A stretch of DNA of 52,210 nucleotides. It comes from a virus. The notes below the pieces were generated by a model. It was given only the letters and a program-made list of their open reading frames with translations. It was not told the DNA's origin and searched no databases. Positions within the stretch are counted from its first letter, which is position 1; the number at the start of each line of letters is the position of its first letter. The stretch is from positions 1-52,210 of the IMG/VR virus record IMGVR_UViG_3300021197_001105; one strand, 5' to 3'. The translations under genes and the position numbers were made by a program. Of the stretch, positions 1 through 52,210 are shown piece by piece.

Positions 1-2
1 CC

Positions 3-1286
3 GTGGCCAAAAGACCAAACGAAACAAGCGTCGAGGCAAATCTTCGCATGAACCCAGGAGGACAGGGGCTACCCCCAATGTCCTTCGGAGATCAAGACTT
101 CCTCGAGCAATATCTAATGCAGATGTTGGAGGCTCAGAATCTTCAAAGAGAAGATGACGAGGACGAAGAACAAACGTTCTTCCCAGAGGAACCGGGATAC
201 TTCCAACAAAACATCAGACCAAACATGATGGCTGGGTCGGATCCTGCTAAGGGTTTCGGGGATCTTCAAAGGTCTGCGAACTACTTTGGCCCGGGGGGTT
301 CGGATGCAGAGAATCGGATACTCTCAAGTCTACCAGATAGTAGTCTTCTTCCCAAGCCGGTCACGGACCAATTCCGAGAAGAAATGGGATATAACGATCA
401 AGAGAAAGACTTGCTTCGGATAGGTCGAGCACAAGCTGCGATGAATGAAGCACCAATGAATATTGATGCTCAACGCAGAAGTCTTGTAGAACAGAAGCAA
501 GACGAACTCAGAATGAATCAGTTTGATGCTCTTATGGAAGATTACAACCTTCCCGGTTACGAGGTCACCGGAAACATCGCCGGTAGTTACGGACCAGGGG
601 TTAGAAAAGTACAGGTTGAAAACACAGACGAACCTGACATGACTATCGCTGAGTTTATGGAAAGAAAGAAAGCAGGTTCTTTGGGCAAGAGCGGTGTTCG
701 GTCGATGACCCAGCCAACTAAGCCAGAACCTCAACAGCAACCTAAGCTACAATCTACCCATAAGGACAATGTAACTAAAAAGCCAAAGACTACTCCCACT
801 CCTGCTCCTGCAGATAAAAGAGGGGACTTCGCACCTCTTGAAGGGGAAACTTTTGCTGACTTCCAAGAAAGAACTAGTGCCTTAGATCCAAATGCAATCG
901 CATACCTGGATCCAGAATTTGCTAAGAAGTCTCAAAGGATTGACGATGCTTTCATTAGAAACATGGAAGCAAGAGGGTATGAAAAAGGAAGAGACTATGA
1001 CGCTCTTCCTAGTGACGGGGTAGAAGACTTCTCAAGAGAGATCTCTGAGGCCAAGCGTTACTTGAGGTCACAAAGAGATTATCTTGCAACCATAGATGAC
1101 GTGTCTAGTAAAGAAGGTCAAAGAGCCAGTAGGATGGTTATGGCATCTGAAAAAAGGCTAAGGGACGCAGAAAGAAAAAGAAAAGCTTTTGGTAACATGT
1201 CTCCTGCGGTGAGAGGTGCCATGAGGAATAGAGATAAACTTCTTGAGAAGTCATATGAATTAGGACCACTTGAAGAAGAGGATTGA
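3..1286 (+). CDS. Hypothetical acidic/charged protein, possibly cut at the window edge
   Basis: The reading frame opens with GTG at position 3 and gives 427 residues, but only two bases precede it, so the true start may lie outside the window. The protein is strongly hydrophilic, with a Q/E/D-rich N-terminal half, a Pro/Lys/Thr-rich linker near residues 235-275 and a Lys/Arg/Glu-rich C-terminal third (about 330-420) likely to form coiled coil. No enzyme motif or membrane segment is visible. It is the first gene of a tightly overlapping run leading to the large terminase, so a structural or packaging-associated role is possible. I do not recognise the family. Confidence 0.75.
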   Translation: MAKRPNETSVEANLRMNPGGQGLPPMSFGDQDFLEQYLMQMLEAQNLQREDDEDEEQTFFPEEPGYFQQNIRPNMMAGSDPAKGFGDLQRSANYFGPGGSDAENRILSSLPDSSLLPKPVTDQFREEMGYNDQEKDLLRIGRAQAAMNEAPMNIDAQRRSLVEQKQDELRMNQFDALMEDYNLPGYEVTGNIAGSYGPGVRKVQVENTDEPDMTIAEFMERKKAGSLGKSGVRSMTQPTKPEPQQQPKLQSTHKDNVTKKPKTTPTPAPADKRGDFAPLEGETFADFQERTSALDPNAIAYLDPEFAKKSQRIDDAFIRNMEARGYEKGRDYDALPSDGVEDFSREISEAKRYLRSQRDYLATIDDVSSKEGQRASRMVMASEKRLRDAERKRKAFGNMSPAVRGAMRNRDKLLEKSYELGPLEEED

Positions 1287-1795
1287 TGGAAGGCAAACAA
1301 TTTTATATAGGGTTAGGGAGTGGTGTCCGCTTGTTGTCTGAGGACTGGTACACGTCCGAGATGCAGGGAATGAGCAAGCGGGGATTCAGAGCTTTATGCA
1401 AGGCTTTGAAAGTACCGATGGTAGAGATAGGAACCGAAAGGTACGTGGAGGCAACTTCGTTCTTGTTGGCCATGCGGGCAATAACTCGTATCGGGGAAGA
1501 TGATTTCCTGGCCCCGGGCTGCGAGACGATAAGAAAGAATAGAAGGAAGAACGAGAAGAGCGAGTTAGATCTTGATAAGTTCAGAGATAACTTCGAGGTT
1601 GTCGTAGCTGAATTGGTTGCGGCTAAACGAGTTAACTCTGGTCATATGAAGGTCGAGATACAAACCGCTGCCAAAGAGGCTGCTGATAGAATGGTTAAGG
1701 CTGGTCTTCAGAACTTGCCATCTAGGGAGCAAAGGAAGTATGATCGTTCAGCACTGAAAGCCTATGCCAAAAAATGGGAAGATAACGAAAGCTAA
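1286..1795 (+). CDS. Hypothetical protein upstream of terminase
   Basis: This encodes 169 residues from the ATG at 1286, which overlaps the TGA of the previous gene (TGATG) and so suggests translational coupling. A TTG one codon earlier is possible but less likely. The N-terminal 70 residues (SKRGFRALCKALKVPMVEIG) look like a small helical DNA-binding or adaptor fold. The remainder is Lys/Arg/Glu-rich and helical. Its position three genes before TerL makes it one of several small-terminase candidates, but no diagnostic motif is visible. It overlaps the next gene by 32 nt. Confidence 0.7.
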   Translation: MEGKQFYIGLGSGVRLLSEDWYTSEMQGMSKRGFRALCKALKVPMVEIGTERYVEATSFLLAMRAITRIGEDDFLAPGCETIRKNRRKNEKSELDLDKFRDNFEVVVAELVAAKRVNSGHMKVEIQTAAKEAADRMVKAGLQNLPSREQRKYDRSALKAYAKKWEDNES

Positions 1796-2174
1796 AGCAC
1801 CCAAGGATCTAGGGGTATCTGGATTCTTTGGGTTAGATCCTGTCTCTTCTGCTATAAGAGCATCTAGGTTTGATGTTCAAGAGGAGATTGAGATACTAAT
1901 TACGCTGGCCCGGGATGCGGATCCCAAGGTACAGCTTCCCGCATTGAAGCACTTGAGGTCTGTTCTGAAGGAGGTTGCCACAGCGAATGGCATGTTCGGA
2001 ACAGTCCAAGAAACCAGGAGTGTTGATAGTGGAGAGGAAAAAGTCAGTAGCACTTTATCCACTCAGACACTTCTCTCGAACTTGAAGAAGGAGAACGAAA
2101 ATGGAAAACAAGAAGAAGGTTACGAAATCCTCAAGCCCATTGAGGCAACAAACGCTAAAGGCGAACTTAGCTGA
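1764..2174 (+). CDS. Hypothetical helical protein; small-terminase candidate
   Basis: This 136-residue protein starts inside the previous gene and ends 74 nt inside the next. The middle (about residues 35-75, including EEIEILITLARDADPKVQLP) has the look of paired amphipathic helices, as in repeat-type or phage DNA-packaging helper proteins. The C-terminal third is low complexity (Ser/Thr/Glu/Lys). Small size, helical content and position before TerL fit a small terminase or packaging cofactor. This is inference from context; no signature motif is seen. Confidence 0.65.
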   Translation: MPKNGKITKAKAPKDLGVSGFFGLDPVSSAIRASRFDVQEEIEILITLARDADPKVQLPALKHLRSVLKEVATANGMFGTVQETRSVDSGEEKVSSTLSTQTLLSNLKKENENGKQEEGYEILKPIEATNAKGELS

Positions 2175-2550
2175 GGTTGCGGACACTGCCCCGGAGGTTC
2201 TACCGCTCACGGATGACGCGGTAGAACCGAAGGGGTGTACGCAAGAAACACTTGAGGTACTAAGTACTTTTGACGAGTATGATTTTGTTCGTGTGTGTGC
2301 TCTTCCTATTGTGGATCTTGGAATCTCTAACCCAGCAGAAACGTGGGCTTCTGACTACAACGATCTAGCTAAGAGGCTAAGGTCTGAGGTTGTAGACGAA
2401 AAAGGTAGAGTCCGAGATTGTTGGGTTAAGGTTTGCAACAAGATGCAGAAGTGCACACCTATCATGACTCCCGAACTCCTAGCTGTATCTGTTTGCAAGA
2501 TTGCTGGGTGGAAAGCATTTATGCGGGACGTACATGGCAAAGTGGATTGA
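2101..2550 (+). CDS. Hypothetical protein directly upstream of TerL; small-terminase candidate
   Basis: The 149-residue product has a good ribosome-binding site (AAGGAG, 8 nt before the ATG). The first 60 residues are Lys/Ser/Thr-rich then acidic. Residues 60-149 look folded, with several Trp and Cys residues (ETWASDYNDLAKRLRSE, DCWVKVCNKMQKC). Its stop lies 17 nt inside the TerL gene. Being immediately 5' of TerL it is positionally the best small-terminase candidate, but I see no convincing helix-turn-helix. Confidence 0.65.
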   Translation: MENKKKVTKSSSPLRQQTLKANLAEVADTAPEVLPLTDDAVEPKGCTQETLEVLSTFDEYDFVRVCALPIVDLGISNPAETWASDYNDLAKRLRSEVVDEKGRVRDCWVKVCNKMQKCTPIMTPELLAVSVCKIAGWKAFMRDVHGKVD

Positions 2551-4483
2551 AAAACAAGACAACCCACTGCATCCCTTGCCTGCGGATTACATGGAGTTAT
2601 CAGAAGAAGGTCAACGTCTAGCTCGCGTAAATGCGTGCAGGATGTGGACTGACACCAAGAATCGCACACCCAAAGAAATCTCTGATGCTTTTGTAGCTGC
2701 AGTTAGATTCTTTGATTTGTGGTACTTGGTTCCTGACCACGCCAATGATTTTGATCCTTTGTTTTACGATGACGATCCTCTGGCTACTCCTGCGTTCCAC
2801 TTTGATATTCTTAAGATCTGGTCGGGAACAAGCAGGAACATCACGATTGCACCGCGTGGATCCGCTAAATCCTTTCTTGTAAGGAAGGCTTGTCTTGTAC
2901 GAATGCTTACAAGACCCATGTACACGATCTTGTACGCAACATCTACCAACGACAACGCAAAGGGAATGGGCCAGTGTCTGAAGGATCAGTTCGTCCACAA
3001 CGCGAGGATCCTAAACGACTGGGGTCCAGAGTTTCCAGACAACAGGATCGCCCCAAAAAGAGGCGAAGCACCCTTCGGCACAGAGATGCTTCAGCTCCGC
3101 AACGGTTCGTGGATTCGGTGTATATCCGCAGAAAGTCGACAGCGAGGCGGTAGACCCAGGCGTTACGTACTGGATGACCCCGAGTACGATCCGAAGGCAT
3201 CTACGTCGATGTCGCTTATCAGGCAGTACATGGATGACTTGTTGTTTAAGGTCGTGCTGCCGATGGTTATGCGTCGAGGGTGCGGTGTCGATTGGTTGGC
3301 AACGTTTGTGTCTAGGCGTCACTATGCTTGGCACGCTTTGCAAACAGAAATGGACGAGCGGGGAGATAGAGTTGCACAGGACCCAAGGTTCAACCTTTGG
3401 GCACGGAGCATTATCCGTGCTGCTTATGAGGATGATGATGGGAATCTCCAGTCTTGTTGGCCCGATATGTGGCCAGCTACGGTAAAGGAAAAGGAAGATA
3501 ACCCTGAGTGGAAGGATCGTGTATCTCTAGAAGAGATCAAGCAGATCATCGGTACGTCTAACTTCCTAGCGGAGTATATGGCACAACCCGGTGCTGCAGA
3601 GGATTCGTTCTTCCCTCAACCAGAAAGGAAGAAGCATGGTTGGTGGCTTACTAAGGTCGACGAGGTCTACGAGCAATCGCCTAGGTCGTCGGGTGCTTTT
3701 ATTCATTGGGATGATGGGGAGTCTGATCGTTCGATGCCTATCGGTGACTTTCTACAGGACACCCGACTCTTCATGACGGTTGATACCTCTTACACAGCTA
3801 AGAGGGACTCAGACTTCAAGGTTGCTTGTGTGATGGGTGTAGACCCTAACAACAACCTGTTTGTCTTCGATATGTGGAGCGGCCAGTGTCAGGAGTCCCG
3901 GCTCATGTCGGAGATCTTCATCATGGCTGACCGGTGGAGGGTCCCTACGATCCACCCGGAAGCGATCAAGCAGGGCCTGGGTTTGTGCAATAACCTTGAG
4001 GCAATCGTCAAGACAAGGGCTAACGAGATGGCGGGGGTATCGCATCTTCCTGCTATCAAGAAGCTTAACCCGGGACAGATCGAGAAGGTTTCCAAGATCG
4101 CGGGTCTCAACTTGAGGTTTGAGCACGGCAAGATCAAGATGCCATTCTTCCTGAAGCACCGGCCCCAGTGGGCGCGGTTATTTGACCAGATTGAGCAGTT
4201 CAACCCTGATGCCAAGGACGGGGGACTCCAGCACGACGACGAACTCGACTGCGTTGCCATGTCACAGTTCATCATCCGGGGTAGACTACGGGCCACCCCT
4301 AAGCAGGAGGTAGAGGTATTTGATCCTGTAGAGGAGATCGCTAACGGCAACTACTTCGACCAAGCGGGGAACCCAATCGGTTTTGGAATTGACTGGTCAC
4401 GTATCCCGGCATCCGAGCTACTTCAGATTGCTGAACAACAAAGAATGAACGAGGAGGACAACAATGGAACAAGCAGGGTTTGA
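2534..4483 (+). CDS. terL: Terminase large subunit (TerL), packaging ATPase-nuclease
   Basis: This is the motor that cuts and packages phage DNA into the prohead through the portal. I chose the ATG at 2534 (649 residues; MAKWIEKQDN) over a TTG at 2501. Walker A is APRGSAKS near residue 106, in the usual relaxed TerL form, and Walker B is RYVLDDPEYD near 210. The RNase H-like nuclease begins with FMTVDTSYT (Asp about 417), followed by GVDPNNNLFVFDMW, and ends with the acidic HDDELD near 567. Length and motif order match a full TerL with no truncation. It overlaps the genes on both sides by a few bases and is followed by the portal. Confidence 0.95.
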   Translation: MAKWIEKQDNPLHPLPADYMELSEEGQRLARVNACRMWTDTKNRTPKEISDAFVAAVRFFDLWYLVPDHANDFDPLFYDDDPLATPAFHFDILKIWSGTSRNITIAPRGSAKSFLVRKACLVRMLTRPMYTILYATSTNDNAKGMGQCLKDQFVHNARILNDWGPEFPDNRIAPKRGEAPFGTEMLQLRNGSWIRCISAESRQRGGRPRRYVLDDPEYDPKASTSMSLIRQYMDDLLFKVVLPMVMRRGCGVDWLATFVSRRHYAWHALQTEMDERGDRVAQDPRFNLWARSIIRAAYEDDDGNLQSCWPDMWPATVKEKEDNPEWKDRVSLEEIKQIIGTSNFLAEYMAQPGAAEDSFFPQPERKKHGWWLTKVDEVYEQSPRSSGAFIHWDDGESDRSMPIGDFLQDTRLFMTVDTSYTAKRDSDFKVACVMGVDPNNNLFVFDMWSGQCQESRLMSEIFIMADRWRVPTIHPEAIKQGLGLCNNLEAIVKTRANEMAGVSHLPAIKKLNPGQIEKVSKIAGLNLRFEHGKIKMPFFLKHRPQWARLFDQIEQFNPDAKDGGLQHDDELDCVAMSQFIIRGRLRATPKQEVEVFDPVEEIANGNYFDQAGNPIGFGIDWSRIPASELLQIAEQQRMNEEDNNGTSRV

Positions 4484-4766
4484 TCCTAGATATCATGCGA
4501 TGGTCCCTATATCTTATCTTGACAGGCTGTTACGCTGTTACTATGGACGAGGCCCTCGAGATGGGGAGCAAGTAGAACAGTATGCTCCTGAGAATCCAAG
4601 CACCGAGGTGGTGGGAGGATTTGATCTTAAAGGTCTTGATCTGACAAACGGTATGCCTGAAGGGTTTAAACCCAAAGGCGTAGCAAAGAGAAAACAAGAG
4701 GCGGCTAATGCCCATCGACACAATTCAGCTACCGAAGGACAAGACATCCCTAGCGAGGGTGATTGA
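4464..4766 (+). CDS. Hypothetical small protein between TerL and portal
   Basis: A 100-residue product starts inside the end of TerL with a strong GAGGAGG ribosome-binding site 6 nt upstream. Its last 59 nt overlap the portal gene. The N-terminal 30 residues (ISYLDRLLRCYYGRG) look folded; the rest is Gly/Pro/Lys-rich and probably flexible. The double overlap with two essential packaging genes suggests coordinated translation. Function unknown. Confidence 0.7.
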   Translation: MEQAGFDPRYHAMVPISYLDRLLRCYYGRGPRDGEQVEQYAPENPSTEVVGGFDLKGLDLTNGMPEGFKPKGVAKRKQEAANAHRHNSATEGQDIPSEGD

Positions 4767-6708
4767 TCAACACGCAGAGCGTGAGTCTAGTCGTCTTTCG
4801 TACCGAAGAACTACTTGGCTGTTAGCGTGGTACTACCTGAACGGTGCTCGTCGATTCGACGTGTTTGACCCTATCAATGGGGCGATACAACCTCACTACC
4901 TAGATGAAGACGGAAACATGGAGTTTCAGTCCCAGGAACTCCTGTCTGCAATAGACAAGGTATCTGCTCGTCTAGCCTCTATGAACTTGATGCCAAAGGT
5001 CTACCGCAAGGGCAATAGTCTTTCTGCGATTCGAGACCGGTCGGTAGCTCAGATTATTCTGAACTCAGTTACTTCGGAGGATCAACTTGAAAGAACAAAG
5101 ACCCAGTTCGCTCATATCTTTACGACGCTTGGTTCTTGTGGCATTAGCGGTCACATTGTAGATCACCCTACAATTGGACTAACTACAGATCTTGAAGTCA
5201 TTCACCCTAGAGAACTGTTCCCGTTCCCCTCTCTCGGTAATGACTACACAAAGCAGCGTGGTTTGATGCGTCAACGCTCTGTCCCTGTCTCGTTCTTGAA
5301 GGAAGTCTTTGGTAAGAAGATATCCTCGAACATTGAAAAGATGGAGTATTGGGAAAAGACTTACGGCGAGGGTCTAGAAGAAGATCAGGGTGATGATTTC
5401 CAATCGTTTGCTAAATACAACGATGAGTTTGGTAGCCCTCGTTCTTCAGAGAGCGGAGACCAAACTTCAATGGGAGTAGCTAGAATCCGAGAGCTATGGT
5501 TGTATGGAACCCACAACACAGTATCTCGATACATAGTTACGAGTGGGGATTATGTCATAGCCGACGAAGACTACGAGGGCCTGGAAGTCTTCTGTCCAAT
5601 TGGATTCTCTCGGTTTATGGAAAACGGTAGTTTCCACGGAGCTGGGTTGTTCGACCTGCTCTTCTCGATCTCTCGAGAACTTGAGAAGATGATGAAGCAG
5701 CTCTTCAACAACGTTCGTGATCAAGACAAGTATGGCGTTCTTGTCATGCCACAGGGCCAGATGAACGAACGTCAAATGCTCCGTGACGTAGGCAAGGGTC
5801 TTCGAGTCATGCCTTGGGAACCAGATCCAGTATCCGAAGGCTTCCGTCCTTTTGCTATCCAACCAAATAACACAGGCGATGTACCCGGTAAGACTGCAGG
5901 TTTTGCTAAGAATGCAATGGAATCCCTGAATCCAATTACGGATCTGATTCGTGAGAAGGGCAGAGTCGACTCTGCGTCAGGCTTGTCCTTCCTAGATGAG
6001 CAGGTCAACAAGGCAATGACCAACCCTACTCGGGGTATTGAGCAGGCATTTGGTACTTGTTACCAGTCTATGCTCTCGTCAGCCAACCGGGTAATTATGA
6101 GTTCTCCTAGAGCTCTACCTTTGTCTGATCTGACTCTGGATATGGCGGGTGCGATCTTCGACAAAGAAAGCGGAACCGTTAACTTCCAAGGTGCTAACCC
6201 GATTCCGTCAGCTTCTAATCTTAAGTTTGGCGTGCAGGAACGAAGTCCCCGCTCGATGGTTGCCCGTAAGCAGGAAGCTATGCAGATGCTTCAGGCAGGG
6301 GTCACTGACCCTGACGCTTTGAAGATCTTTGCACTGCAAGAGGGACTGGACTTTGCGATGTATATGGAGGAGGAAAAAGCCTCCTACCAGACCGTTATCG
6401 AGAATTGTCTTAGGCTGTACAGTGATGGTAAAGATCCGGGAGAGGTCGTACTTACCCCACAAACCGCAGCACCTAAGCTACAACTCAGGGTCCTAACTGC
6501 TTTCATGACATCACCTACGATGTCGGTGGCATCCCCTGAAGTTCAAGATGAGTTCATGAAGTACCGTCAGTTCTTGATGGACTCAATGGGAATGACGTTG
6601 CCGGAGGCAGTGCCAAATCCCGATGATATGGCTATTCTAATGCAAGCTGAACAGGCTATGCAGCAACAAATGATGCAGGCACAACAACAAGGTCAAGGAG
6701 CCGTCTAA
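4708..6708 (+). CDS. Portal protein
   Basis: This 666-residue protein sits between TerL and a scaffold/capsid pair, which is the invariant place of the portal gene. The N-terminus (RRTTWLLAWYYLNGARRFDVF) matches the helical start typical of podovirus-like portals. The centre carries the long alpha-helical stretch expected of the stem and clip (DLLFSISRELEKMMKQLFNN) and FVDSASG-like linker segments. The C-terminus ends in a Gln/Met-rich helical tail, which is common for portal barrel regions. The portal dodecamer forms the DNA channel and docks TerL. The call rests on length, context and fold pattern; there is no short catalytic motif to confirm it. Confidence 0.85.
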   Translation: MPIDTIQLPKDKTSLARVIDQHAERESSRLSYRRTTWLLAWYYLNGARRFDVFDPINGAIQPHYLDEDGNMEFQSQELLSAIDKVSARLASMNLMPKVYRKGNSLSAIRDRSVAQIILNSVTSEDQLERTKTQFAHIFTTLGSCGISGHIVDHPTIGLTTDLEVIHPRELFPFPSLGNDYTKQRGLMRQRSVPVSFLKEVFGKKISSNIEKMEYWEKTYGEGLEEDQGDDFQSFAKYNDEFGSPRSSESGDQTSMGVARIRELWLYGTHNTVSRYIVTSGDYVIADEDYEGLEVFCPIGFSRFMENGSFHGAGLFDLLFSISRELEKMMKQLFNNVRDQDKYGVLVMPQGQMNERQMLRDVGKGLRVMPWEPDPVSEGFRPFAIQPNNTGDVPGKTAGFAKNAMESLNPITDLIREKGRVDSASGLSFLDEQVNKAMTNPTRGIEQAFGTCYQSMLSSANRVIMSSPRALPLSDLTLDMAGAIFDKESGTVNFQGANPIPSASNLKFGVQERSPRSMVARKQEAMQMLQAGVTDPDALKIFALQEGLDFAMYMEEEKASYQTVIENCLRLYSDGKDPGEVVLTPQTAAPKLQLRVLTAFMTSPTMSVASPEVQDEFMKYRQFLMDSMGMTLPEAVPNPDDMAILMQAEQAMQQQMMQAQQQGQGAV

Positions 6709-7658
6709 TGTCAGATAACCAAGTACAAGAACAACCAACCCAAGAAACGGCAGCAGCCCCTACCCCTGAAACTCAGGAGCAACCTACCCCAACCCCTTCT
6801 ATGGATTTGAATTCCACTGTAGAGGTAAACGGTAAGCAAGTTCCTGTTTCAGAACTAATCAGCCAAGCTGGTCAGGTAGACGAACTTAAGAGTTTTAGGT
6901 CTGCTGCTTCAGCATTGATGAAGGGTGATACTCTTCCTCCTGTTGAAAGAGAGAATGCAATGCGTCATCTCCTCTCAGCAGAAGGTTACAGCCCTGCCCA
7001 AATTGAGAATTACATTGTTGATTCGAGGGAGCTTTACGAACCCTCTGGAGAAGAAAGGTACGAAGAACGAATGGACTATCCTGAAAATGAGGCCCAGGCC
7101 CCAGCTCCTGCACCTGCTCCAAATGTAGACGAGGGTGCTCGACAGCAGCTTGAAGACATGCAGCGTCAGAACAATCAGATGCAAGTCGACATGTTGAAAA
7201 CCAACCTCACGAATGCAATGGACAAGACAATGGCGTCTAACGCCAGCATTCACACCCTCATGGGTAAGAGCAAAGAACTAGCGGGAGAAGAAGGCTATGC
7301 CTCCCGGGTTCAGGGAATTAAGGACGAAGTTCAAAGAATTGCACTCGATTCAATGCGACAACGAAGAAGTCGCGGAGAAAAGTTTGACAAAGCATGGTTT
7401 GACGAGGAAACTAACAAAGCAGCTGATACTGTTTATCAGCGAATTCGGTCGGTCATCGGTGACCCGGACAAGATCCAAAGGGCACCGGAAACAGCATCGG
7501 ATGCAGAACGTTTTATTTCAAAGCCTCCCGTTGCCACACCCCAGTACGAAGCTGGAGACAACATGGGCACAGTTACAGACAAGTCGCATGACTTTACTGT
7601 AGACGCCCTGTCTCGACTTTCTGCTGACCTTGGTCTCGGTGGCGATAGTAAGATTTAA
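6708..7658 (+). CDS. Capsid scaffolding protein
   Basis: The ATG overlaps the portal stop (TAATG). The 316-residue product is acidic and Gln/Pro/Thr-rich at the N-terminus, then largely helical, with a disordered Pro/Ala stretch near residues 125-145 and coiled coil around 145-180 (ARQQLEDMQRQNNQMQVDML). Position directly before the capsid gene, low hydrophobicity and coiled-coil content are the hallmarks of phage scaffolds, which template prohead assembly and then leave or are cleaved. No protease motif is visible in it or in a neighbour. Confidence 0.75.
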   Translation: MSDNQVQEQPTQETAAAPTPETQEQPTPTPSMDLNSTVEVNGKQVPVSELISQAGQVDELKSFRSAASALMKGDTLPPVERENAMRHLLSAEGYSPAQIENYIVDSRELYEPSGEERYEERMDYPENEAQAPAPAPAPNVDEGARQQLEDMQRQNNQMQVDMLKTNLTNAMDKTMASNASIHTLMGKSKELAGEEGYASRVQGIKDEVQRIALDSMRQRRSRGEKFDKAWFDEETNKAADTVYQRIRSVIGDPDKIQRAPETASDAERFISKPPVATPQYEAGDNMGTVTDKSHDFTVDALSRLSADLGLGGDSKI

Positions 7659-7670
7659 TGAGGAGAAGTC

Positions 7671-9287
7671 ATGTCGACTTTTGCACCCACAGGCGCACTC
7701 TTCGATAAGCATTCCGACCGGATTGAAGAAGTCATCAATAAGAACATTGAGGTCTTTCTTCCATCTCTTGACCCAGTATGGCGTGACACTGTTGTCACTT
7801 CACAAGGTGTAGGTCCAGCCGACGCAATCGGTAGGGACATGAAAATCATCAAGACATACATGGGTTCAATGGCGGGTGTTCTCGAACAGGGCAAACCACG
7901 TAACGATATCGGTCTCTACGGAGATCAAACTGCCGATCTCGGCACTCGTATGTACACCCAATCTTTGGCTGAAACTTGGCCAGATCCGTTGGATGGACCT
8001 AACGCTAGTCCCTTCCGTCTGGGTATCGGTATGCGTTCCATGATGTCCAACATCATGTTTACGCTTGGCGAACTCCAGGCTGAAGCAATGCCTGCGTTTA
8101 TTGGCGAAGTTATTGCTCCAAAGCTGGAAGGCTTTGCCAAGAACATCGCTCACACCCTTTGCAACTACTGGTATCTGAACCAGAATGATGCTTACAAGCT
8201 CGGCACTATTGGCGCTGTTCGTGACGTTACAAATAGTAACGACACTATTCAGGCTAGTTGCACCGAGCTTCGAGTAACCATCAACGAACTGTGTTATGAC
8301 CGGTTCTATGTTGGTCAGCGTGTAGACATCATGGAGACTTCTACCGTAACTGCTGGCCGTCGTAACGATACTGCTGATGATGGTTCGCAGACTACAGCTA
8401 CGCGAATCCCTGTATTCGTGTCTTCAGTTGATGAACTGAAGGGCTACGTCTACCTTAAGGCTTCCGCAGCTGCGTTCCACACTACCCCCGGTGGTAACGG
8501 AACAACTGCTGTTGGTGACGTAATCCTGTACGCTAACTCTCATAACGAGGGTGGCTCATCACCAGTTGCTTCTACCGGCATCGCCGGTATCAACAGCTGG
8601 CTCAAGGGTGGTTCAGGCGGTTCAGACAACTTCCTCCTTGGAGATGAGAAGTCGGGTACTGCAACTGAACGGATTGACGTTAATGTCCATCCTGAGTTCA
8701 AGTCCTTCACTAAGAGTGGCGTTGGAACACTGACTGAGCATAAGCTCCGCCAGTACCTGCGTCGTTTCCATTCCGCTAAGAACAAGCATGGTCAGTACAT
8801 TGACTGTCTTGTTGCTTCGGATGGTGTATGGCTGGCTTATGAGGCTACTAAGATTGGTCGCGAGATTCTCGACCGAACTGGCCGTCTCAGCAGCATGAGC
8901 ACTGAAGGTTCGCAGGACGGGTTTACCTTTGCCTTCGACGGTCGTTCATACAAGGGCTACACTTCAACTTACGTTGAGGATGGCACTGTTTATGGACTCC
9001 GTAAGGGCGGGTCAAACTGGAAGCGTTATGTGCCACCTACACCTGCAGGCTACAGCAGCTTTGATCGGGCTGATTCATTCATCCCCTTCAACTTCATCGC
9101 TGGTGCCCTGACAGGAACTGGTACTAACAAGCTGCCTATCTACGATAGCTCTGCTTCGGGCAACCGCAGCATGGTTACCGAGGGCGTCCAGATGCCTGGA
9201 CTCCTGCGTATGCAGCTCGTACCTGATCAACCCTCTGGAATGAAGTTGACCGGAGTTTCATCCGACAACGTATTCAGCGAGTATTGA
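7671..9287 (+). CDS. Major capsid protein
   Basis: This 538-residue protein has a strong GAGGAG ribosome-binding site and is followed by the strongest rho-independent terminator of the rightward block, as expected for the most highly expressed virion gene. The N-terminal helix (DKHSDRIEEVINKNIEVFLP) and the segment AFIGEVIAPKLEGFAKNIAH fit an HK97-type N-arm and spine helix. The C-terminal half is beta-rich with Gly/Ser/Thr loops. It is larger than a minimal HK97 capsid protein, so an inserted surface domain is likely around residues 230-330 (Thr/Gly/Ser-rich). Identification is by position and pattern. Confidence 0.85.
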   Translation: MSTFAPTGALFDKHSDRIEEVINKNIEVFLPSLDPVWRDTVVTSQGVGPADAIGRDMKIIKTYMGSMAGVLEQGKPRNDIGLYGDQTADLGTRMYTQSLAETWPDPLDGPNASPFRLGIGMRSMMSNIMFTLGELQAEAMPAFIGEVIAPKLEGFAKNIAHTLCNYWYLNQNDAYKLGTIGAVRDVTNSNDTIQASCTELRVTINELCYDRFYVGQRVDIMETSTVTAGRRNDTADDGSQTTATRIPVFVSSVDELKGYVYLKASAAAFHTTPGGNGTTAVGDVILYANSHNEGGSSPVASTGIAGINSWLKGGSGGSDNFLLGDEKSGTATERIDVNVHPEFKSFTKSGVGTLTEHKLRQYLRRFHSAKNKHGQYIDCLVASDGVWLAYEATKIGREILDRTGRLSSMSTEGSQDGFTFAFDGRSYKGYTSTYVEDGTVYGLRKGGSNWKRYVPPTPAGYSSFDRADSFIPFNFIAGALTGTGTNKLPIYDSSASGNRSMVTEGVQMPGLLRMQLVPDQPSGMKLTGVSSDNVFSEY

Positions 9288-9318
9288 TCCCGAAGGAAAG
9301 TCCTCCTTCCCCTTGATT

Positions 9319-9360
9319 GGGAGTCCCCAGCCTCCGGGGGCTCCCTTTCTTTTTGTTTTC
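9319..9360 (+). terminator. Rho-independent terminator after the capsid gene
   Basis: The arms GGGAGTCCCC (9319-9328) and GGGGGCTCCC (9336-9345) form a 10-bp stem with one G-T wobble and a 7-nt loop, followed directly by a T-rich tract (TTTCTTTTTGTTTT). It would separate abundant capsid mRNA from the basic-protein genes downstream. Confidence 0.92.
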
Positions 9361-9379
9361 AGGGAGTTACAATAGAACT

Positions 9380-9532
9380 ATGGCTAAGAAAAAGAAGAAA
9401 GCAAGCGATGCCTGCGCTAAGAAGGTAAAGAAGCGGTACAAGGTATGGCCTTCCGCTTATGCTTCTGGAGCCGTGGTCAAGTGCCGCAAGGTCGGAGCGA
9501 AGAACTGGGGCAAGGGTAAGAAGAAGAAGTAA
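9380..9532 (+). CDS. Small Lys-rich basic protein 1 (50 aa)
   Basis: The start is the ATG at 9380. An in-frame upstream ATG at 9317 would run through the terminator hairpin and is rejected. The 50-residue product is about one third Lys, with the core RYKVWPSAYASGAVVKCRKV flanked by poly-Lys ends. This core recurs, to my recollection, in short proteins of unknown function from aquatic phages and large viruses. It has no hydrophobic segment. Very high charge and a position directly after the capsid gene suggest a DNA- or capsid-binding virion component. Function is inferred only. Confidence 0.8.
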   Translation: MAKKKKKASDACAKKVKKRYKVWPSAYASGAVVKCRKVGAKNWGKGKKKK

Positions 9533-9765
9533 TGGCTAAAGAAGGTCTACGTAAATGGTTTGGCCGCAACAAAGGAACCGGTTGGGTTGACTGCAAAACC
9601 GGTAAGCCTTGCGGTCGTAAGTCCGCCAAAGGTAAATCCAAGAGAGCGTACCCCGCTTGTAGACCAACTAAGTCGCAGTGCACATCGGCTAGTAAAAGAA
9701 AGACAGGACCGGGAAGGGTCAACTGGAAGAAGAAGAAGACAACCACTAGGCGAAAGAAGAAGTAA
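9532..9765 (+). CDS. Small Lys/Arg-rich basic protein 2 (77 aa)
   Basis: The ATG overlaps the stop of the previous gene (TAATG). The N-terminus GLRKWFGRNKGTGWVDCK, then CGRKS and YPACRP, form a recognisable short motif series with four spaced Cys residues. The C-terminal 30 residues are almost all Lys, Arg, Thr and Gly. The same motif series (GLxxWF, PCG, YPxC) is familiar from small basic proteins of aquatic phages, of unknown function. It is coupled with its neighbours as one translational unit and is likely a nucleic-acid-binding virion or condensing protein. Confidence 0.8.
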   Translation: MAKEGLRKWFGRNKGTGWVDCKTGKPCGRKSAKGKSKRAYPACRPTKSQCTSASKRKTGPGRVNWKKKKTTTRRKKK

Positions 9766-10055
9766 TGGCTAAGAGAAAAGGAACCATGAAAGGGCACACG
9801 ATTAAAGGAGGACATAAGCGTTCTACTAAATCGGGTGCTGGCATGACTAAGAAAGGCGTTGCTAAATACCGGAAGGATAACCCCGGAAGCAAGCTCAAGA
9901 CAGCTGTTACTGGTAAGGTTAAAGCAGGTAGCAAAGCTGCAGGAAGAAGGAAGTCTTTCTGTGCTCGCATGAAAGGCGTAAAGGGTCCGATGAAAGATAG
10001 TAAAGGACGGCCTACTCGAAAGGCTGCTTCCCTAAAAAGATGGAGGTGTGGATGA
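9765..10055 (+). CDS. Small basic protein 3 (96 aa), DUF6321-like
   Basis: Its ATG overlaps the stop of basic protein 2. The central block SGAGMTKKGVAKYRKDNPGS followed by KLKTAVTGKV and RRKSFCARMKG closely matches a pattern I remember as DUF6321, a short basic domain widespread in phages. The Pfam assignment should be verified. It is highly positively charged and ends in KRWRCG. Genes 9380, 9532 and 9765 form a continuous cassette of three consecutive basic proteins; the shared charge suggests joint action on DNA, perhaps neutralising packaged DNA. Confidence 0.82.
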   Translation: MAKRKGTMKGHTIKGGHKRSTKSGAGMTKKGVAKYRKDNPGSKLKTAVTGKVKAGSKAAGRRKSFCARMKGVKGPMKDSKGRPTRKAASLKRWRCG

Positions 10056-10588
10056 TGGACATTGAAATGGTATTCGATCCTATTGAACTAGCTATGCAAG
10101 ACGGTCTTACTCTTGATGAGAGACATCACATTTGCGTTGAAAGCCAGTGGCTTAGAGCAGTAAAAAGAACAACAGGCAGAGACGATCTGTTTGTCTACTA
10201 TCACAAAGAGACTAATAACTTCGTACTTGCTCAGTGGATCTACACCCCAGAAAAAGATGGTGTGGCTATCTGCACAGAGCTTGAGGTTATGGAAGAAGCT
10301 CCTGATAGAGGTGGATGGATATCTCTTGAGTACATCAAGAGCCGATGCGCTAAGGGTGATGAGATGGTTAAAACCCTTAAGCATAAGATGAAAGAAGCCG
10401 AATACGCTAAGAAAGCTGAGAAGGAAGAGCTTCTTGAGAAACGAACAGCAGCTGCGGATTACTTGAGGAAACAAGGCAAACCTGAAATTGCAGCAAGCAT
10501 AGAGTCAGGACCATACGCAAAACCAAAACCAGAGACTCTTGACATCCTAAACAACGGGGCCAAGAATCGAATCATCACTTCAGGATAG
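10055..10588 (+). CDS. Hypothetical protein, neck/head region
   Basis: Three in-frame ATGs (10040, 10052, 10055) are possible. I choose 10055 because the ribosome-binding site GGAGGTG (10042-10048) is ideally spaced and the ATG overlaps the previous TGA. The 177-residue product has a folded N-terminal two-thirds (VYYHKETNNFVLAQWIYTP) and a charged helical C-terminal third (KHKMKEAEYAKKAEKEEL) likely to form coiled coil. It lies between the basic-protein cassette and the adaptor candidate, so a virion or assembly role is plausible. Family not recognised. Confidence 0.75.
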   Translation: MDIEMVFDPIELAMQDGLTLDERHHICVESQWLRAVKRTTGRDDLFVYYHKETNNFVLAQWIYTPEKDGVAICTELEVMEEAPDRGGWISLEYIKSRCAKGDEMVKTLKHKMKEAEYAKKAEKEELLEKRTAAADYLRKQGKPEIAASIESGPYAKPKPETLDILNNGAKNRIITSG

Positions 10589-10591
10589 ACC

Positions 10592-11485
10592 ATGCACAGT
10601 ACCGGATCATTCCTACTTACCGTAATTGAAAGAGTTCGTGCTTACCTAGACGAGGCCACCCTCGATGCTAAGTACACGAACGATTATCTGGTACGCCATG
10701 TTATCTGCCCAGAAATGGTAAATGTTCTGGCTCGTCTTAGGAACACGTTTGATAATCCAATTAGAATCCGTCACTCCATAACTCTGGAGAAGAGCACGGA
10801 ACATTACATCCTTCCTCCTAATGTCGGAGAGGTGTACCGGATTGCTATTCTTGACACAGAAAATCGTGTGACCCAGGAGATGAGTCCTCGTAATGAGTTC
10901 AATCCCCGAGGACCAAACTGGCAGCTTCAAGGGAACATGCTCTCGTTTCGCCCTCTACCCGGAGTTGGCCAAAGTGTGGATGTTCATTACATTCCAAACG
11001 GAGACTTCCAACCCCATTTTGATTCGGACGGGGGGAACCTTGCTTCTTCCACTACGTTTGTTTTTGATAATGCTCCTACTCTGGGGTCTGTAGACCGACG
11101 TGAAAATGCTTATGCGGGAGCAATCCTAAGAGTCTGGGATTCAAGTACAGATGTGATTGAAGAGCGTGTAATCAAATCCTACGTAGCTGACACAAGAACT
11201 GCTACGGTCCACATACCGTTTACCCATTCAACAGGAAGTGGTAGAAAGTACGAAGTTGCTCCTGTCGGAATGAACTCGTTGTACCAAGCCATAGCTTGTG
11301 CTTGTTCCATTAACTTGGGGACAGCTAGAAACATAACGCAGAAGCAGATGAATTTTATTCTTCTTCAATACAAGATGGCTATGAAGTCTGTGGGTGATAA
11401 TCTGTCTAACATGCAGGCACGGACTGGTAAGTTCTACGACAAGAAAACTGTAGATAACAATGCACAGTTGTTGTTGGGTGAGTAA
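10592..11485 (+). CDS. Probable head-tail adaptor/connector protein
   Basis: This encodes 297 residues. The N-terminal 50-60 residues (VIERVRAYLDEATLDAKYTND) form the helical opening characteristic of head-completion or adaptor proteins. A beta-rich region follows (EKSTEHYILPPNVGEVYRIA; GQSVDVHYIPNGDF), and the C-terminus returns to helix (ITQKQMNFILLQYKMAMKS). Helix-beta-helix architecture with position after portal and capsid matches adaptors such as T7 gp11 or P22 gp4, which ring the portal and bind the nozzle. This is inference from pattern; no enzymatic motif is present. Confidence 0.6.
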   Translation: MHSTGSFLLTVIERVRAYLDEATLDAKYTNDYLVRHVICPEMVNVLARLRNTFDNPIRIRHSITLEKSTEHYILPPNVGEVYRIAILDTENRVTQEMSPRNEFNPRGPNWQLQGNMLSFRPLPGVGQSVDVHYIPNGDFQPHFDSDGGNLASSTTFVFDNAPTLGSVDRRENAYAGAILRVWDSSTDVIEERVIKSYVADTRTATVHIPFTHSTGSGRKYEVAPVGMNSLYQAIACACSINLGTARNITQKQMNFILLQYKMAMKSVGDNLSNMQARTGKFYDKKTVDNNAQLLLGE

Positions 11486-12576
11486 TGAGTCAAGGAAGCC
11501 TAGGGGTCAATCCTAATAACCACGCCCTTTCCATATCCCTACAGACGGACATCAGTAGATCTCCAGACGGGCTAGAAGAGGAGAGGATTGGGTTTCTTAG
11601 AGAGCTTAGGTTCGAGGGGCCCCCAATGGCCGAGGGCTCGGGTAGTTCGGTTATGGGTGTTAATCCTGGATTCATGCGTCCGGGTAACGGATATCAAGGA
11701 AACACGGGAATAGGAATCCCCGGAAATCCTATTATTGAAACGCCACCCGTTGTTGGGACTCCACCTGAGCCACCTTCGTTCCCAATTGGAGGAGGAGGCA
11801 CAACACTCTCCTTCTCTACAGGCACCTTCAACAGTCCCAGTCCTCCTTCGTTTACTGAAACCTTTGTCAGTAGCTTTGCAGTTACTTCGGGGTCTCCTCC
11901 CCAGCCTCCTTCAGGACAGACAGGAACTGATGCTTCTGGAGATAGTTCAGGCTGGAACAATCCCCAAACCGAGGGAGGAGGGTTCCCTAATATCTTGCAG
12001 TTTGGTCCGGGCGGAGAAGAGACTGAACAACCAGAAGAACCAGAGAATGATCCTGATTGCGTAAACGGGTATATCCCACTTGAACAACCCTACAACGAGG
12101 GTGATCAAGCTCCTGATATGCAGAAACAGTTTGATCCCCTTAACCCAGATAGAACTCACCTATGCACTACGCCACAGTCATGCGGAGCTAATCTGTGCAC
12201 TGGTCTTCCGGTTATCGACTTCAAGAAACCTAACTTTGACGTAACAATTACCTGCGGAGGAAACACATTTACCTTCGACGATAGCGATCTAGTCGGACCA
12301 GACCAAGGACCAGGATCAGGTAATCCTTACTGGGAACACTACAACCAAACAAGCCAGCTTGGTCCCCCAAGACTCAATGTTCCAGTGGGAATGGAAGGTT
12401 GTGGTTGTGGAACCAACAACCCAATCATTGTCAATATTACTTGGGAATACGAGATAGAGTGCGACGGAGGAGGCAGCGTCTGTTGTTGCAAGACAATCCA
12501 AGGCGTTGAGGTGGGTCAGAACGGTAACTGCAAGATCTACGAAGACGAACAATACACGACGAGTAACTGCTGCTGA
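11485..12576 (+). CDS. Hypothetical Pro/Gly-rich protein with Cys-rich C-terminal domain
   Basis: The ATG overlaps the preceding stop (TAATG). Residues 1-195 of 363 are low complexity (Pro, Gly, Ser, Thr, Phe). The remaining part is folded and unusually Cys-rich: about 14 cysteines, including CGCG, VCCCK and a terminal SNCC. Such Cys density suggests metal binding or an extracellular disulphide-stabilised module, which would suit a particle surface appendage. It lies between the adaptor candidate and the DUF115-like enzyme. Function unknown. Confidence 0.72.
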   Translation: MSQGSLGVNPNNHALSISLQTDISRSPDGLEEERIGFLRELRFEGPPMAEGSGSSVMGVNPGFMRPGNGYQGNTGIGIPGNPIIETPPVVGTPPEPPSFPIGGGGTTLSFSTGTFNSPSPPSFTETFVSSFAVTSGSPPQPPSGQTGTDASGDSSGWNNPQTEGGGFPNILQFGPGGEETEQPEEPENDPDCVNGYIPLEQPYNEGDQAPDMQKQFDPLNPDRTHLCTTPQSCGANLCTGLPVIDFKKPNFDVTITCGGNTFTFDDSDLVGPDQGPGSGNPYWEHYNQTSQLGPPRLNVPVGMEGCGCGTNNPIIVNITWEYEIECDGGGSVCCCKTIQGVEVGQNGNCKIYEDEQYTTSNCC

Positions 12577-13499
12577 TGAGAGATGATAGGCCAGAAGCCC
12601 ACTTCAATCTCAAAAGTAAACCTTCTTCTCCTCCTGAACCTCGAAACCGAGGAAACAAAAGAGACTTCTGTCTTTACTCGAGGGATAACAACAAGGTTGA
12701 CTTGAAGGATTTGTATTACGGTTCGAGCATCTTCTTGCTTTTGTCGGGCCCGTCTTTGTTGGATTCCCCGCTTGAGTGTTTGCGGGAGATAAATGCGTAC
12801 ACTTTCGGGGTCAACAACAGCTGGTCTGTGTACCGACCGACTTTCTGGACTTGCATGGACGGGGTAGAGAAGTTTCTCTCCGGAGGGTGGCGTGACCCCA
12901 GGATCACCAAGCTAATCCCCAACGGGAAACAGAACCACCAGCTCAGGACCAAAACAGATAAGGGGTTTTTCAACCTGTCGACTAAGGCAGGAGATTGTCC
13001 CGGGGTCCTCTACTACAACAGGAATCTGGAGTTCGATCCAACTACGTTTCTCACCGAGTCCACGGTTAACTGGGGTCAAGACGGGAAGACTCAGGATCTT
13101 CTAGGCATCAAAGGCTGTCGGAGCGTGATGCTGGCAGCCGTCCGGCTTTGCTATTACTTGGGGTTCAGGACTATCTATATGTTGGGGTGCGACTTCAATA
13201 TGACGCCCGGAAAACAGAACTATGCGTTCCCCCAAGACAGGTGGGATACTTCCATCCAAGGTAACAACAACACTTACGAAGGATTGAGGAGAAGATTTAA
13301 GGCTCTCCAATCCCACTTTGAAAACCACGGACTGAAGATCTTCAACTGTAACCCGGACAGTAAACTTGATACGATTAGGCATAAGCCCATAGAAGAGGCT
13401 TTGGAAGAATACTGTAATTCACTGCCTGAGATGGAAGACACCTTGGGCTGGTACGATAAAGAAAAAACAATAAAGACGGTTAGACGAAATGGCAAATGA
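12576..13499 (+). CDS. DUF115/MptE-like protein (sugar- or nucleotide-modifying candidate)
   Basis: This encodes 307 residues; the ATG overlaps the previous TGA. The pattern resembles DUF115 (MptE-like) proteins: a short strand ending in LLLSGPSLLDS near residue 55 as the nucleotide-binding loop, then AYTFGVNNSW near 75, PTFWTCMDG near 92, and CYYLGFRTIYMLGCDFNMT near 192, where the final Asp sits in a conserved strand-end position. DUF115 members include pyrophosphokinases and enzymes tied to glycan modification. Here it lies in the virion block, so modification of host or virion glycans is possible but unproven. The 3' end overlaps the giant nozzle-like gene by 11 nt. Confidence 0.6.
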   Translation: MRDDRPEAHFNLKSKPSSPPEPRNRGNKRDFCLYSRDNNKVDLKDLYYGSSIFLLLSGPSLLDSPLECLREINAYTFGVNNSWSVYRPTFWTCMDGVEKFLSGGWRDPRITKLIPNGKQNHQLRTKTDKGFFNLSTKAGDCPGVLYYNRNLEFDPTTFLTESTVNWGQDGKTQDLLGIKGCRSVMLAAVRLCYYLGFRTIYMLGCDFNMTPGKQNYAFPQDRWDTSIQGNNNTYEGLRRRFKALQSHFENHGLKIFNCNPDSKLDTIRHKPIEEALEEYCNSLPEMEDTLGWYDKEKTIKTVRRNGK

Positions 13500-16400
13500 G
13501 ATTTCAAGCAAGTGGTATTACCCCCTAACCGAGGTAAGTCAAGACAAGCGGGTAGCTCTTCCTGGTGTAAAGCCGGGGTACGCTTCCGAACTAGCTGGCT
13601 TTGACGGGCAGCTATCCGGGGGTCTTCGACCTTTCTCGGGGTTCAAGAATATCTACGATCTAGATATGCTCACCTCTGACGGGGGAACTACGGCCCACGC
13701 TGCTGATAGCGTGAACCTTACCTACCACAATACAAGCACCCATGTCACCGACTTCTTCCCTATTACATTCAACATCGACTTTGATACCTACGGCTATGGT
13801 TTTGTCTACCGAGCACAAAGACCCAACCAAGGCTCATCTGCTACATTCACTTTCAGTGGTGCAGTTGGTGTAAACGAAACTATCCAGATCATTGATAACT
13901 CAGGCACCCCAGTAACCAAGGTTTATAAAGCTGCGTCTAGCGGAACCAGTGGTACTGAATCCTCTGCTGTTTCTGCTACCGCAACTTTCACGTTTAACGC
14001 TGTTGCCCAGCTAGGCGGAACAATAACTCTCATTGGCTCCGCTGGTCTATCTAAGACATACATGGGATCTAACGACGACGCCGACTCTAATGGGACGGTA
14101 GACGCCACGGGTAACATCATCTTCAAGGTAGGTGCAAGCAACACAGACTCCTCTGCAAATCTCCGAACCGCAATCCTGGCCACCACCGGACACAATGGAG
14201 CGATCAGCGTAACTGACGATGGAGGAGGCAAACTAACCCTGACCCAAAACGACGGAGGACTTGACGCAACTCAAGGACTAGCGGGGAATAAAGCCATTGT
14301 GGTGTCGACAACGCCCGACTTCAATGAGAAGTGCAGCGTAAATCCTCCTTCGGCTTTTACGGGAGGCATCGACTCTTCAGTCATATTCCGAAACGATACA
14401 GGTGCTAATGAAAACGCAGCTGCTCTTAAGGTTGCAATTGAAGCAAGTTTAGGGCATAACAACACTGTTGCAGTTGAGGTAGTTGGAGCAAAAGTAACTC
14501 TTACCCAGGCTACTGTTGGTGAGTCCGGGGACACTGCAATTACCGTCTCAAGTAGTTGGAACAGTGCGTGCTCCGTCAATGTCCCCGCTAAGTTCACGGG
14601 TGGATCTACAACCGACAAGGCAGATATCTTCCTAGACTTCTACCTTGCTGAATGTGACGTGTATTCAACGGGCAATGTAATCAAAGCAAACATAAGTTCT
14701 ACGGAGCCTATGGATGTCGAGTCTACAGGTCGAATGGTATTCGTAGGTGTTCGGGGAGTAGATCCTATTCTGTTCTATGTGACAGAAGACCCTCCTGGGA
14801 TTGACGAGACAAGCACGTCACACAGTATTGGTTGCATTGCGGGTGGAGACTGCACCTCATCTTCGGATGGTAGTAGCTACTGTCCCGCTATTGCGTCTCT
14901 TACTTTTGACGCTGTAGTCCCTTCCACAAATATTATTACCTCTGTCAGTGAGAAGGGGATAATTGCAACAAGGACAAATTCCAAAGCAGAAGCAAGTTGG
15001 AAGTTTACGGAAAGGGCGGAAGAAGGAAGCGCAATACAAATAGAGTCTAGTGATGGAAGAAACATCTATTACAAAGCTAAGGGTGGAGCAACCAACGGAA
15101 CTATAGAATCATCAGGTGGGGTTGATTACGTTCTCTTTAACTCCGGAGCTACTGCATTTACTACAGGCCAGTTTACCTTTAGTGGTGCCATGCCTGCGAA
15201 TGAAACAATCAAACTCATCGACACAAACGGCAAAGAAAGAATCTACGAAGCCGCAGCCGGTGGTAGTCCCGCAGTTAAGGGTTCATCCGAGACCCAGGCA
15301 ACAGCTACCTTTACGTTTGAATTTAAAGCTGTAGAAGGAAGTACTCTGACTCTAACTGACAATTCTGCAAGTCCTGTTACTAGAATTTACAAGTGCATGA
15401 CGGACGCAGAAGAAACAGCGGGTACTTATGAAAACGGTCAAGTTGGAAATGAGGCTGATTCTTCTTTCTTGATGTTCAAGCGAGGAGACAGTCCTGCAAA
15501 TTCCGCAACTAATCTTGTAGCTGCAATCAATAATGCTGCAAACACAATAGGTATTACAGCTGCGGTAGCAACATCAACTACTGTCAACTTGACCCAAGAC
15601 ACAGCTGCTTTATCAACTGGTACGCTTGCCGATGGCAACACCAACGTGGGCTCTGGTTCTTCCTTCACAAACGCTTGCTCGGTTAATCCTCCGTCTGCCT
15701 TTACCGGGGGTGGGTTTACTGTTGAGTTTACGCGAGGCAGTAGTGCTGCGGACACAGCAGCTGGATTGAAAGCTGCGGTTATCAATGCTTTAGGCCATGA
15801 AAATACAATTGCTACAACATACACCCCCAGCAGTGCAAACTTGACTTTGACTCAGTCTGTGTATGACGGAACAAAGGGCGGAACTGCAATAGCTGTCAGT
15901 GGTAGTTGGAATGCAAACTGTTCCGTAAACCCTCCAAGTGCTTTTGGTGCAACCATCGTTGCGGCAACAGAAGCCACTGCCGCAGCTACGAACTTCAAGG
16001 CTGCTGTCGATAGTGCAAGCGGACACAACTCGACAGGGGGCTTTGGAACTACGACACTCACGTTTGATAATCAACCTGCAGCCGGATCTGAGATACAACT
16101 TATATCCAGTGTTGGCACGGATAAGACAGTTAATTACAAAGCAACAGCAACTCTTGAGTCAAATGGAACCCTGGATGGCACTGATGTTTTGTTCTACAAC
16201 GGATCAGGAAACACAGATGCGGGTAAGAATGAGGCAGCTTACTACCTGAGAAAAGCTATCAACTCTGCTAACGGACACAACGCAAGTCCGGCAAAAGCAA
16301 CGGCGACATTTAATTTCTTCGAGAATCCGGGCGAGGGACCGAAGGTTACAATCGTATCTACGGATGGAACTTCAAGGTTGTTTGAGTTCAGCACTGGAGG

Positions 16401-19400
16401 AGAGACTACAGGAGACGTTGGGGGCGGTAGTCAGATCTTTGTGGGGGTTTCTGCTAGTGCTTCTCCAGGTGTAGCCGCACAACAATTTGCTTCTGCAGTC
16501 AATTCTTCTAATGCGTTCGGGGGTTCTAGCCCAAAGATAATTGCTACTGTTTCAGCTAAGACTGTAACTCTTACCCAACAAACTGAAGGAGTTGCGGGTA
16601 ACTCGACTATCACTTACAACGTGGTTGCTTCGGGAAGTAAATTAGATTCCTATATTAATCCAGCACCTACCGCATTTAGCGGAGGAACCGTCGACTGGAA
16701 CGGAACTACACTAAACACAGAACAAAGACTATCTGTTGAAGAAGACATCGGTGTTGTAGGCAAACTTACCTTCCGTCAGCTCGAGACCACCTCGGGTGGT
16801 AATACAACAGTAACCACAGACTCTGCTATGAACACCGCTACAAGTGGAGGCGCAGTAGCTGACTTTGCCGGAGGGGGATCTGCTAGTACTTCATCGAACC
16901 TAAGATTCACGGTAACCGCCAACGGAAGTGGTACTGCTGGACAAGTAAATATGCAACAGTCCTTGGGTGATGCCCGAGGAAACAAACCTATATTTACTTT
17001 CTTTGGGTTTAACAACAATACAAGCCCACCTCCACCAGAGAGATTTGCTGGTGGCGGAACCATGCTAACCAACTCAACTATGACTCTTGTAGACGGGGAA
17101 GGTAACTCTCACATCTACATCTATGACAGGTCTTCTACAAACCAGAACGGAGATCAGGATACTGATGGTAGATATATCATTGGCATCCAAGAAGAACTCT
17201 CTCTCACAGAGCAAGTGAAGGCAACTGTACGAGTTATTGCAGCAGCGTCTGACAATACAAAAATAACTGCATACGCAATTAACGACAAGAAACTGGGACT
17301 GAAACAACTGGTATTAGGTACGGTTGGAAACACCTCAGTGGTTCTAAGCACTGATGCTGCAAAACTGATAACTAAGACTGACTTTACCGGGGGGGTTGGG
17401 CCGCAATCTGCAAGTGCAGCTACCTCTGTTGCAAGTGTTTCTTGTGCTGTCAGGCACAGCTTGGTAATAGAAGAAGAAACAGGGCCAGGTCCAAAGCCTT
17501 TGTTGGAAGGGCCATTCCAAGGTTGGCAAAACGCATACGTGGTTGATACTCCTTCTCCTGTCACTGTGCCATCTAATGCTCGTTTGATCTTCTCGGTGAC
17601 AGCACCTAACTCAGGAATCTACAAGAGTATTGGAGAACCTCTCTTTGACGGGGGATACACAATTGACAGTGTCCTTTATAACGGAGGAACCAACGCTGAG
17701 ATTGTAGAGACCTACAACCAAATCCAAATTGCTAACAACAACCAGAACGATGCGGTGTACGGTTTCATTGATTGCGACTTTGATTACGGAGGAGAGGCAG
17801 GAGACGGGGACGAAGTTCCTGAAACAGAGAATGACGGGAACTCTGGAACGGATGTTGATGACCCTACTTGCTCCGAGCTTTTGGAGCTTGCTATTCCACA
17901 CATTGGAATTTCTCCGGGAGGAGTTGTAAATCCTGGTCCAGATCCCTTTGCCAGTCCAAACAAACAAGCTGTTAGACGAACGATTTGTAACTACAAACTC
18001 AACTCAATAACAGATGGTAACCAAGTAAACCAACTTCCAATTATCGAGATCTTTACGTACACGTTTGCGCAAGGAAACAATCCTTCGCATGAGTTTAAGA
18101 TCTGGAATTGCAAAATGGATATCTACGTTAGAAAGAAGAACGACGCAGAAAATCCTTTTGTCGAGGGAACGAACAACCCAGAAGGTTATGGAAACTTTCA
18201 GCTTGCAGCTACCAACGTCAATCTCAAGATTGACGAGAAGAAACGAAATGAGATGTATACGTACGTTTCAAACTCCAAGGGAGGAAAGTTTGCCCAGTTT
18301 GTTCCTAACGGAGGAAGAGACATTGTGTTGGTGAACGAGGAAGCCAAGTCGTTTGCAACTGCAGCTGGGTATACCGATACTGAAAAGGGAGGTAACAGTC
18401 ATGCGAACTGCTACATAACCCACTTCAATATGGCCTCGGTCTTTGGGTGCGATAACTTCTCAGCGGGGGAGTATCAGGTCCAGGTTGTATGGCGAACGAT
18501 GTGCTGTGAGCCAGTGCAAAACAAGTCCAGTGAAATCATCACGTTCACCGTAGATCCTGCAATCTGCGAGTTTGAGGGTGAGGGAGAAGAGAAACAAGTT
18601 TCTGACTTGAAGAGACTAAAAAAAGGAAACTATGTATTTTCCTATGTTCTCTACGACAGTAAGACCGGAAGACGATCTGCACTCACCGAAGTACTCACTG
18701 TAAAGGAAGAAGATTTTACAGCCGACGAGAACTTTGCTTTCATTGATCTGGTGTACGACAAGACAAAGTATGATCACGCATACTTCTACCGTTCTGTAAA
18801 CACACAGGACGCAGGAGGAGTTAGCGTTGCTGGTGTGTTGAGCTTGGATCGAATTGCAAAACTCCAAGACTACATCATTGACGGCAACCAGCCAACTAAC
18901 ACAGACTATAGAAGAGCTGTGTATCCCTACAAACTTGAAGATATGTCTATCTTGTATCAGCCCACGTACAGGACGGAGACGCCTGTCTTTGACGAGAAGA
19001 TGCCAGCTGGGGGCAGTATGCTTTGGTACGGCAACACTCTCCTGGTGTCCCGTATCAAGAACGCAGGGGCGTCCTCGTCGACAGAAGAAAGAATCGAAGA
19101 CGTACAGCGGGGAATAGGAGAGCTTAGGTGGTCATCTATGATGGAGAACTCTCCTGAGATGTTCTCTCCTTTTAACCGGTACGTTCCCGTGGTTCCTTCA
19201 AACGAGATCATTGCACTCAAGACTCTTGGGGATGTGGTCTATGGATTCAGTCGAGATCGTGCTTACAACATCCGCAAAGACAGTGGAATGGGTATTGCCT
19301 TCATGAAGGTAATGGACCTGCACGAAGGCTTTGGAACCACAGGAGCCAACTCACTGGAGGGTGTGGGTTCTTCTATGTACTACATGACTCCAAAGGGGGT

Positions 19401-20580
19401 CAAAGCTCTGAACACTAAGGGGCAGCTAGACGACGTTCGTGCGTTCGACCACCACATTTCTACCTACTGGCCACGCGATCTGAGTAATGTCCATATGTCT
19501 TACGACCCGACAGGCTCAGTTATGTTCATCCTTGACCCGAGTAAGGAAGAAGTCCTCTGCCTTTGGTTCAACACAGGCAAGTCTACGATGCTCAAGGACA
19601 TGTCATTCACCCAAGTCAAGAAGGGTCCATGGCCAAACAACCCAGATATAAGATCCGACGAGCTTGTAGACCGTGCCATGTTCCTTCAGAATCCCCCCTC
19701 CGAAACAGGTGCTCAGGGCTTCAAGCCCCGGATCTACTCCCACGACTACAAGTACGAGAGAACCATTGCCGGTTCAGGTACATCTGCATTCAACGGTAAG
19801 ACTCGCTTAACCCTGATGGACGGCCAAGGAGATACCCGATTCTCTACGCATGGTTCCGTGTCCTCCAAGGTTCTAACCATCGACAACGCAGATGGAACAA
19901 AGGTTTCCAATGCCTGGGTTGGAGGTTATGTGTATGTCATGGATTCTTCGACCTCCTCTTACATTGGCAAGAAATCTAAGATCATCAAGATTGTTACTCC
20001 AGACATAGATGAGATAGGTGCGGGAGGGGTAGACGCTTCATCAAAGGCGGTACTTACGCTTGCTGACGCCACTCTAGATAGTCTCCCCGCTGGTTCTCGC
20101 GTCTGTGTGTCGCCTGTCTACATGCGGTGGATTGGCCACAATATTGGACTGAACTCAGAAGAAGGCACGCAGTTCGGGTCTTCAAACGACTACCACACCC
20201 TGAAGCATATGGACTCTTTGGAGGTGGCATTTACCGATGTGGTTGGGCCTCCCTCAACGGATAGTTCTAAGGATGCCAGATATAGCGGGCTGGCATTCAA
20301 AGGCTCTAACCCAACTCCGGTAGATAACCGATTCCCAACGGACCTCAACAACGCAAAGGTCCAGTCGGTACAAGACAACGAGTCTGTCAATGCAGTAGCA
20401 TTCGGGGAAGATACGGCAGCGGCTCTGGCGATGCAGGGTATGCACGGAGTCAAGGGATCTTCGATAGCTCCGGGGCTAGAAGTCATATGTCCAGACTTGG
20501 ATTTCAGGCTTCTATCAGGTATTGTTATAGGCAAGGTTCTACCCACAACCAGGAACACCAGACCGAACGTAGGAATGTGA
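13489..20580 (+). CDS. Giant nozzle/stabilisation-like tail protein with inserted repeat array (2,363 aa)
   Basis: The N-terminus (residues 1-110; FDGQLSGGLRPFSGFK) and the C-terminal about 1,000 residues resemble tail-nozzle or packaged-DNA-stabilisation proteins (P22 gp10, T7 gp12 type). Supporting segments include NEIIALKTLGDVVYGFSRDR near 1905 and MYYMTPKGVKALNTKGQLDD near 1965. This core is interrupted by arrays of beta-rich repeats at about 111-375 and 490-1318. Each unit runs roughly TFTF, ITLID.GT.K.Y.A, GHN, TLTQ, then CSVNPPSAFTGG. A non-repeat piece (about 378-465; TGRMVFVGVRGVDPILFYVT) lies between them and looks like core. Typical nozzles are 450-900 residues, so this one is greatly enlarged. 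The repeats probably extend as surface or receptor-facing domains. Confidence 0.62.
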   Translation: MANEISSKWYYPLTEVSQDKRVALPGVKPGYASELAGFDGQLSGGLRPFSGFKNIYDLDMLTSDGGTTAHAADSVNLTYHNTSTHVTDFFPITFNIDFDTYGYGFVYRAQRPNQGSSATFTFSGAVGVNETIQIIDNSGTPVTKVYKAASSGTSGTESSAVSATATFTFNAVAQLGGTITLIGSAGLSKTYMGSNDDADSNGTVDATGNIIFKVGASNTDSSANLRTAILATTGHNGAISVTDDGGGKLTLTQNDGGLDATQGLAGNKAIVVSTTPDFNEKCSVNPPSAFTGGIDSSVIFRNDTGANENAAALKVAIEASLGHNNTVAVEVVGAKVTLTQATVGESGDTAITVSSSWNSACSVNVPAKFTGGSTTDKADIFLDFYLAECDVYSTGNVIKANISSTEPMDVESTGRMVFVGVRGVDPILFYVTEDPPGIDETSTSHSIGCIAGGDCTSSSDGSSYCPAIASLTFDAVVPSTNIITSVSEKGIIATRTNSKAEASWKFTERAEEGSAIQIESSDGRNIYYKAKGGATNGTIESSGGVDYVLFNSGATAFTTGQFTFSGAMPANETIKLIDTNGKERIYEAAAGGSPAVKGSSETQATATFTFEFKAVEGSTLTLTDNSASPVTRIYKCMTDAEETAGTYENGQVGNEADSSFLMFKRGDSPANSATNLVAAINNAANTIGITAAVATSTTVNLTQDTAALSTGTLADGNTNVGSGSSFTNACSVNPPSAFTGGGFTVEFTRGSSAADTAAGLKAAVINALGHENTIATTYTPSSANLTLTQSVYDGTKGGTAIAVSGSWNANCSVNPPSAFGATIVAATEATAAATNFKAAVDSASGHNSTGGFGTTTLTFDNQPAAGSEIQLISSVGTDKTVNYKATATLESNGTLDGTDVLFYNGSGNTDAGKNEAAYYLRKAINSANGHNASPAKATATFNFFENPGEGPKVTIVSTDGTSRLFEFSTGGETTGDVGGGSQIFVGVSASASPGVAAQQFASAVNSSNAFGGSSPKIIATVSAKTVTLTQQTEGVAGNSTITYNVVASGSKLDSYINPAPTAFSGGTVDWNGTTLNTEQRLSVEEDIGVVGKLTFRQLETTSGGNTTVTTDSAMNTATSGGAVADFAGGGSASTSSNLRFTVTANGSGTAGQVNMQQSLGDARGNKPIFTFFGFNNNTSPPPPERFAGGGTMLTNSTMTLVDGEGNSHIYIYDRSSTNQNGDQDTDGRYIIGIQEELSLTEQVKATVRVIAAASDNTKITAYAINDKKLGLKQLVLGTVGNTSVVLSTDAAKLITKTDFTGGVGPQSASAATSVASVSCAVRHSLVIEEETGPGPKPLLEGPFQGWQNAYVVDTPSPVTVPSNARLIFSVTAPNSGIYKSIGEPLFDGGYTIDSVLYNGGTNAEIVETYNQIQIANNNQNDAVYGFIDCDFDYGGEAGDGDEVPETENDGNSGTDVDDPTCSELLELAIPHIGISPGGVVNPGPDPFASPNKQAVRRTICNYKLNSITDGNQVNQLPIIEIFTYTFAQGNNPSHEFKIWNCKMDIYVRKKNDAENPFVEGTNNPEGYGNFQLAATNVNLKIDEKKRNEMYTYVSNSKGGKFAQFVPNGGRDIVLVNEEAKSFATAAGYTDTEKGGNSHANCYITHFNMASVFGCDNFSAGEYQVQVVWRTMCCEPVQNKSSEIITFTVDPAICEFEGEGEEKQVSDLKRLKKGNYVFSYVLYDSKTGRRSALTEVLTVKEEDFTADENFAFIDLVYDKTKYDHAYFYRSVNTQDAGGVSVAGVLSLDRIAKLQDYIIDGNQPTNTDYRRAVYPYKLEDMSILYQPTYRTETPVFDEKMPAGGSMLWYGNTLLVSRIKNAGASSSTEERIEDVQRGIGELRWSSMMENSPEMFSPFNRYVPVVPSNEIIALKTLGDVVYGFSRDRAYNIRKDSGMGIAFMKVMDLHEGFGTTGANSLEGVGSSMYYMTPKGVKALNTKGQLDDVRAFDHHISTYWPRDLSNVHMSYDPTGSVMFILDPSKEEVLCLWFNTGKSTMLKDMSFTQVKKGPWPNNPDIRSDELVDRAMFLQNPPSETGAQGFKPRIYSHDYKYERTIAGSGTSAFNGKTRLTLMDGQGDTRFSTHGSVSSKVLTIDNADGTKVSNAWVGGYVYVMDSSTSSYIGKKSKIIKIVTPDIDEIGAGGVDASSKAVLTLADATLDSLPAGSRVCVSPVYMRWIGHNIGLNSEEGTQFGSSNDYHTLKHMDSLEVAFTDVVGPPSTDSSKDARYSGLAFKGSNPTPVDNRFPTDLNNAKVQSVQDNESVNAVAFGEDTAAALAMQGMHGVKGSSIAPGLEVICPDLDFRLLSGIVIGKVLPTTRNTRPNVGM
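13819..17445 (+). repeat. Array of degenerate protein repeats inside the nozzle-like gene
   Basis: About nine degenerate units of roughly 80-120 residues each are encoded here. Landmark CSVN-type segments lie at nt 14332, 14569, 15676 and 15919, with weaker versions near 16655 (NPAPTAFSGG) and 17379 (DFTGG). A TLTQ/LTLTQ-type strand precedes most of them. A non-repeat core segment interrupts the array at about 14620-14960. The DNA copies are diverged, so this is an old expansion at protein level rather than a recent tandem duplication. Confidence 0.75.
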
Positions 20581-20585
20581 TACAT

Positions 20586-22145
20586 ATGGCATACGGCGAT
20601 TACTACGACAATCCCGAAGATTCATTCTTCGGGCAAGAAAGCAACTTCATGAATGCGGGCCAGGATCCGTATGGTGTGTCTCAAAGCTATGACGATATGT
20701 TTAGCTCTATGCAGCCTAATTTCCAAGGGGCATATGAAGCAAATCTTGACTCAGGCATGGATCCCGGGACAGCGGGGCGTCCTGAAAATATGCCTAACCT
20801 AACCAATCAGCTTTTTGGCATTGCCTTCGGGGATATGCAAAGAACTACTGACCTTGAAAATCTTAGGCAACAATCCTACCAGCAAGGCATCAACACATCA
20901 GGGTCATCCCTTAACGACTTCAATAGTTTTCTTAGTCAACTACAAGCAGGTCTTTCGGAATCTTCTATGGATATGTATCAAGAACAACTTGATGCGGGAG
21001 AAGAAGGAAGAAACGCAAAGCTTGAACGTCTTGAAGACTACCGTCTTACTTTGGAAGATCAGTTTCAATCTAACGCTCTTGGTAGTGACAAGATGCGTGA
21101 GTACATGGAAAAGATTCAGGCAAAGGGTGACGCAAGAACTGCAAAAATTGAAGATGCAGTTAGTCAGTGGATGGTTGAATCCGACGACTGGCGTAAAGAA
21201 TCCAAGAAAAAGTTTGATGATTACTCAAAGAGAGTCCAAGACAGGGACGATTACATGGTCGAGACGGCTCAAAAAGCCAGAGACGATTTTGAGTTAAACC
21301 TTACTGCAACGATCCAGGCCAAGATAGCGGGTATGGAAGAGTCCTTTAGGTCTACTCAAGATCTGTTGGCTATGGATCAAAACATGTCTGATGAGCAAAA
21401 GGCTGCTCTCAAGATACAGAACAAAGCAAGATATGACGCTGAACTTCAAGGCACGGCAACTAACTTGAACAACGAAGCTGCTAAACAAAACTTGGCTGCT
21501 GCTAATGGGTTAGTCCAGACTCTTAATGCTTCTAGTGCTACAAACGTAGCACTGGCCCAAGCGTCGAGCCAGAACAATGCTGCGTTGAATCAAAATGCAG
21601 TAAGCGTTATGAATACTTCTGCTGGAATGTTGATGCAAGCACAACAACTTGGAGCACAGTACGACGCTCAAGCTATGAGTGCTGGTTTTAAAGCTATTGA
21701 GTTTGATGCAAGAAACGAAGCCATGTTGTCCCAAGGATACGCACAACTCACAGCTTTGGAGGGACAGGTGCAAGACAGCTTTATGACGAACATATCTAAT
21801 GCAGCTCAGATGTTTGCCACTAACATCTTTAATATGTCTCAGACAATGGTTCAAGGTAAACAGATTGAGCTTAGTGGTAAAAGGGATTTGGCTGCCATGT
21901 ACACAAACAGACAGTTTAATTACCCTGTGGCAATGGACGCAGTTAATGTTGTTTTTGCCCAGTCCATGGCTTTGATGAGTGCAGGACTAGACCCCAATAC
22001 TCAGACAGCTTTTGGTCTAGGTGCTGCTTGGCAAGGCAATCCTTTTGATATGACACAAGCTTTTTCACTTCCAGATGACTATGTAGGTGGTGGAGCAGCT
22101 CCCATGGGGTCTGCAAACTTTAGTGGCGGGACAACAGACGTATGA
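20586..22145 (+). CDS. Probable internal virion protein (519 aa)
   Basis: I place the start at the ATG at 20586 (MAYGDYYDNPEDS), 5 nt after the nozzle-like stop; an upstream in-frame start would overlap that gene by about 95 nt without good support. The N-terminal 100 residues are Asp/Asn/Gln/Tyr-rich. Residues 130-260 are charged coiled coil, and residues 270-480 are Ala/Asn/Gln/Met-rich helix with almost no charge. That composition fits ejected internal virion proteins that line the DNA-ejection conduit. No enzyme motif is seen. It overlaps the next gene by 4 nt. Confidence 0.68.
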   Translation: MAYGDYYDNPEDSFFGQESNFMNAGQDPYGVSQSYDDMFSSMQPNFQGAYEANLDSGMDPGTAGRPENMPNLTNQLFGIAFGDMQRTTDLENLRQQSYQQGINTSGSSLNDFNSFLSQLQAGLSESSMDMYQEQLDAGEEGRNAKLERLEDYRLTLEDQFQSNALGSDKMREYMEKIQAKGDARTAKIEDAVSQWMVESDDWRKESKKKFDDYSKRVQDRDDYMVETAQKARDDFELNLTATIQAKIAGMEESFRSTQDLLAMDQNMSDEQKAALKIQNKARYDAELQGTATNLNNEAAKQNLAAANGLVQTLNASSATNVALAQASSQNNAALNQNAVSVMNTSAGMLMQAQQLGAQYDAQAMSAGFKAIEFDARNEAMLSQGYAQLTALEGQVQDSFMTNISNAAQMFATNIFNMSQTMVQGKQIELSGKRDLAAMYTNRQFNYPVAMDAVNVVFAQSMALMSAGLDPNTQTAFGLGAAWQGNPFDMTQAFSLPDDYVGGGAAPMGSANFSGGTTDV

Positions 22146-24274
22146 GCAATCAACCAGCAAGACCATTTGGCGATCCGGGACAACTCCTTAATAGCTTTGT
22201 AGCTTCAGCGGGGAAAGTTGGTGAGTTGAAAAACCAACGTATGGGCATGAACCTAGCCCACCGTAGAGGTATGGCCGATCAAGATTTAAGTAGACAGCAG
22301 CAACAATTCCAACAAGAGATGGTTATTGCTGAATTCAATCAACGTTACGGGGGTAATGTCCCAACTAACATGAGGCAAGCAGAGTCTGCGTCTCAAGCGG
22401 CAGAGCAGAACTATACAAACTACAATCGTCAGCTTGGGGTTAACGAAGTTACTTCGTTCCCTGGTGAAGCTAGATCTGCTCAAGTTGAAGGTCATCTTGC
22501 AGCTGTCGAGAATGACATTTTGAATAGGTCTGTTCTCCAAAGTTACAAGAAACCTCTTGGCGAGATGGAAGGTCAAGCCCTATCCCAGATTGCAAGCATC
22601 AACGACTACCTTGCTCCTGACCAGTTGCAGCAAGAAACAAACAGAGCGATGCTCTTGTCCCGTGCTCTTGGAATGTATGACCAAGGAAACATAGATAAAA
22701 CACGAAGAACATTTATCTCCGATGCGATAGTTCAGAATTCCTTTAGAAGAAGCATCGCAGACATGAAAGTCGATAGAGGGGATGTCTCTGAAGCTATGTC
22801 AACCGGAGGAGGAGACTTTGCTACGGACTACATGAGATATGGTTATGGTTGGGTTCCAGGTATAAGCAGCATTTATGCGGATCCTGTAGCAGGCAATGAG
22901 GCTGATCAAGTAGATAGTATGCAAGAAATGATCAATGCGGTTAACAAAACCGAAAAGGGATTTTTTGAGCGAAGCGGAAAGAATCTTAAGTACGCCGCAC
23001 AGACAGTTGCTTTTGGAGCTCTAGGAGACAGAAACGCTCTAGTTGAAACAGAACTAGATGCCTTTGGTGACGATGGTTATTTAAACTCCGAAACCCTAGG
23101 CAAGATGCAATACTTCAAAAACATGTCTACTGCTACTTCTAACATAGGCGACGTTGCCTACGAGACTGCAAAGAGCATGGGCATAAAAGATGTCACTCGA
23201 CTTGACAACATTAGATCTAAATCAAACAAGATCATGAACATAGTTGTCAAGGGATACATCCAGAACAGTTCTGAGATCCAAGACATCCAGTTTCAGATTA
23301 ACCGAGCAGCCGAAAAAGGTAATGAAGCTGCTGTTAGTGTCATGACTAACTACCTTAGAAATTCTTTGGGGGTTGATCTCGAATCCAATCAAGAATACTC
23401 CGGAGCAGGAGGAGGTCTTGAAGCTATTAGGAACCAGATTGATGGTTTGTTGAACGTCCCTTCTGTTGAAGGAGATGCTGGTCTGGAACAGATGAAACAA
23501 GACAACGCCTTGATCGGGCAGATTGTTGGCGACGTTGCTCAAGTTGTAGGAACTGACTGGGCTGATAACTTGGACCGTCAAAGAGCCATAAGCATTACAG
23601 ACCTAGGCAAGACTGCAGAAGGTAGCGAAAGAATTGCAGCTGCTTCCGAATCTTTGGATATGAGTCAAGAAGATTTGACAACCGTATTCAAAAGCAAAAA
23701 GAAACTTGCCGCAGCTGAAGCTAAGACAGCAAGAAAGTGGATGTCCGGATTTGAAGAGATAATGGGAGAAAGACACTCTAGCCGAATTGAGTTGCTTGGT
23801 GCTTCTTCTGCTATTACAGAGATGCTTGCTCCTTGGAGAGAGGCTTCTGTTGGATTCAAACAAGATCCTTATCAGATGACAGAAGCAATCTCTGACTCAA
23901 TAGAACGACAACGTCGTATGGATATTGAAAGCTTGAATGCTCTTGGGCAGTTCAGCGGTCCTGCAAAAGGAAACGTGGAAACCTACGACTACTTCAACCC
24001 CACTAGAGATGAGCTTCTTAAGTTCAGAGATGAAGCAATAACTAGGCAGCAAGAACGGTTTGATAACGTGAAGGCAGGCAAGGAAGTATCTGCTCCAAAA
24101 CGACATCCTAATCCCGCGTTCGACGCTATTGAGATAGCCGCGTATAATGCAGCCAAAGCAGACTTGCTTCAAGAGGGTTCGGACTCAAGGGCACTCGATG
24201 AGATAGACGCTATGCGTCGAACAGACAAAGCTAGTCAGTTCATGAGAGAACAAGAGAACTTGGAGAACCGGTGA
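22142..24274 (+). CDS. Probable internal virion protein (710 aa)
   Basis: The ATG overlaps the TGA of the previous gene (ATGA). The protein is helical and Gln/Asn/Ala/Met-rich, with a Gln run near residue 55 (DLSRQQQQFQQEM) and many charged heptad-like stretches. It has no membrane segment or catalytic motif. Composition, size and place between two other internal-protein candidates fit an ejection protein acting with 20586 and 26358. Precise family unknown. Confidence 0.68.
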   Translation: MSNQPARPFGDPGQLLNSFVASAGKVGELKNQRMGMNLAHRRGMADQDLSRQQQQFQQEMVIAEFNQRYGGNVPTNMRQAESASQAAEQNYTNYNRQLGVNEVTSFPGEARSAQVEGHLAAVENDILNRSVLQSYKKPLGEMEGQALSQIASINDYLAPDQLQQETNRAMLLSRALGMYDQGNIDKTRRTFISDAIVQNSFRRSIADMKVDRGDVSEAMSTGGGDFATDYMRYGYGWVPGISSIYADPVAGNEADQVDSMQEMINAVNKTEKGFFERSGKNLKYAAQTVAFGALGDRNALVETELDAFGDDGYLNSETLGKMQYFKNMSTATSNIGDVAYETAKSMGIKDVTRLDNIRSKSNKIMNIVVKGYIQNSSEIQDIQFQINRAAEKGNEAAVSVMTNYLRNSLGVDLESNQEYSGAGGGLEAIRNQIDGLLNVPSVEGDAGLEQMKQDNALIGQIVGDVAQVVGTDWADNLDRQRAISITDLGKTAEGSERIAAASESLDMSQEDLTTVFKSKKKLAAAEAKTARKWMSGFEEIMGERHSSRIELLGASSAITEMLAPWREASVGFKQDPYQMTEAISDSIERQRRMDIESLNALGQFSGPAKGNVETYDYFNPTRDELLKFRDEAITRQQERFDNVKAGKEVSAPKRHPNPAFDAIEIAAYNAAKADLLQEGSDSRALDEIDAMRRTDKASQFMREQENLENR

Positions 24275-24639
24275 CCCCCTGGAAACAAATAGCATCTCAA
24301 GCATCAAAGACTCACGACGAGAAGGGTTACTCTCTCGTCGACATGTTGAGTTCTGATTTTGTAGTCAAGAACATGCCTTTGGTAAACACAGTCCCAGAAG
24401 ACAAACTACTAAAGGTAGCGGGGAAAAAGATAACCCCTAAAGACATCAGAACCTACACCTGGTCCAACAGGAAGAGTCGCTTCATGACTCGGGACCGAGC
24501 AGTTGTTTGGACATACTATGACCAAGAAACCGATACGTCTTTTGTAGGCATCGGAGCCGAGGTAGAACCTAAAACACTTGAGCGGATCCCCAACGACCGC
24601 ATCATCCGAGGCTACGAAAGCGAGAATACCGATGGCTAG
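24271..24639 (+). CDS. Hypothetical small protein (122 aa)
   Basis: It starts with GTG at 24271, coupled to the previous stop (GTGA overlap). Residues 60-105 look like a compact beta domain (AVVWTYYDQETDTSFVGIGA). It carries one AGCGGGGAA motif (encoding VAGK). The C-terminus overlaps the start of the next gene by 8 nt. Function unknown; probably a small virion or chaperone protein of the ejection-protein cluster. Confidence 0.68.
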   Translation: MTPWKQIASQASKTHDEKGYSLVDMLSSDFVVKNMPLVNTVPEDKLLKVAGKKITPKDIRTYTWSNRKSRFMTRDRAVVWTYYDQETDTSFVGIGAEVEPKTLERIPNDRIIRGYESENTDG

Positions 24640-25372
24640 AGTGTACGTTGATAATGCTAGGAACAGACAGCTTGGGCGTGTGGGTAAACCATACGGCAGT
24701 ACTGCTAGTGCTTCAGTTCAAGACATGTTGTTTTCTGATGAGGGAGGAACCAATAGAAACGCTGCCCCTAGTTCATCTACTTCAGCCGAGGTTAAAAACG
24801 AAAGAGGGCCAAGAAGACCTCGTCCAGAAAACCAAAGAGGACGAAGAAGTGCAAGGCAAATTAGAGCTAGGGCTGCTGGTCGAAGAGCAAGACAATCTTC
24901 AAGACAAGCAGAACAAGGTCCGTCTAGATCTTCAGACGAACAAAGATCTGCTCGTAAGAACAGAGCACCGGGCCGAGGCAATCCCGCAAGAACTTCTGAT
25001 GCCCTTAAAAATGCAGCGGGGAAACTTAAAGGTCTTGGGACTTTAAAAGGTATTGGAGGAGTAGTTGGTAGAGCTGCCCCGCCTGTGGCGGCAGCCATGA
25101 TACTTTATGATGTCCTTCAAGATTTTGCCGGTGTAGGAGACATGGTTAATTCTCAAAGCCTACGTCGACGCCTAGAAGAAGACGCCGCTCGGGATGTTTA
25201 TACGTCAAGGAATCCTATTCGGGAGGGAGACGAGCTGGCAAGGGAGCTTGAGTTCTTGGCTAATATGGCGGAAGCACAGAACACCGGAGGAAGATACGAG
25301 ATGGCTGCACAGACACCGGGTCTTGCACGAACAACTGTAGATGACCTACTTAATAGTGGAGCCTTCGGATGA
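24632..25372 (+). CDS. Hypothetical Arg-rich protein with central hydrophobic segment
   Basis: I use the ATG at 24632 (MARVYVDNARN), giving 246 residues; an in-frame ATG at 24578 would overlap the previous gene by 62 nt. Residues 45-125 are extremely Arg-rich (RGRRSARQIRARAAGRRARQ). A hydrophobic helix follows near residues 148-165 (RAAPPVAAAMILYDVL), and then an acidic helical C-terminus. The basic stretch suggests nucleic-acid binding, and the hydrophobic helix suggests membrane or capsid-interior contact during ejection. Function is inferred from composition and neighbours only. Confidence 0.68.
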   Translation: MARVYVDNARNRQLGRVGKPYGSTASASVQDMLFSDEGGTNRNAAPSSSTSAEVKNERGPRRPRPENQRGRRSARQIRARAAGRRARQSSRQAEQGPSRSSDEQRSARKNRAPGRGNPARTSDALKNAAGKLKGLGTLKGIGGVVGRAAPPVAAAMILYDVLQDFAGVGDMVNSQSLRRRLEEDAARDVYTSRNPIREGDELARELEFLANMAEAQNTGGRYEMAAQTPGLARTTVDDLLNSGAFG

Positions 25373-25878
25373 TTGGTGCACTCAGGGGGCTTAGGTCCGT
25401 AATTCCAAGACTGTCTAAGCAGCCGGAACTTAGAGCTTTAAACCAGTTTCCAGCTAAACATCCGTTTCAGACGGCGGGTATTGCTTTAGGCGGGTTGGGT
25501 TTTGCTGATATGATCGGGGCTCCTTTGGTTAAAGGGGTTGCCGAGGACTTTAGCAACCAGAAGACAGAAGACCTGCTTAAGAATCTGGAGTTTGAAAAGC
25601 AACAATCTGCTATCCAACAGGGGTTGGCATCAAGACAACAGGCTGTGGAACAAGAAATAGCTAAACAGTCCGCAAGGCTTGCAGCTGCTAATCCACATCT
25701 ATACAATCAGATCATTGCTGGAAGACGCTTGCCGCAGGGTGCGGTGATACTTGGCGGTAATCCACGCACTGACCTCATGGAACAGATTGCCTCTGGTATG
25801 GCATCTAATCCTCAGTTACAACAACCGGGACCAACGATGGCCCCACAAGATCAGTTCCTCAACGAACTAGGAGTTTAG
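25369..25878 (+). CDS. Hypothetical helical protein, ejection-protein cluster
   Basis: The ATG overlaps the previous TGA (ATGA). The 169-residue protein has a basic N-terminus (residues 1-30), a Gly/Ala-rich weakly hydrophobic stretch near 36-55 (TAGIALGGLGFADMIGAPLV), then a long Gln/Glu/Ala coiled coil (about 65-110), and a Pro/Gln-rich end. A membrane-active helix plus coiled coil would suit an ejected internal protein. No known family recognised. Confidence 0.65.
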   Translation: MIGALRGLRSVIPRLSKQPELRALNQFPAKHPFQTAGIALGGLGFADMIGAPLVKGVAEDFSNQKTEDLLKNLEFEKQQSAIQQGLASRQQAVEQEIAKQSARLAAANPHLYNQIIAGRRLPQGAVILGGNPRTDLMEQIASGMASNPQLQQPGPTMAPQDQFLNELGV

Positions 25879-25882
25879 AACA

Positions 25883-26290
25883 ATGGCTGGCGAAGTAGTC
25901 CTCCCAATCCAAGAATGTCCCGATGACTTCCAAACAATCTCTGTAGTGTTGCAGTCAGATGGTTCTGGTGAAGTTTCAAATAACCAAACAATTCATTACT
26001 GCGAACGCGACACGATCGTTGATGCAGCATTTATTCGATTTGCTCTTGGTGACGATGATGCCACCTGGACTCTTGAGAAGTGTCCAGACGGTACTGCAGT
26101 TGCTTCAGGTGTAGATCTGAGTAATGCAGTTACTCATGCTACGGCATTGAATAACAAGGTATCAACTTTCACTATTGTTGAAACTGCTAACATTGTTGAA
26201 GCAGGTTCAGCTATCACTGTTAAGTGTACGGGAACCAGTACCGCAAAACTTGGTGTAGTTACCTTGAGAGTTCGCACTCGAGTACGCTGA
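25883..26290 (+). CDS. Probable small structural protein (beta-rich, 135 aa)
   Basis: This encodes 135 residues. The alternation of Val/Thr/Ser strands with Asp/Gly turns predicts an all-beta fold, like head-decoration or fibre-base jelly rolls. Three cysteines are present (IQECPDD, HYCERD, EKCPDG). The gene is directly followed by a strong terminator, as often seen for abundant structural genes. Function is inferred from fold pattern and position. Confidence 0.68.
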   Translation: MAGEVVLPIQECPDDFQTISVVLQSDGSGEVSNNQTIHYCERDTIVDAAFIRFALGDDDATWTLEKCPDGTAVASGVDLSNAVTHATALNNKVSTFTIVETANIVEAGSAITVKCTGTSTAKLGVVTLRVRTRVR

Positions 26291-26320
26291 TAAAGAAACC
26301 CTTTCTCGTTTGTTGAGTAC

Positions 26321-26356
26321 AAGGGCGGTCGGTTAAATCTGGCCGCCCTTTTTTAT
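26321..26356 (+). terminator. Rho-independent terminator before the large internal protein gene
   Basis: The perfect 10-bp arms AAGGGCGGTC (26321-26330) and GGCCGCCCTT (26341-26350; one G-T wobble) enclose a 10-nt loop and are followed by a T-rich run to about 26356. The next gene's ATG is at 26358, so the hairpin and T-tract occupy the place where a ribosome-binding site would normally be. Confidence 0.92.
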
Positions 26357-26357
26357 C

Positions 26358-29300
26358 ATGGCTACTGAATTCCAACCGACGCAGTTTCAACCGGTATCTC
26401 TTTACGATCTTCCTACTCTGGCTTTTTCTCAGCTTGCGGAGGGAGAAGCAACCCGTAAGGGATTTCTTTCTGGTGTGTCAGAAGCTACAGGCATTGGAAA
26501 CTCCACACTCACACCAAATGAGCGAGAGTCTCTTCTATCTGAATACAAAACATCCAATGGTGTTGATGGGATTAGTGGTGCTCTTGTCGACATTGCTACC
26601 AACCCTTGGGTATGGCTTGCGTTTCTTACTACACCTGGTGGTATGTCTGCAATTAAAGCAGGCGTGAAGGGAACGAGCGAAGGCATCTTTAAGGTTGCTC
26701 CTAAGTTTCACACGTTTGTGCGAGAGGAAGCTCCCCGCTTGGTTGGTTGGAACTTCTTGACTGCGAATCAAGCGTTCAGGAACACGCAGCTACTACCGGC
26801 TATGAAAGAGGTAGCGACTGAGCGGGCTAACCAGCTCAACTACTTCAACGAGTCCATAACTCCTGCTACCGAAAAGGTGATTGCTAACCTCCGTAGTCGG
26901 GGAATCAAGGTTACTTCGTTGGATCCTAAGAAGGCTCCGATCAAACACCGCGAGCTACTTGAGGATCTGGATGCTGCGATACACGGTCGGCTGTCGGGTA
27001 TGGATAGAAACGTAACTAGGACAGTTACTAAACCCGAGCTGGAAGTACAAGATTTTGAAGTTGAATACGTCATTAATGGTCGTCAAGCCAAAGCCGTGTT
27101 TAATGACGTGGAAGATGCAAGAGCCAGGATATCAGTACTAGAAGCTGACAGTACAGTTTCAGGTGTCAGACTTGTTGCACCTAGTAGAGCTCCAAGAGTA
27201 GATTTCAATACCACCGCTGTTCAAGCAGATGCTGTAATGAATCCACTTATCGTAGATGACATACTACGACAGAACGGTGCTGAAGATCTTGTCACTGCAT
27301 ACCGAAGTTACTACGACGAGACTGCCAAGAGAATGTTCTTGCAGGACGATCTTGTTGAAGCATCCGACTTGTCTCTTCGCGAGATTATGTCTGATCCGAA
27401 TGTAGCCAAGGAGTTTATTGACGAAGACAAAGTCGTAAACTTGTACAGGTCCAACGCACAAAGAGGATCAGAAAAATCCGAGACACTGTTTAGTATCAGG
27501 GACGATTTCTCTGACGACCCGGGAATGAGAACAATCCAAGAGGTTATGAATCTTGTAGGTTCCGATGCAAGGATGGCATTCAGAACAGGCGAGGTGTCCG
27601 ACGTAGTAAAGAACGTCATGGCTAACAACTTGGGTAACGGATTCTACCATCCCAAGATGTACGACAACGTCAACGAGATGGGTTCTTCCCTTCTCAAGTC
27701 AGCCAATCGAACAGCGGGGAAACAGGTCAGGGGAGAAGCACAGGCAATCGCTGCAGGACAGACGATGCCCAGGCATAAGGAATACTCCAGCAGCATCTAT
27801 TCCCAAGAAGATCTTCAGGTTCTAAGGAGAATGAGTGGGGACGATGCTGAGTTGCTTGAGAACGTAAACAAGCTTGAGACAAGATTAACTCGTGCTGCTA
27901 ACTCAGCTAAAGCTGAAGGAACTACCGCCACTGTTTCTAGGTTAGGTGTGCACGACGCTGCTCAGTTTTACTCAAACAATATGGCTAACTCCTACTCTTT
28001 GTTTATTCATGGGGCACGAAGAGTTGGAAGGGGCACCAGCACACCAGGAGTAATCAACTACTCCGATGTGTGGGAAGAAACCAGTAAAGCAAACAAGAAC
28101 TCTCAGAAGTTCTACGACGATAACCCGACTTCTAAAACAGCTGGTGAACGAAACCTATATGACCCGGATAGTTTTGGTGGCACTGTTGTAAACCACAGAC
28201 AGTCACTAAACGAGTTGCCTATTGAGAAGCAACCATTTAAAGGTCAGAGAGGTTATTACACATTCGGAGATGCGATTAACCAAGTAGATGGCAGTGTTCG
28301 TGAAGCATCGCTTAGAGGAATCATCAAAGACACTTTGGTTCCACAGATGCTGGGACGATCAAACATTGCTAACTCAACCGAAAACATGCTGGTACACCAA
28401 ACCGCTCTTGGTGCGAAGTCTGTCTCGAGTTTGTTAAAGAACATTAAGCTGGACAAAACTGAACTAGGGAAGAAGGTGATTGGTGCACTCGACGACTTTG
28501 CAGAAAAGCCTGCTTACTTTGTAGGTGCTGGACAGAACGGTGGCATTGCTAGATACCTGTACATGACACACCTGGGGTTCAATCCTGCGGCTGTGGTTTT
28601 GAACCTGACCCAGCCGTGGCTCCTGGGTGCAACCTACATGGGGGTAGGTAATACGATCAAGGCATACGGTCAAGCAATGAAAGAGATGGGCGGTTACATG
28701 TCCGACCGTCTAGCTGTTGGTGGTCTGAACATAGACGATGCAACCAAGGTAGCTTTGATCCGCAAGAACTTTAGTCATGCCGACGACTTGGGCATTGGTC
28801 CTGATGTGATCAACACACTAGACAACACAGTACTGCCTACTTCTCCTGTATCTCAGGGTAAGACCCGTATGCAGAAGTTCTCAGACTTGTCACTCAAGCT
28901 CTTCGAGAAGGGCGAGTGGATGAACCGTCTGGTCACAGCCCACGCAACAGACAACCTGTACAAAGCAGCGGGGAAATTTGTTAAGACTGGGCCACTGGCT
29001 GCACAGCGTAGAAACAATGTAAGGGAGATGATTCAGGAGACGCAGTTTGGTGCTGACTTCTTGAACACTCCGTTTGCTTTCATGGGTGGTGGACCGCTGG
29101 GTCAGTACCTGGGTCGACCAGAGGTGCGTCAGTTCCTTACATTCCCAGTCCGTTCGGTTACAGGTCTACTTACTACGTCTAAGCAGATCAATGAAGGTCG
29201 CAGGACTGTGATGGGTTTTGACATGCCGTTCGGTAGGACAGCAGACTTCATGAGAGGCATGGGTATTTCTGCTTCTCTGTACTATGCAGGTAGAAACATG

Positions 29301-30209
29301 TTTGAAGCTGACATGCAGAAGGGTCTCTTCTTCAAGTCACTCACCGACATAACAGGCAACGACGCATTCAGCAGCCAAGAGAACATTACAGACTTCATAC
29401 CTGTACCTCCGGTCATCGACTTGGGTTGGGACATGACTCGAGGTCTTACAACAGGTGAAAACGATCTAGTAGCTAACTCGATCTGGCGTATGGTTCCCGG
29501 TGGTATTGCTCTTTCAAGAACGGTTTCGAGCATAGGCGAAGGCATGGGCTTTGGCCGAGACAACCCGGTCGGCAAGTTTGGTCAATTCTTCCAGAGACGT
29601 TACGCTGCTTACGACAAGAGGACTCCTACTGGAGAGGTTCCGATATTCAAGGGAGACGGTACGTTCCTTGAGTTTCGTAATCCAATGCAGCTAATCATGC
29701 AGGGGGTGGGCCTGGACCTTAACAAGTCTCAGGTAAGGTCCGAAGAAACGGGATACTATGTTAAGCAGAGAGAAATGATTCTTGATTACAGGAGAGAAAT
29801 CATTACTCGGCTCATGGCTAACGACATATCTGGAGCCATGAGAAAGAAAGCGGAATACGAAAAACGTATGGGTATTCCATTCACGGTTACAAAGGGGCAG
29901 CTTCGCGGGTTCATGAGAAACAGAATGATCCCAAGGAACGAGAGGATCCTAGACAGAATTCCAAAGGAAGCTCGACCTATGTACGCAAGGTATGCTGCAA
30001 ATGACATGATCAACAAGGACGTTGATCCATCTGTATTCATTGACGCAGCATCTGCAACCGCCCGAGGAAAGGAGATGGGCAGACCAGAAACGTTTGACCT
30101 TCAACCTGAAGCGGTTAAGGAACTGAAAGCACTTATGGAAGGACAGAAAGAACAGGCTCACCAAAAGTCTATGTCCTTTACCCAGTTTGTACCTTATGGA
30201 TTTCAATGA
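26358..30209 (+). CDS. Large internal/ejection virion protein (1,283 aa)
   Basis: The largest helical virion protein here. The N-terminus includes a hydrophobic segment near residues 80-100 (IATNPWVWLAFLTTPGGMSA). The middle is mixed, and residues 730-1000 contain weakly hydrophobic stretches such as LGFNPAAVVLNLTQPWLLGA and MGISASLYYAGRNMF. Size, composition and place at the end of the structural block match the biggest ejection proteins of short-tailed phages (T7 gp16 role). I see no lytic transglycosylase Glu motif, so enzymatic activity is not claimed. The start codon directly follows a terminator and no Shine-Dalgarno is visible. Two AGCGGGGAA motifs lie inside. Confidence 0.72.
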   Translation: MATEFQPTQFQPVSLYDLPTLAFSQLAEGEATRKGFLSGVSEATGIGNSTLTPNERESLLSEYKTSNGVDGISGALVDIATNPWVWLAFLTTPGGMSAIKAGVKGTSEGIFKVAPKFHTFVREEAPRLVGWNFLTANQAFRNTQLLPAMKEVATERANQLNYFNESITPATEKVIANLRSRGIKVTSLDPKKAPIKHRELLEDLDAAIHGRLSGMDRNVTRTVTKPELEVQDFEVEYVINGRQAKAVFNDVEDARARISVLEADSTVSGVRLVAPSRAPRVDFNTTAVQADAVMNPLIVDDILRQNGAEDLVTAYRSYYDETAKRMFLQDDLVEASDLSLREIMSDPNVAKEFIDEDKVVNLYRSNAQRGSEKSETLFSIRDDFSDDPGMRTIQEVMNLVGSDARMAFRTGEVSDVVKNVMANNLGNGFYHPKMYDNVNEMGSSLLKSANRTAGKQVRGEAQAIAAGQTMPRHKEYSSSIYSQEDLQVLRRMSGDDAELLENVNKLETRLTRAANSAKAEGTTATVSRLGVHDAAQFYSNNMANSYSLFIHGARRVGRGTSTPGVINYSDVWEETSKANKNSQKFYDDNPTSKTAGERNLYDPDSFGGTVVNHRQSLNELPIEKQPFKGQRGYYTFGDAINQVDGSVREASLRGIIKDTLVPQMLGRSNIANSTENMLVHQTALGAKSVSSLLKNIKLDKTELGKKVIGALDDFAEKPAYFVGAGQNGGIARYLYMTHLGFNPAAVVLNLTQPWLLGATYMGVGNTIKAYGQAMKEMGGYMSDRLAVGGLNIDDATKVALIRKNFSHADDLGIGPDVINTLDNTVLPTSPVSQGKTRMQKFSDLSLKLFEKGEWMNRLVTAHATDNLYKAAGKFVKTGPLAAQRRNNVREMIQETQFGADFLNTPFAFMGGGPLGQYLGRPEVRQFLTFPVRSVTGLLTTSKQINEGRRTVMGFDMPFGRTADFMRGMGISASLYYAGRNMFEADMQKGLFFKSLTDITGNDAFSSQENITDFIPVPPVIDLGWDMTRGLTTGENDLVANSIWRMVPGGIALSRTVSSIGEGMGFGRDNPVGKFGQFFQRRYAAYDKRTPTGEVPIFKGDGTFLEFRNPMQLIMQGVGLDLNKSQVRSEETGYYVKQREMILDYRREIITRLMANDISGAMRKKAEYEKRMGIPFTVTKGQLRGFMRNRMIPRNERILDRIPKEARPMYARYAANDMINKDVDPSVFIDAASATARGKEMGRPETFDLQPEAVKELKALMEGQKEQAHQKSMSFTQFVPYGFQ

Positions 30210-30973
30210 TGAACACAGCAACATTCGTGGCGGCATCGTGTATACACGTGCCTTACCACAGCGAAGAGGCAAAGGATTGGCTCCTCGCAAAACTGGAAGA
30301 AATTAAACCAACACACTTTGTTTTACTGGGGGATTTGTTTGACGCTGTTTCCGTATCTGTACACCCTAACGAATGCACGCACACACTAGAGGAAGAGTAT
30401 GAGGCTGGATCACAATACCTCGCTGACGTACGTAAAGCCTTACCAGCTGAGACCGAGTTGGTCTGGTGTCTGGGGAATCACGACGACAACATCCAGACCA
30501 AAGACCCACGACGTACCAAGTCGGGGCAAAGATCTCTACTGCATTGGAACAAGCACCGGGAGTTCGGGGACGAGTTCCTCAAATGGAAACAGATCCCGTA
30601 CGTAAAAGGTCCTCGAGGCGTATACCGCCTGGGTCCAGTTCGTTTCTTCCACGGGTTTGATGCGGGAATGAACTCGGATGAGATGGAGACTCTTCAGATG
30701 GTTCATGCCATCAAGGATCAGGCGTACTCTTTGTGGATCAGGGGACACACACACAGACCTACTCCATACGTGACACAGTGCCGTAGAACACAGAAGGTTC
30801 TGCTCCCGTGGTACTACGCTAATGCAGGAACACTGGGTCCATTGAAGCCTGACTACATGCACAGGAAAGACAGCGGTATGTGGGCTCACGCACTGGTACA
30901 GGGTGAGTGCAATCTTTCTTCTCCCAGAAGACCATCCGCTAAGGATTGGTCTGCATCTGTCGAACATTTTTAG
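30206..30973 (+). CDS. Calcineurin-like metallophosphoesterase with altered first metal motif
   Basis: The gene is coupled to the previous stop (ATGA). The 255-residue product shows the family's motif series: HFVLLGDLFDA near residue 42 (GDxxD), VWCLGNHDDN near 92 (GNHD), RFFHGFDAG near 150, and SLWIRGHTHRP near 180 (GHTH). The first motif, normally DxH, reads S-C-I-H near residues 11-14, so the expected Asp is a Cys. The other metal ligands are intact. Such enzymes hydrolyse phosphodiesters of nucleic acids or nucleotides using two metals; loss of the first Asp may alter the metal site or activity. It lies at the end of the late block. Confidence 0.85.
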   Translation: MMNTATFVAASCIHVPYHSEEAKDWLLAKLEEIKPTHFVLLGDLFDAVSVSVHPNECTHTLEEEYEAGSQYLADVRKALPAETELVWCLGNHDDNIQTKDPRRTKSGQRSLLHWNKHREFGDEFLKWKQIPYVKGPRGVYRLGPVRFFHGFDAGMNSDEMETLQMVHAIKDQAYSLWIRGHTHRPTPYVTQCRRTQKVLLPWYYANAGTLGPLKPDYMHRKDSGMWAHALVQGECNLSSPRRPSAKDWSASVEHF

Positions 30974-30982
30974 GGGCTGATT

Positions 30983-31258
30983 GTGACTAGGAAAACCAAG
31001 CCCTTTGACAAAGGCAATGCGAGCAAGTTCAAGCATGTCATGGTTGTCTGGCTAGACATCACAGGCAAAGACGATGCTTGGATGGATCTCTCTGAGGCCA
31101 AGACCATGAAGCCAAGCAAGATGATTACCAGCGGCTGGCTACTGAGGGAGTCTGACGATTACATTGTGGTGGCTTCGTCGATGGATATGGCGGAGGGGAT
31201 TGTAGGTAACATCAACGCGATTCCTCGATGCGTCATCGAAGCCATCAAGAAGATCTGA
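30983..31258 (+). CDS. Hypothetical small protein at the end of the rightward block
   Basis: It starts with GTG at 30983, with AGGGG about 7 nt upstream, giving 91 residues. The centre (MVVWLDITGKDDAWMDL, then GWLLRESDDYIVVASSMD) forms a compact alpha/beta pattern that I have seen in unnamed small phage proteins. The stop codon lies immediately before box 1 of the 31259 repeat element. It is the last rightward gene before the convergent junction. Function unknown. Confidence 0.72.
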   Translation: MTRKTKPFDKGNASKFKHVMVVWLDITGKDDAWMDLSEAKTMKPSKMITSGWLLRESDDYIVVASSMDMAEGIVGNINAIPRCVIEAIKKI

Positions 31259-31341
31259 TGCCGGGGATGCCGGGTCTACTATTACCTAATAATAGATAGG
31301 GTATACATATATAGTATGCTGAGAACCCGGCACGTCTGGCA
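31259..31341. repeat. Quasi-palindromic iteron-like element copy 1
   Basis: Left arm: two direct TGCCGGG boxes at 31259-31265 and 31268-31274 (9-nt period). Right arm: CCCGGCA at 31326-31332 and TCTGGCA at 31335-31341, also 9-nt period, inverted. They flank an AT-rich core of about 50 bp containing TATTACCTAATA and ATATATAG. The same architecture recurs at 50460-50543. It fills the gap between the convergent genes ending at 31258 and 31342. Likely a protein-binding site (origin, operator or recombination site); a role as bidirectional terminator is less likely because the loop is about 50 nt. Confidence 0.85.
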
Positions 31342-31584
31342 TCAGTCTTTAGGGTCTATCCATTTGTCGTATGGTTGCCCCATTAACCTGATTACCGTTA
31401 CACGGGTCGAGAAGCCAGTCTCACCCCATCTAGGAGCAGCAGTACCCCACCTCTCCTCTAGATGTCGGGACGCTCTAGCGGCCTCCTCGTCGCTCTCAAA
31501 GGGTCCATACACTGCAGGGTCCAGGGAGGGATGGCTCATGACCACTACCCAATTGCCACTCTTCTCTGGTTTACGTGACCCCAT
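31342..31584 (-). CDS. Hypothetical small protein (80 aa)
   Basis: This is the most distal gene of the leftward block; its stop directly abuts the right arm of the repeat element. The pattern NWVVVMSHPSLDPAVYGPF, followed by a charged helix (ESDEEAARASRHLEERWG) and a final strand (FSTRVTVIRLMG), predicts a small alpha/beta domain like many unnamed phage early proteins. The frame looks clearly protein-coding compared with the opposite strand. Function unknown. Confidence 0.68.
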   Translation of the reverse strand: MGSRKPEKSGNWVVVMSHPSLDPAVYGPFESDEEAARASRHLEERWGTAAPRWGETGFSTRVTVIRLMGQPYDKWIDPKD

Positions 31585-31597
31585 GCTGGTTCTACTT

Positions 31598-32074
31598 CTA
31601 TAGGCTTACCCACAGCTGCCAGTATTCTGACATCCGTAGGGAGGCTGGGACTCTTTTAGGGAGCAGCAAGTCATGAGGTATAACTGCCTCATCCATGAAC
31701 TTCTTGCTCATGTCAGCACAGATCATACTCAATTTTTGGCTGCAGCTGAACAGGATACCCATCGGCACTTTGCCTACGTACTCTAAGTGGTACGGTTGCT
31801 GCTCGTAGTTTTCGATGTCGGGCCTTGTGTTCCCCGCTTCCTTCTTGGTGGGGTCCCAAGCGAATACGAGCCACGGTTCGGGGCCCATCTGTCCGTTCTT
31901 CTGGTATAGGTAGAGATCGGCAGCCGCACGGGTTACCGCTCCCGGCGGCTGCTCTACTGCTTTGGTCCCGCGTCCGACACTGATCAGTCTGGGTCCACCT
32001 ATCTCCACGTCGAGCATGTGCCGAGGGAGCTTAATCAAAGCATGTAATGCGATCTCTACCGGTTGAGCAATCAA
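31598..32074 (-). CDS. Hypothetical protein (158 aa), TTG start
   Basis: I place the start at TTG (32074), 10 nt after AGGAAGG; no better ATG with a ribosome-binding site is visible. The centre (EPWLVFAWDPTKKEAGN, YHLEYVGKVPMGILFSCSQ) looks folded and mixed alpha/beta. One AGCGGGGAA motif, in sense orientation (encoding EAGN), lies inside. The gene begins 7 nt after a tRNA-like 3' end (32081). No family recognised. Confidence 0.62.
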   Translation of the reverse strand: MIAQPVEIALHALIKLPRHMLDVEIGGPRLISVGRGTKAVEQPPGAVTRAAADLYLYQKNGQMGPEPWLVFAWDPTKKEAGNTRPDIENYEQQPYHLEYVGKVPMGILFSCSQKLSMICADMSKKFMDEAVIPHDLLLPKRVPASLRMSEYWQLWVSL

Positions 32075-32080
32075 TTCAAA

Positions 32081-32213
32081 TGCACCTTCCTGGAATCGAA
32101 CCAGTACTCATAACGCCACGGGAATCAGCGCCACTAATTAGAGTAGGGTTATAAAGAGTATACGGGAATGAAAGGAGTTAAACTTTCCCACACCAACCTA
32201 TGGATAAAGGTGC
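32081..32213 (-). other. tRNA-like sequence, interrupted or degenerate
   Basis: On the minus strand a canonical T-arm (CTGG-TTCGATT-CCAG, 32085-32104 region) is followed by AAGGTGC (plus 32082-32088). This pairs perfectly over 7 bp with GCACCTT at 32213-32207, which is followed by a D-loop-like TAGGTTGGTG. The spacing (133 nt) is far too long for a normal tRNA. A direct repeat ACGGGAAT (32118-32125, 32162-32169) marks a possible 44-nt insertion whose removal would leave 89 nt, the size of a class II tRNA. No clean 7-nt anticodon loop is found. It may be a remnant, an interrupted tRNA or coincidence. Confidence 0.3.
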
Positions 32214-32253
32214 AAAAAGGTCCCCCTCACACCCGGGAAGAGTGGAGGGGGAC
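32211..32253 (-). terminator. Leftward rho-independent terminator
   Basis: The arms GTCCCCCTC (32220-32228) and GAGGGGGAC (32245-32253) make a perfect 9-bp stem with a 16-nt loop. Read leftward, it is followed by CCTTTTTG. It ends transcription after the 32271-32798 gene. One AGCGGGGAA motif (32257-32265) lies just upstream in the intergenic space. Confidence 0.82.
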
Positions 32254-32270
32254 ACCAGCGGGGAATCTAA

Positions 32271-32798
32271 TCAGCCACCAATCAACGACTGGAGGAACTC
32301 TGTCTTGTAGGTGCGGCCACCTCGCTCATTGTAACGACAGTCAACTACCGCTACAACAGACTGATCTCCAGAAAGCATGGCAGAAATCTCTTCCATGTCC
32401 GATGAAAGGTCACCGGGCTCACGACTGAGGAGGGTCTTGATGTGGCCCTTGAGTCGCTGCATCTCGATGCGAGCACGGATCTGTGAACCTTCGTGCTGGA
32501 TAGCACTGGGGTTTTGTGGGATTGTGAACGGAGCACCACGCCACTCGAGTGGCTCGGCACGATCTGGATCTTCAACCAGCTGATAGCCGAACTGGATGCT
32601 GACCGCGTCGTGTTCCTGACCACCAGCTGCTTGTGCTTCCTTGAAGGTAGCGTTGTCGGTGACGGTCATGTTGAGTACGTAGCAGTTATGTGAGCCACGG
32701 TTTGGCCACTCGCCCAATGAGCCCAGACCTTGATCGGCTTGAACATCTTGGAATGACGATTGGAGGTTTGCGAAGATTGCTTTGGTTGCGTTTTGCAT
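32271..32798 (-). CDS. Hypothetical protein next to Sak4-like ATPase; single-strand-binding candidate
   Basis: This 175-residue product has an AAAGGG ribosome-binding site and lies 13 nt downstream of the recombination ATPase gene. The N-terminus is helical (ATKAIFANLQSSFQDVQ). The remainder is strand-rich (NCYVLNMTVTDNATF, DAVSIQFGYQL, SVVAVVDCRYNERGGRTYKT), which could be an OB-like fold. Sak4-type ATPases are often encoded beside single-strand-binding proteins, so that role is a reasonable guess, but the usual acidic SSB tail is absent. Function inferred. Confidence 0.6.
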   Translation of the reverse strand: MQNATKAIFANLQSSFQDVQADQGLGSLGEWPNRGSHNCYVLNMTVTDNATFKEAQAAGGQEHDAVSIQFGYQLVEDPDRAEPLEWRGAPFTIPQNPSAIQHEGSQIRARIEMQRLKGHIKTLLSREPGDLSSDMEEISAMLSGDQSVVAVVDCRYNERGGRTYKTEFLQSLIGG

Positions 32799-32811
32799 TG
32801 TGAAACCCTTT

Positions 32812-33705
32812 CTACGATGCAGTTGAAGTGTATGCTTCCTCGAACACTGACCACGAATCAGTTGCTGGAAGCTCGAAACGGTCGGGCAACACTACCCGAC
32901 ATTTAGTAATACCTGCCAACTTCTCGTCGTTGACAGTTATAAAGTGAGTCTTCTTCTTCACGGACTTGGGACGCTTAGGTCCTGGTGATCCGTCCTTGTT
33001 CTTGAGCTGGACCATCTCGGTCTTGGTGACGATCTCTGCCTCGAAGGCTGCGACTAGCTCGAAGAGAGGGAACAGTCGCTTGTAGAAATTGTCGGTGATA
33101 GTCAGCTCGGGTCGGATGACGTAGCGGTCATCGCCTAGTGGGATCTTGGCATTGACCAAGTGACACACGTAGTAGAAACCGTAGCCATGCTGTCGGAGGT
33201 CAAGAGCAAATCGGAGCAGTTGCTCGTACACATCATCCCACGCACGACGGCCATCGAGTTCTTTCCAGTTCTCCTTGCCAGCCTTCTTGGTTACCCAATC
33301 CTTGACCAGTGCAAGGGCAGGACCCATGCTGTCGATGATCACAGTATCGGGTCGGTCAACACCAGACTTAGACATGGAGATCAATTGATCCTTCTTCTTG
33401 AGGATCGCATCCCACGTAAGTACTAGCGGGGAAGTACCAGAACCTGCAGGTTCGCAGGGCGTACCGTCTGCACTCATACCGGGCCAGATGCACGCCTTGG
33501 GTTCTTCGGTCGTGGTACTGGAGAGGTCGGTGTTGATGATGAAGGCGTTGGGGTTGGACTGAATGAAGCAGGACTTACCTACTCCAGGCATACCAACAAG
33601 CAAGCCGAATAGTTTACCGGGCGGAGCTACCATCTTGGTAGCAGAGAAGCCCAGACCAGAGAAGCGTTGAGATGCAGTTTTACCTGCCGCTAGTTCTTGT
33701 GCCAT
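32812..33705 (-). CDS. RecA-like AAA ATPase, Sak4-type recombinase
   Basis: The 297-residue protein begins after an AAGGAG ribosome-binding site. Walker A (GMPGVGKS) lies at residues 38-45 and Walker B (DTVIIDSMGP) near 120. A downstream strand (GYGFYYVCHLVN) fits the RecA-fold sensor region. Length and pattern match the phage nucleotide-binding family containing Sak4 (PF13479 type), which promotes single-strand annealing and recombination-linked replication. Its neighbours, a PD-(D/E)XK nuclease and an SSB candidate, complete a recombination module. One antisense AGCGGGGAA lies inside. Confidence 0.85.
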   Translation of the reverse strand: MAQELAAGKTASQRFSGLGFSATKMVAPPGKLFGLLVGMPGVGKSCFIQSNPNAFIINTDLSSTTTEEPKACIWPGMSADGTPCEPAGSGTSPLVLTWDAILKKKDQLISMSKSGVDRPDTVIIDSMGPALALVKDWVTKKAGKENWKELDGRRAWDDVYEQLLRFALDLRQHGYGFYYVCHLVNAKIPLGDDRYVIRPELTITDNFYKRLFPLFELVAAFEAEIVTKTEMVQLKNKDGSPGPKRPKSVKKKTHFITVNDEKLAGITKCRVVLPDRFELPATDSWSVFEEAYTSTAS

Positions 33706-33716
33706 GTTGCACTCCT

Positions 33717-34037
33717 TTACTCGTTGTCGAAGACCATCTCAAAGTCTTCATCGTTTGGTTCCCTCATAGGAGGAGGGGGTTGTCTCATGTGGTCTTGATC
33801 CATGTCTATGAAAGTAACGGATCTTTGCAAGACGATGTTGAGTTCCTTCATCCATGACTGGATGGTTCGGTCACCTGTATCGCACTTGTATTTATTCCTG
33901 AACTGATCGCAGAAGTCTGCGGTGTCCAAGAAGGATCCTTTGTTCTCATAGGCTAGGTCGATGATCTTGTTCTTAATTATCTTGTTAAGAATCTCATCTC
34001 GAAAAGCAAGTATGATTGGATCTTGTCTAGCTGGCAT
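33717..34037 (-). CDS. Hypothetical small protein between the two recombination genes
   Basis: The 106-residue product is preceded by AAGGAGTTAGATATG, a leader identical over 14 nt (AGGAGTTAGATATG) to that of the 50747 gene. Helices in residues 8-75 (ILNKIIKNKIIDLAYENKG, DRTIQSWMKELNIVL) could form a winged-helix-like DNA-binding domain. The C-terminus is Pro-rich then acidic (about 85-106). It sits between the nuclease and ATPase genes and is likely an accessory of that module. Family not recognised. Confidence 0.65.
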   Translation of the reverse strand: MPARQDPIILAFRDEILNKIIKNKIIDLAYENKGSFLDTADFCDQFRNKYKCDTGDRTIQSWMKELNIVLQRSVTFIDMDQDHMRQPPPPMREPNDEDFEMVFDNE

Positions 34038-34058
34038 ATCTAACTCCTTATTTCACGG

Positions 34059-34099
34059 GAGGGGCGAGTAGCCGCCCCTCGCTAGAGGGGGGCGGCTAC
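34059..34099 (-). promoter_or_regulatory. Two mutually exclusive hairpins between nuclease and downstream gene
   Basis: Hairpin B pairs 34068-34080 (GTAGCCGCCCCTC) with 34085-34099 (GAGGGGGGCGGCTAC), giving 13 bp with a 2-nt bulge and a 4-nt loop. Hairpin A pairs 34059-34066 (GAGGGGCG) with 34073-34080 (CGCCCCTC). They share 34073-34080 and cannot coexist. No T-tract follows in the leftward direction, so this is not a standard terminator. It could be an attenuator-like switch or an RNA-processing site; the nuclease stop codon lies inside hairpin B. Confidence 0.6.
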
Positions 34100-35325
34100 G
34101 ACGCCTCGCATGAAACCCCTACTTCTACATCATCTCTATCCTCAATCATGAACCCTTCGAGGTTGAGTATGCTCGGCCATTCGCTCGAGGAGGTGAGGTA
34201 GAACGGTGAGAAGGGACTCATCTTTCCAAACTGCATCAGGTAATTCGCAGACTTCGGAAAGCTTAGGGGGACAGGATCAACGGTTGCATAGTGATGCACA
34301 AGTCGAAGGCGACTACTGTACTCAGTGGTCCACCTTGTGTCAAGGGTCATGCGATCTGTTTTTGAGATATTTACAGGGGGGGCCGTATCTCGTTCAGCCT
34401 TCTTGTTCTCGTACTCACCGGTTCCGTCATACCAATCCTTACATCTCTTGATGTAGTTCTCGATCTTAGGTTCACCGAAGTAGGAACGACGTACTTCAAT
34501 TTGTCCTTTACGAGGACCGCGAGTTAGTTCGTGTTCTTTTTCGTCGAAGTCTCTGTCTTTCATCCCAAAGTCTATTGAAGGTTTCTGTACTGCAACGTGC
34601 ATCATACCACCCAACCTTGCGTCTCTCGGGATCTCGAACGGCTTTGTCAATGACTGCTCGTCCAACATCCACTTGAGTATGTGCATGTAGTGTTGAGTTT
34701 GGAATTCTATGGGACACGTCTGCAACCTTTCGATTGGGTTGTGTGCTGTTGTCTTGAGGTCAACGATCCACACTGAGTTCTGCTTTTCGTGGTAGAGCAG
34801 CATATCAAACTGTGCCAGGAGTCTACCAAGCTCAGGGTGTTTATACTCAGCTACGATCTCTGTCCCCAGCACACGCCAGAATGGTTTGTCGATGACAGAT
34901 GTAAACCTGTGCATAGATGCTTCGTACCAACCACAGGCACAGAGCATATCCTGGTACTCACGCTCCATGATGTTTTGTTTGCTCTCACCCTTGATACCTT
35001 TGGAGTTGCAGATCTGGTTGAGTTCAGATTCTCTGTGTTCGTATTCAATCTCCATCTTCCTCTTGGCTTCTGCCTTTGGAAGATCCCAGTATTCAAAGCG
35101 TTTGTGAAACCACGAACCTCGAGACAATGCTTCACTCCAGCGGAGTGCTTTGACAAGTCCGAGTCTTCGTGACAAGTAGTATTGGAATGGACAATGCAAC
35201 ACGGACTCGTAGTCCGACGACCTGATTGCAGGCTGTCGAGCTACAAGCCCGTGTGCTTCGAGCCATTCCTTAGAGTCTTTCCCGTCCGTTGTTGGCAGAG
35301 GGATAGGCTTAGTCTTGGGTGGCAT
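34096..35325 (-). CDS. PD-(D/E)XK exonuclease, RecB/Cas4-like
   Basis: I use the ATG at 35325 (MPPKTKP; AAGGAG 6 nt upstream), giving 409 residues. The N-terminal SSDYESVLHCPFQYYLSRR and RGSWFHKRFE match the opening helix of RecB-family nucleases. The active-site series is VLGTEIVAEY, RLLAQFDMLLYHEK and SVWIVDLKTT (Asp-x-Lys), followed by QTQHYMHILKWML. This is the PF12705-like fold that degrades or processes DNA ends. Together with the Sak4-like ATPase it suggests a phage recombination system. The C-terminal 100 residues look like an extra domain. Confidence 0.85.
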   Translation of the reverse strand: MPPKTKPIPLPTTDGKDSKEWLEAHGLVARQPAIRSSDYESVLHCPFQYYLSRRLGLVKALRWSEALSRGSWFHKRFEYWDLPKAEAKRKMEIEYEHRESELNQICNSKGIKGESKQNIMEREYQDMLCACGWYEASMHRFTSVIDKPFWRVLGTEIVAEYKHPELGRLLAQFDMLLYHEKQNSVWIVDLKTTAHNPIERLQTCPIEFQTQHYMHILKWMLDEQSLTKPFEIPRDARLGGMMHVAVQKPSIDFGMKDRDFDEKEHELTRGPRKGQIEVRRSYFGEPKIENYIKRCKDWYDGTGEYENKKAERDTAPPVNISKTDRMTLDTRWTTEYSSRLRLVHHYATVDPVPLSFPKSANYLMQFGKMSPFSPFYLTSSSEWPSILNLEGFMIEDRDDVEVGVSCEAS

Positions 35326-35345
35326 ATGTACTCCTTCCCGGGAGA

Positions 35346-35489
35346 TCACTTGTTGCAGCAATCACCTTTACCCAAAAGTTTCATGACGTGAGGTCGTCCC
35401 CAGATTCCTGCTGCGAAAGCGAGGACTCCAACGAGGAGGACGAACCAGAGTGTTCCGACGAAAGACGCCGAGTCTGCGAGGATAAACAT
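35346..35489 (-). CDS. Small membrane protein embedded in the lipoprotein gene (47 aa)
   Basis: A 47-codon frame starts with ATG at 35489, with GGAG 9 nt upstream, and ends at 35346. Its first 109 nt overlap the 35381-35863 gene in another frame. The sequence has a clear transmembrane helix (FVGTLWFVLLVGVLAFAAGI), then a basic tail ending in two Cys (GKGDCCNK). Placement just after and inside a lipobox/multi-TM gene recalls embedded lysis or spanin-type genes, but length and single TM segment also fit a holin-like peptide. The overlapped part of the larger gene is Ser/Gln-rich, consistent with constraint from this frame. Confidence 0.62.
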   Translation of the reverse strand: MFILADSASFVGTLWFVLLVGVLAFAAGIWGRPHVMKLLGKGDCCNK

Positions 35490-35863
35490 TTCTGTTTTCT
35501 CCAGTTCAGGACATACCGGACTGCCCTGTACGTAATTGCAATTGAAAGGATTCCGGTCCCCACAATGAATGGGATGTAGATGTACGGAAGGTACTCCCTC
35601 ACCCCAATGTTCAACAATATCAATACGATGCCGATGAGTATAGCATTGAATGCTCGAAGGTTGGATGCCCCCGGTAGTAGAAGAACTATTACTCCTCCGA
35701 CTATGCAGATACCACCCACTGCCGAGAGGATGGATAGGTTGCTCACCGACTCCGGACTCAAAGTCTCTGTTAATTGGGGGACACCTGGGACTGCAGGAAT
35801 AGATTGTCTAGCGGGGAAACAAGAGGACAACAACAGCAGAGAAAGGATAAGGATTGTTCTCAT
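35381..35863 (-). CDS. Multi-TM lipoprotein, lysis or membrane candidate (160 aa)
   Basis: The N-terminus is a classic lipoprotein signal (LILSLLLLSSC, Cys at about residue 15). Three predicted TM segments follow at about residues 43-65, 71-86 and 91-118 (e.g. IYIPFIVGTGILSIAITYRA). The C-terminal 42 residues are Ser/Arg/Gln-rich. No enzyme motif is seen. A lipobox plus several TM segments in a phage gene suggests envelope modification, superinfection exclusion or lysis. The embedded membrane peptide (35346-35489) strengthens the idea of a membrane cassette. One antisense AGCGGGGAA is inside the signal region. Confidence 0.72.
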   Translation of the reverse strand: MRTILILSLLLLSSCFPARQSIPAVPGVPQLTETLSPESVSNLSILSAVGGICIVGGVIVLLLPGASNLRAFNAILIGIVLILLNIGVREYLPYIYIPFIVGTGILSIAITYRAVRYVLNWRKQKCLSSQTRRLSSEHSGSSSSLESSLSQQESGDDLTS

Positions 35864-37344
35864 CAGAACCTGCTCCTATACCTGCCCCTTCTTCCACCTT
35901 CTGATCTTCTTCGCCTCATTCTGTCGTAACGACTTTCATAAGTAGGCTGGCCTCCTGCTGGTGCTTGTCTTTCTCCTCCGCCCATCATCATCGCATAGAA
36001 GTTGTCCATGGGACTCATAGGTGCAGGACCTCCCATGCCTTCTTCTGGTGGCGGCTCGACCATTCCACCACCACCCCGTGCTTTTTCAAATGCTTCTGCT
36101 CTTGCTTGTCGATCCATTCTAAGATTGTATATGCTTCTCTGCATTCGCTCTTGACCAGATCCTGGTTTTAGATACCTACCAGTACCAAGATGCTCGTCGA
36201 AGTTATCTTCTGTTATTTCATAAGGAGTGCTACTGTAGATAGGAAGACCCTTAAGATCTCCATCTTGATGGTATCCCGTTAACTCTATAGTGTCGGGACC
36301 TAGCTTATCTCCCCGGAAATGCCCGTAGCCGTACTTATTTCTATATTTCGAGGTCAAACGACGGTTCATTTTCCTAACAGTTTCACTGTTCTTTCTTCGG
36401 TATTTAGAACGTTCGTACCTAACTCTCTTGGCCTCATCTCGAACCTTTTGTTTTTCTGCGTATGCCTCTGCACGTTCAGCTCGTACCTGTTTATCTTCTT
36501 CCATCCTTCGACGTATTTCCGCACCGCCGTCAGAAGCATATGCCCTAACGTGATCATCATAGGTTCTTGTGTCGTTATAACCTGTGGGTGGGTAATAGGG
36601 GTAACCACCACCACCTTCTTCTGGAAGCGTGGGATCAGGAATTGGATTTGGTACGTCGTTGACAAATTCGCCACCGTCTTCACCGCTACCACCTGGCTTA
36701 CCCCCACTGAACTGCTGTCCGCCTCCTCCTCTTTTTGACCGACTCAAGTCCATCTCATCATCACGACCAGGATCGAAGAGAGGATGACCGGGACCAAATG
36801 GAATATCAGAGAAATCGTATGGGTCTTTAACAGGACCCCGTGTCCTAAGTCTTCTTCGTTCAGCTCTTTCCTGAGCTTTCATTCTAATTTGTTGTCTTCT
36901 TTGTATGCCTTGCTGCCTACGCTCTTGTCTTTTTTGCCTTCTCCGTTCTCTTCGCTCAGAGTTTTTTTGCCTAGTCTTTTCACGTTCGGCTTCAGTTACT
37001 ACGGGAGCGTTTTCTCTTGCTAGCTTGTTTTGTTTTGCTAGTTCAACTCTGTCTTGTTGACGTTTTTGATTAGCACGCTGTTGGTTCTGTTGACCATAAG
37101 CACCGCTAGTCAGGGTGTTACTCTGCATAGTTCTTTGGGGACTAGACCCAGGTCTTGCTCGTTTTGAACTTGCTCGTCTGGATCCAAAGGAGGGTGTTGA
37201 AGTTGGAGCTTGTTTAGACCCTCCCATGTCATACATGTCCAACATCTGTTGGACACTATCCGTAGGCTTATTTTTTCTAAGCTGAAGTGCACTTGGACCG
37301 TGCATTCTTTTATTCATACGACTGTTGTAGTTATATGTAGCCAT
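35863..37344 (-). CDS. Arg/Lys/Gln-rich disordered protein (493 aa)
   Basis: The protein is extremely basic and mostly low complexity. Residues 60-170 are Arg/Gln/Lys/Glu coiled coil (RRERRRQKRQERRQQGIQRR); Gly/Pro/Ser stretches follow, then further Arg/Glu-rich and Gly/Met/Pro-rich regions, ending in RRRRSEGGRRGRYRSRF. It has no membrane segment and no catalytic motif. Composition suggests a nucleic-acid-binding or internal virion protein. Although encoded leftward, it groups with probable virion genes (37348-41090). Function not known. Confidence 0.7.
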   Translation of the reverse strand: MATYNYNSRMNKRMHGPSALQLRKNKPTDSVQQMLDMYDMGGSKQAPTSTPSFGSRRASSKRARPGSSPQRTMQSNTLTSGAYGQQNQQRANQKRQQDRVELAKQNKLARENAPVVTEAEREKTRQKNSERRERRRQKRQERRQQGIQRRQQIRMKAQERAERRRLRTRGPVKDPYDFSDIPFGPGHPLFDPGRDDEMDLSRSKRGGGGQQFSGGKPGGSGEDGGEFVNDVPNPIPDPTLPEEGGGGYPYYPPTGYNDTRTYDDHVRAYASDGGAEIRRRMEEDKQVRAERAEAYAEKQKVRDEAKRVRYERSKYRRKNSETVRKMNRRLTSKYRNKYGYGHFRGDKLGPDTIELTGYHQDGDLKGLPIYSSTPYEITEDNFDEHLGTGRYLKPGSGQERMQRSIYNLRMDRQARAEAFEKARGGGGMVEPPPEEGMGGPAPMSPMDNFYAMMMGGGERQAPAGGQPTYESRYDRMRRRRSEGGRRGRYRSRF

Positions 37345-37347
37345 GAG

Positions 37348-37554
37348 TCAACCCATTATGTTGTGCAGAACAACGTCAGTAAGAACAGAAAAACCAAAGG
37401 CGAGTAGACTGACAACTACCCATACCCTGCCTCTATTGAATTCCATTTCTCTGTGGACGTGACGAACTTCAGACTCGATCTTGTCGAGCTTCTTGTTCAT
37501 CCGTTCCATCTCAGCAAGAACATGGATCTTGTATTCTTCCCAACCAGTAGGCAT
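37348..37554 (-). CDS. Coiled-coil plus C-terminal TM protein, holin/haemolysin-like (68 aa)
   Basis: Residues 1-45 form an amphipathic coiled coil (EMERMNKKLDKIESEVRHVH), and residues 46-66 a transmembrane helix (RVWVVVSLLAFGFSVLTDVV). This N-terminal coil/C-terminal TM layout is shared by XhlA-type haemolysin/holin accessory proteins and by i-spanin-like proteins in reverse. With the 35381-35863 lipoprotein and the embedded membrane peptide nearby it may belong to a lysis cassette, though no endolysin was found in the window. Confidence 0.68.
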   Translation of the reverse strand: MPTGWEEYKIHVLAEMERMNKKLDKIESEVRHVHREMEFNRGRVWVVVSLLAFGFSVLTDVVLHNIMG

Positions 37555-37562
37555 GACTAGCC

Positions 37563-37673
37563 CTAGTACTTCTTAGCTTTCATCTTCGGCTTCATCTTCT
37601 TCATTGCAGCTTTCTTAGGTGCTGGCTTCTTCTTAACATTCTTCTTAGCCATTGGCTTCTTACCGTAGTTCAT
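37563..37673 (-). CDS. Very short Lys-rich protein (36 aa)
   Basis: The ATG overlaps the TGA of the upstream gene (ATGA), with AGGAG 6 nt before it. The 36-residue product is roughly half Lys, with Met, Ala and Pro making up most of the rest (PMAKKNVKKKPAPKKAAMKK). This low-complexity composition resembles histone-like tails and the basic cassette at 9380-10055. The perfect ribosome-binding site and coupling make it a real gene despite its length. Likely nucleic-acid binding, by inference. Confidence 0.72.
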   Translation of the reverse strand: MNYGKKPMAKKNVKKKPAPKKAAMKKMKPKMKAKKY

Positions 37674-38344
37674 TTGGAACTCCTAGGTCTTCTCATGTTG
37701 GAGGGTTTAGTTGAATGGGATCTCATTGGTGTAAGTATTCTTTTTCTTGAATACGTTATGTCCAACTTAGGACGATCTGATTCTGATCCTGCACTTGAGG
37801 ACCAGAAATTTACATAGCGATACGGGCTGCCTGATTCCATTTTAACTAGGAATCTATACTTAAACGCTCGGTTCTTAATAGCATCGTGCACTTGATACAG
37901 CAGGTTCCCCGCTGTTGGAGTGGTTGATGTTATTACTAGGTTAGAGTCACCGGTGTATGTAGTTGTTACTGTGCCTGGGGCTACCAAAACATCACCACCT
38001 GCTGTAGTCCAAGATTCGGATGACCCATCTCTATACACCCAAGTAGCGGACTCCGAGAAAGATCCGTTAAGGACTTGGATGCTCACATCTTTTGTGTGGG
38101 CCGATGTAAAGTTCTGATCACTCTTATGGTTAAGGGTAAGAGTCACACTTGAAATTTCTCTTGCTCTCAAAGTCTTAGCCAAGACAGTAGTAAGATCAAA
38201 CTCGACGAGGGCTCTTGCTTCTTTGGGGGAGCTAGTCCAACCCACACGCATACCTTCGCCAGTAGATCTATCGTTAGTGCTGCCATCCAAGACGAAGGTG
38301 TCTATGCCTTTTGTTTCAGCAGGTTGTAAAGTTACTGTTGGCAT
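37670..38344 (-). CDS. DNRLRE-like beta-sandwich virion protein (224 aa)
   Basis: The pattern TFVLDG, RALVEFDLTTV, ISSVTLTLNHKSD, SATWVYRDGSSESWTTAGGD and RPKLDITYSRKR is the ordered strand series of DNRLRE domains, beta-sandwich modules often found on adhesins and in phage fibres or surface proteins. The last 25 residues are a basic Ser/Arg tail. A carbohydrate- or host-surface-binding role is likely. It carries one sense AGCGGGGAA (encoding TAGN). Although in the leftward block, it looks like a structural gene. Confidence 0.75.
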   Translation of the reverse strand: MPTVTLQPAETKGIDTFVLDGSTNDRSTGEGMRVGWTSSPKEARALVEFDLTTVLAKTLRAREISSVTLTLNHKSDQNFTSAHTKDVSIQVLNGSFSESATWVYRDGSSESWTTAGGDVLVAPGTVTTTYTGDSNLVITSTTPTAGNLLYQVHDAIKNRAFKYRFLVKMESGSPYRYVNFWSSSAGSESDRPKLDITYSRKRILTPMRSHSTKPSNMRRPRSSK

Positions 38345-38347
38345 GTG

Positions 38348-38968
38348 TCACCCAACGAATCTTCCAACAATCATAGCCGCATCAAGTTGAGTACCGGCAG
38401 CTGCTGTCTTAACTAGAACTATTACTTCAGTGCAACCAGCAAGATATACAGGAACACGTCGGGACATTGCCCAGCTATCTCCTGACACCACTGCTCCAGT
38501 AGCTGGGAACTGAACGTAGTCTCCCGTATCAGTTTCATCGTCTACAGTACCGACAGTGTAAGCAGCATCTGTGTTTGTCAATGGAATCCAGAAGCCTGGG
38601 TTCACTGCGTCAGCAGCAAGGTCTTTGAATTGAGAGCTTGCAATGTCTTGGGGCCACAGTTTTCCTTGTCCGTTGTCTGGGACTTTGCCATAGACATATA
38701 CTTCTGGTGCCGTACTAAGACTTGTTGCTATGCCAGTAGTATCAACGGCTTCCCAACAAACGTACATCTCAAGCTGGAGTCCCATGCTTGGAACAATAGC
38801 GGGACGTACGTCAGTTCCGTTGTCCGCATAAGGATTGTCTGGGTCAGCGTCAACCGCTGCAGCATTCTCATTAAGTACGAACATCTTACCACCGATGGAT
38901 GATGCTCCAGTACCAACAGCTGGGTTACCAGCTTTGAAACCTAGGTTAGTCTTAGCTCCGAGTGCCAT
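38348..38968 (-). CDS. Probable virion structural protein, beta-rich (206 aa)
   Basis: Ala/Val/Gly/Thr/Asp-rich and strand-rich throughout (AIVPSMGLQLEMYVCWEAVD; EVYVYGKVPDNGQ; PVYLAGCTEVIVLVKTAAAG). There is no signal peptide and no catalytic motif. The GGAG ribosome-binding site is well spaced. The fold pattern and neighbouring DNRLRE-like gene suggest a head-fibre, decoration or tail-fibre component. Function inferred only. Confidence 0.68.
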   Translation of the reverse strand: MALGAKTNLGFKAGNPAVGTGASSIGGKMFVLNENAAAVDADPDNPYADNGTDVRPAIVPSMGLQLEMYVCWEAVDTTGIATSLSTAPEVYVYGKVPDNGQGKLWPQDIASSQFKDLAADAVNPGFWIPLTNTDAAYTVGTVDDETDTGDYVQFPATGAVVSGDSWAMSRRVPVYLAGCTEVIVLVKTAAAGTQLDAAMIVGRFVG

Positions 38969-39470
38969 GAATAGCTCCGTTAATCAAAAGTCTTGCTGCC
39001 CACTCACCTGTTGCACGTCGTTGTGAGCTTGATGCGGTAGGTAACAGAAGAAGTTTTATCTCGTATTCGGTCAGCAGTCTCATCAGTGCGTCGACTGCTG
39101 CTCCGGGTTCGGGTACGTGTTGCGACTTTCTGAGAGTCTCAAGTGGTGTGCCTTCGAGTAGGAGGATGGGCTCTGAGCAGGCATCCTTCATTCGCTGGAG
39201 GCACTTGATGAATCTCGTTCTGTCATTCCTGTTTAAACAATTTGTAGCTACCTCACGAAGGGAGCCTTTACGCTCAATCATCGTAACGGTCTCGTACCCC
39301 CGTAGCAAGTAATCACCGGTCTCAAGTTTCTCCTTCTTTGTGTGTACCCGTATCAGGTTTGTTTTGACCTGATAGGGAGGGGCAGAAGAACTGAGAACCC
39401 TGAGATTAGCGGGGAAAATCAGGGGTTTCTTTTCTCGGGTGTCGACGATGAGGGTGTAGTCGCGGTCCAT
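38952..39470 (-). CDS. ERCC4/XPF-type nuclease
   Basis: The 172-residue product shows the ERCC4 nuclease pattern: LIVDTREKKPL near residue 10, KLETGDYLLRG near 50, and MIERKGSLREVA near 65 (the GDxn-ERKxxxD-like core). It resembles stand-alone phage ERCC4 domains that cut branched or flap DNA. The C-terminal half is helical (AVDALMRLLTEYEIKLLLLP). It overlaps the upstream HTH gene by 52 nt. One antisense AGCGGGGAA lies inside. A role in replication-fork or recombination-intermediate processing is likely. Confidence 0.83.
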   Translation of the reverse strand: MDRDYTLIVDTREKKPLIFPANLRVLSSSAPPYQVKTNLIRVHTKKEKLETGDYLLRGYETVTMIERKGSLREVATNCLNRNDRTRFIKCLQRMKDACSEPILLLEGTPLETLRKSQHVPEPGAAVDALMRLLTEYEIKLLLLPTASSSQRRATGEWAARLLINGAIHGTRS

Positions 39471-39763
39471 GAGGACTTGATTCTCTCTGTAAGTATGTCA
39501 ATTGCCACCGGTGCCATGTTGTACATCTCCCCAACTTCCTGTCTGGAGAACCCTGCAGCTAGTGCTTCTAGGATTCTTCGCTCCACCTTACCGTTAGGTT
39601 TTATGGGTGGGTTGTATGGGAGTTTCTCTCTGGTGGCAAAGTCATAGACTCTCTTACGAGACAGACCTACTTGCTTGGCTACTTTGGATACAGGTACACC
39701 ACCCATCAAGAGAGATCTTACTTTCTCTTGACGACTAGTAACGATTGGATCTTTTGGATTCAT
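39419..39763 (-). CDS. Helix-turn-helix DNA-binding protein (114 aa)
   Basis: Two helix-turn-helix-like units are visible: VSKVAKQVGLSRKRVYDFAT near residues 25-45 and FSRQEVGEMYNMAPVAIDIL near 72-92. This tandem arrangement suggests a small transcriptional regulator or a DNA-binding subunit. The C-terminus is Ser/Thr/Pro-rich. It overlaps the downstream nuclease gene by 52 nt, so it may be co-translated with it. It could regulate the leftward genes; no operator is identified. Confidence 0.72.
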   Translation of the reverse strand: MNPKDPIVTSRQEKVRSLLMGGVPVSKVAKQVGLSRKRVYDFATREKLPYNPPIKPNGKVERRILEALAAGFSRQEVGEMYNMAPVAIDILTERIKSSWTATTPSSSTPEKRNP

Positions 39764-39794
39764 ACCTACACCCTATACAAAGATAGAGTGTTGG

Positions 39795-41090
39795 TCAAGA
39801 GAGACCGTAAGCTAACTGTTCGAGAGCTTCCTGCATTGATGCTCTGTCAGCAGCGGGCAGGCGGAACACATCGTCGAGGTTTGCTATCGACCTGGGGTCG
39901 GCAAGGTTAATGGTAGGTATGTCAAGATCTCTTGCTGCCTTGAGTGCGTAAGATATATCATCCCCCGCTTGTGAGAATGTGGTCAGGAAGTCGACGGGGT
40001 CGGGATCGAGTACGTCTTGGCCTAACAGTTTCTTCAGGTCGGCTACGTTTCTTGCTTCAGGCAATCGATCTTGAATGGTTCCTCTAAATCTACTACCTAA
40101 AAGAGCAGAAGGATTTTCATTGGCTAACCTGAGCACAGCTTCGGTTGGGTTTCCTGTAACCGCTTGACTAAAACGAGGACTTTGCTTTGCAAGTTTCTTA
40201 CCGAACACACCACGAACTAGAGCTGCTGCAATTGGATCGCCTTCCAAGGCAGAAACTGGTATCAGTTCAACTGGTCCTCCTCTTGTGGGAGAGGAGCTAG
40301 GAGGAAACACATCGCTTGCTCTCTGTCCCCCAGGTAAACTAAGCCCTTCAGTTTCTTTCATTCCAAGCAAAGGGTCAGTGTTTTGACTCCTCTTTAATCT
40401 CGCTAAAGATTTTTTTGTTTGGGGAGCCTTGATAACTTTACTTGGCCTCTTCGTAACAGGAGTTAGCTGACCCAGGAACCCTCCTGTGTTTGCCCATTCA
40501 GAACCCGAAGGAGTTGGTCCTATTCTTTTAGCCGTCTTAACAGTCATCATACGTTGTGCAGCTGTAAGACTACCTGCTTCTTGCAGGACCTCAAACTTCT
40601 GCTCTTCAGTCAGGTTCTTGTATAGACCTGCCTCAGGTTTGTATTCGTACTCGACACCTTGTGTGGAAGGAGATTGGAATCCTTCCTGTCTTCTGTTTGT
40701 CTTGGGTATCAATCTTCTTTGGACGTTTAGACTCTCACCTCCTGCTACTCTTTGGATGTAAGGAGCCAAGTCATCCGTGTCGAGTGTTCGGAGTGCAGCT
40801 TCAGGTATGTCGATGCCTGCTGCTGCTCTCTCTGCTGGAGTCATCTTCTTGATGATGTCGAGTTTATCTTTAACACTTCTTGCACCGGAGAGGGCTGCGG
40901 CTTCTACTCCCTGTCTGCTTCCGGTTCTTATGGTGTAGCCCTTGGCTCCCATGCCCATCCCGAACCGCTCGAATGCACGGAACACATCAGGATTGACAGC
41001 ACTTCTACCCCCAATAACTGCCGAGGTTAGGTTTCCCCTAACGACAGGAGTGCGGGAGAGAAGCTTGATGAGAGACAGGGCAGGTAGCAT
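39795..41090 (-). CDS. Hypothetical protein downstream of DNA polymerase (431 aa)
   Basis: Its ATG overlaps the stop of the DNA polymerase (TAATG). The 431-residue sequence is Arg/Ala/Leu/Gly-rich with helical stretches (VKDKLDIIKKMTPAERAAAG, LYKNLTEEQKFEVLQEAGSL) and no membrane segment or catalytic motif. Low-complexity Pro/Ser regions lie near 185-280. It resembles phage virion-internal or ADP-ribosyltransferase-neighbour proteins only loosely. Tight coupling to the polymerase suggests coexpression; function unknown. Confidence 0.65.
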   Translation of the reverse strand: MLPALSLIKLLSRTPVVRGNLTSAVIGGRSAVNPDVFRAFERFGMGMGAKGYTIRTGSRQGVEAAALSGARSVKDKLDIIKKMTPAERAAAGIDIPEAALRTLDTDDLAPYIQRVAGGESLNVQRRLIPKTNRRQEGFQSPSTQGVEYEYKPEAGLYKNLTEEQKFEVLQEAGSLTAAQRMMTVKTAKRIGPTPSGSEWANTGGFLGQLTPVTKRPSKVIKAPQTKKSLARLKRSQNTDPLLGMKETEGLSLPGGQRASDVFPPSSSPTRGGPVELIPVSALEGDPIAAALVRGVFGKKLAKQSPRFSQAVTGNPTEAVLRLANENPSALLGSRFRGTIQDRLPEARNVADLKKLLGQDVLDPDPVDFLTTFSQAGDDISYALKAARDLDIPTINLADPRSIANLDDVFRLPAADRASMQEALEQLAYGLS

Positions 41091-43207
41091 TAGATCAGTT
41101 CGCAGTCGTACTCGAGGGGTACTTGTCGTCCGTAAAAATCTTGGAGCAGGCTCCAGTAGTCCTCTGATTCTACCTTCTTGACAGCCATGTCCACCACTTC
41201 TTTTACATTGTCTACTGCAGAGGGGTGACAGTCAATGTATACGGCGTCATAGATGTTAAGCATCATGTAGGACAGGGGCTTGCGAGCATTGATACTGCCC
41301 ATGCCTTGGCCCACGTAGTGCTGGATGCGGAGCAGGGTGTTGCCAGCTGTGGTTTGGATGGGGAAGTTCACGATCTCATTGACATCCCACTTGTCACCAC
41401 CCATGAAGTAACGGGACTGGCCGGTGAAGGGGAGAGAGATGAACCCAAACTCCCGGGCTTCCTCTATGCGTTCCTCCTGCCACGCCCATAGACCGGGGCG
41501 GTGGATGGGACGGGAGCTGGCTACGGTCTTGAAGAACTCGATCGGGTGCAGCTGTCCGGTCATGGCCAGGAGTTGCTGCTGCATTGTGTTGGAGCCGGAG
41601 CGGAAGAGGTCAGCGAAGTTGATCATCTTCCCCGCTTGTCTTAGGCTTCGGAAGTCAGGTCGATCCTCAATGTCAGAGCCGAAGATTTGTATAGCTCTTT
41701 GTTTATGAAGGTCATCTCCACCAAGATACGCTCGTAAGAGTGCTGTATCTCCTGAGAGGAGAGCCGCGACTCTAAGCTCAACCTGTGAGAGATCGAAGCC
41801 CAGTATGGAACCGTTACGGAAACGGGATCGGATGCAGGCTTTGATTGGGGAGGGGAAGGTTTGTGCACTTGGCTTCTTGCAGGTGATTCGTCCTTGCAGT
41901 GTTCCACCTGCTGATCCGTTGCTGTCTTTGGTGAACGTTGGTACGCAGTACCAGGTGGGGTATGCGAAGTGTGTTCCTTTGTCAGGGATGAGGATTGAAG
42001 ACTTGTCATTGGGACGATTCCTCCTGTGCCGCAGCAGCGGATAGCAATAGGACGACTGAAGTTTTTGTGCAGCAGCATGTGTCTTGGAAAGCTTGAACAC
42101 TTTCTTTAGGACATGCGTGTCGTCCAGCATATCAGACAAGAGATTCCGATTCTCCTCTGAGAATGAAATTTCCTGCTGCTTAGGAGTGATGGTTAGTAGA
42201 GGGTTATCCCGAACAGAACTCTTTGAAGAGCAAGAGTGCGTAGAACAGGAGGGTTCCAATGATGACTCCGTTGAGTATCCTTGTGAGTCCTGCAATTGCT
42301 GCATCAGAGTCTTTACTTGAGAAGCCGTGGTGCATGAGTGCTGTCCATCTATTACGTCGCAAGCGAGGTTCATGAACTGAACCTTTGCTTTTCCAGAACC
42401 GGGACCCTCTAAGGGAAGGCCATACTTCTGGGTACTTACCCTGTTGGCACGTGTAGTATTTCTTTGAAGTTTCTGCTCGAAAATCTGAAGCCGTTTTCTG
42501 TCCATAGGTATCCCGGCTTCTGACATGCGTATGCACGTCCAGATTGTATCCGAATAGAACTGAAGACACCAGTTACTTAGCTTGTCTGTGTTAGAAAAAT
42601 CTCTGTTGATGCGGTGTGCAAGTTCAGAGATAGCAAGGGTGGTGTTGTGGGTGTCTTCCGCATTGTACTTGTGCAGATCTGGGTGGTCTGGGTGTGCGAA
42701 CTTGGAATGCTTGAGGGTTGTTTCATATGAGTGAGTACGGAGAACGGGACCAAGACTCTTGAGACTCTTCTCCGGTCTCGTCTCGTCGTGAAGATAGTTC
42801 AACACGGACAAGTCTACCAATGACTGGCTCTCTAAACTGAAACGAAAGTACGGATCCGCACGCAGATACTGTATGTCGAAGGCAAGGTTCATACCCAGGA
42901 TCGTAGTTGAGTGAGATAACCATCGGCGCAATCTCTCCTTCTCTTCCGGGCGGTTCAACCTGAAGACCATTGTCTGGGTTGGTTTCATATCCATCAAACC
43001 ACGGGAACAATTGTTGAACTCTGGACATAGCGGTTCCTCCACTAGGGTGATGGCAGCAGTCAGGTTCAACGCACCTGGTGCTACTTTGTCTGTGTGTATC
43101 GAGCGTCGTGGGTTGAAGACTGTTTGATCTGGTAGTGGGTTGTTATCCCAGTCAGTTCTGCAAGCACCGTACGTCTCGATGTCTAGGCTAATCGTTGTCG
43201 TGTCCAT
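41090..43207 (-). CDS. polA: DNA polymerase I-type (family A) replicative polymerase with 3'-5' exonuclease
   Basis: I place the start at the ATG 43207 (GGAGG ribosome-binding site), giving 705 residues. Exonuclease motifs: ISLDIETYG near residue 7, MNLAFDIQYL near 108, HKYNAEDTHN near 182. Polymerase motif A: GFDLSQVELR with Asp near 472. Motif B: R-x3-K-x3-F (RQAGKMINF, about 523-531), with Phe at the O-helix discriminator position. Motif C: NIYDAVYID near 652, where the usual HDE is Y-D-A, so a normally acidic residue is Ala. NFPIQTTAGN replaces the common PIQGTAAD. Likely the phage replicative polymerase. One sense AGCGGGGAA lies in motif B. Confidence 0.95.
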   Translation of the reverse strand: MDTTTISLDIETYGACRTDWDNNPLPDQTVFNPRRSIHTDKVAPGALNLTAAITLVEEPLCPEFNNCSRGLMDMKPTQTMVFRLNRPEEKERLRRWLSHSTTILGMNLAFDIQYLRADPYFRFSLESQSLVDLSVLNYLHDETRPEKSLKSLGPVLRTHSYETTLKHSKFAHPDHPDLHKYNAEDTHNTTLAISELAHRINRDFSNTDKLSNWCLQFYSDTIWTCIRMSEAGIPMDRKRLQIFEQKLQRNTTRANRVSTQKYGLPLEGPGSGKAKVQFMNLACDVIDGQHSCTTASQVKTLMQQLQDSQGYSTESSLEPSCSTHSCSSKSSVRDNPLLTITPKQQEISFSEENRNLLSDMLDDTHVLKKVFKLSKTHAAAQKLQSSYCYPLLRHRRNRPNDKSSILIPDKGTHFAYPTWYCVPTFTKDSNGSAGGTLQGRITCKKPSAQTFPSPIKACIRSRFRNGSILGFDLSQVELRVAALLSGDTALLRAYLGGDDLHKQRAIQIFGSDIEDRPDFRSLRQAGKMINFADLFRSGSNTMQQQLLAMTGQLHPIEFFKTVASSRPIHRPGLWAWQEERIEEAREFGFISLPFTGQSRYFMGGDKWDVNEIVNFPIQTTAGNTLLRIQHYVGQGMGSINARKPLSYMMLNIYDAVYIDCHPSAVDNVKEVVDMAVKKVESEDYWSLLQDFYGRQVPLEYDCELI

Positions 43208-43391
43208 CCTTAACCTCCAGCTTCCTGTCTTCGGGACACAACCAGTGTGCTGTGTAAAAAGAATCGTCCAAGTTAACTGCACGAATCACAGCATTCCTGT
43301 CATCACCAAGAGCGACAACCAATCTTGTGTTGGAGCACGCACGTGACAGTGCGTCGTTGCATTGATGGATAAGGTTCTGTGTGTGCGTCAT
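43188..43391 (-). CDS. Hypothetical small protein upstream of DNA polymerase (67 aa)
   Basis: I choose the ATG at 43391 over a GTG three codons upstream. It overlaps the polymerase start by 20 nt and the glycosylase end by 4 nt. The centre (CSNTRLVVALGDDRNAVIRA) is a short alpha/beta stretch, and the C-terminus is acidic. Probably translationally linked to DNA polymerase. Function unknown. Confidence 0.65.
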   Translation of the reverse strand: MTHTQNLIHQCNDALSRACSNTRLVVALGDDRNAVIRAVNLDDSFYTAHWLCPEDRKLEVKDGHDND

Positions 43392-44128
43392 GATAAACAC
43401 CTCGGTGATCTGTTGGGGACGATAAGTGGTAGAGAGGGAGATGCCATTACTCCGTCCAAGCAGTCGGATACTAACTGCATGTGAGCAGACACGGCATTGA
43501 TGTAGTTGTTGTTGCGTAGAACTGCAGCTGGGTGGTAGGTTGAGAAGATGTACGACACCCTGCTTGGTTCTCCTGGTGATACATTGTCGTTGATCTTGCA
43601 GCTACCGTTGTAGTTGAATGACTCGGTAAGGGAAGGGCTTACTCTCTTGCGAGTTACCCAGCCTTTATAATCGTATGCTCCACCGCTTACGAAGTGACGG
43701 TAGAAACCAGAGGTTGCTGGTGCACCCAGTGTGACGTAGATAACCTTGTTGAATCCCATGCCTCCGATTGCCCATAGATCTTTTTGTGTGTAATGGTGAC
43801 AGGCTGCGGTGTGTCTGTTTTTGGGTGTCTCGTTGTTGACGGTGTGGCATCGGACGATGTTGGTCAGGAAGATGGTGGCTTTCTCTTGGAGATTGCAGCC
43901 ACCGATGTAGGCTTGCTTGACCAGCTCGCCAGACTTACCAACGAATGGTTTGTTCTGCTGATCTTCATGCCAGCCTGGGTTCTGTCCGATGAACACGATG
44001 GCTGTGTTACCTGAGTCTAGTGACTCGGGGTATCTGACTGTTGGCACACAGACAGACTTGATGTGCTCGTGCAACTCACACTCAGTGCACGAGGGATTGG
44101 ATGCAAGGCGAAGCGGTAACGTAGTCAT
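43388..44128 (-). CDS. Uracil-DNA glycosylase-like protein, family 4 type (4Fe-4S)
   Basis: The 246-residue product carries the family's Fe-S ligands: Cys14 and Cys17 (CTEC), then Cys94 and Cys110 spaced by 15 residues. The uracil-pocket motif is IVFIGQNPGWHED near 48, where family 4 usually has GEAPG, then KPFVGKSGELV near 60 and FSTYHPAAVLRN near 213. It removes uracil from DNA or processes related bases. Here it sits just before the polymerase gene, so uracil control in phage DNA is plausible. The Gln in GQNPG replaces a Glu that is important in family 4, which may alter specificity. Confidence 0.85.
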   Translation of the reverse strand: MTTLPLRLASNPSCTECELHEHIKSVCVPTVRYPESLDSGNTAIVFIGQNPGWHEDQQNKPFVGKSGELVKQAYIGGCNLQEKATIFLTNIVRCHTVNNETPKNRHTAACHHYTQKDLWAIGGMGFNKVIYVTLGAPATSGFYRHFVSGGAYDYKGWVTRKRVSPSLTESFNYNGSCKINDNVSPGEPSRVSYIFSTYHPAAVLRNNNYINAVSAHMQLVSDCLDGVMASPSLPLIVPNRSPRCLS

Positions 44129-44171
44129 AGGTCCTCCTTCCTACGTATGTCAATTGGGATTTAGCGGGGAA

Positions 44172-44600
44172 TCAGATCTCGAAGTCTACACCAGAGAGGT
44201 GACGGTGCATACGTGCTTGACGTATGTAAGCATCGAACTTTTCCTTGGACCACACAGGTGTGGACACCTTGAGTCCTATGTGAGGCTTGAGATCCTGGGG
44301 TCTGAACCGGATAGGAACATCTCCCTCTGATGTTGTGGTTGCAAGAGTTGTCTTGCCTGCATCAAAGAGAGCATCGAGTCTATAGATCCACTCGAGTATA
44401 TTTCCTTGCGAGAGATGTGACAGTCTGACTAACTCAGAAGCAGCGATGACTCCAAGAGTTATCGGCTTCATTCGTATGTAAATTCCACCATCAGTTTTCT
44501 CCCATCCATCTTCAAGATGTATACTGGGGTCGTCAGCTGGTAGGTATTCCCAACAAGCTGTGTCTGATTCAGGAATTCCACTGAGGTCGTACTCAATCAT
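44172..44600 (-). CDS. Hypothetical protein (142 aa)
   Basis: I use the ATG at 44600 (MIEYDLSG; GGAG 7 nt upstream); a TTG further upstream would run into the divergent gene. The sequence is mixed alpha/beta with Trp residues (TACWEYLPADDPSIHLEDGW; GNILEWIYRLDALFDAGKTT). It has no recognised family motif. The 43-nt gap downstream holds one AGCGGGGAA (44163-44171). Function unknown. Confidence 0.65.
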   Translation of the reverse strand: MIEYDLSGIPESDTACWEYLPADDPSIHLEDGWEKTDGGIYIRMKPITLGVIAASELVRLSHLSQGNILEWIYRLDALFDAGKTTLATTTSEGDVPIRFRPQDLKPHIGLKVSTPVWSKEKFDAYIRQARMHRHLSGVDFEI

Positions 44601-44649
44601 GACTGTCTCCGGTACAACATCAGGGTAACAAGACAAGGTTATTGAAACA

Positions 44650-44889
44650 ATGAACAAAGAAACACAAGAAGCTTATGACAATCTTTATCAGCAGTTCCTT
44701 CCTATCCAGCATAAGTATTTGCACATGAAGAAAAAGTTGGAGATCCTTAAGAATTCAGAGTCAAAGGGTCTTGGAGATACGGTTGAAAAGGTAATCAAGA
44801 AGGTTACCGGGGGTAAGGTTAAGACTTGTGGCAAGTGTAAAAAGAGAAGGGATGTTTTGAACAAAGCATTCCCTTACAATAAAAAATGA
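44650..44889 (+). CDS. Lone rightward gene, small Zn-binding-like protein (79 aa)
   Basis: This is the only rightward gene between 31.3 and 52.2 kb. The 79-residue protein has a helical coil (EAYDNLYQQFLPIQHKYLHM) and a C-terminal CGKCKKRRDVLNKAFPY. The CxxC-KKRR-LN-FPY pattern recurs in small phage proteins, often near structural genes. The divergent layout with the 44600 gene leaves only 49 bp between the two starts, so a bidirectional promoter region is likely there. Being rightward it may be expressed with the late genes or separately. Function unknown. Confidence 0.72.
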   Translation: MNKETQEAYDNLYQQFLPIQHKYLHMKKKLEILKNSESKGLGDTVEKVIKKVTGGKVKTCGKCKKRRDVLNKAFPYNKK

Positions 44890-44943
44890 CCTGGATCCCC
44901 TACGAGAGGACCCAAGCCATGGAGCAAAGAGATCCGTTAAGAC

Positions 44944-45564
44944 CTATTCCAATCCCCTAAGCAACTGCTTGCCTGCACTGGATTGGTTGAGTGTGTATCG
45001 AGCGATGTCGGCACGTGCCTTGCGTTCGATGGTTGGGATGTCACGTAGCTTGGAAGTGTAGTCGAGTGACTTGCGTCGTGCCTCGCTGCGTTCTTCCTTG
45101 GTCTTATCAATAGCATTGAGGATGCTGTTGACTTCACCCATCTTGACGCCACGGTATACATGTTCCTGCGTAAACTCGAGGTTGTCCATGTAAGAGCTAC
45201 GACTATTTACAGTGAAGTTACAGGCGAACAAGACAACTGTCTCGTCGGTGGAACGAACTGTTTCGCTGTAATTATGGCTGAGTTTGTAGCTGGTGTTGTG
45301 CTTGCCCATTGCAGCAAGACAAGTCTTGAGTGCTTCTGCTTTAGAGAAAAAGAAACCACGACACTCCTCGTCGAGGAGCTTCTTGAGTTGCTTCTCGAAT
45401 TTGTCGATGGACTTACTGTGTGACTCTTCCAATCGATTGGCTGAGTCACGCAGCATCTTGAGTTCGTCTTCTTGTTTGCTGACGTAGATAGCAAGGACAT
45501 CTTCCTTGTCTACGTCGACACCCAAGGAGATGGAGGTAGCTAGTTGGTTGGTGAGGTCTGACAT
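44944..45564 (-). CDS. Hypothetical coiled-coil protein (206 aa)
   Basis: Residues 25-70 form a charged coiled coil (QEDELKMLRDSANRLEESHS), and residues 145-206 another (NAIDKTKEERSEARRKSLDY). The centre carries a folded region with Cys, Phe and Tyr. It overlaps the upstream gene by 25 nt. No family recognised; possibly an early regulatory or scaffold-like protein. Confidence 0.68.
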   Translation of the reverse strand: MSDLTNQLATSISLGVDVDKEDVLAIYVSKQEDELKMLRDSANRLEESHSKSIDKFEKQLKKLLDEECRGFFFSKAEALKTCLAAMGKHNTSYKLSHNYSETVRSTDETVVLFACNFTVNSRSSYMDNLEFTQEHVYRGVKMGEVNSILNAIDKTKEERSEARRKSLDYTSKLRDIPTIERKARADIARYTLNQSSAGKQLLRGLE

Positions 45565-46442
45565 GAATTACCTTTCTTTTTCTTCTTGTCATAACACTTG
45601 GTGGGTAGGTCGAGAACGTCACATTCTAGTTTGATGTAGTCACACCATTCTTCAACCCATTCTTCGACGCGGTGTTGATTCGCACCTATAACATAGTGCG
45701 ATGCTTCTTCAATCATCTCGATGTATCGTGGCTCATCTCTGAGGTACGTAAGAAGATTGAGCTTTTTAAGAGTCCTAACAATACTGGGAAAGTTAGACTC
45801 TACATTATCCCAGGTGCCAAGGTTCTTATTCATTCTCATGTTGAAATCAAGAAGGTCTTCAAGTCTGAATGAGAAGGTATTGAACCAAGCGACTGGTATC
45901 TTACCACGTCTGTACTTTCCTATCTTGTTGGAGACAGGACGGTTCCTCTTTGCCTTGGCTTTGGATGGTGAGTAGGAGATTGCTTGGTAGTAGAAGGGAC
46001 CGTGTTTCAAGTCACGAACATAGAAGTCTTCGTGCTTGTCAGTCCAAAACCTACTGATTCCATACGTGGCACCTTTGAATTTAGTCCACTCATCTGTACG
46101 TACCCAGCATGTGCCTGCATCCTTGACTAACTCAATAAGATCCTCTGCAGATAGCAACTCGAAAGCCCATTCAAGAATAGGAACCTTGTTGATGAAGATA
46201 TCTCTATCAAACTTATTTCCGTGGTATCCTTTTCGGACATAGGTTAAACCTTCGGGTGCAGGGTGATGGGCTTCTAGTTGGGAAACAACTTCGGTGTAAC
46301 TTGCGTCACCGAACAACAACATGCCATTCTTACCTGCTTCAAAGGCTGCGTCCGGATCCTCAGTGACGTAGTACTTATCGGAGTAAGTAGATTCATCGTA
46401 AAGAGGATCCGAACCCAAGCCCTGTTGAATGAGATAGATCAA
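45540..46442 (-). CDS. Hypothetical protein (300 aa)
   Basis: The 300-residue sequence is Tyr/Trp/Phe-rich and charged (FWTDKHEDFYVRDLKHGPFY; EEWVEEWCDYIKLECDVLDL), with no membrane segment. The C-terminus is Lys-rich then Ser/Thr. Its ATG overlaps the stop of the DUF932-like gene by 4 nt, suggesting they function in the same step. I do not recognise the family. Confidence 0.65.
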   Translation of the reverse strand: MIYLIQQGLGSDPLYDESTYSDKYYVTEDPDAAFEAGKNGMLLFGDASYTEVVSQLEAHHPAPEGLTYVRKGYHGNKFDRDIFINKVPILEWAFELLSAEDLIELVKDAGTCWVRTDEWTKFKGATYGISRFWTDKHEDFYVRDLKHGPFYYQAISYSPSKAKAKRNRPVSNKIGKYRRGKIPVAWFNTFSFRLEDLLDFNMRMNKNLGTWDNVESNFPSIVRTLKKLNLLTYLRDEPRYIEMIEEASHYVIGANQHRVEEWVEEWCDYIKLECDVLDLPTKCYDKKKKKGNSCQTSPTN

Positions 46443-47284
46443 GACTCGTAGCCTTCGAGATCCTTGTGGACCTCAAGGTCTGCATCTGAACAAAGGCGTT
46501 CGTACTCGGAGGTTGTTTCCCAATGCTCCTCCTGAATGCCTGCGTAGATGTCGTCGAACTGACGGTTCAGCTTGGCCGAACGATCAGAGATGTCGAACGG
46601 GTTGCGATCCTGGAAGAAACCAGAGAACGCATTGAACAAGGACCAGTAGTTACGAGTCTTGAACTCCTTGTGCTCTGGATCCTCCCAATACTCAACGACA
46701 CGCGGCAGCTCACGTGAGTTGATAACTCCACGCTTCATGCCGTCGATGATGTGATAGGCAGCCTGCTCCTCAGTGATTGGCATCTCACTCCAATACTTCT
46801 GTCTGCCTGTCATTGCCTCGAAGATGCCGTCGAACATAGGGACCTTGTCCCAGATCATGTTGCGAATGTTGTGCTCAAGATTCTTGGTTGACTTGTGTCT
46901 GACCTTGAACTCCGCATCAATCATCTCATTGGTACAAGCAAAGACGTGAGGTCCAGCACCCATTGTGACTACTCCAGTTTGGTTCTGGAAGTTTGAGAAG
47001 ATACCAATGAGCTTTTGGATATCGTCCTGCCACTTGGGCGTACCATCCGGGTCACCAAGCAAGACAACGTCGAAGGTGCAGATCATCTTCTTGCGGTCAG
47101 TTGACAAGCGGGGAACAATATTGGTTATGTCCAACTCATTGACGTTGAATGCTTTGCGGCCCAGCTGGATGAGGTCGATGTGTGAGATTGGTTTGTGTCT
47201 TGGACCCATAGGTTCTGGGTCGGGTAGATGATGTAGTTCTTCGACGGGGATTACGTCGACGTTACCCATGATTGAGAGGCTCAT
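46439..47284 (-). CDS. DUF932-like early protein (281 aa)
   Basis: I use the ATG at 47284 (GGAG ribosome-binding site); an upstream TTG-type start overlaps the previous gene by about 40 nt. The centre matches the DUF932 pattern: HIDLIQLGRKAFNVN near 30, TFDVVLLGDPDG near 65, and VVTMGAGPHVFACTNEMIDA near 100, followed by VRHKSTKNLEHNIRNMIWDK near 125. DUF932 is found in phages and plasmids; its function is unknown, and a link to replication or anti-restriction is often suggested. The gene carries one antisense AGCGGGGAA at 47107. Confidence 0.68.
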   Translation of the reverse strand: MSLSIMGNVDVIPVEELHHLPDPEPMGPRHKPISHIDLIQLGRKAFNVNELDITNIVPRLSTDRKKMICTFDVVLLGDPDGTPKWQDDIQKLIGIFSNFQNQTGVVTMGAGPHVFACTNEMIDAEFKVRHKSTKNLEHNIRNMIWDKVPMFDGIFEAMTGRQKYWSEMPITEEQAAYHIIDGMKRGVINSRELPRVVEYWEDPEHKEFKTRNYWSLFNAFSGFFQDRNPFDISDRSAKLNRQFDDIYAGIQEEHWETTSEYERLCSDADLEVHKDLEGYES

Positions 47285-47502
47285 TCGGATACTCCTTCTT
47301 TCATGTATGTGCCCATCCAATAACTTAGGATGGCTCGAGCCTGAGATGATGTGACATCGAAAGTCTGTGTGATGTCAGAGCATGCAACCATCCATTTGGT
47401 TACACTTGAATCACGCAGGTTATCGAGGTAGGTGAGGAAGGGTTGGACTTCCTCTTCGGTCATGCCGATGCTATCGATGAATCGACTTTCTGTATCTGCC
47501 AT
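47281..47502 (-). CDS. Hypothetical small helical protein (73 aa)
   Basis: The AAGGAG ribosome-binding site lies inside the preceding micro-gene. Residues 10-40 and 45-68 look like two helices (EEEVQPFLTYLDNLRDSS; SSQARAILSYWMGTYMKE), compatible with a small DNA-binding or antagonist protein. It overlaps the DUF932-like gene by 4 nt. Function unknown. Confidence 0.68.
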   Translation of the reverse strand: MADTESRFIDSIGMTEEEVQPFLTYLDNLRDSSVTKWMVACSDITQTFDVTSSQARAILSYWMGTYMKEGVSE

Positions 47503-47508
47503 AGATAG

Positions 47509-47577
47509 TTACTCCTTATCTGAGAAACAGTAGATCGCTGCGATTGCGATGATTGAAAACATAATCATGAAGGCCAT
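47509..47577 (-). CDS. Transmembrane micro-peptide (22 aa)
   Basis: The frame starts with ATG at 47577, overlapping the previous stop (TAATG), and ends at 47509. The first 18 residues are hydrophobic (MFSIIAIAAIYCF), followed by SDKE. The ribosome-binding site of the next gene is in its last codons, so the three genes are coupled. Small membrane peptides like this are common in phage early regions. Existence rests on coupling and hydrophobicity only. Confidence 0.55.
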   Translation of the reverse strand: MAFMIMFSIIAIAAIYCFSDKE

Positions 47578-47879
47578 TAGACGGTGACCTTTCCGTAGAG
47601 CAGAGGCCAGACCCAGTCCGGTCCTCCATCTTGTAGCTGGTTAGGGTGAGCAGCACTGGTCTCGGACATACCGTATACGTATGTACATTGCTGTTCGTAC
47701 TCACGCTTGTTCTCGTCTAGCAGGTCCTGGGTCTGCTCGTTCTCTCCGAACTTGCACTGGCACACGTCAAGGAATGCCAAGCCATAGGGCTTGAGTGCAA
47801 TCACGTCTAGTTCGATGGTGCCATAGAACTGCTTGCAAGCGTTGATGAATTGCTTGTGGTACTTGGTGTCGGGGGTCAT
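47577..47879 (-). CDS. Hypothetical small protein (100 aa)
   Basis: It overlaps its upstream partner by 4 nt (ATGA) and its downstream micro-gene by 1 nt. The first half is folded (FYGTIELDVIALKPYGLAFL, CQCKFGEN), and the C-terminus has several Trp (GGPDWVWPLLYGKVTV). Function unknown; likely an early protein coexpressed with 47876-48271. Confidence 0.65.
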   Translation of the reverse strand: MTPDTKYHKQFINACKQFYGTIELDVIALKPYGLAFLDVCQCKFGENEQTQDLLDENKREYEQQCTYVYGMSETSAAHPNQLQDGGPDWVWPLLYGKVTV

Positions 47880-48271
47880 GCGTACACCCCGAATCTACGA
47901 TCCCACCTACCAAATCCAGTACCAAGGAACTGCTCCTTGGGTGAGTCAGTAGGTAGCAAGCTGGTGATAGTGATGTGTGTCTTCACAACACGGGTCTCAG
48001 TTATGCGGTTGAGTGCACGCTCCTCACGACGGATCAGTATGTCTAGCACACTGGTGTACTTGGGTGCACGTTTGGAGCAACGATTGAATCCAGTGGCACC
48101 AATTACCATGGAGGGTATCTGCTCACGTTCGACACGGTCACCGTCACGCCAGTCGTGGGGGGCAGTTGGATTAGAATCGGGTACACGTTCGTAACTAGTG
48201 GATGGTTTAGCAGGCACATTGTTGAACTGCTGTGCATCTTGAAAGGACATTTGGTCCCATTTGTATGGCAT
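47876..48271 (-). CDS. Hypothetical small protein (131 aa)
   Basis: The N-terminal half is polar (FQDAQQFNNVPAKPSTSYER); the C-terminal half has strand-rich basic sequence (FNRCSKRAPKYTSVLDILIR; RVVKTHITITSLLP). Transcription reaches it past the 48334-48368 terminator. It has a GAAGGA-like ribosome-binding site. Function unknown. Confidence 0.65.
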   Translation of the reverse strand: MPYKWDQMSFQDAQQFNNVPAKPSTSYERVPDSNPTAPHDWRDGDRVEREQIPSMVIGATGFNRCSKRAPKYTSVLDILIRREERALNRITETRVVKTHITITSLLPTDSPKEQFLGTGFGRWDRRFGVYA

Positions 48272-48324
48272 AGTAATTCCTTCTACGTATGCAGATTGAT
48301 TGTTAACCCCAGGCCCTCGCCTGC

Positions 48325-48368
48325 GGGAAAAGACAGTGACCGGCCACCACGAAGGCGACCGGCCACTG
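48325..48368 (-). terminator. Leftward terminator, 15-bp stem
   Basis: Read leftward, CAGTGGCCGGTCGCC (48368-48354) pairs with GGTGGCCGGTCACTG (48348-48334) over 15 bp including three G-T wobbles. The loop is TTCGT and a TCTTTTCCC tail follows. It closes the 48389-49036 gene and stands before the 48271 gene. Confidence 0.88.
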
Positions 48369-48388
48369 CGGTTACGGAGCAGGTGCGA

Positions 48389-49036
48389 TCACATGCACTG
48401 AGACTCTACGGTCATGTTGGATGCGGGCTTGTCGTTTGCCCACGACTTGAAGCACTCGAAGTTGAGGTAGCTGCTCTTCTTGCCAGTCTTCCTGTCGACA
48501 CGTGCACCAAATTCCACCATCCTGTCCCAGTTGCCTGCGAACTCACCACACACCTTGGAAACAGCTGGGTTTGGGTGGTTACGAAGCGTCTCGAAGTGTC
48601 CTTTGATCATCGAGTCCTCAAGCTTTGGACCCTGAAGGGCGATGCTGTACTCAACGTCCTGCATCTCCTGCTTGGCGACCTGCTTGCCGTCCTTCTCGAT
48701 CATGACAACCTGTCCATTTGCGTCCCGTACATCGACGAGCTTACGTGATGTCCAGGAGTTGACGATTGTGCCACCTGTCCAGGCGATTACGTGCAACGGA
48801 GCTTCAGTGCCTGCTGCCTCGGGTGAGATTGTCTGGATGTGACCATTGCTGATGAGCCTGCCGTCCCTGAACTCAGGTGCAGGTGGAACGAGCTGCTTAG
48901 GGAACGACTGTGTGTTCTGAACAAGCTGGGTAGCCATCTCCTTGTCGAATGAGTCACACATGGTACTGAGGTCAATACCGTGCTGGTCTGCGAATGCTTC
49001 TGCGATTAGTTGCGATACTTTCTGCGATGTGGACAT
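48389..49036 (-). CDS. Hypothetical protein (215 aa), probably highly translated
   Basis: It has the canonical AGGAGG ribosome-binding site and is bracketed by two strong terminators, suggesting a separate high-level transcript. Residues 20-75 are helical/polar. Residues 80-200 look beta-rich (EAPLHVIAWTGGTIVNSWTS; KKSSYLNFECFKSW), suggesting an OB or Ig-like fold. A single-strand-binding role is possible but not shown. Function unknown. Confidence 0.68.
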   Translation of the reverse strand: MSTSQKVSQLIAEAFADQHGIDLSTMCDSFDKEMATQLVQNTQSFPKQLVPPAPEFRDGRLISNGHIQTISPEAAGTEAPLHVIAWTGGTIVNSWTSRKLVDVRDANGQVVMIEKDGKQVAKQEMQDVEYSIALQGPKLEDSMIKGHFETLRNHPNPAVSKVCGEFAGNWDRMVEFGARVDRKTGKKSSYLNFECFKSWANDKPASNMTVESQCM

Positions 49037-49047
49037 GATGTCCTCCT

Positions 49048-49116
49048 AAAAAAAAAAGAAAAAAAAACCAATACGACGGGTTGTGTACCCGCTGTCACCG
49101 ACGACAGCGGGTACAC
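49048..49116 (-). terminator. Perfect 14-bp hairpin followed by a split poly-T tract before an RBS
   Basis: GTGTACCCGCTGTC (49083-49096) pairs perfectly with GACAGCGGGTACAC (49103-49116), with a 6-nt loop. In leftward RNA, 15 nt later, follow U9-C-U10 (49067-49048) and then AGGAGG, the ribosome-binding site of the 49036 gene. The hairpin is terminator-grade, but the gap before the U-tract is unusual; termination may be partial. Confidence 0.82.
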
Positions 49117-49122
49117 GTTCCG

Positions 49123-49419
49123 TCACTTGCTAAGTTGTCGGGTTTGATGTGAGAGCATTGAACGAAGGTAGTTGTTGGCTGTCTTTAGTGCTCTGATCTC
49201 GCTTTTGAGTGCATCAAGCTGTGGGTCACAGAACATTGTCTTTGCGGCGATGAGGTCACGAACTACGTGCCTTGAGTAGTCGTCGTACTTGTCGAGGTCT
49301 TCGTAGAGACCTTCACGGTACTCGTCATAGACTTGATCGGCTTCGAGGATGTCCATTGTGTCGTCAGCCCACACGATGATTTGAGTGAGGTCAGTGAGTT
49401 GGTAGTCTCCAGATGGCAT
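49123..49419 (-). CDS. Hypothetical acidic/helical protein (98 aa)
   Basis: I use the ATG at 49419 (AAGGAG upstream); a longer upstream frame to 49554 is rejected because the micro-gene 49419-49526 occupies that region. It is acidic in residues 20-50 (EADQVYDEYREGLYEDLDKY) and forms a coil at 65-98 (LDALKSEIRALKTANNYLRS). Its start overlaps the stop of the micro-gene (TGATG). Function unknown. Confidence 0.68.
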   Translation of the reverse strand: MPSGDYQLTDLTQIIVWADDTMDILEADQVYDEYREGLYEDLDKYDDYSRHVVRDLIAAKTMFCDPQLDALKSEIRALKTANNYLRSMLSHQTRQLSK

Positions 49420-49526
49420 CAGTTGTCTCCTTTGGTGACGTTGATGATTGCGTGAATCGTCCACCATACGAGGAAGACGATGATTGTTGATGAGGTGAGA
49501 AAGAGGATGGATTCCAGGGGTGTCAT
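49419..49526 (-). CDS. Transmembrane micro-protein (35 aa)
   Basis: The ATG at 49526 overlaps the previous stop (ATGA), and its stop at 49419 overlaps the next ATG (TGATG). The hydrophobic core is long and clean (SILFLTSSTIIVFLVWWTIH, about residues 6-25). The next gene's ribosome-binding site (AAGGAG) lies in its last codons. It fits a small membrane peptide of the early region. Coupling on both sides supports a real gene. Confidence 0.65.
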   Translation of the reverse strand: MTPLESILFLTSSTIIVFLVWWTIHAIINVTKGDN

Positions 49527-50044
49527 ACGAGTTCTCCGTTGTGCTTGGCGTCACGGTGGTTGTCCCAGATGGCCTGCTCTTCTGGGGTTACGGTTTCTTC
49601 TCGCTCGACTCGAGCGAACGATTCCTCGTCACTGATGATGGTGACATCTTCGAGAAGGGCATAGTTGAGCATCTTTTCGAGGATTTCGTCCTGCGTAGGG
49701 AACAAGTTCCCTCCTGCGATTGCGTCTTCGTAGAAGGGGTTGCACTCAGACAGATCTTCGTAGCGGTCTTGTGCGTATTCGAGGTCGCCTTCTCTTCCGC
49801 CATAATCGAACAAGTCTTCGATTTCCAATCCCAGTGTGGCTCTCTCTTCGTCCTTGAGACGCTGGTAGAGATCGTCACCGGTGACTGCTACAGCAGGGAC
49901 GCCAGCGTCTGCGAACATCTTGAGTACTGGCTCGAGTTGTGATGCGAGGTACTCGTTACTGCCATAAGTGAAGAGGATGTTCTGGATTGGTTCAGGTGTG
50001 CTGGCTGCATCGTTGTTGATGATGATGTATCGCTTAGTAGTCAT
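49523..50044 (-). CDS. Hypothetical protein (173 aa), acidic
   Basis: The first gene leftward after the 500-nt noncoding stretch, with an AAGGAG ribosome-binding site. The N-terminus (KRYIIINNDAASTPEPIQNI) is an alpha/beta start, and the rest is acidic and Tyr/Leu/Glu-rich. Acidic early proteins of this kind often act as host-enzyme inhibitors or DNA mimics; no family is recognised, so this remains a speculation. Confidence 0.7.
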   Translation of the reverse strand: MTTKRYIIINNDAASTPEPIQNILFTYGSNEYLASQLEPVLKMFADAGVPAVAVTGDDLYQRLKDEERATLGLEIEDLFDYGGREGDLEYAQDRYEDLSECNPFYEDAIAGGNLFPTQDEILEKMLNYALLEDVTIISDEESFARVEREETVTPEEQAIWDNHRDAKHNGELV

Positions 50045-50459
50045 GAGAAACTCCTTGAAGAAAAGATAAACACACGCCGGGTCACTCGCCCGGGCACTTG
50101 TTCCCGGGCTAGTTACCCAGCGAGAGAGGGTGGGATAGTAGTGAGAAGAAGCCCTGCCTTGGTTGGTGTCGATGCCTTGTGTTTAGACAGTCGATCAATT
50201 GAGGGGGTCGTCTTAGGCAGTAGGGGTAGGTACGCGGAAAGTGTCAGCGTGTCGCAGTCGTGCTATGTGTCTAGCCGTGTCTGTGTAACTGAAGTAAGTG
50301 TCGGGTCCGCGAGTCTCCGACTACAGTTTGTCTCCGCTTGAGTTGCTTCCACAGTAGGCGGTCGGCCCCCGGGGTCAGGTCCGGTCTGTGGTGAAAACAC
50401 CCCTGCCGTCTAGGATTTTCTGACTAATCCTGGCGGGACAGAAACGGACTTCTGTATAG
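50045..50459. other. Noncoding stretch between early genes and element copy 2
   Basis: About 415 nt without a supportable gene. A GC-rich hairpin at 50079-50118 pairs GGGT with ACCC and GCCCGGG (50088-50094) with CCCGGGC (50103-50109), separated by a 5x5 internal loop. Another small hairpin is AGGATT..AATCCT (about 50412-50431). A 66-codon rightward frame at 50141 is Ser/Val/Arg-rich and not protein-like. The stretch may hold promoters or leader RNA for the leftward genes. Confidence 0.6.
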
Positions 50460-50543
50460 TGCCAGATATGCCGGGGTTATTATTACCTAATATAGACTAG
50501 TAGTTAGTATATATAGTTAACAGTACACCCGGCACACCCGGCA
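50460..50543. repeat. Quasi-palindromic iteron-like element copy 2
   Basis: Left arm: TGCCAGA at 50460-50466 and TGCCGGG at 50469-50475 (9-nt period). Right arm: CCCGGCA at 50528-50534 and CCCGGCA at 50537-50543 (9-nt period, inverted). The AT-rich core of about 50 bp again has TATTACCTAATA exactly 5 nt after the inner left box and ATATATAG 11 nt before the inner right box, as in copy 1. It ends 3 nt before the stop of the 50547 gene and lies beside the helicase gene. Confidence 0.85.
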
Positions 50544-50546
50544 TCG

Positions 50547-50747
50547 TCATACAGACTCTCGTTTGATTTTTAGCAAGCTATTCTTGCTCAGACTAGCGGC
50601 TACATATGTTCCGTCAGTCAGTTGCTTAACTTCCCACGTTTCACATTCATCATCAACAAATGTGCAACTGTCTCGATCCCCAAGCAGCATAATCATCTGC
50701 TCAACCATGTCGTGCATATCGCCATAACTCTCAATATCAAAATTCAT
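50547..50747 (-). CDS. Hypothetical small protein downstream of the helicase (66 aa)
   Basis: The leader AGGAGTTAGATATG is shared exactly with the 34037 gene. The product has an acidic helical N-terminus (DMHDMVEQMIMLLGDRDSCT) and a strand-rich C-terminus (CETWEVKQLTDGTYVAASLS). It lies 9 nt after the helicase gene and its stop abuts the repeat element, so it may act with replication initiation. Function unknown. Confidence 0.65.
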   Translation of the reverse strand: MNFDIESYGDMHDMVEQMIMLLGDRDSCTFVDDECETWEVKQLTDGTYVAASLSKNSLLKIKRESV

Positions 50748-50756
50748 ATCTAACTC

Positions 50757-52172
50757 CTAAGCAAGATCTTCAAAGTTTCTTCTGAGGCTCATACCTTTGA
50801 GTCCTCGTTTGCTTTCAGCACTGGGACGGTGTCGGTATACATTCCAACTACTCTGGCCTTCAATCTGCAACGCTATCTGGTTGCGGGGCACATGTACACC
50901 CTTAACACCATTGCGTTCTAGCCAATCCATCCACTGACTCCAGATCATTTCTGTAGCAACAAATCCAGATGCGTTGCGGAGGAACCGTTCCTCCAGGAAA
51001 TGATCAAACGGGTTGTTCTGCAAGTGGTATAGCTTTACTGCGTCTTCTGCTTTCTTCGGCATCAAGAATCGGTCTGCAGGTCTGGGTGCTGTTTCTACCT
51101 TGTGTGCTCCGGCAATTGCCCAAGCAGCAATACCAGGCAACTCTTCTACTAGCTGATCTATGAGATTGTGATTCTCTTTACCTTCAAACGTGACCTCAAA
51201 GGGCAGCACAAGCATTTTACTAGACAACCCTCTACCCTTATTAGGCAACTGGGGGATCTCATTAGCTTGCACCATCGGGGCAGCATCTACAACGATATTC
51301 CGCATCTGACGCTTAAACTTGATATTCACTGAGATGGGGTCCTGACCCACAATGTTCTTAAGGACCCTAGTAGCTTTCTCGCCCATACGATTGTCTAGCT
51401 CACTAACCTCTGACACACACAGAACCCTAGAGTGCTCTAGCCCGTCTAAACCAAAGTCACCCGCCAAGTCATCCAGGCTTGTACCCATAAAGCACTCAGG
51501 CCCAATCATCTTCTCCAAGATCTTACCTATGGTGCCTTTGCCTGCACGAACCTTACCGTACATCAGCAGCCACTTGGCGTGCTTGCGATGAGGCATCAAG
51601 CAGTAGCCCATCCAACGCTGCAGCAAGTTGCACCATGCGGGATCGCCTTGGCTCCACTCTCGTATGCACCTCATCCAAGTTGGACACTCCGCATCCGGGT
51701 CATACTTGCAGGGCACAGTCACGGGATCAAACCAACGCTCGTCCCTCTCCATAACCGTATTGGTCTTGCAGTCCACCAACACATCCTCGAAAGCTACGGT
51801 GCAATCGGTATTGATTTCTTCTGTGCCCAACCACACGGGAACTTTGTTGTGGGGCAACCGAACCCTGGCCTCTAGGGCCCTTACAACATTTTCAATCTTA
51901 GACCTGTTGGGGTTGAACCTACGGGAGATGATCTCACCATTCGTAGCTCGAGCCCTGTAGTAGGCATCCTCCAACAAGTTCCAGCACATATCTTCTAACC
52001 AAAGAAAATCTCGAACTTGCCACCTATTGCCATACCATTGATAAAAAGCTTCTCGGTGGCTCCACAAACCCGGTCGGTTCTGCGGAGTGTTAAAAGCTGA
52101 TCTGAGTAAATGACCCGCGACCTTCATAGGTTCTGCGGATTCCATTGGTGTATCTTGCGTTGATACCTGCAT
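50757..52172 (-). CDS. SF3/D5-like replicative helicase (primase-helicase C-terminal type)
   Basis: I choose the ATG at 52172 (AAAGGA upstream), giving 471 residues; an ATG at 52199 is the alternative. The region LPHNKVPVWLGTEE and CTVAFEDVLVDCKTNTV resembles the D5 N-terminal module. The ATPase core is LLMYGKVRAGKGTIGKILEK (Walker A), HSRVLCVSEVSEL (Walker B), PMVQANEIPQLPNKG (sensor region) and SSKMLVLPFEVTF. P4 alpha/D5-type helicases unwind origins; no primase catalytic domain is visible here. The iteron-like element lies about 210 nt downstream, supporting a role in replication initiation. Confidence 0.82.
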   Translation of the reverse strand: MQVSTQDTPMESAEPMKVAGHLLRSAFNTPQNRPGLWSHREAFYQWYGNRWQVRDFLWLEDMCWNLLEDAYYRARATNGEIISRRFNPNRSKIENVVRALEARVRLPHNKVPVWLGTEEINTDCTVAFEDVLVDCKTNTVMERDERWFDPVTVPCKYDPDAECPTWMRCIREWSQGDPAWCNLLQRWMGYCLMPHRKHAKWLLMYGKVRAGKGTIGKILEKMIGPECFMGTSLDDLAGDFGLDGLEHSRVLCVSEVSELDNRMGEKATRVLKNIVGQDPISVNIKFKRQMRNIVVDAAPMVQANEIPQLPNKGRGLSSKMLVLPFEVTFEGKENHNLIDQLVEELPGIAAWAIAGAHKVETAPRPADRFLMPKKAEDAVKLYHLQNNPFDHFLEERFLRNASGFVATEMIWSQWMDWLERNGVKGVHVPRNQIALQIEGQSSWNVYRHRPSAESKRGLKGMSLRRNFEDLA

Positions 52173-52210
52173 AAACGTATCCTTTCTAGTGGTAACCATT
52201 ACATAAGGTA

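Follow-up and report, generated by a model that had tools for sequence, protein, structure and literature searches.

One question is raised by the DNA analyzed here, a virus record of 52,210 bases (referred to in its full length as the window): what is the product of a single unbroken open reading frame of 2,363 aa (13489–20580, + strand), and what are the repeats that it carries? An initial annotation, made from the sequence alone, regarded this product as a tail nozzle-like protein enlarged by two blocks of beta-repeats. Direct searches with the whole protein gave zero matches in PHROGs, Pfam, PDB sequences, isolate phages, and viral contigs; relatives were found by scanning with the terminase and a capsid-region protein, and further ones by means of profiles of the C-terminal core. 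The nozzle genes of these relatives encode proteins of 882 to 3,726 aa with a common core of ~900 aa, and the extra length is located at fixed loops.

The genes on the + strand of the window are located in the order terminase, probable portal and capsid genes, adaptor-like gene, variable gene, glycosyltransferase-like gene, and the open reading frame in question. The adaptor-like gene (10592–11485) matches Pfam SU10_adaptor with an E-value of 6e-4, below the curated cut-off, and it is separated from the large open reading frame by two genes, an order conserved in the relatives. The first of these two (11485–12576, 363 aa) occupies the position of the tail fibers of SU10 and varies among phages from 363 to 1,358 aa (for example, L058:2055–6131 and L052:3473–5566); in relatives it contains collagen-like GPxG repeats and Cys-rich parts, in L058 it holds a single weak copy of the unit of the repeats described below, and in L046 (489–1622) a Ser/Glu/Thr-rich low-complexity linker of the SETSS type. 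A substitution of the shortened fiber by the repeat array has been considered and is unsupported (Spearman -0.14, p 0.64, 14 phages). The second gene (12576–13499), directly upstream of the large open reading frame, keeps its position in most relatives; its product matches the phage alpha-2,3-sialyltransferase family phrog_4603 (E 4e-9) and, weakly, Pfam MptE-like, and might modify some virion protein.

The identity of the core has been addressed by means of a structure model of the 1,121-aa relative L058, built from an alignment of 21 sequences (mean pLDDT 68.5, pTM 0.65). In a Foldseek search of this model against the PDB, the first 27 places were all occupied by phage nozzle or tail proteins (E 4e-18 to 2e-6), including those of cyanophage A4, T7 (gp12) and its relatives, SU10, crAss001 (muzzle), and P22 (gp10). 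The lack of a nozzle core in such a model, which would have refuted the initial annotation, was looked for and did not occur. Comparison of profiles by hhalign with the T7, P22, SU10, and crAss001 nozzles gave no significant match; these include P22 gp10 and T7 gp12, with which a comparison had been suggested at the outset. The nozzles of SU10 and T7 likewise show no detectable sequence similarity to each other (PMC9509320), and therefore sequence homology is not a defining feature of this family. Big repeat-rich phage proteins are frequently fibers, and an ordinary tail fiber or another structural protein might be suspected here; however, this reading is strongly disfavored by the predicted fold of L058, and it is hardly tenable considering also the adaptor-proximal position of the gene and the existence of repeat-free orthologues of typical nozzle size. 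The fold match of the relative, the gene order (adaptor, fiber slot, nozzle), and the repeat-free relatives of 882–945 aa sharing the core provide a firm basis for the identification, and the 2,363-aa product is almost certainly a podophage tail nozzle of the T7 gp12 type with large inserts, as far as a modeled relative can tell.

Repeat-free nozzles of 882, 902–910, 923, 932, and 945 aa have been observed, together with repeat-bearing forms of 1,121, 1,255, 1,257, 1,428, 1,670, 1,886, 2,316, 2,363, and 3,726 aa. Most, not all, of the forms of at least 1,121 aa carry the repeat, and two of 1,226–1,233 aa have a different insert in its place. The comparison of repeat number suggested by the initial annotation could thus be made, and gave from 0 to at least 12 copies on the same core. 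The closest relative is 39% identical and is located on a separate contig, where the order of the repeat pieces is the same except for weakly detected ones; a misassembly is therefore unlikely. A scan of a genome collection yielded solely one contig, binned in a Myxococcales MAG, which is not evidence of a host. This contig (L082) encodes a nozzle relative and has the same length, 15,163 bases, as the viral contig L072; in all probability its DNA is viral and was placed in the MAG by binning.

Relative to the short forms, insertions are present in the window protein at two sites, after residues ~116 and ~460, followed by a non-repeat enlargement up to ~1705. The N-terminal core (residues 1–116; 13489–13836), which aligns with the relatives of 882–1,255 aa, would form the start of the platform and propeller. 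The first repeat block comprises residues 119–372, and a core segment (residues 373–~460; 14605–14868) separates it from the second block (residues 504–1302), in good agreement with the two blocks split by a core-like piece delimited in the initial annotation (residues 111–375 and 490–1318). A region absent from that annotation comes next (residues 1303–1705; 17395–18603): it is free of repeats, is enlarged in the large relatives, contains a core motif GPGPKP, and after this motif probably includes further domains, whose content is inferred. In the 3,726-aa nozzle of L061, residues ~2560–2800 have by eye the look of a right-handed, pectate-lyase-like beta-helix, with no Pfam match. The C-terminal core (residues 1706–2363; 18604–20577) is assigned to the Ig-like nozzle domain, the remaining propeller blades, and the platform. 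As judged by their order along the chain, both sites precede the Ig-like domain and correspond to the first two propeller blades. In SU10, blades 1–3 of the nozzle are far from the channel axis (PMC9509320), and an outward orientation of the inserts is inferred for the window protein. The third-position GC is 0.37–0.45 in the blocks vs. 0.54 in the core, which is consistent with a separate origin of the blocks.

The inserts consist of eight copies of one domain of ~120 residues, which in the L058 model (one copy, residues 408–506) is predicted to have four strands, a helix, and three strands. The hallmark motif pointed out earlier is present, as CSVNPPSAFTGG or a close variant, at about residues 282–293, 361–372, 730–741, and 811–820. 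With an HMM of all members, 13 stretches are detected in the window, of which many are incomplete copies, and an HMM from which the window protein and the relative closest to it were excluded detects the same 13, in both blocks; with this independent model, intact copies reach E-values of 9e-10 to 7e-17, and several split pieces are individually weak (0.2 to 0.004). No HMM matches were found in 200 shuffles of the window protein. A self-comparison of the protein by BLASTP yielded no off-diagonal matches that could be used, and the unit consensus gave nothing significant against Pfam, PHROGs, the PDB, and phages; nor has the window protein any NCBIfam or Pfam match. The same domain family is found in gp17 and gp13 of the Rhodobacter phage RcTitan (HMM E 7e-8 and 9e-7). 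The former (L081:10535–12748) is an unannotated protein of 737 aa in the likely position of the major tail protein, with two copies that appear by eye to be nested after the first strand.

The partial stretches become intelligible when the unit model is cut into three parts, A (1–46), n (47–76), and c (77–119); a family model recovers all 24 such pieces of the window at E <= 5e-3. The pieces read AAncnc / AAAncncnAnAnccc / Anc, and the full string, AAncncAAAncncnAnAncccAnc, cancels completely as nested brackets: successive removal of each Anc leaves nothing, with a depth of three. In block 1, one copy is located inside another. The A half of the outer copy U1 (residues 119–167, model 1–47; 13843–13989) is followed by the intact copy U2 (residues 166–293, model 1–119; 13984–14367) and by the n and c half of U1 (residues 297–372, model 44–119; 14377–14604). 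In block 2, a copy in three parts, U3, encloses one nested pair per gap. Its A part (residues 504–556; 14998–15156) precedes a first pair, made of the A part of U4 (residues 561–609; 15169–15315), the intact U5 (residues 607–741; 15307–15711), and the n and c part of U4 (residues 744–819; 15718–15945). The n part of U3 (residues 823–849, model 47–73; 15955–16035) precedes a second pair, made of the A and n part of U6 (residues 856–933, model 1–73; 16054–16287), the intact U7 (residues 940–1066; 16306–16686), and the c part of U6 (residues 1080–1129, model 73–119; 16726–16875). The c part of U3 (residues 1132–1189; 16882–17055) closes this arrangement, and the intact U8 follows (residues 1192–1302; 17062–17394). 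The "degenerate repeats" of the initial annotation are thus real repeats; most of them are complete copies into which further copies have been inserted, and the evidence favors recursive nesting over a plain array.

A linear tandem array, in which the A-only and n/c-only pieces would be decayed remnants and their bracket-like order a coincidence, has to be weighed against this reading. L058, L059, L060, and L071 carry unsplit copies and L088 two tandem copies at site 1, all of them intact, and a simple permutation of the piece order gives only a modest p of 0.016; with intact copies set aside, random orders cancel with a probability of 12/1680 x 1/6, about 0.001. However, break points occur only near model positions 41–53 and 66–81, which in the L058 model map to the loop leading into the helix and to the hairpin that comes next, and the model resumes about where it stopped. 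Joined split halves score 67–110 bits vs. 56–115 for intact copies. Moreover, distances between A halves correlate with those between n/c halves more strongly under nested pairing (r 0.59) than when halves are re-paired within proteins (0.47 ± 0.05; 0.6% of re-pairings reach the nested value). The same pattern is present in several proteins: the nested pairs at two places of the window can be aligned over their full length with those of proteins from three other contigs, together with a single additional incomplete sequence; this alignment was too variable for a scan of genome collections. In the 3,726-aa protein of L061, 36 pieces (12 copies) cancel completely to a depth of eight, in a hand-curated parse in which one weak piece was dropped and 11 of 12 type-II pieces were recovered by leave-one-out. 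An automatic stack parser fed with the pieces of the independent HMM performs well for the window and L066, and makes three errors in L062 and eight in L061 because weak pieces are missed. Within a nested gap of the L066 nozzle (residues ~810–920), a Ser/Glu/Thr-rich low-complexity linker (SETSS type) has been noticed. A tandem array with decayed pieces is, on the whole, improbable. Relatives with tandem or unsplit copies (probably also L089, with two tandem copies at site 1 as in L088) are plausible unnested stages.

A different objection concerns the folded units rather than the chain: neighboring repeats might exchange halves, so that the order along the chain looks nested and the folding units are swapped and interlocked. 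Recursively inserted HABAS domains of RNA polymerase are sometimes domain swapped (PMC11515920), and crossed pairings are only weakly excluded here, since among the 256 combinations of nested and crossed pairing of inner and outer halves the nested one ranks 10th; local domain swapping therefore remains possible. Nevertheless, all-crossed pairing does worse (0.48 vs. 0.59), inner copies have a normal linker from A to n, and such swapping seems rather unlikely. The model of a nested pair of the window has a mean pLDDT of 83.6 and a pTM of 0.66, without contacts between halves having been seen. Split copies are observed to complement each other and to close in nested order in the window and in L061, and recursive self-nesting of the domain in the window nozzle is very probable, with good support from the sequence, the joining of halves in three dimensions not having been seen.

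The role of the array is less clear. Site 2 of the siblings L086 and L087 is occupied by a DNRLRE domain (NCBIfam E-values of 8e-13 and 7e-11, both above the cut-off), matched in L087 also by Pfam CBM96 (E 1e-4); this family is related to carbohydrate-binding modules. Such matches are restricted to these siblings, the inserts of the window protein giving none. The presence of this domain at the same site makes binding to the host surface the best guess for the repeat array, and a host-binding adhesin on the nozzle is, by this analogy, slightly favored; it is inferred without direct evidence, neither binding residues nor a ligand or host being known. Of the two locations put forward in the initial annotation, the receptor-facing one is accordingly plausible and the capsid surface has no support. 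Alternatively, the nested array might be a structural or protective sleeve that stiffens or shields the tail without binding the host. The unit is rich in Ser, Thr, Gly, and Ala and has no recognizable binding motif. In addition, the fold of the nested pair has 23 matches at E <= 0.001 among predicted viral proteins (and only weak ones, none at E <= 0.001, in the PDB); those named are predicted baseplate J-like, tail sheath, major tail, and tail tubular B proteins, and in sheath and major tail proteins decoration is a simpler role. On the other hand, the recurrence of the fold in such proteins also speaks for adhesion, a carbohydrate-binding-type domain occupies the same loop in siblings, and a copy number from 0 to at least 12 fits a surface that interacts with the host better than an essential stiffener. 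The sleeve can be maintained as a minority possibility.

Several known systems are comparable in part. T7 gp12, SU10 gp17, and P22 gp10 resemble the window protein in the predicted core fold and in a gene placed after the adaptor gene, and SU10 also in additional Ig-like domains that interrupt the propeller (PMC9509320); they differ in having no significant sequence similarity to it and a different inserted domain, whereas here two earlier loops are used, recursively, and the length reaches 3,726 aa in a relative. Another example is the muzzle gp44 of crAss001, in which a propeller of the nozzle type is expanded by Ig-like insertions, one of them hosting a large insert itself (PMC10172136). 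Its length varies among relatives, as here, although it involves unlike domains with shallow nesting instead of one family inserted repeatedly into itself. For self-nesting, the nearest precedent, cited for its architecture only, is provided by the RNA polymerase of cyanobacteria, in whose Si3 insert HABAS domains are recursively self-inserted, with a six-level example (PMC13114784, PMC11515920). Si3 belongs to a cellular enzyme and its domain is described differently; the present case is a virion tail protein with depth three (a curated depth of eight in a relative). RcTitan gp17 and gp13 share the domain family, with the apparent nested pair in gp17, but are siphophage-type proteins of the head and tail-tube region and not nozzles, and the break follows the first strand. 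No viral case of recursive domain self-insertion was found in the open-access literature searched, subscription papers being outside its scope.

A mechanism can be proposed on these grounds. A hexameric nozzle (the hexamer is inferred), formed by platform, seven-bladed propeller, and Ig-like nozzle domain, would close the tail channel, and loops in its first two blades would take up surface modules. In the window both loops would be filled with copies of a single beta/alpha domain that itself admits insertions at two internal loops, one preceding the helix and the other in the turn of the following beta-hairpin; one copy after another would therefore have been taken up within earlier ones, and the domains would form out-and-back or branched trees and not a linear fiber. 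Six copies of the protein would place 48 repeat domains around the tail tip, and these most likely would bind glycans or other receptors of the host surface, holding the phage before ejection, a role that is likewise inferred. Taken as a whole, an outward-facing, recursively grown adhesin on the nozzle is a reasonably probable explanation. That the domain's own loops are preferred landing sites for its copies, so that recursive self-insertion builds branched trees (reaching eight levels in one relative) and a rapidly expandable nozzle adhesin, is more tentative and falls somewhat short of an even chance.

This finding is of biological significance because it would represent, in a virus, the recursive self-insertion of a single domain family, and because the graded natural relatives, from no copy to at least 12, make the evolution of nested domains testable. 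Finally, a site on the nozzle surface appears to be swapped between a carbohydrate-binding-type domain and the repeat array; therefore, these uncultured phages may recognize their hosts by means of the nozzle itself.
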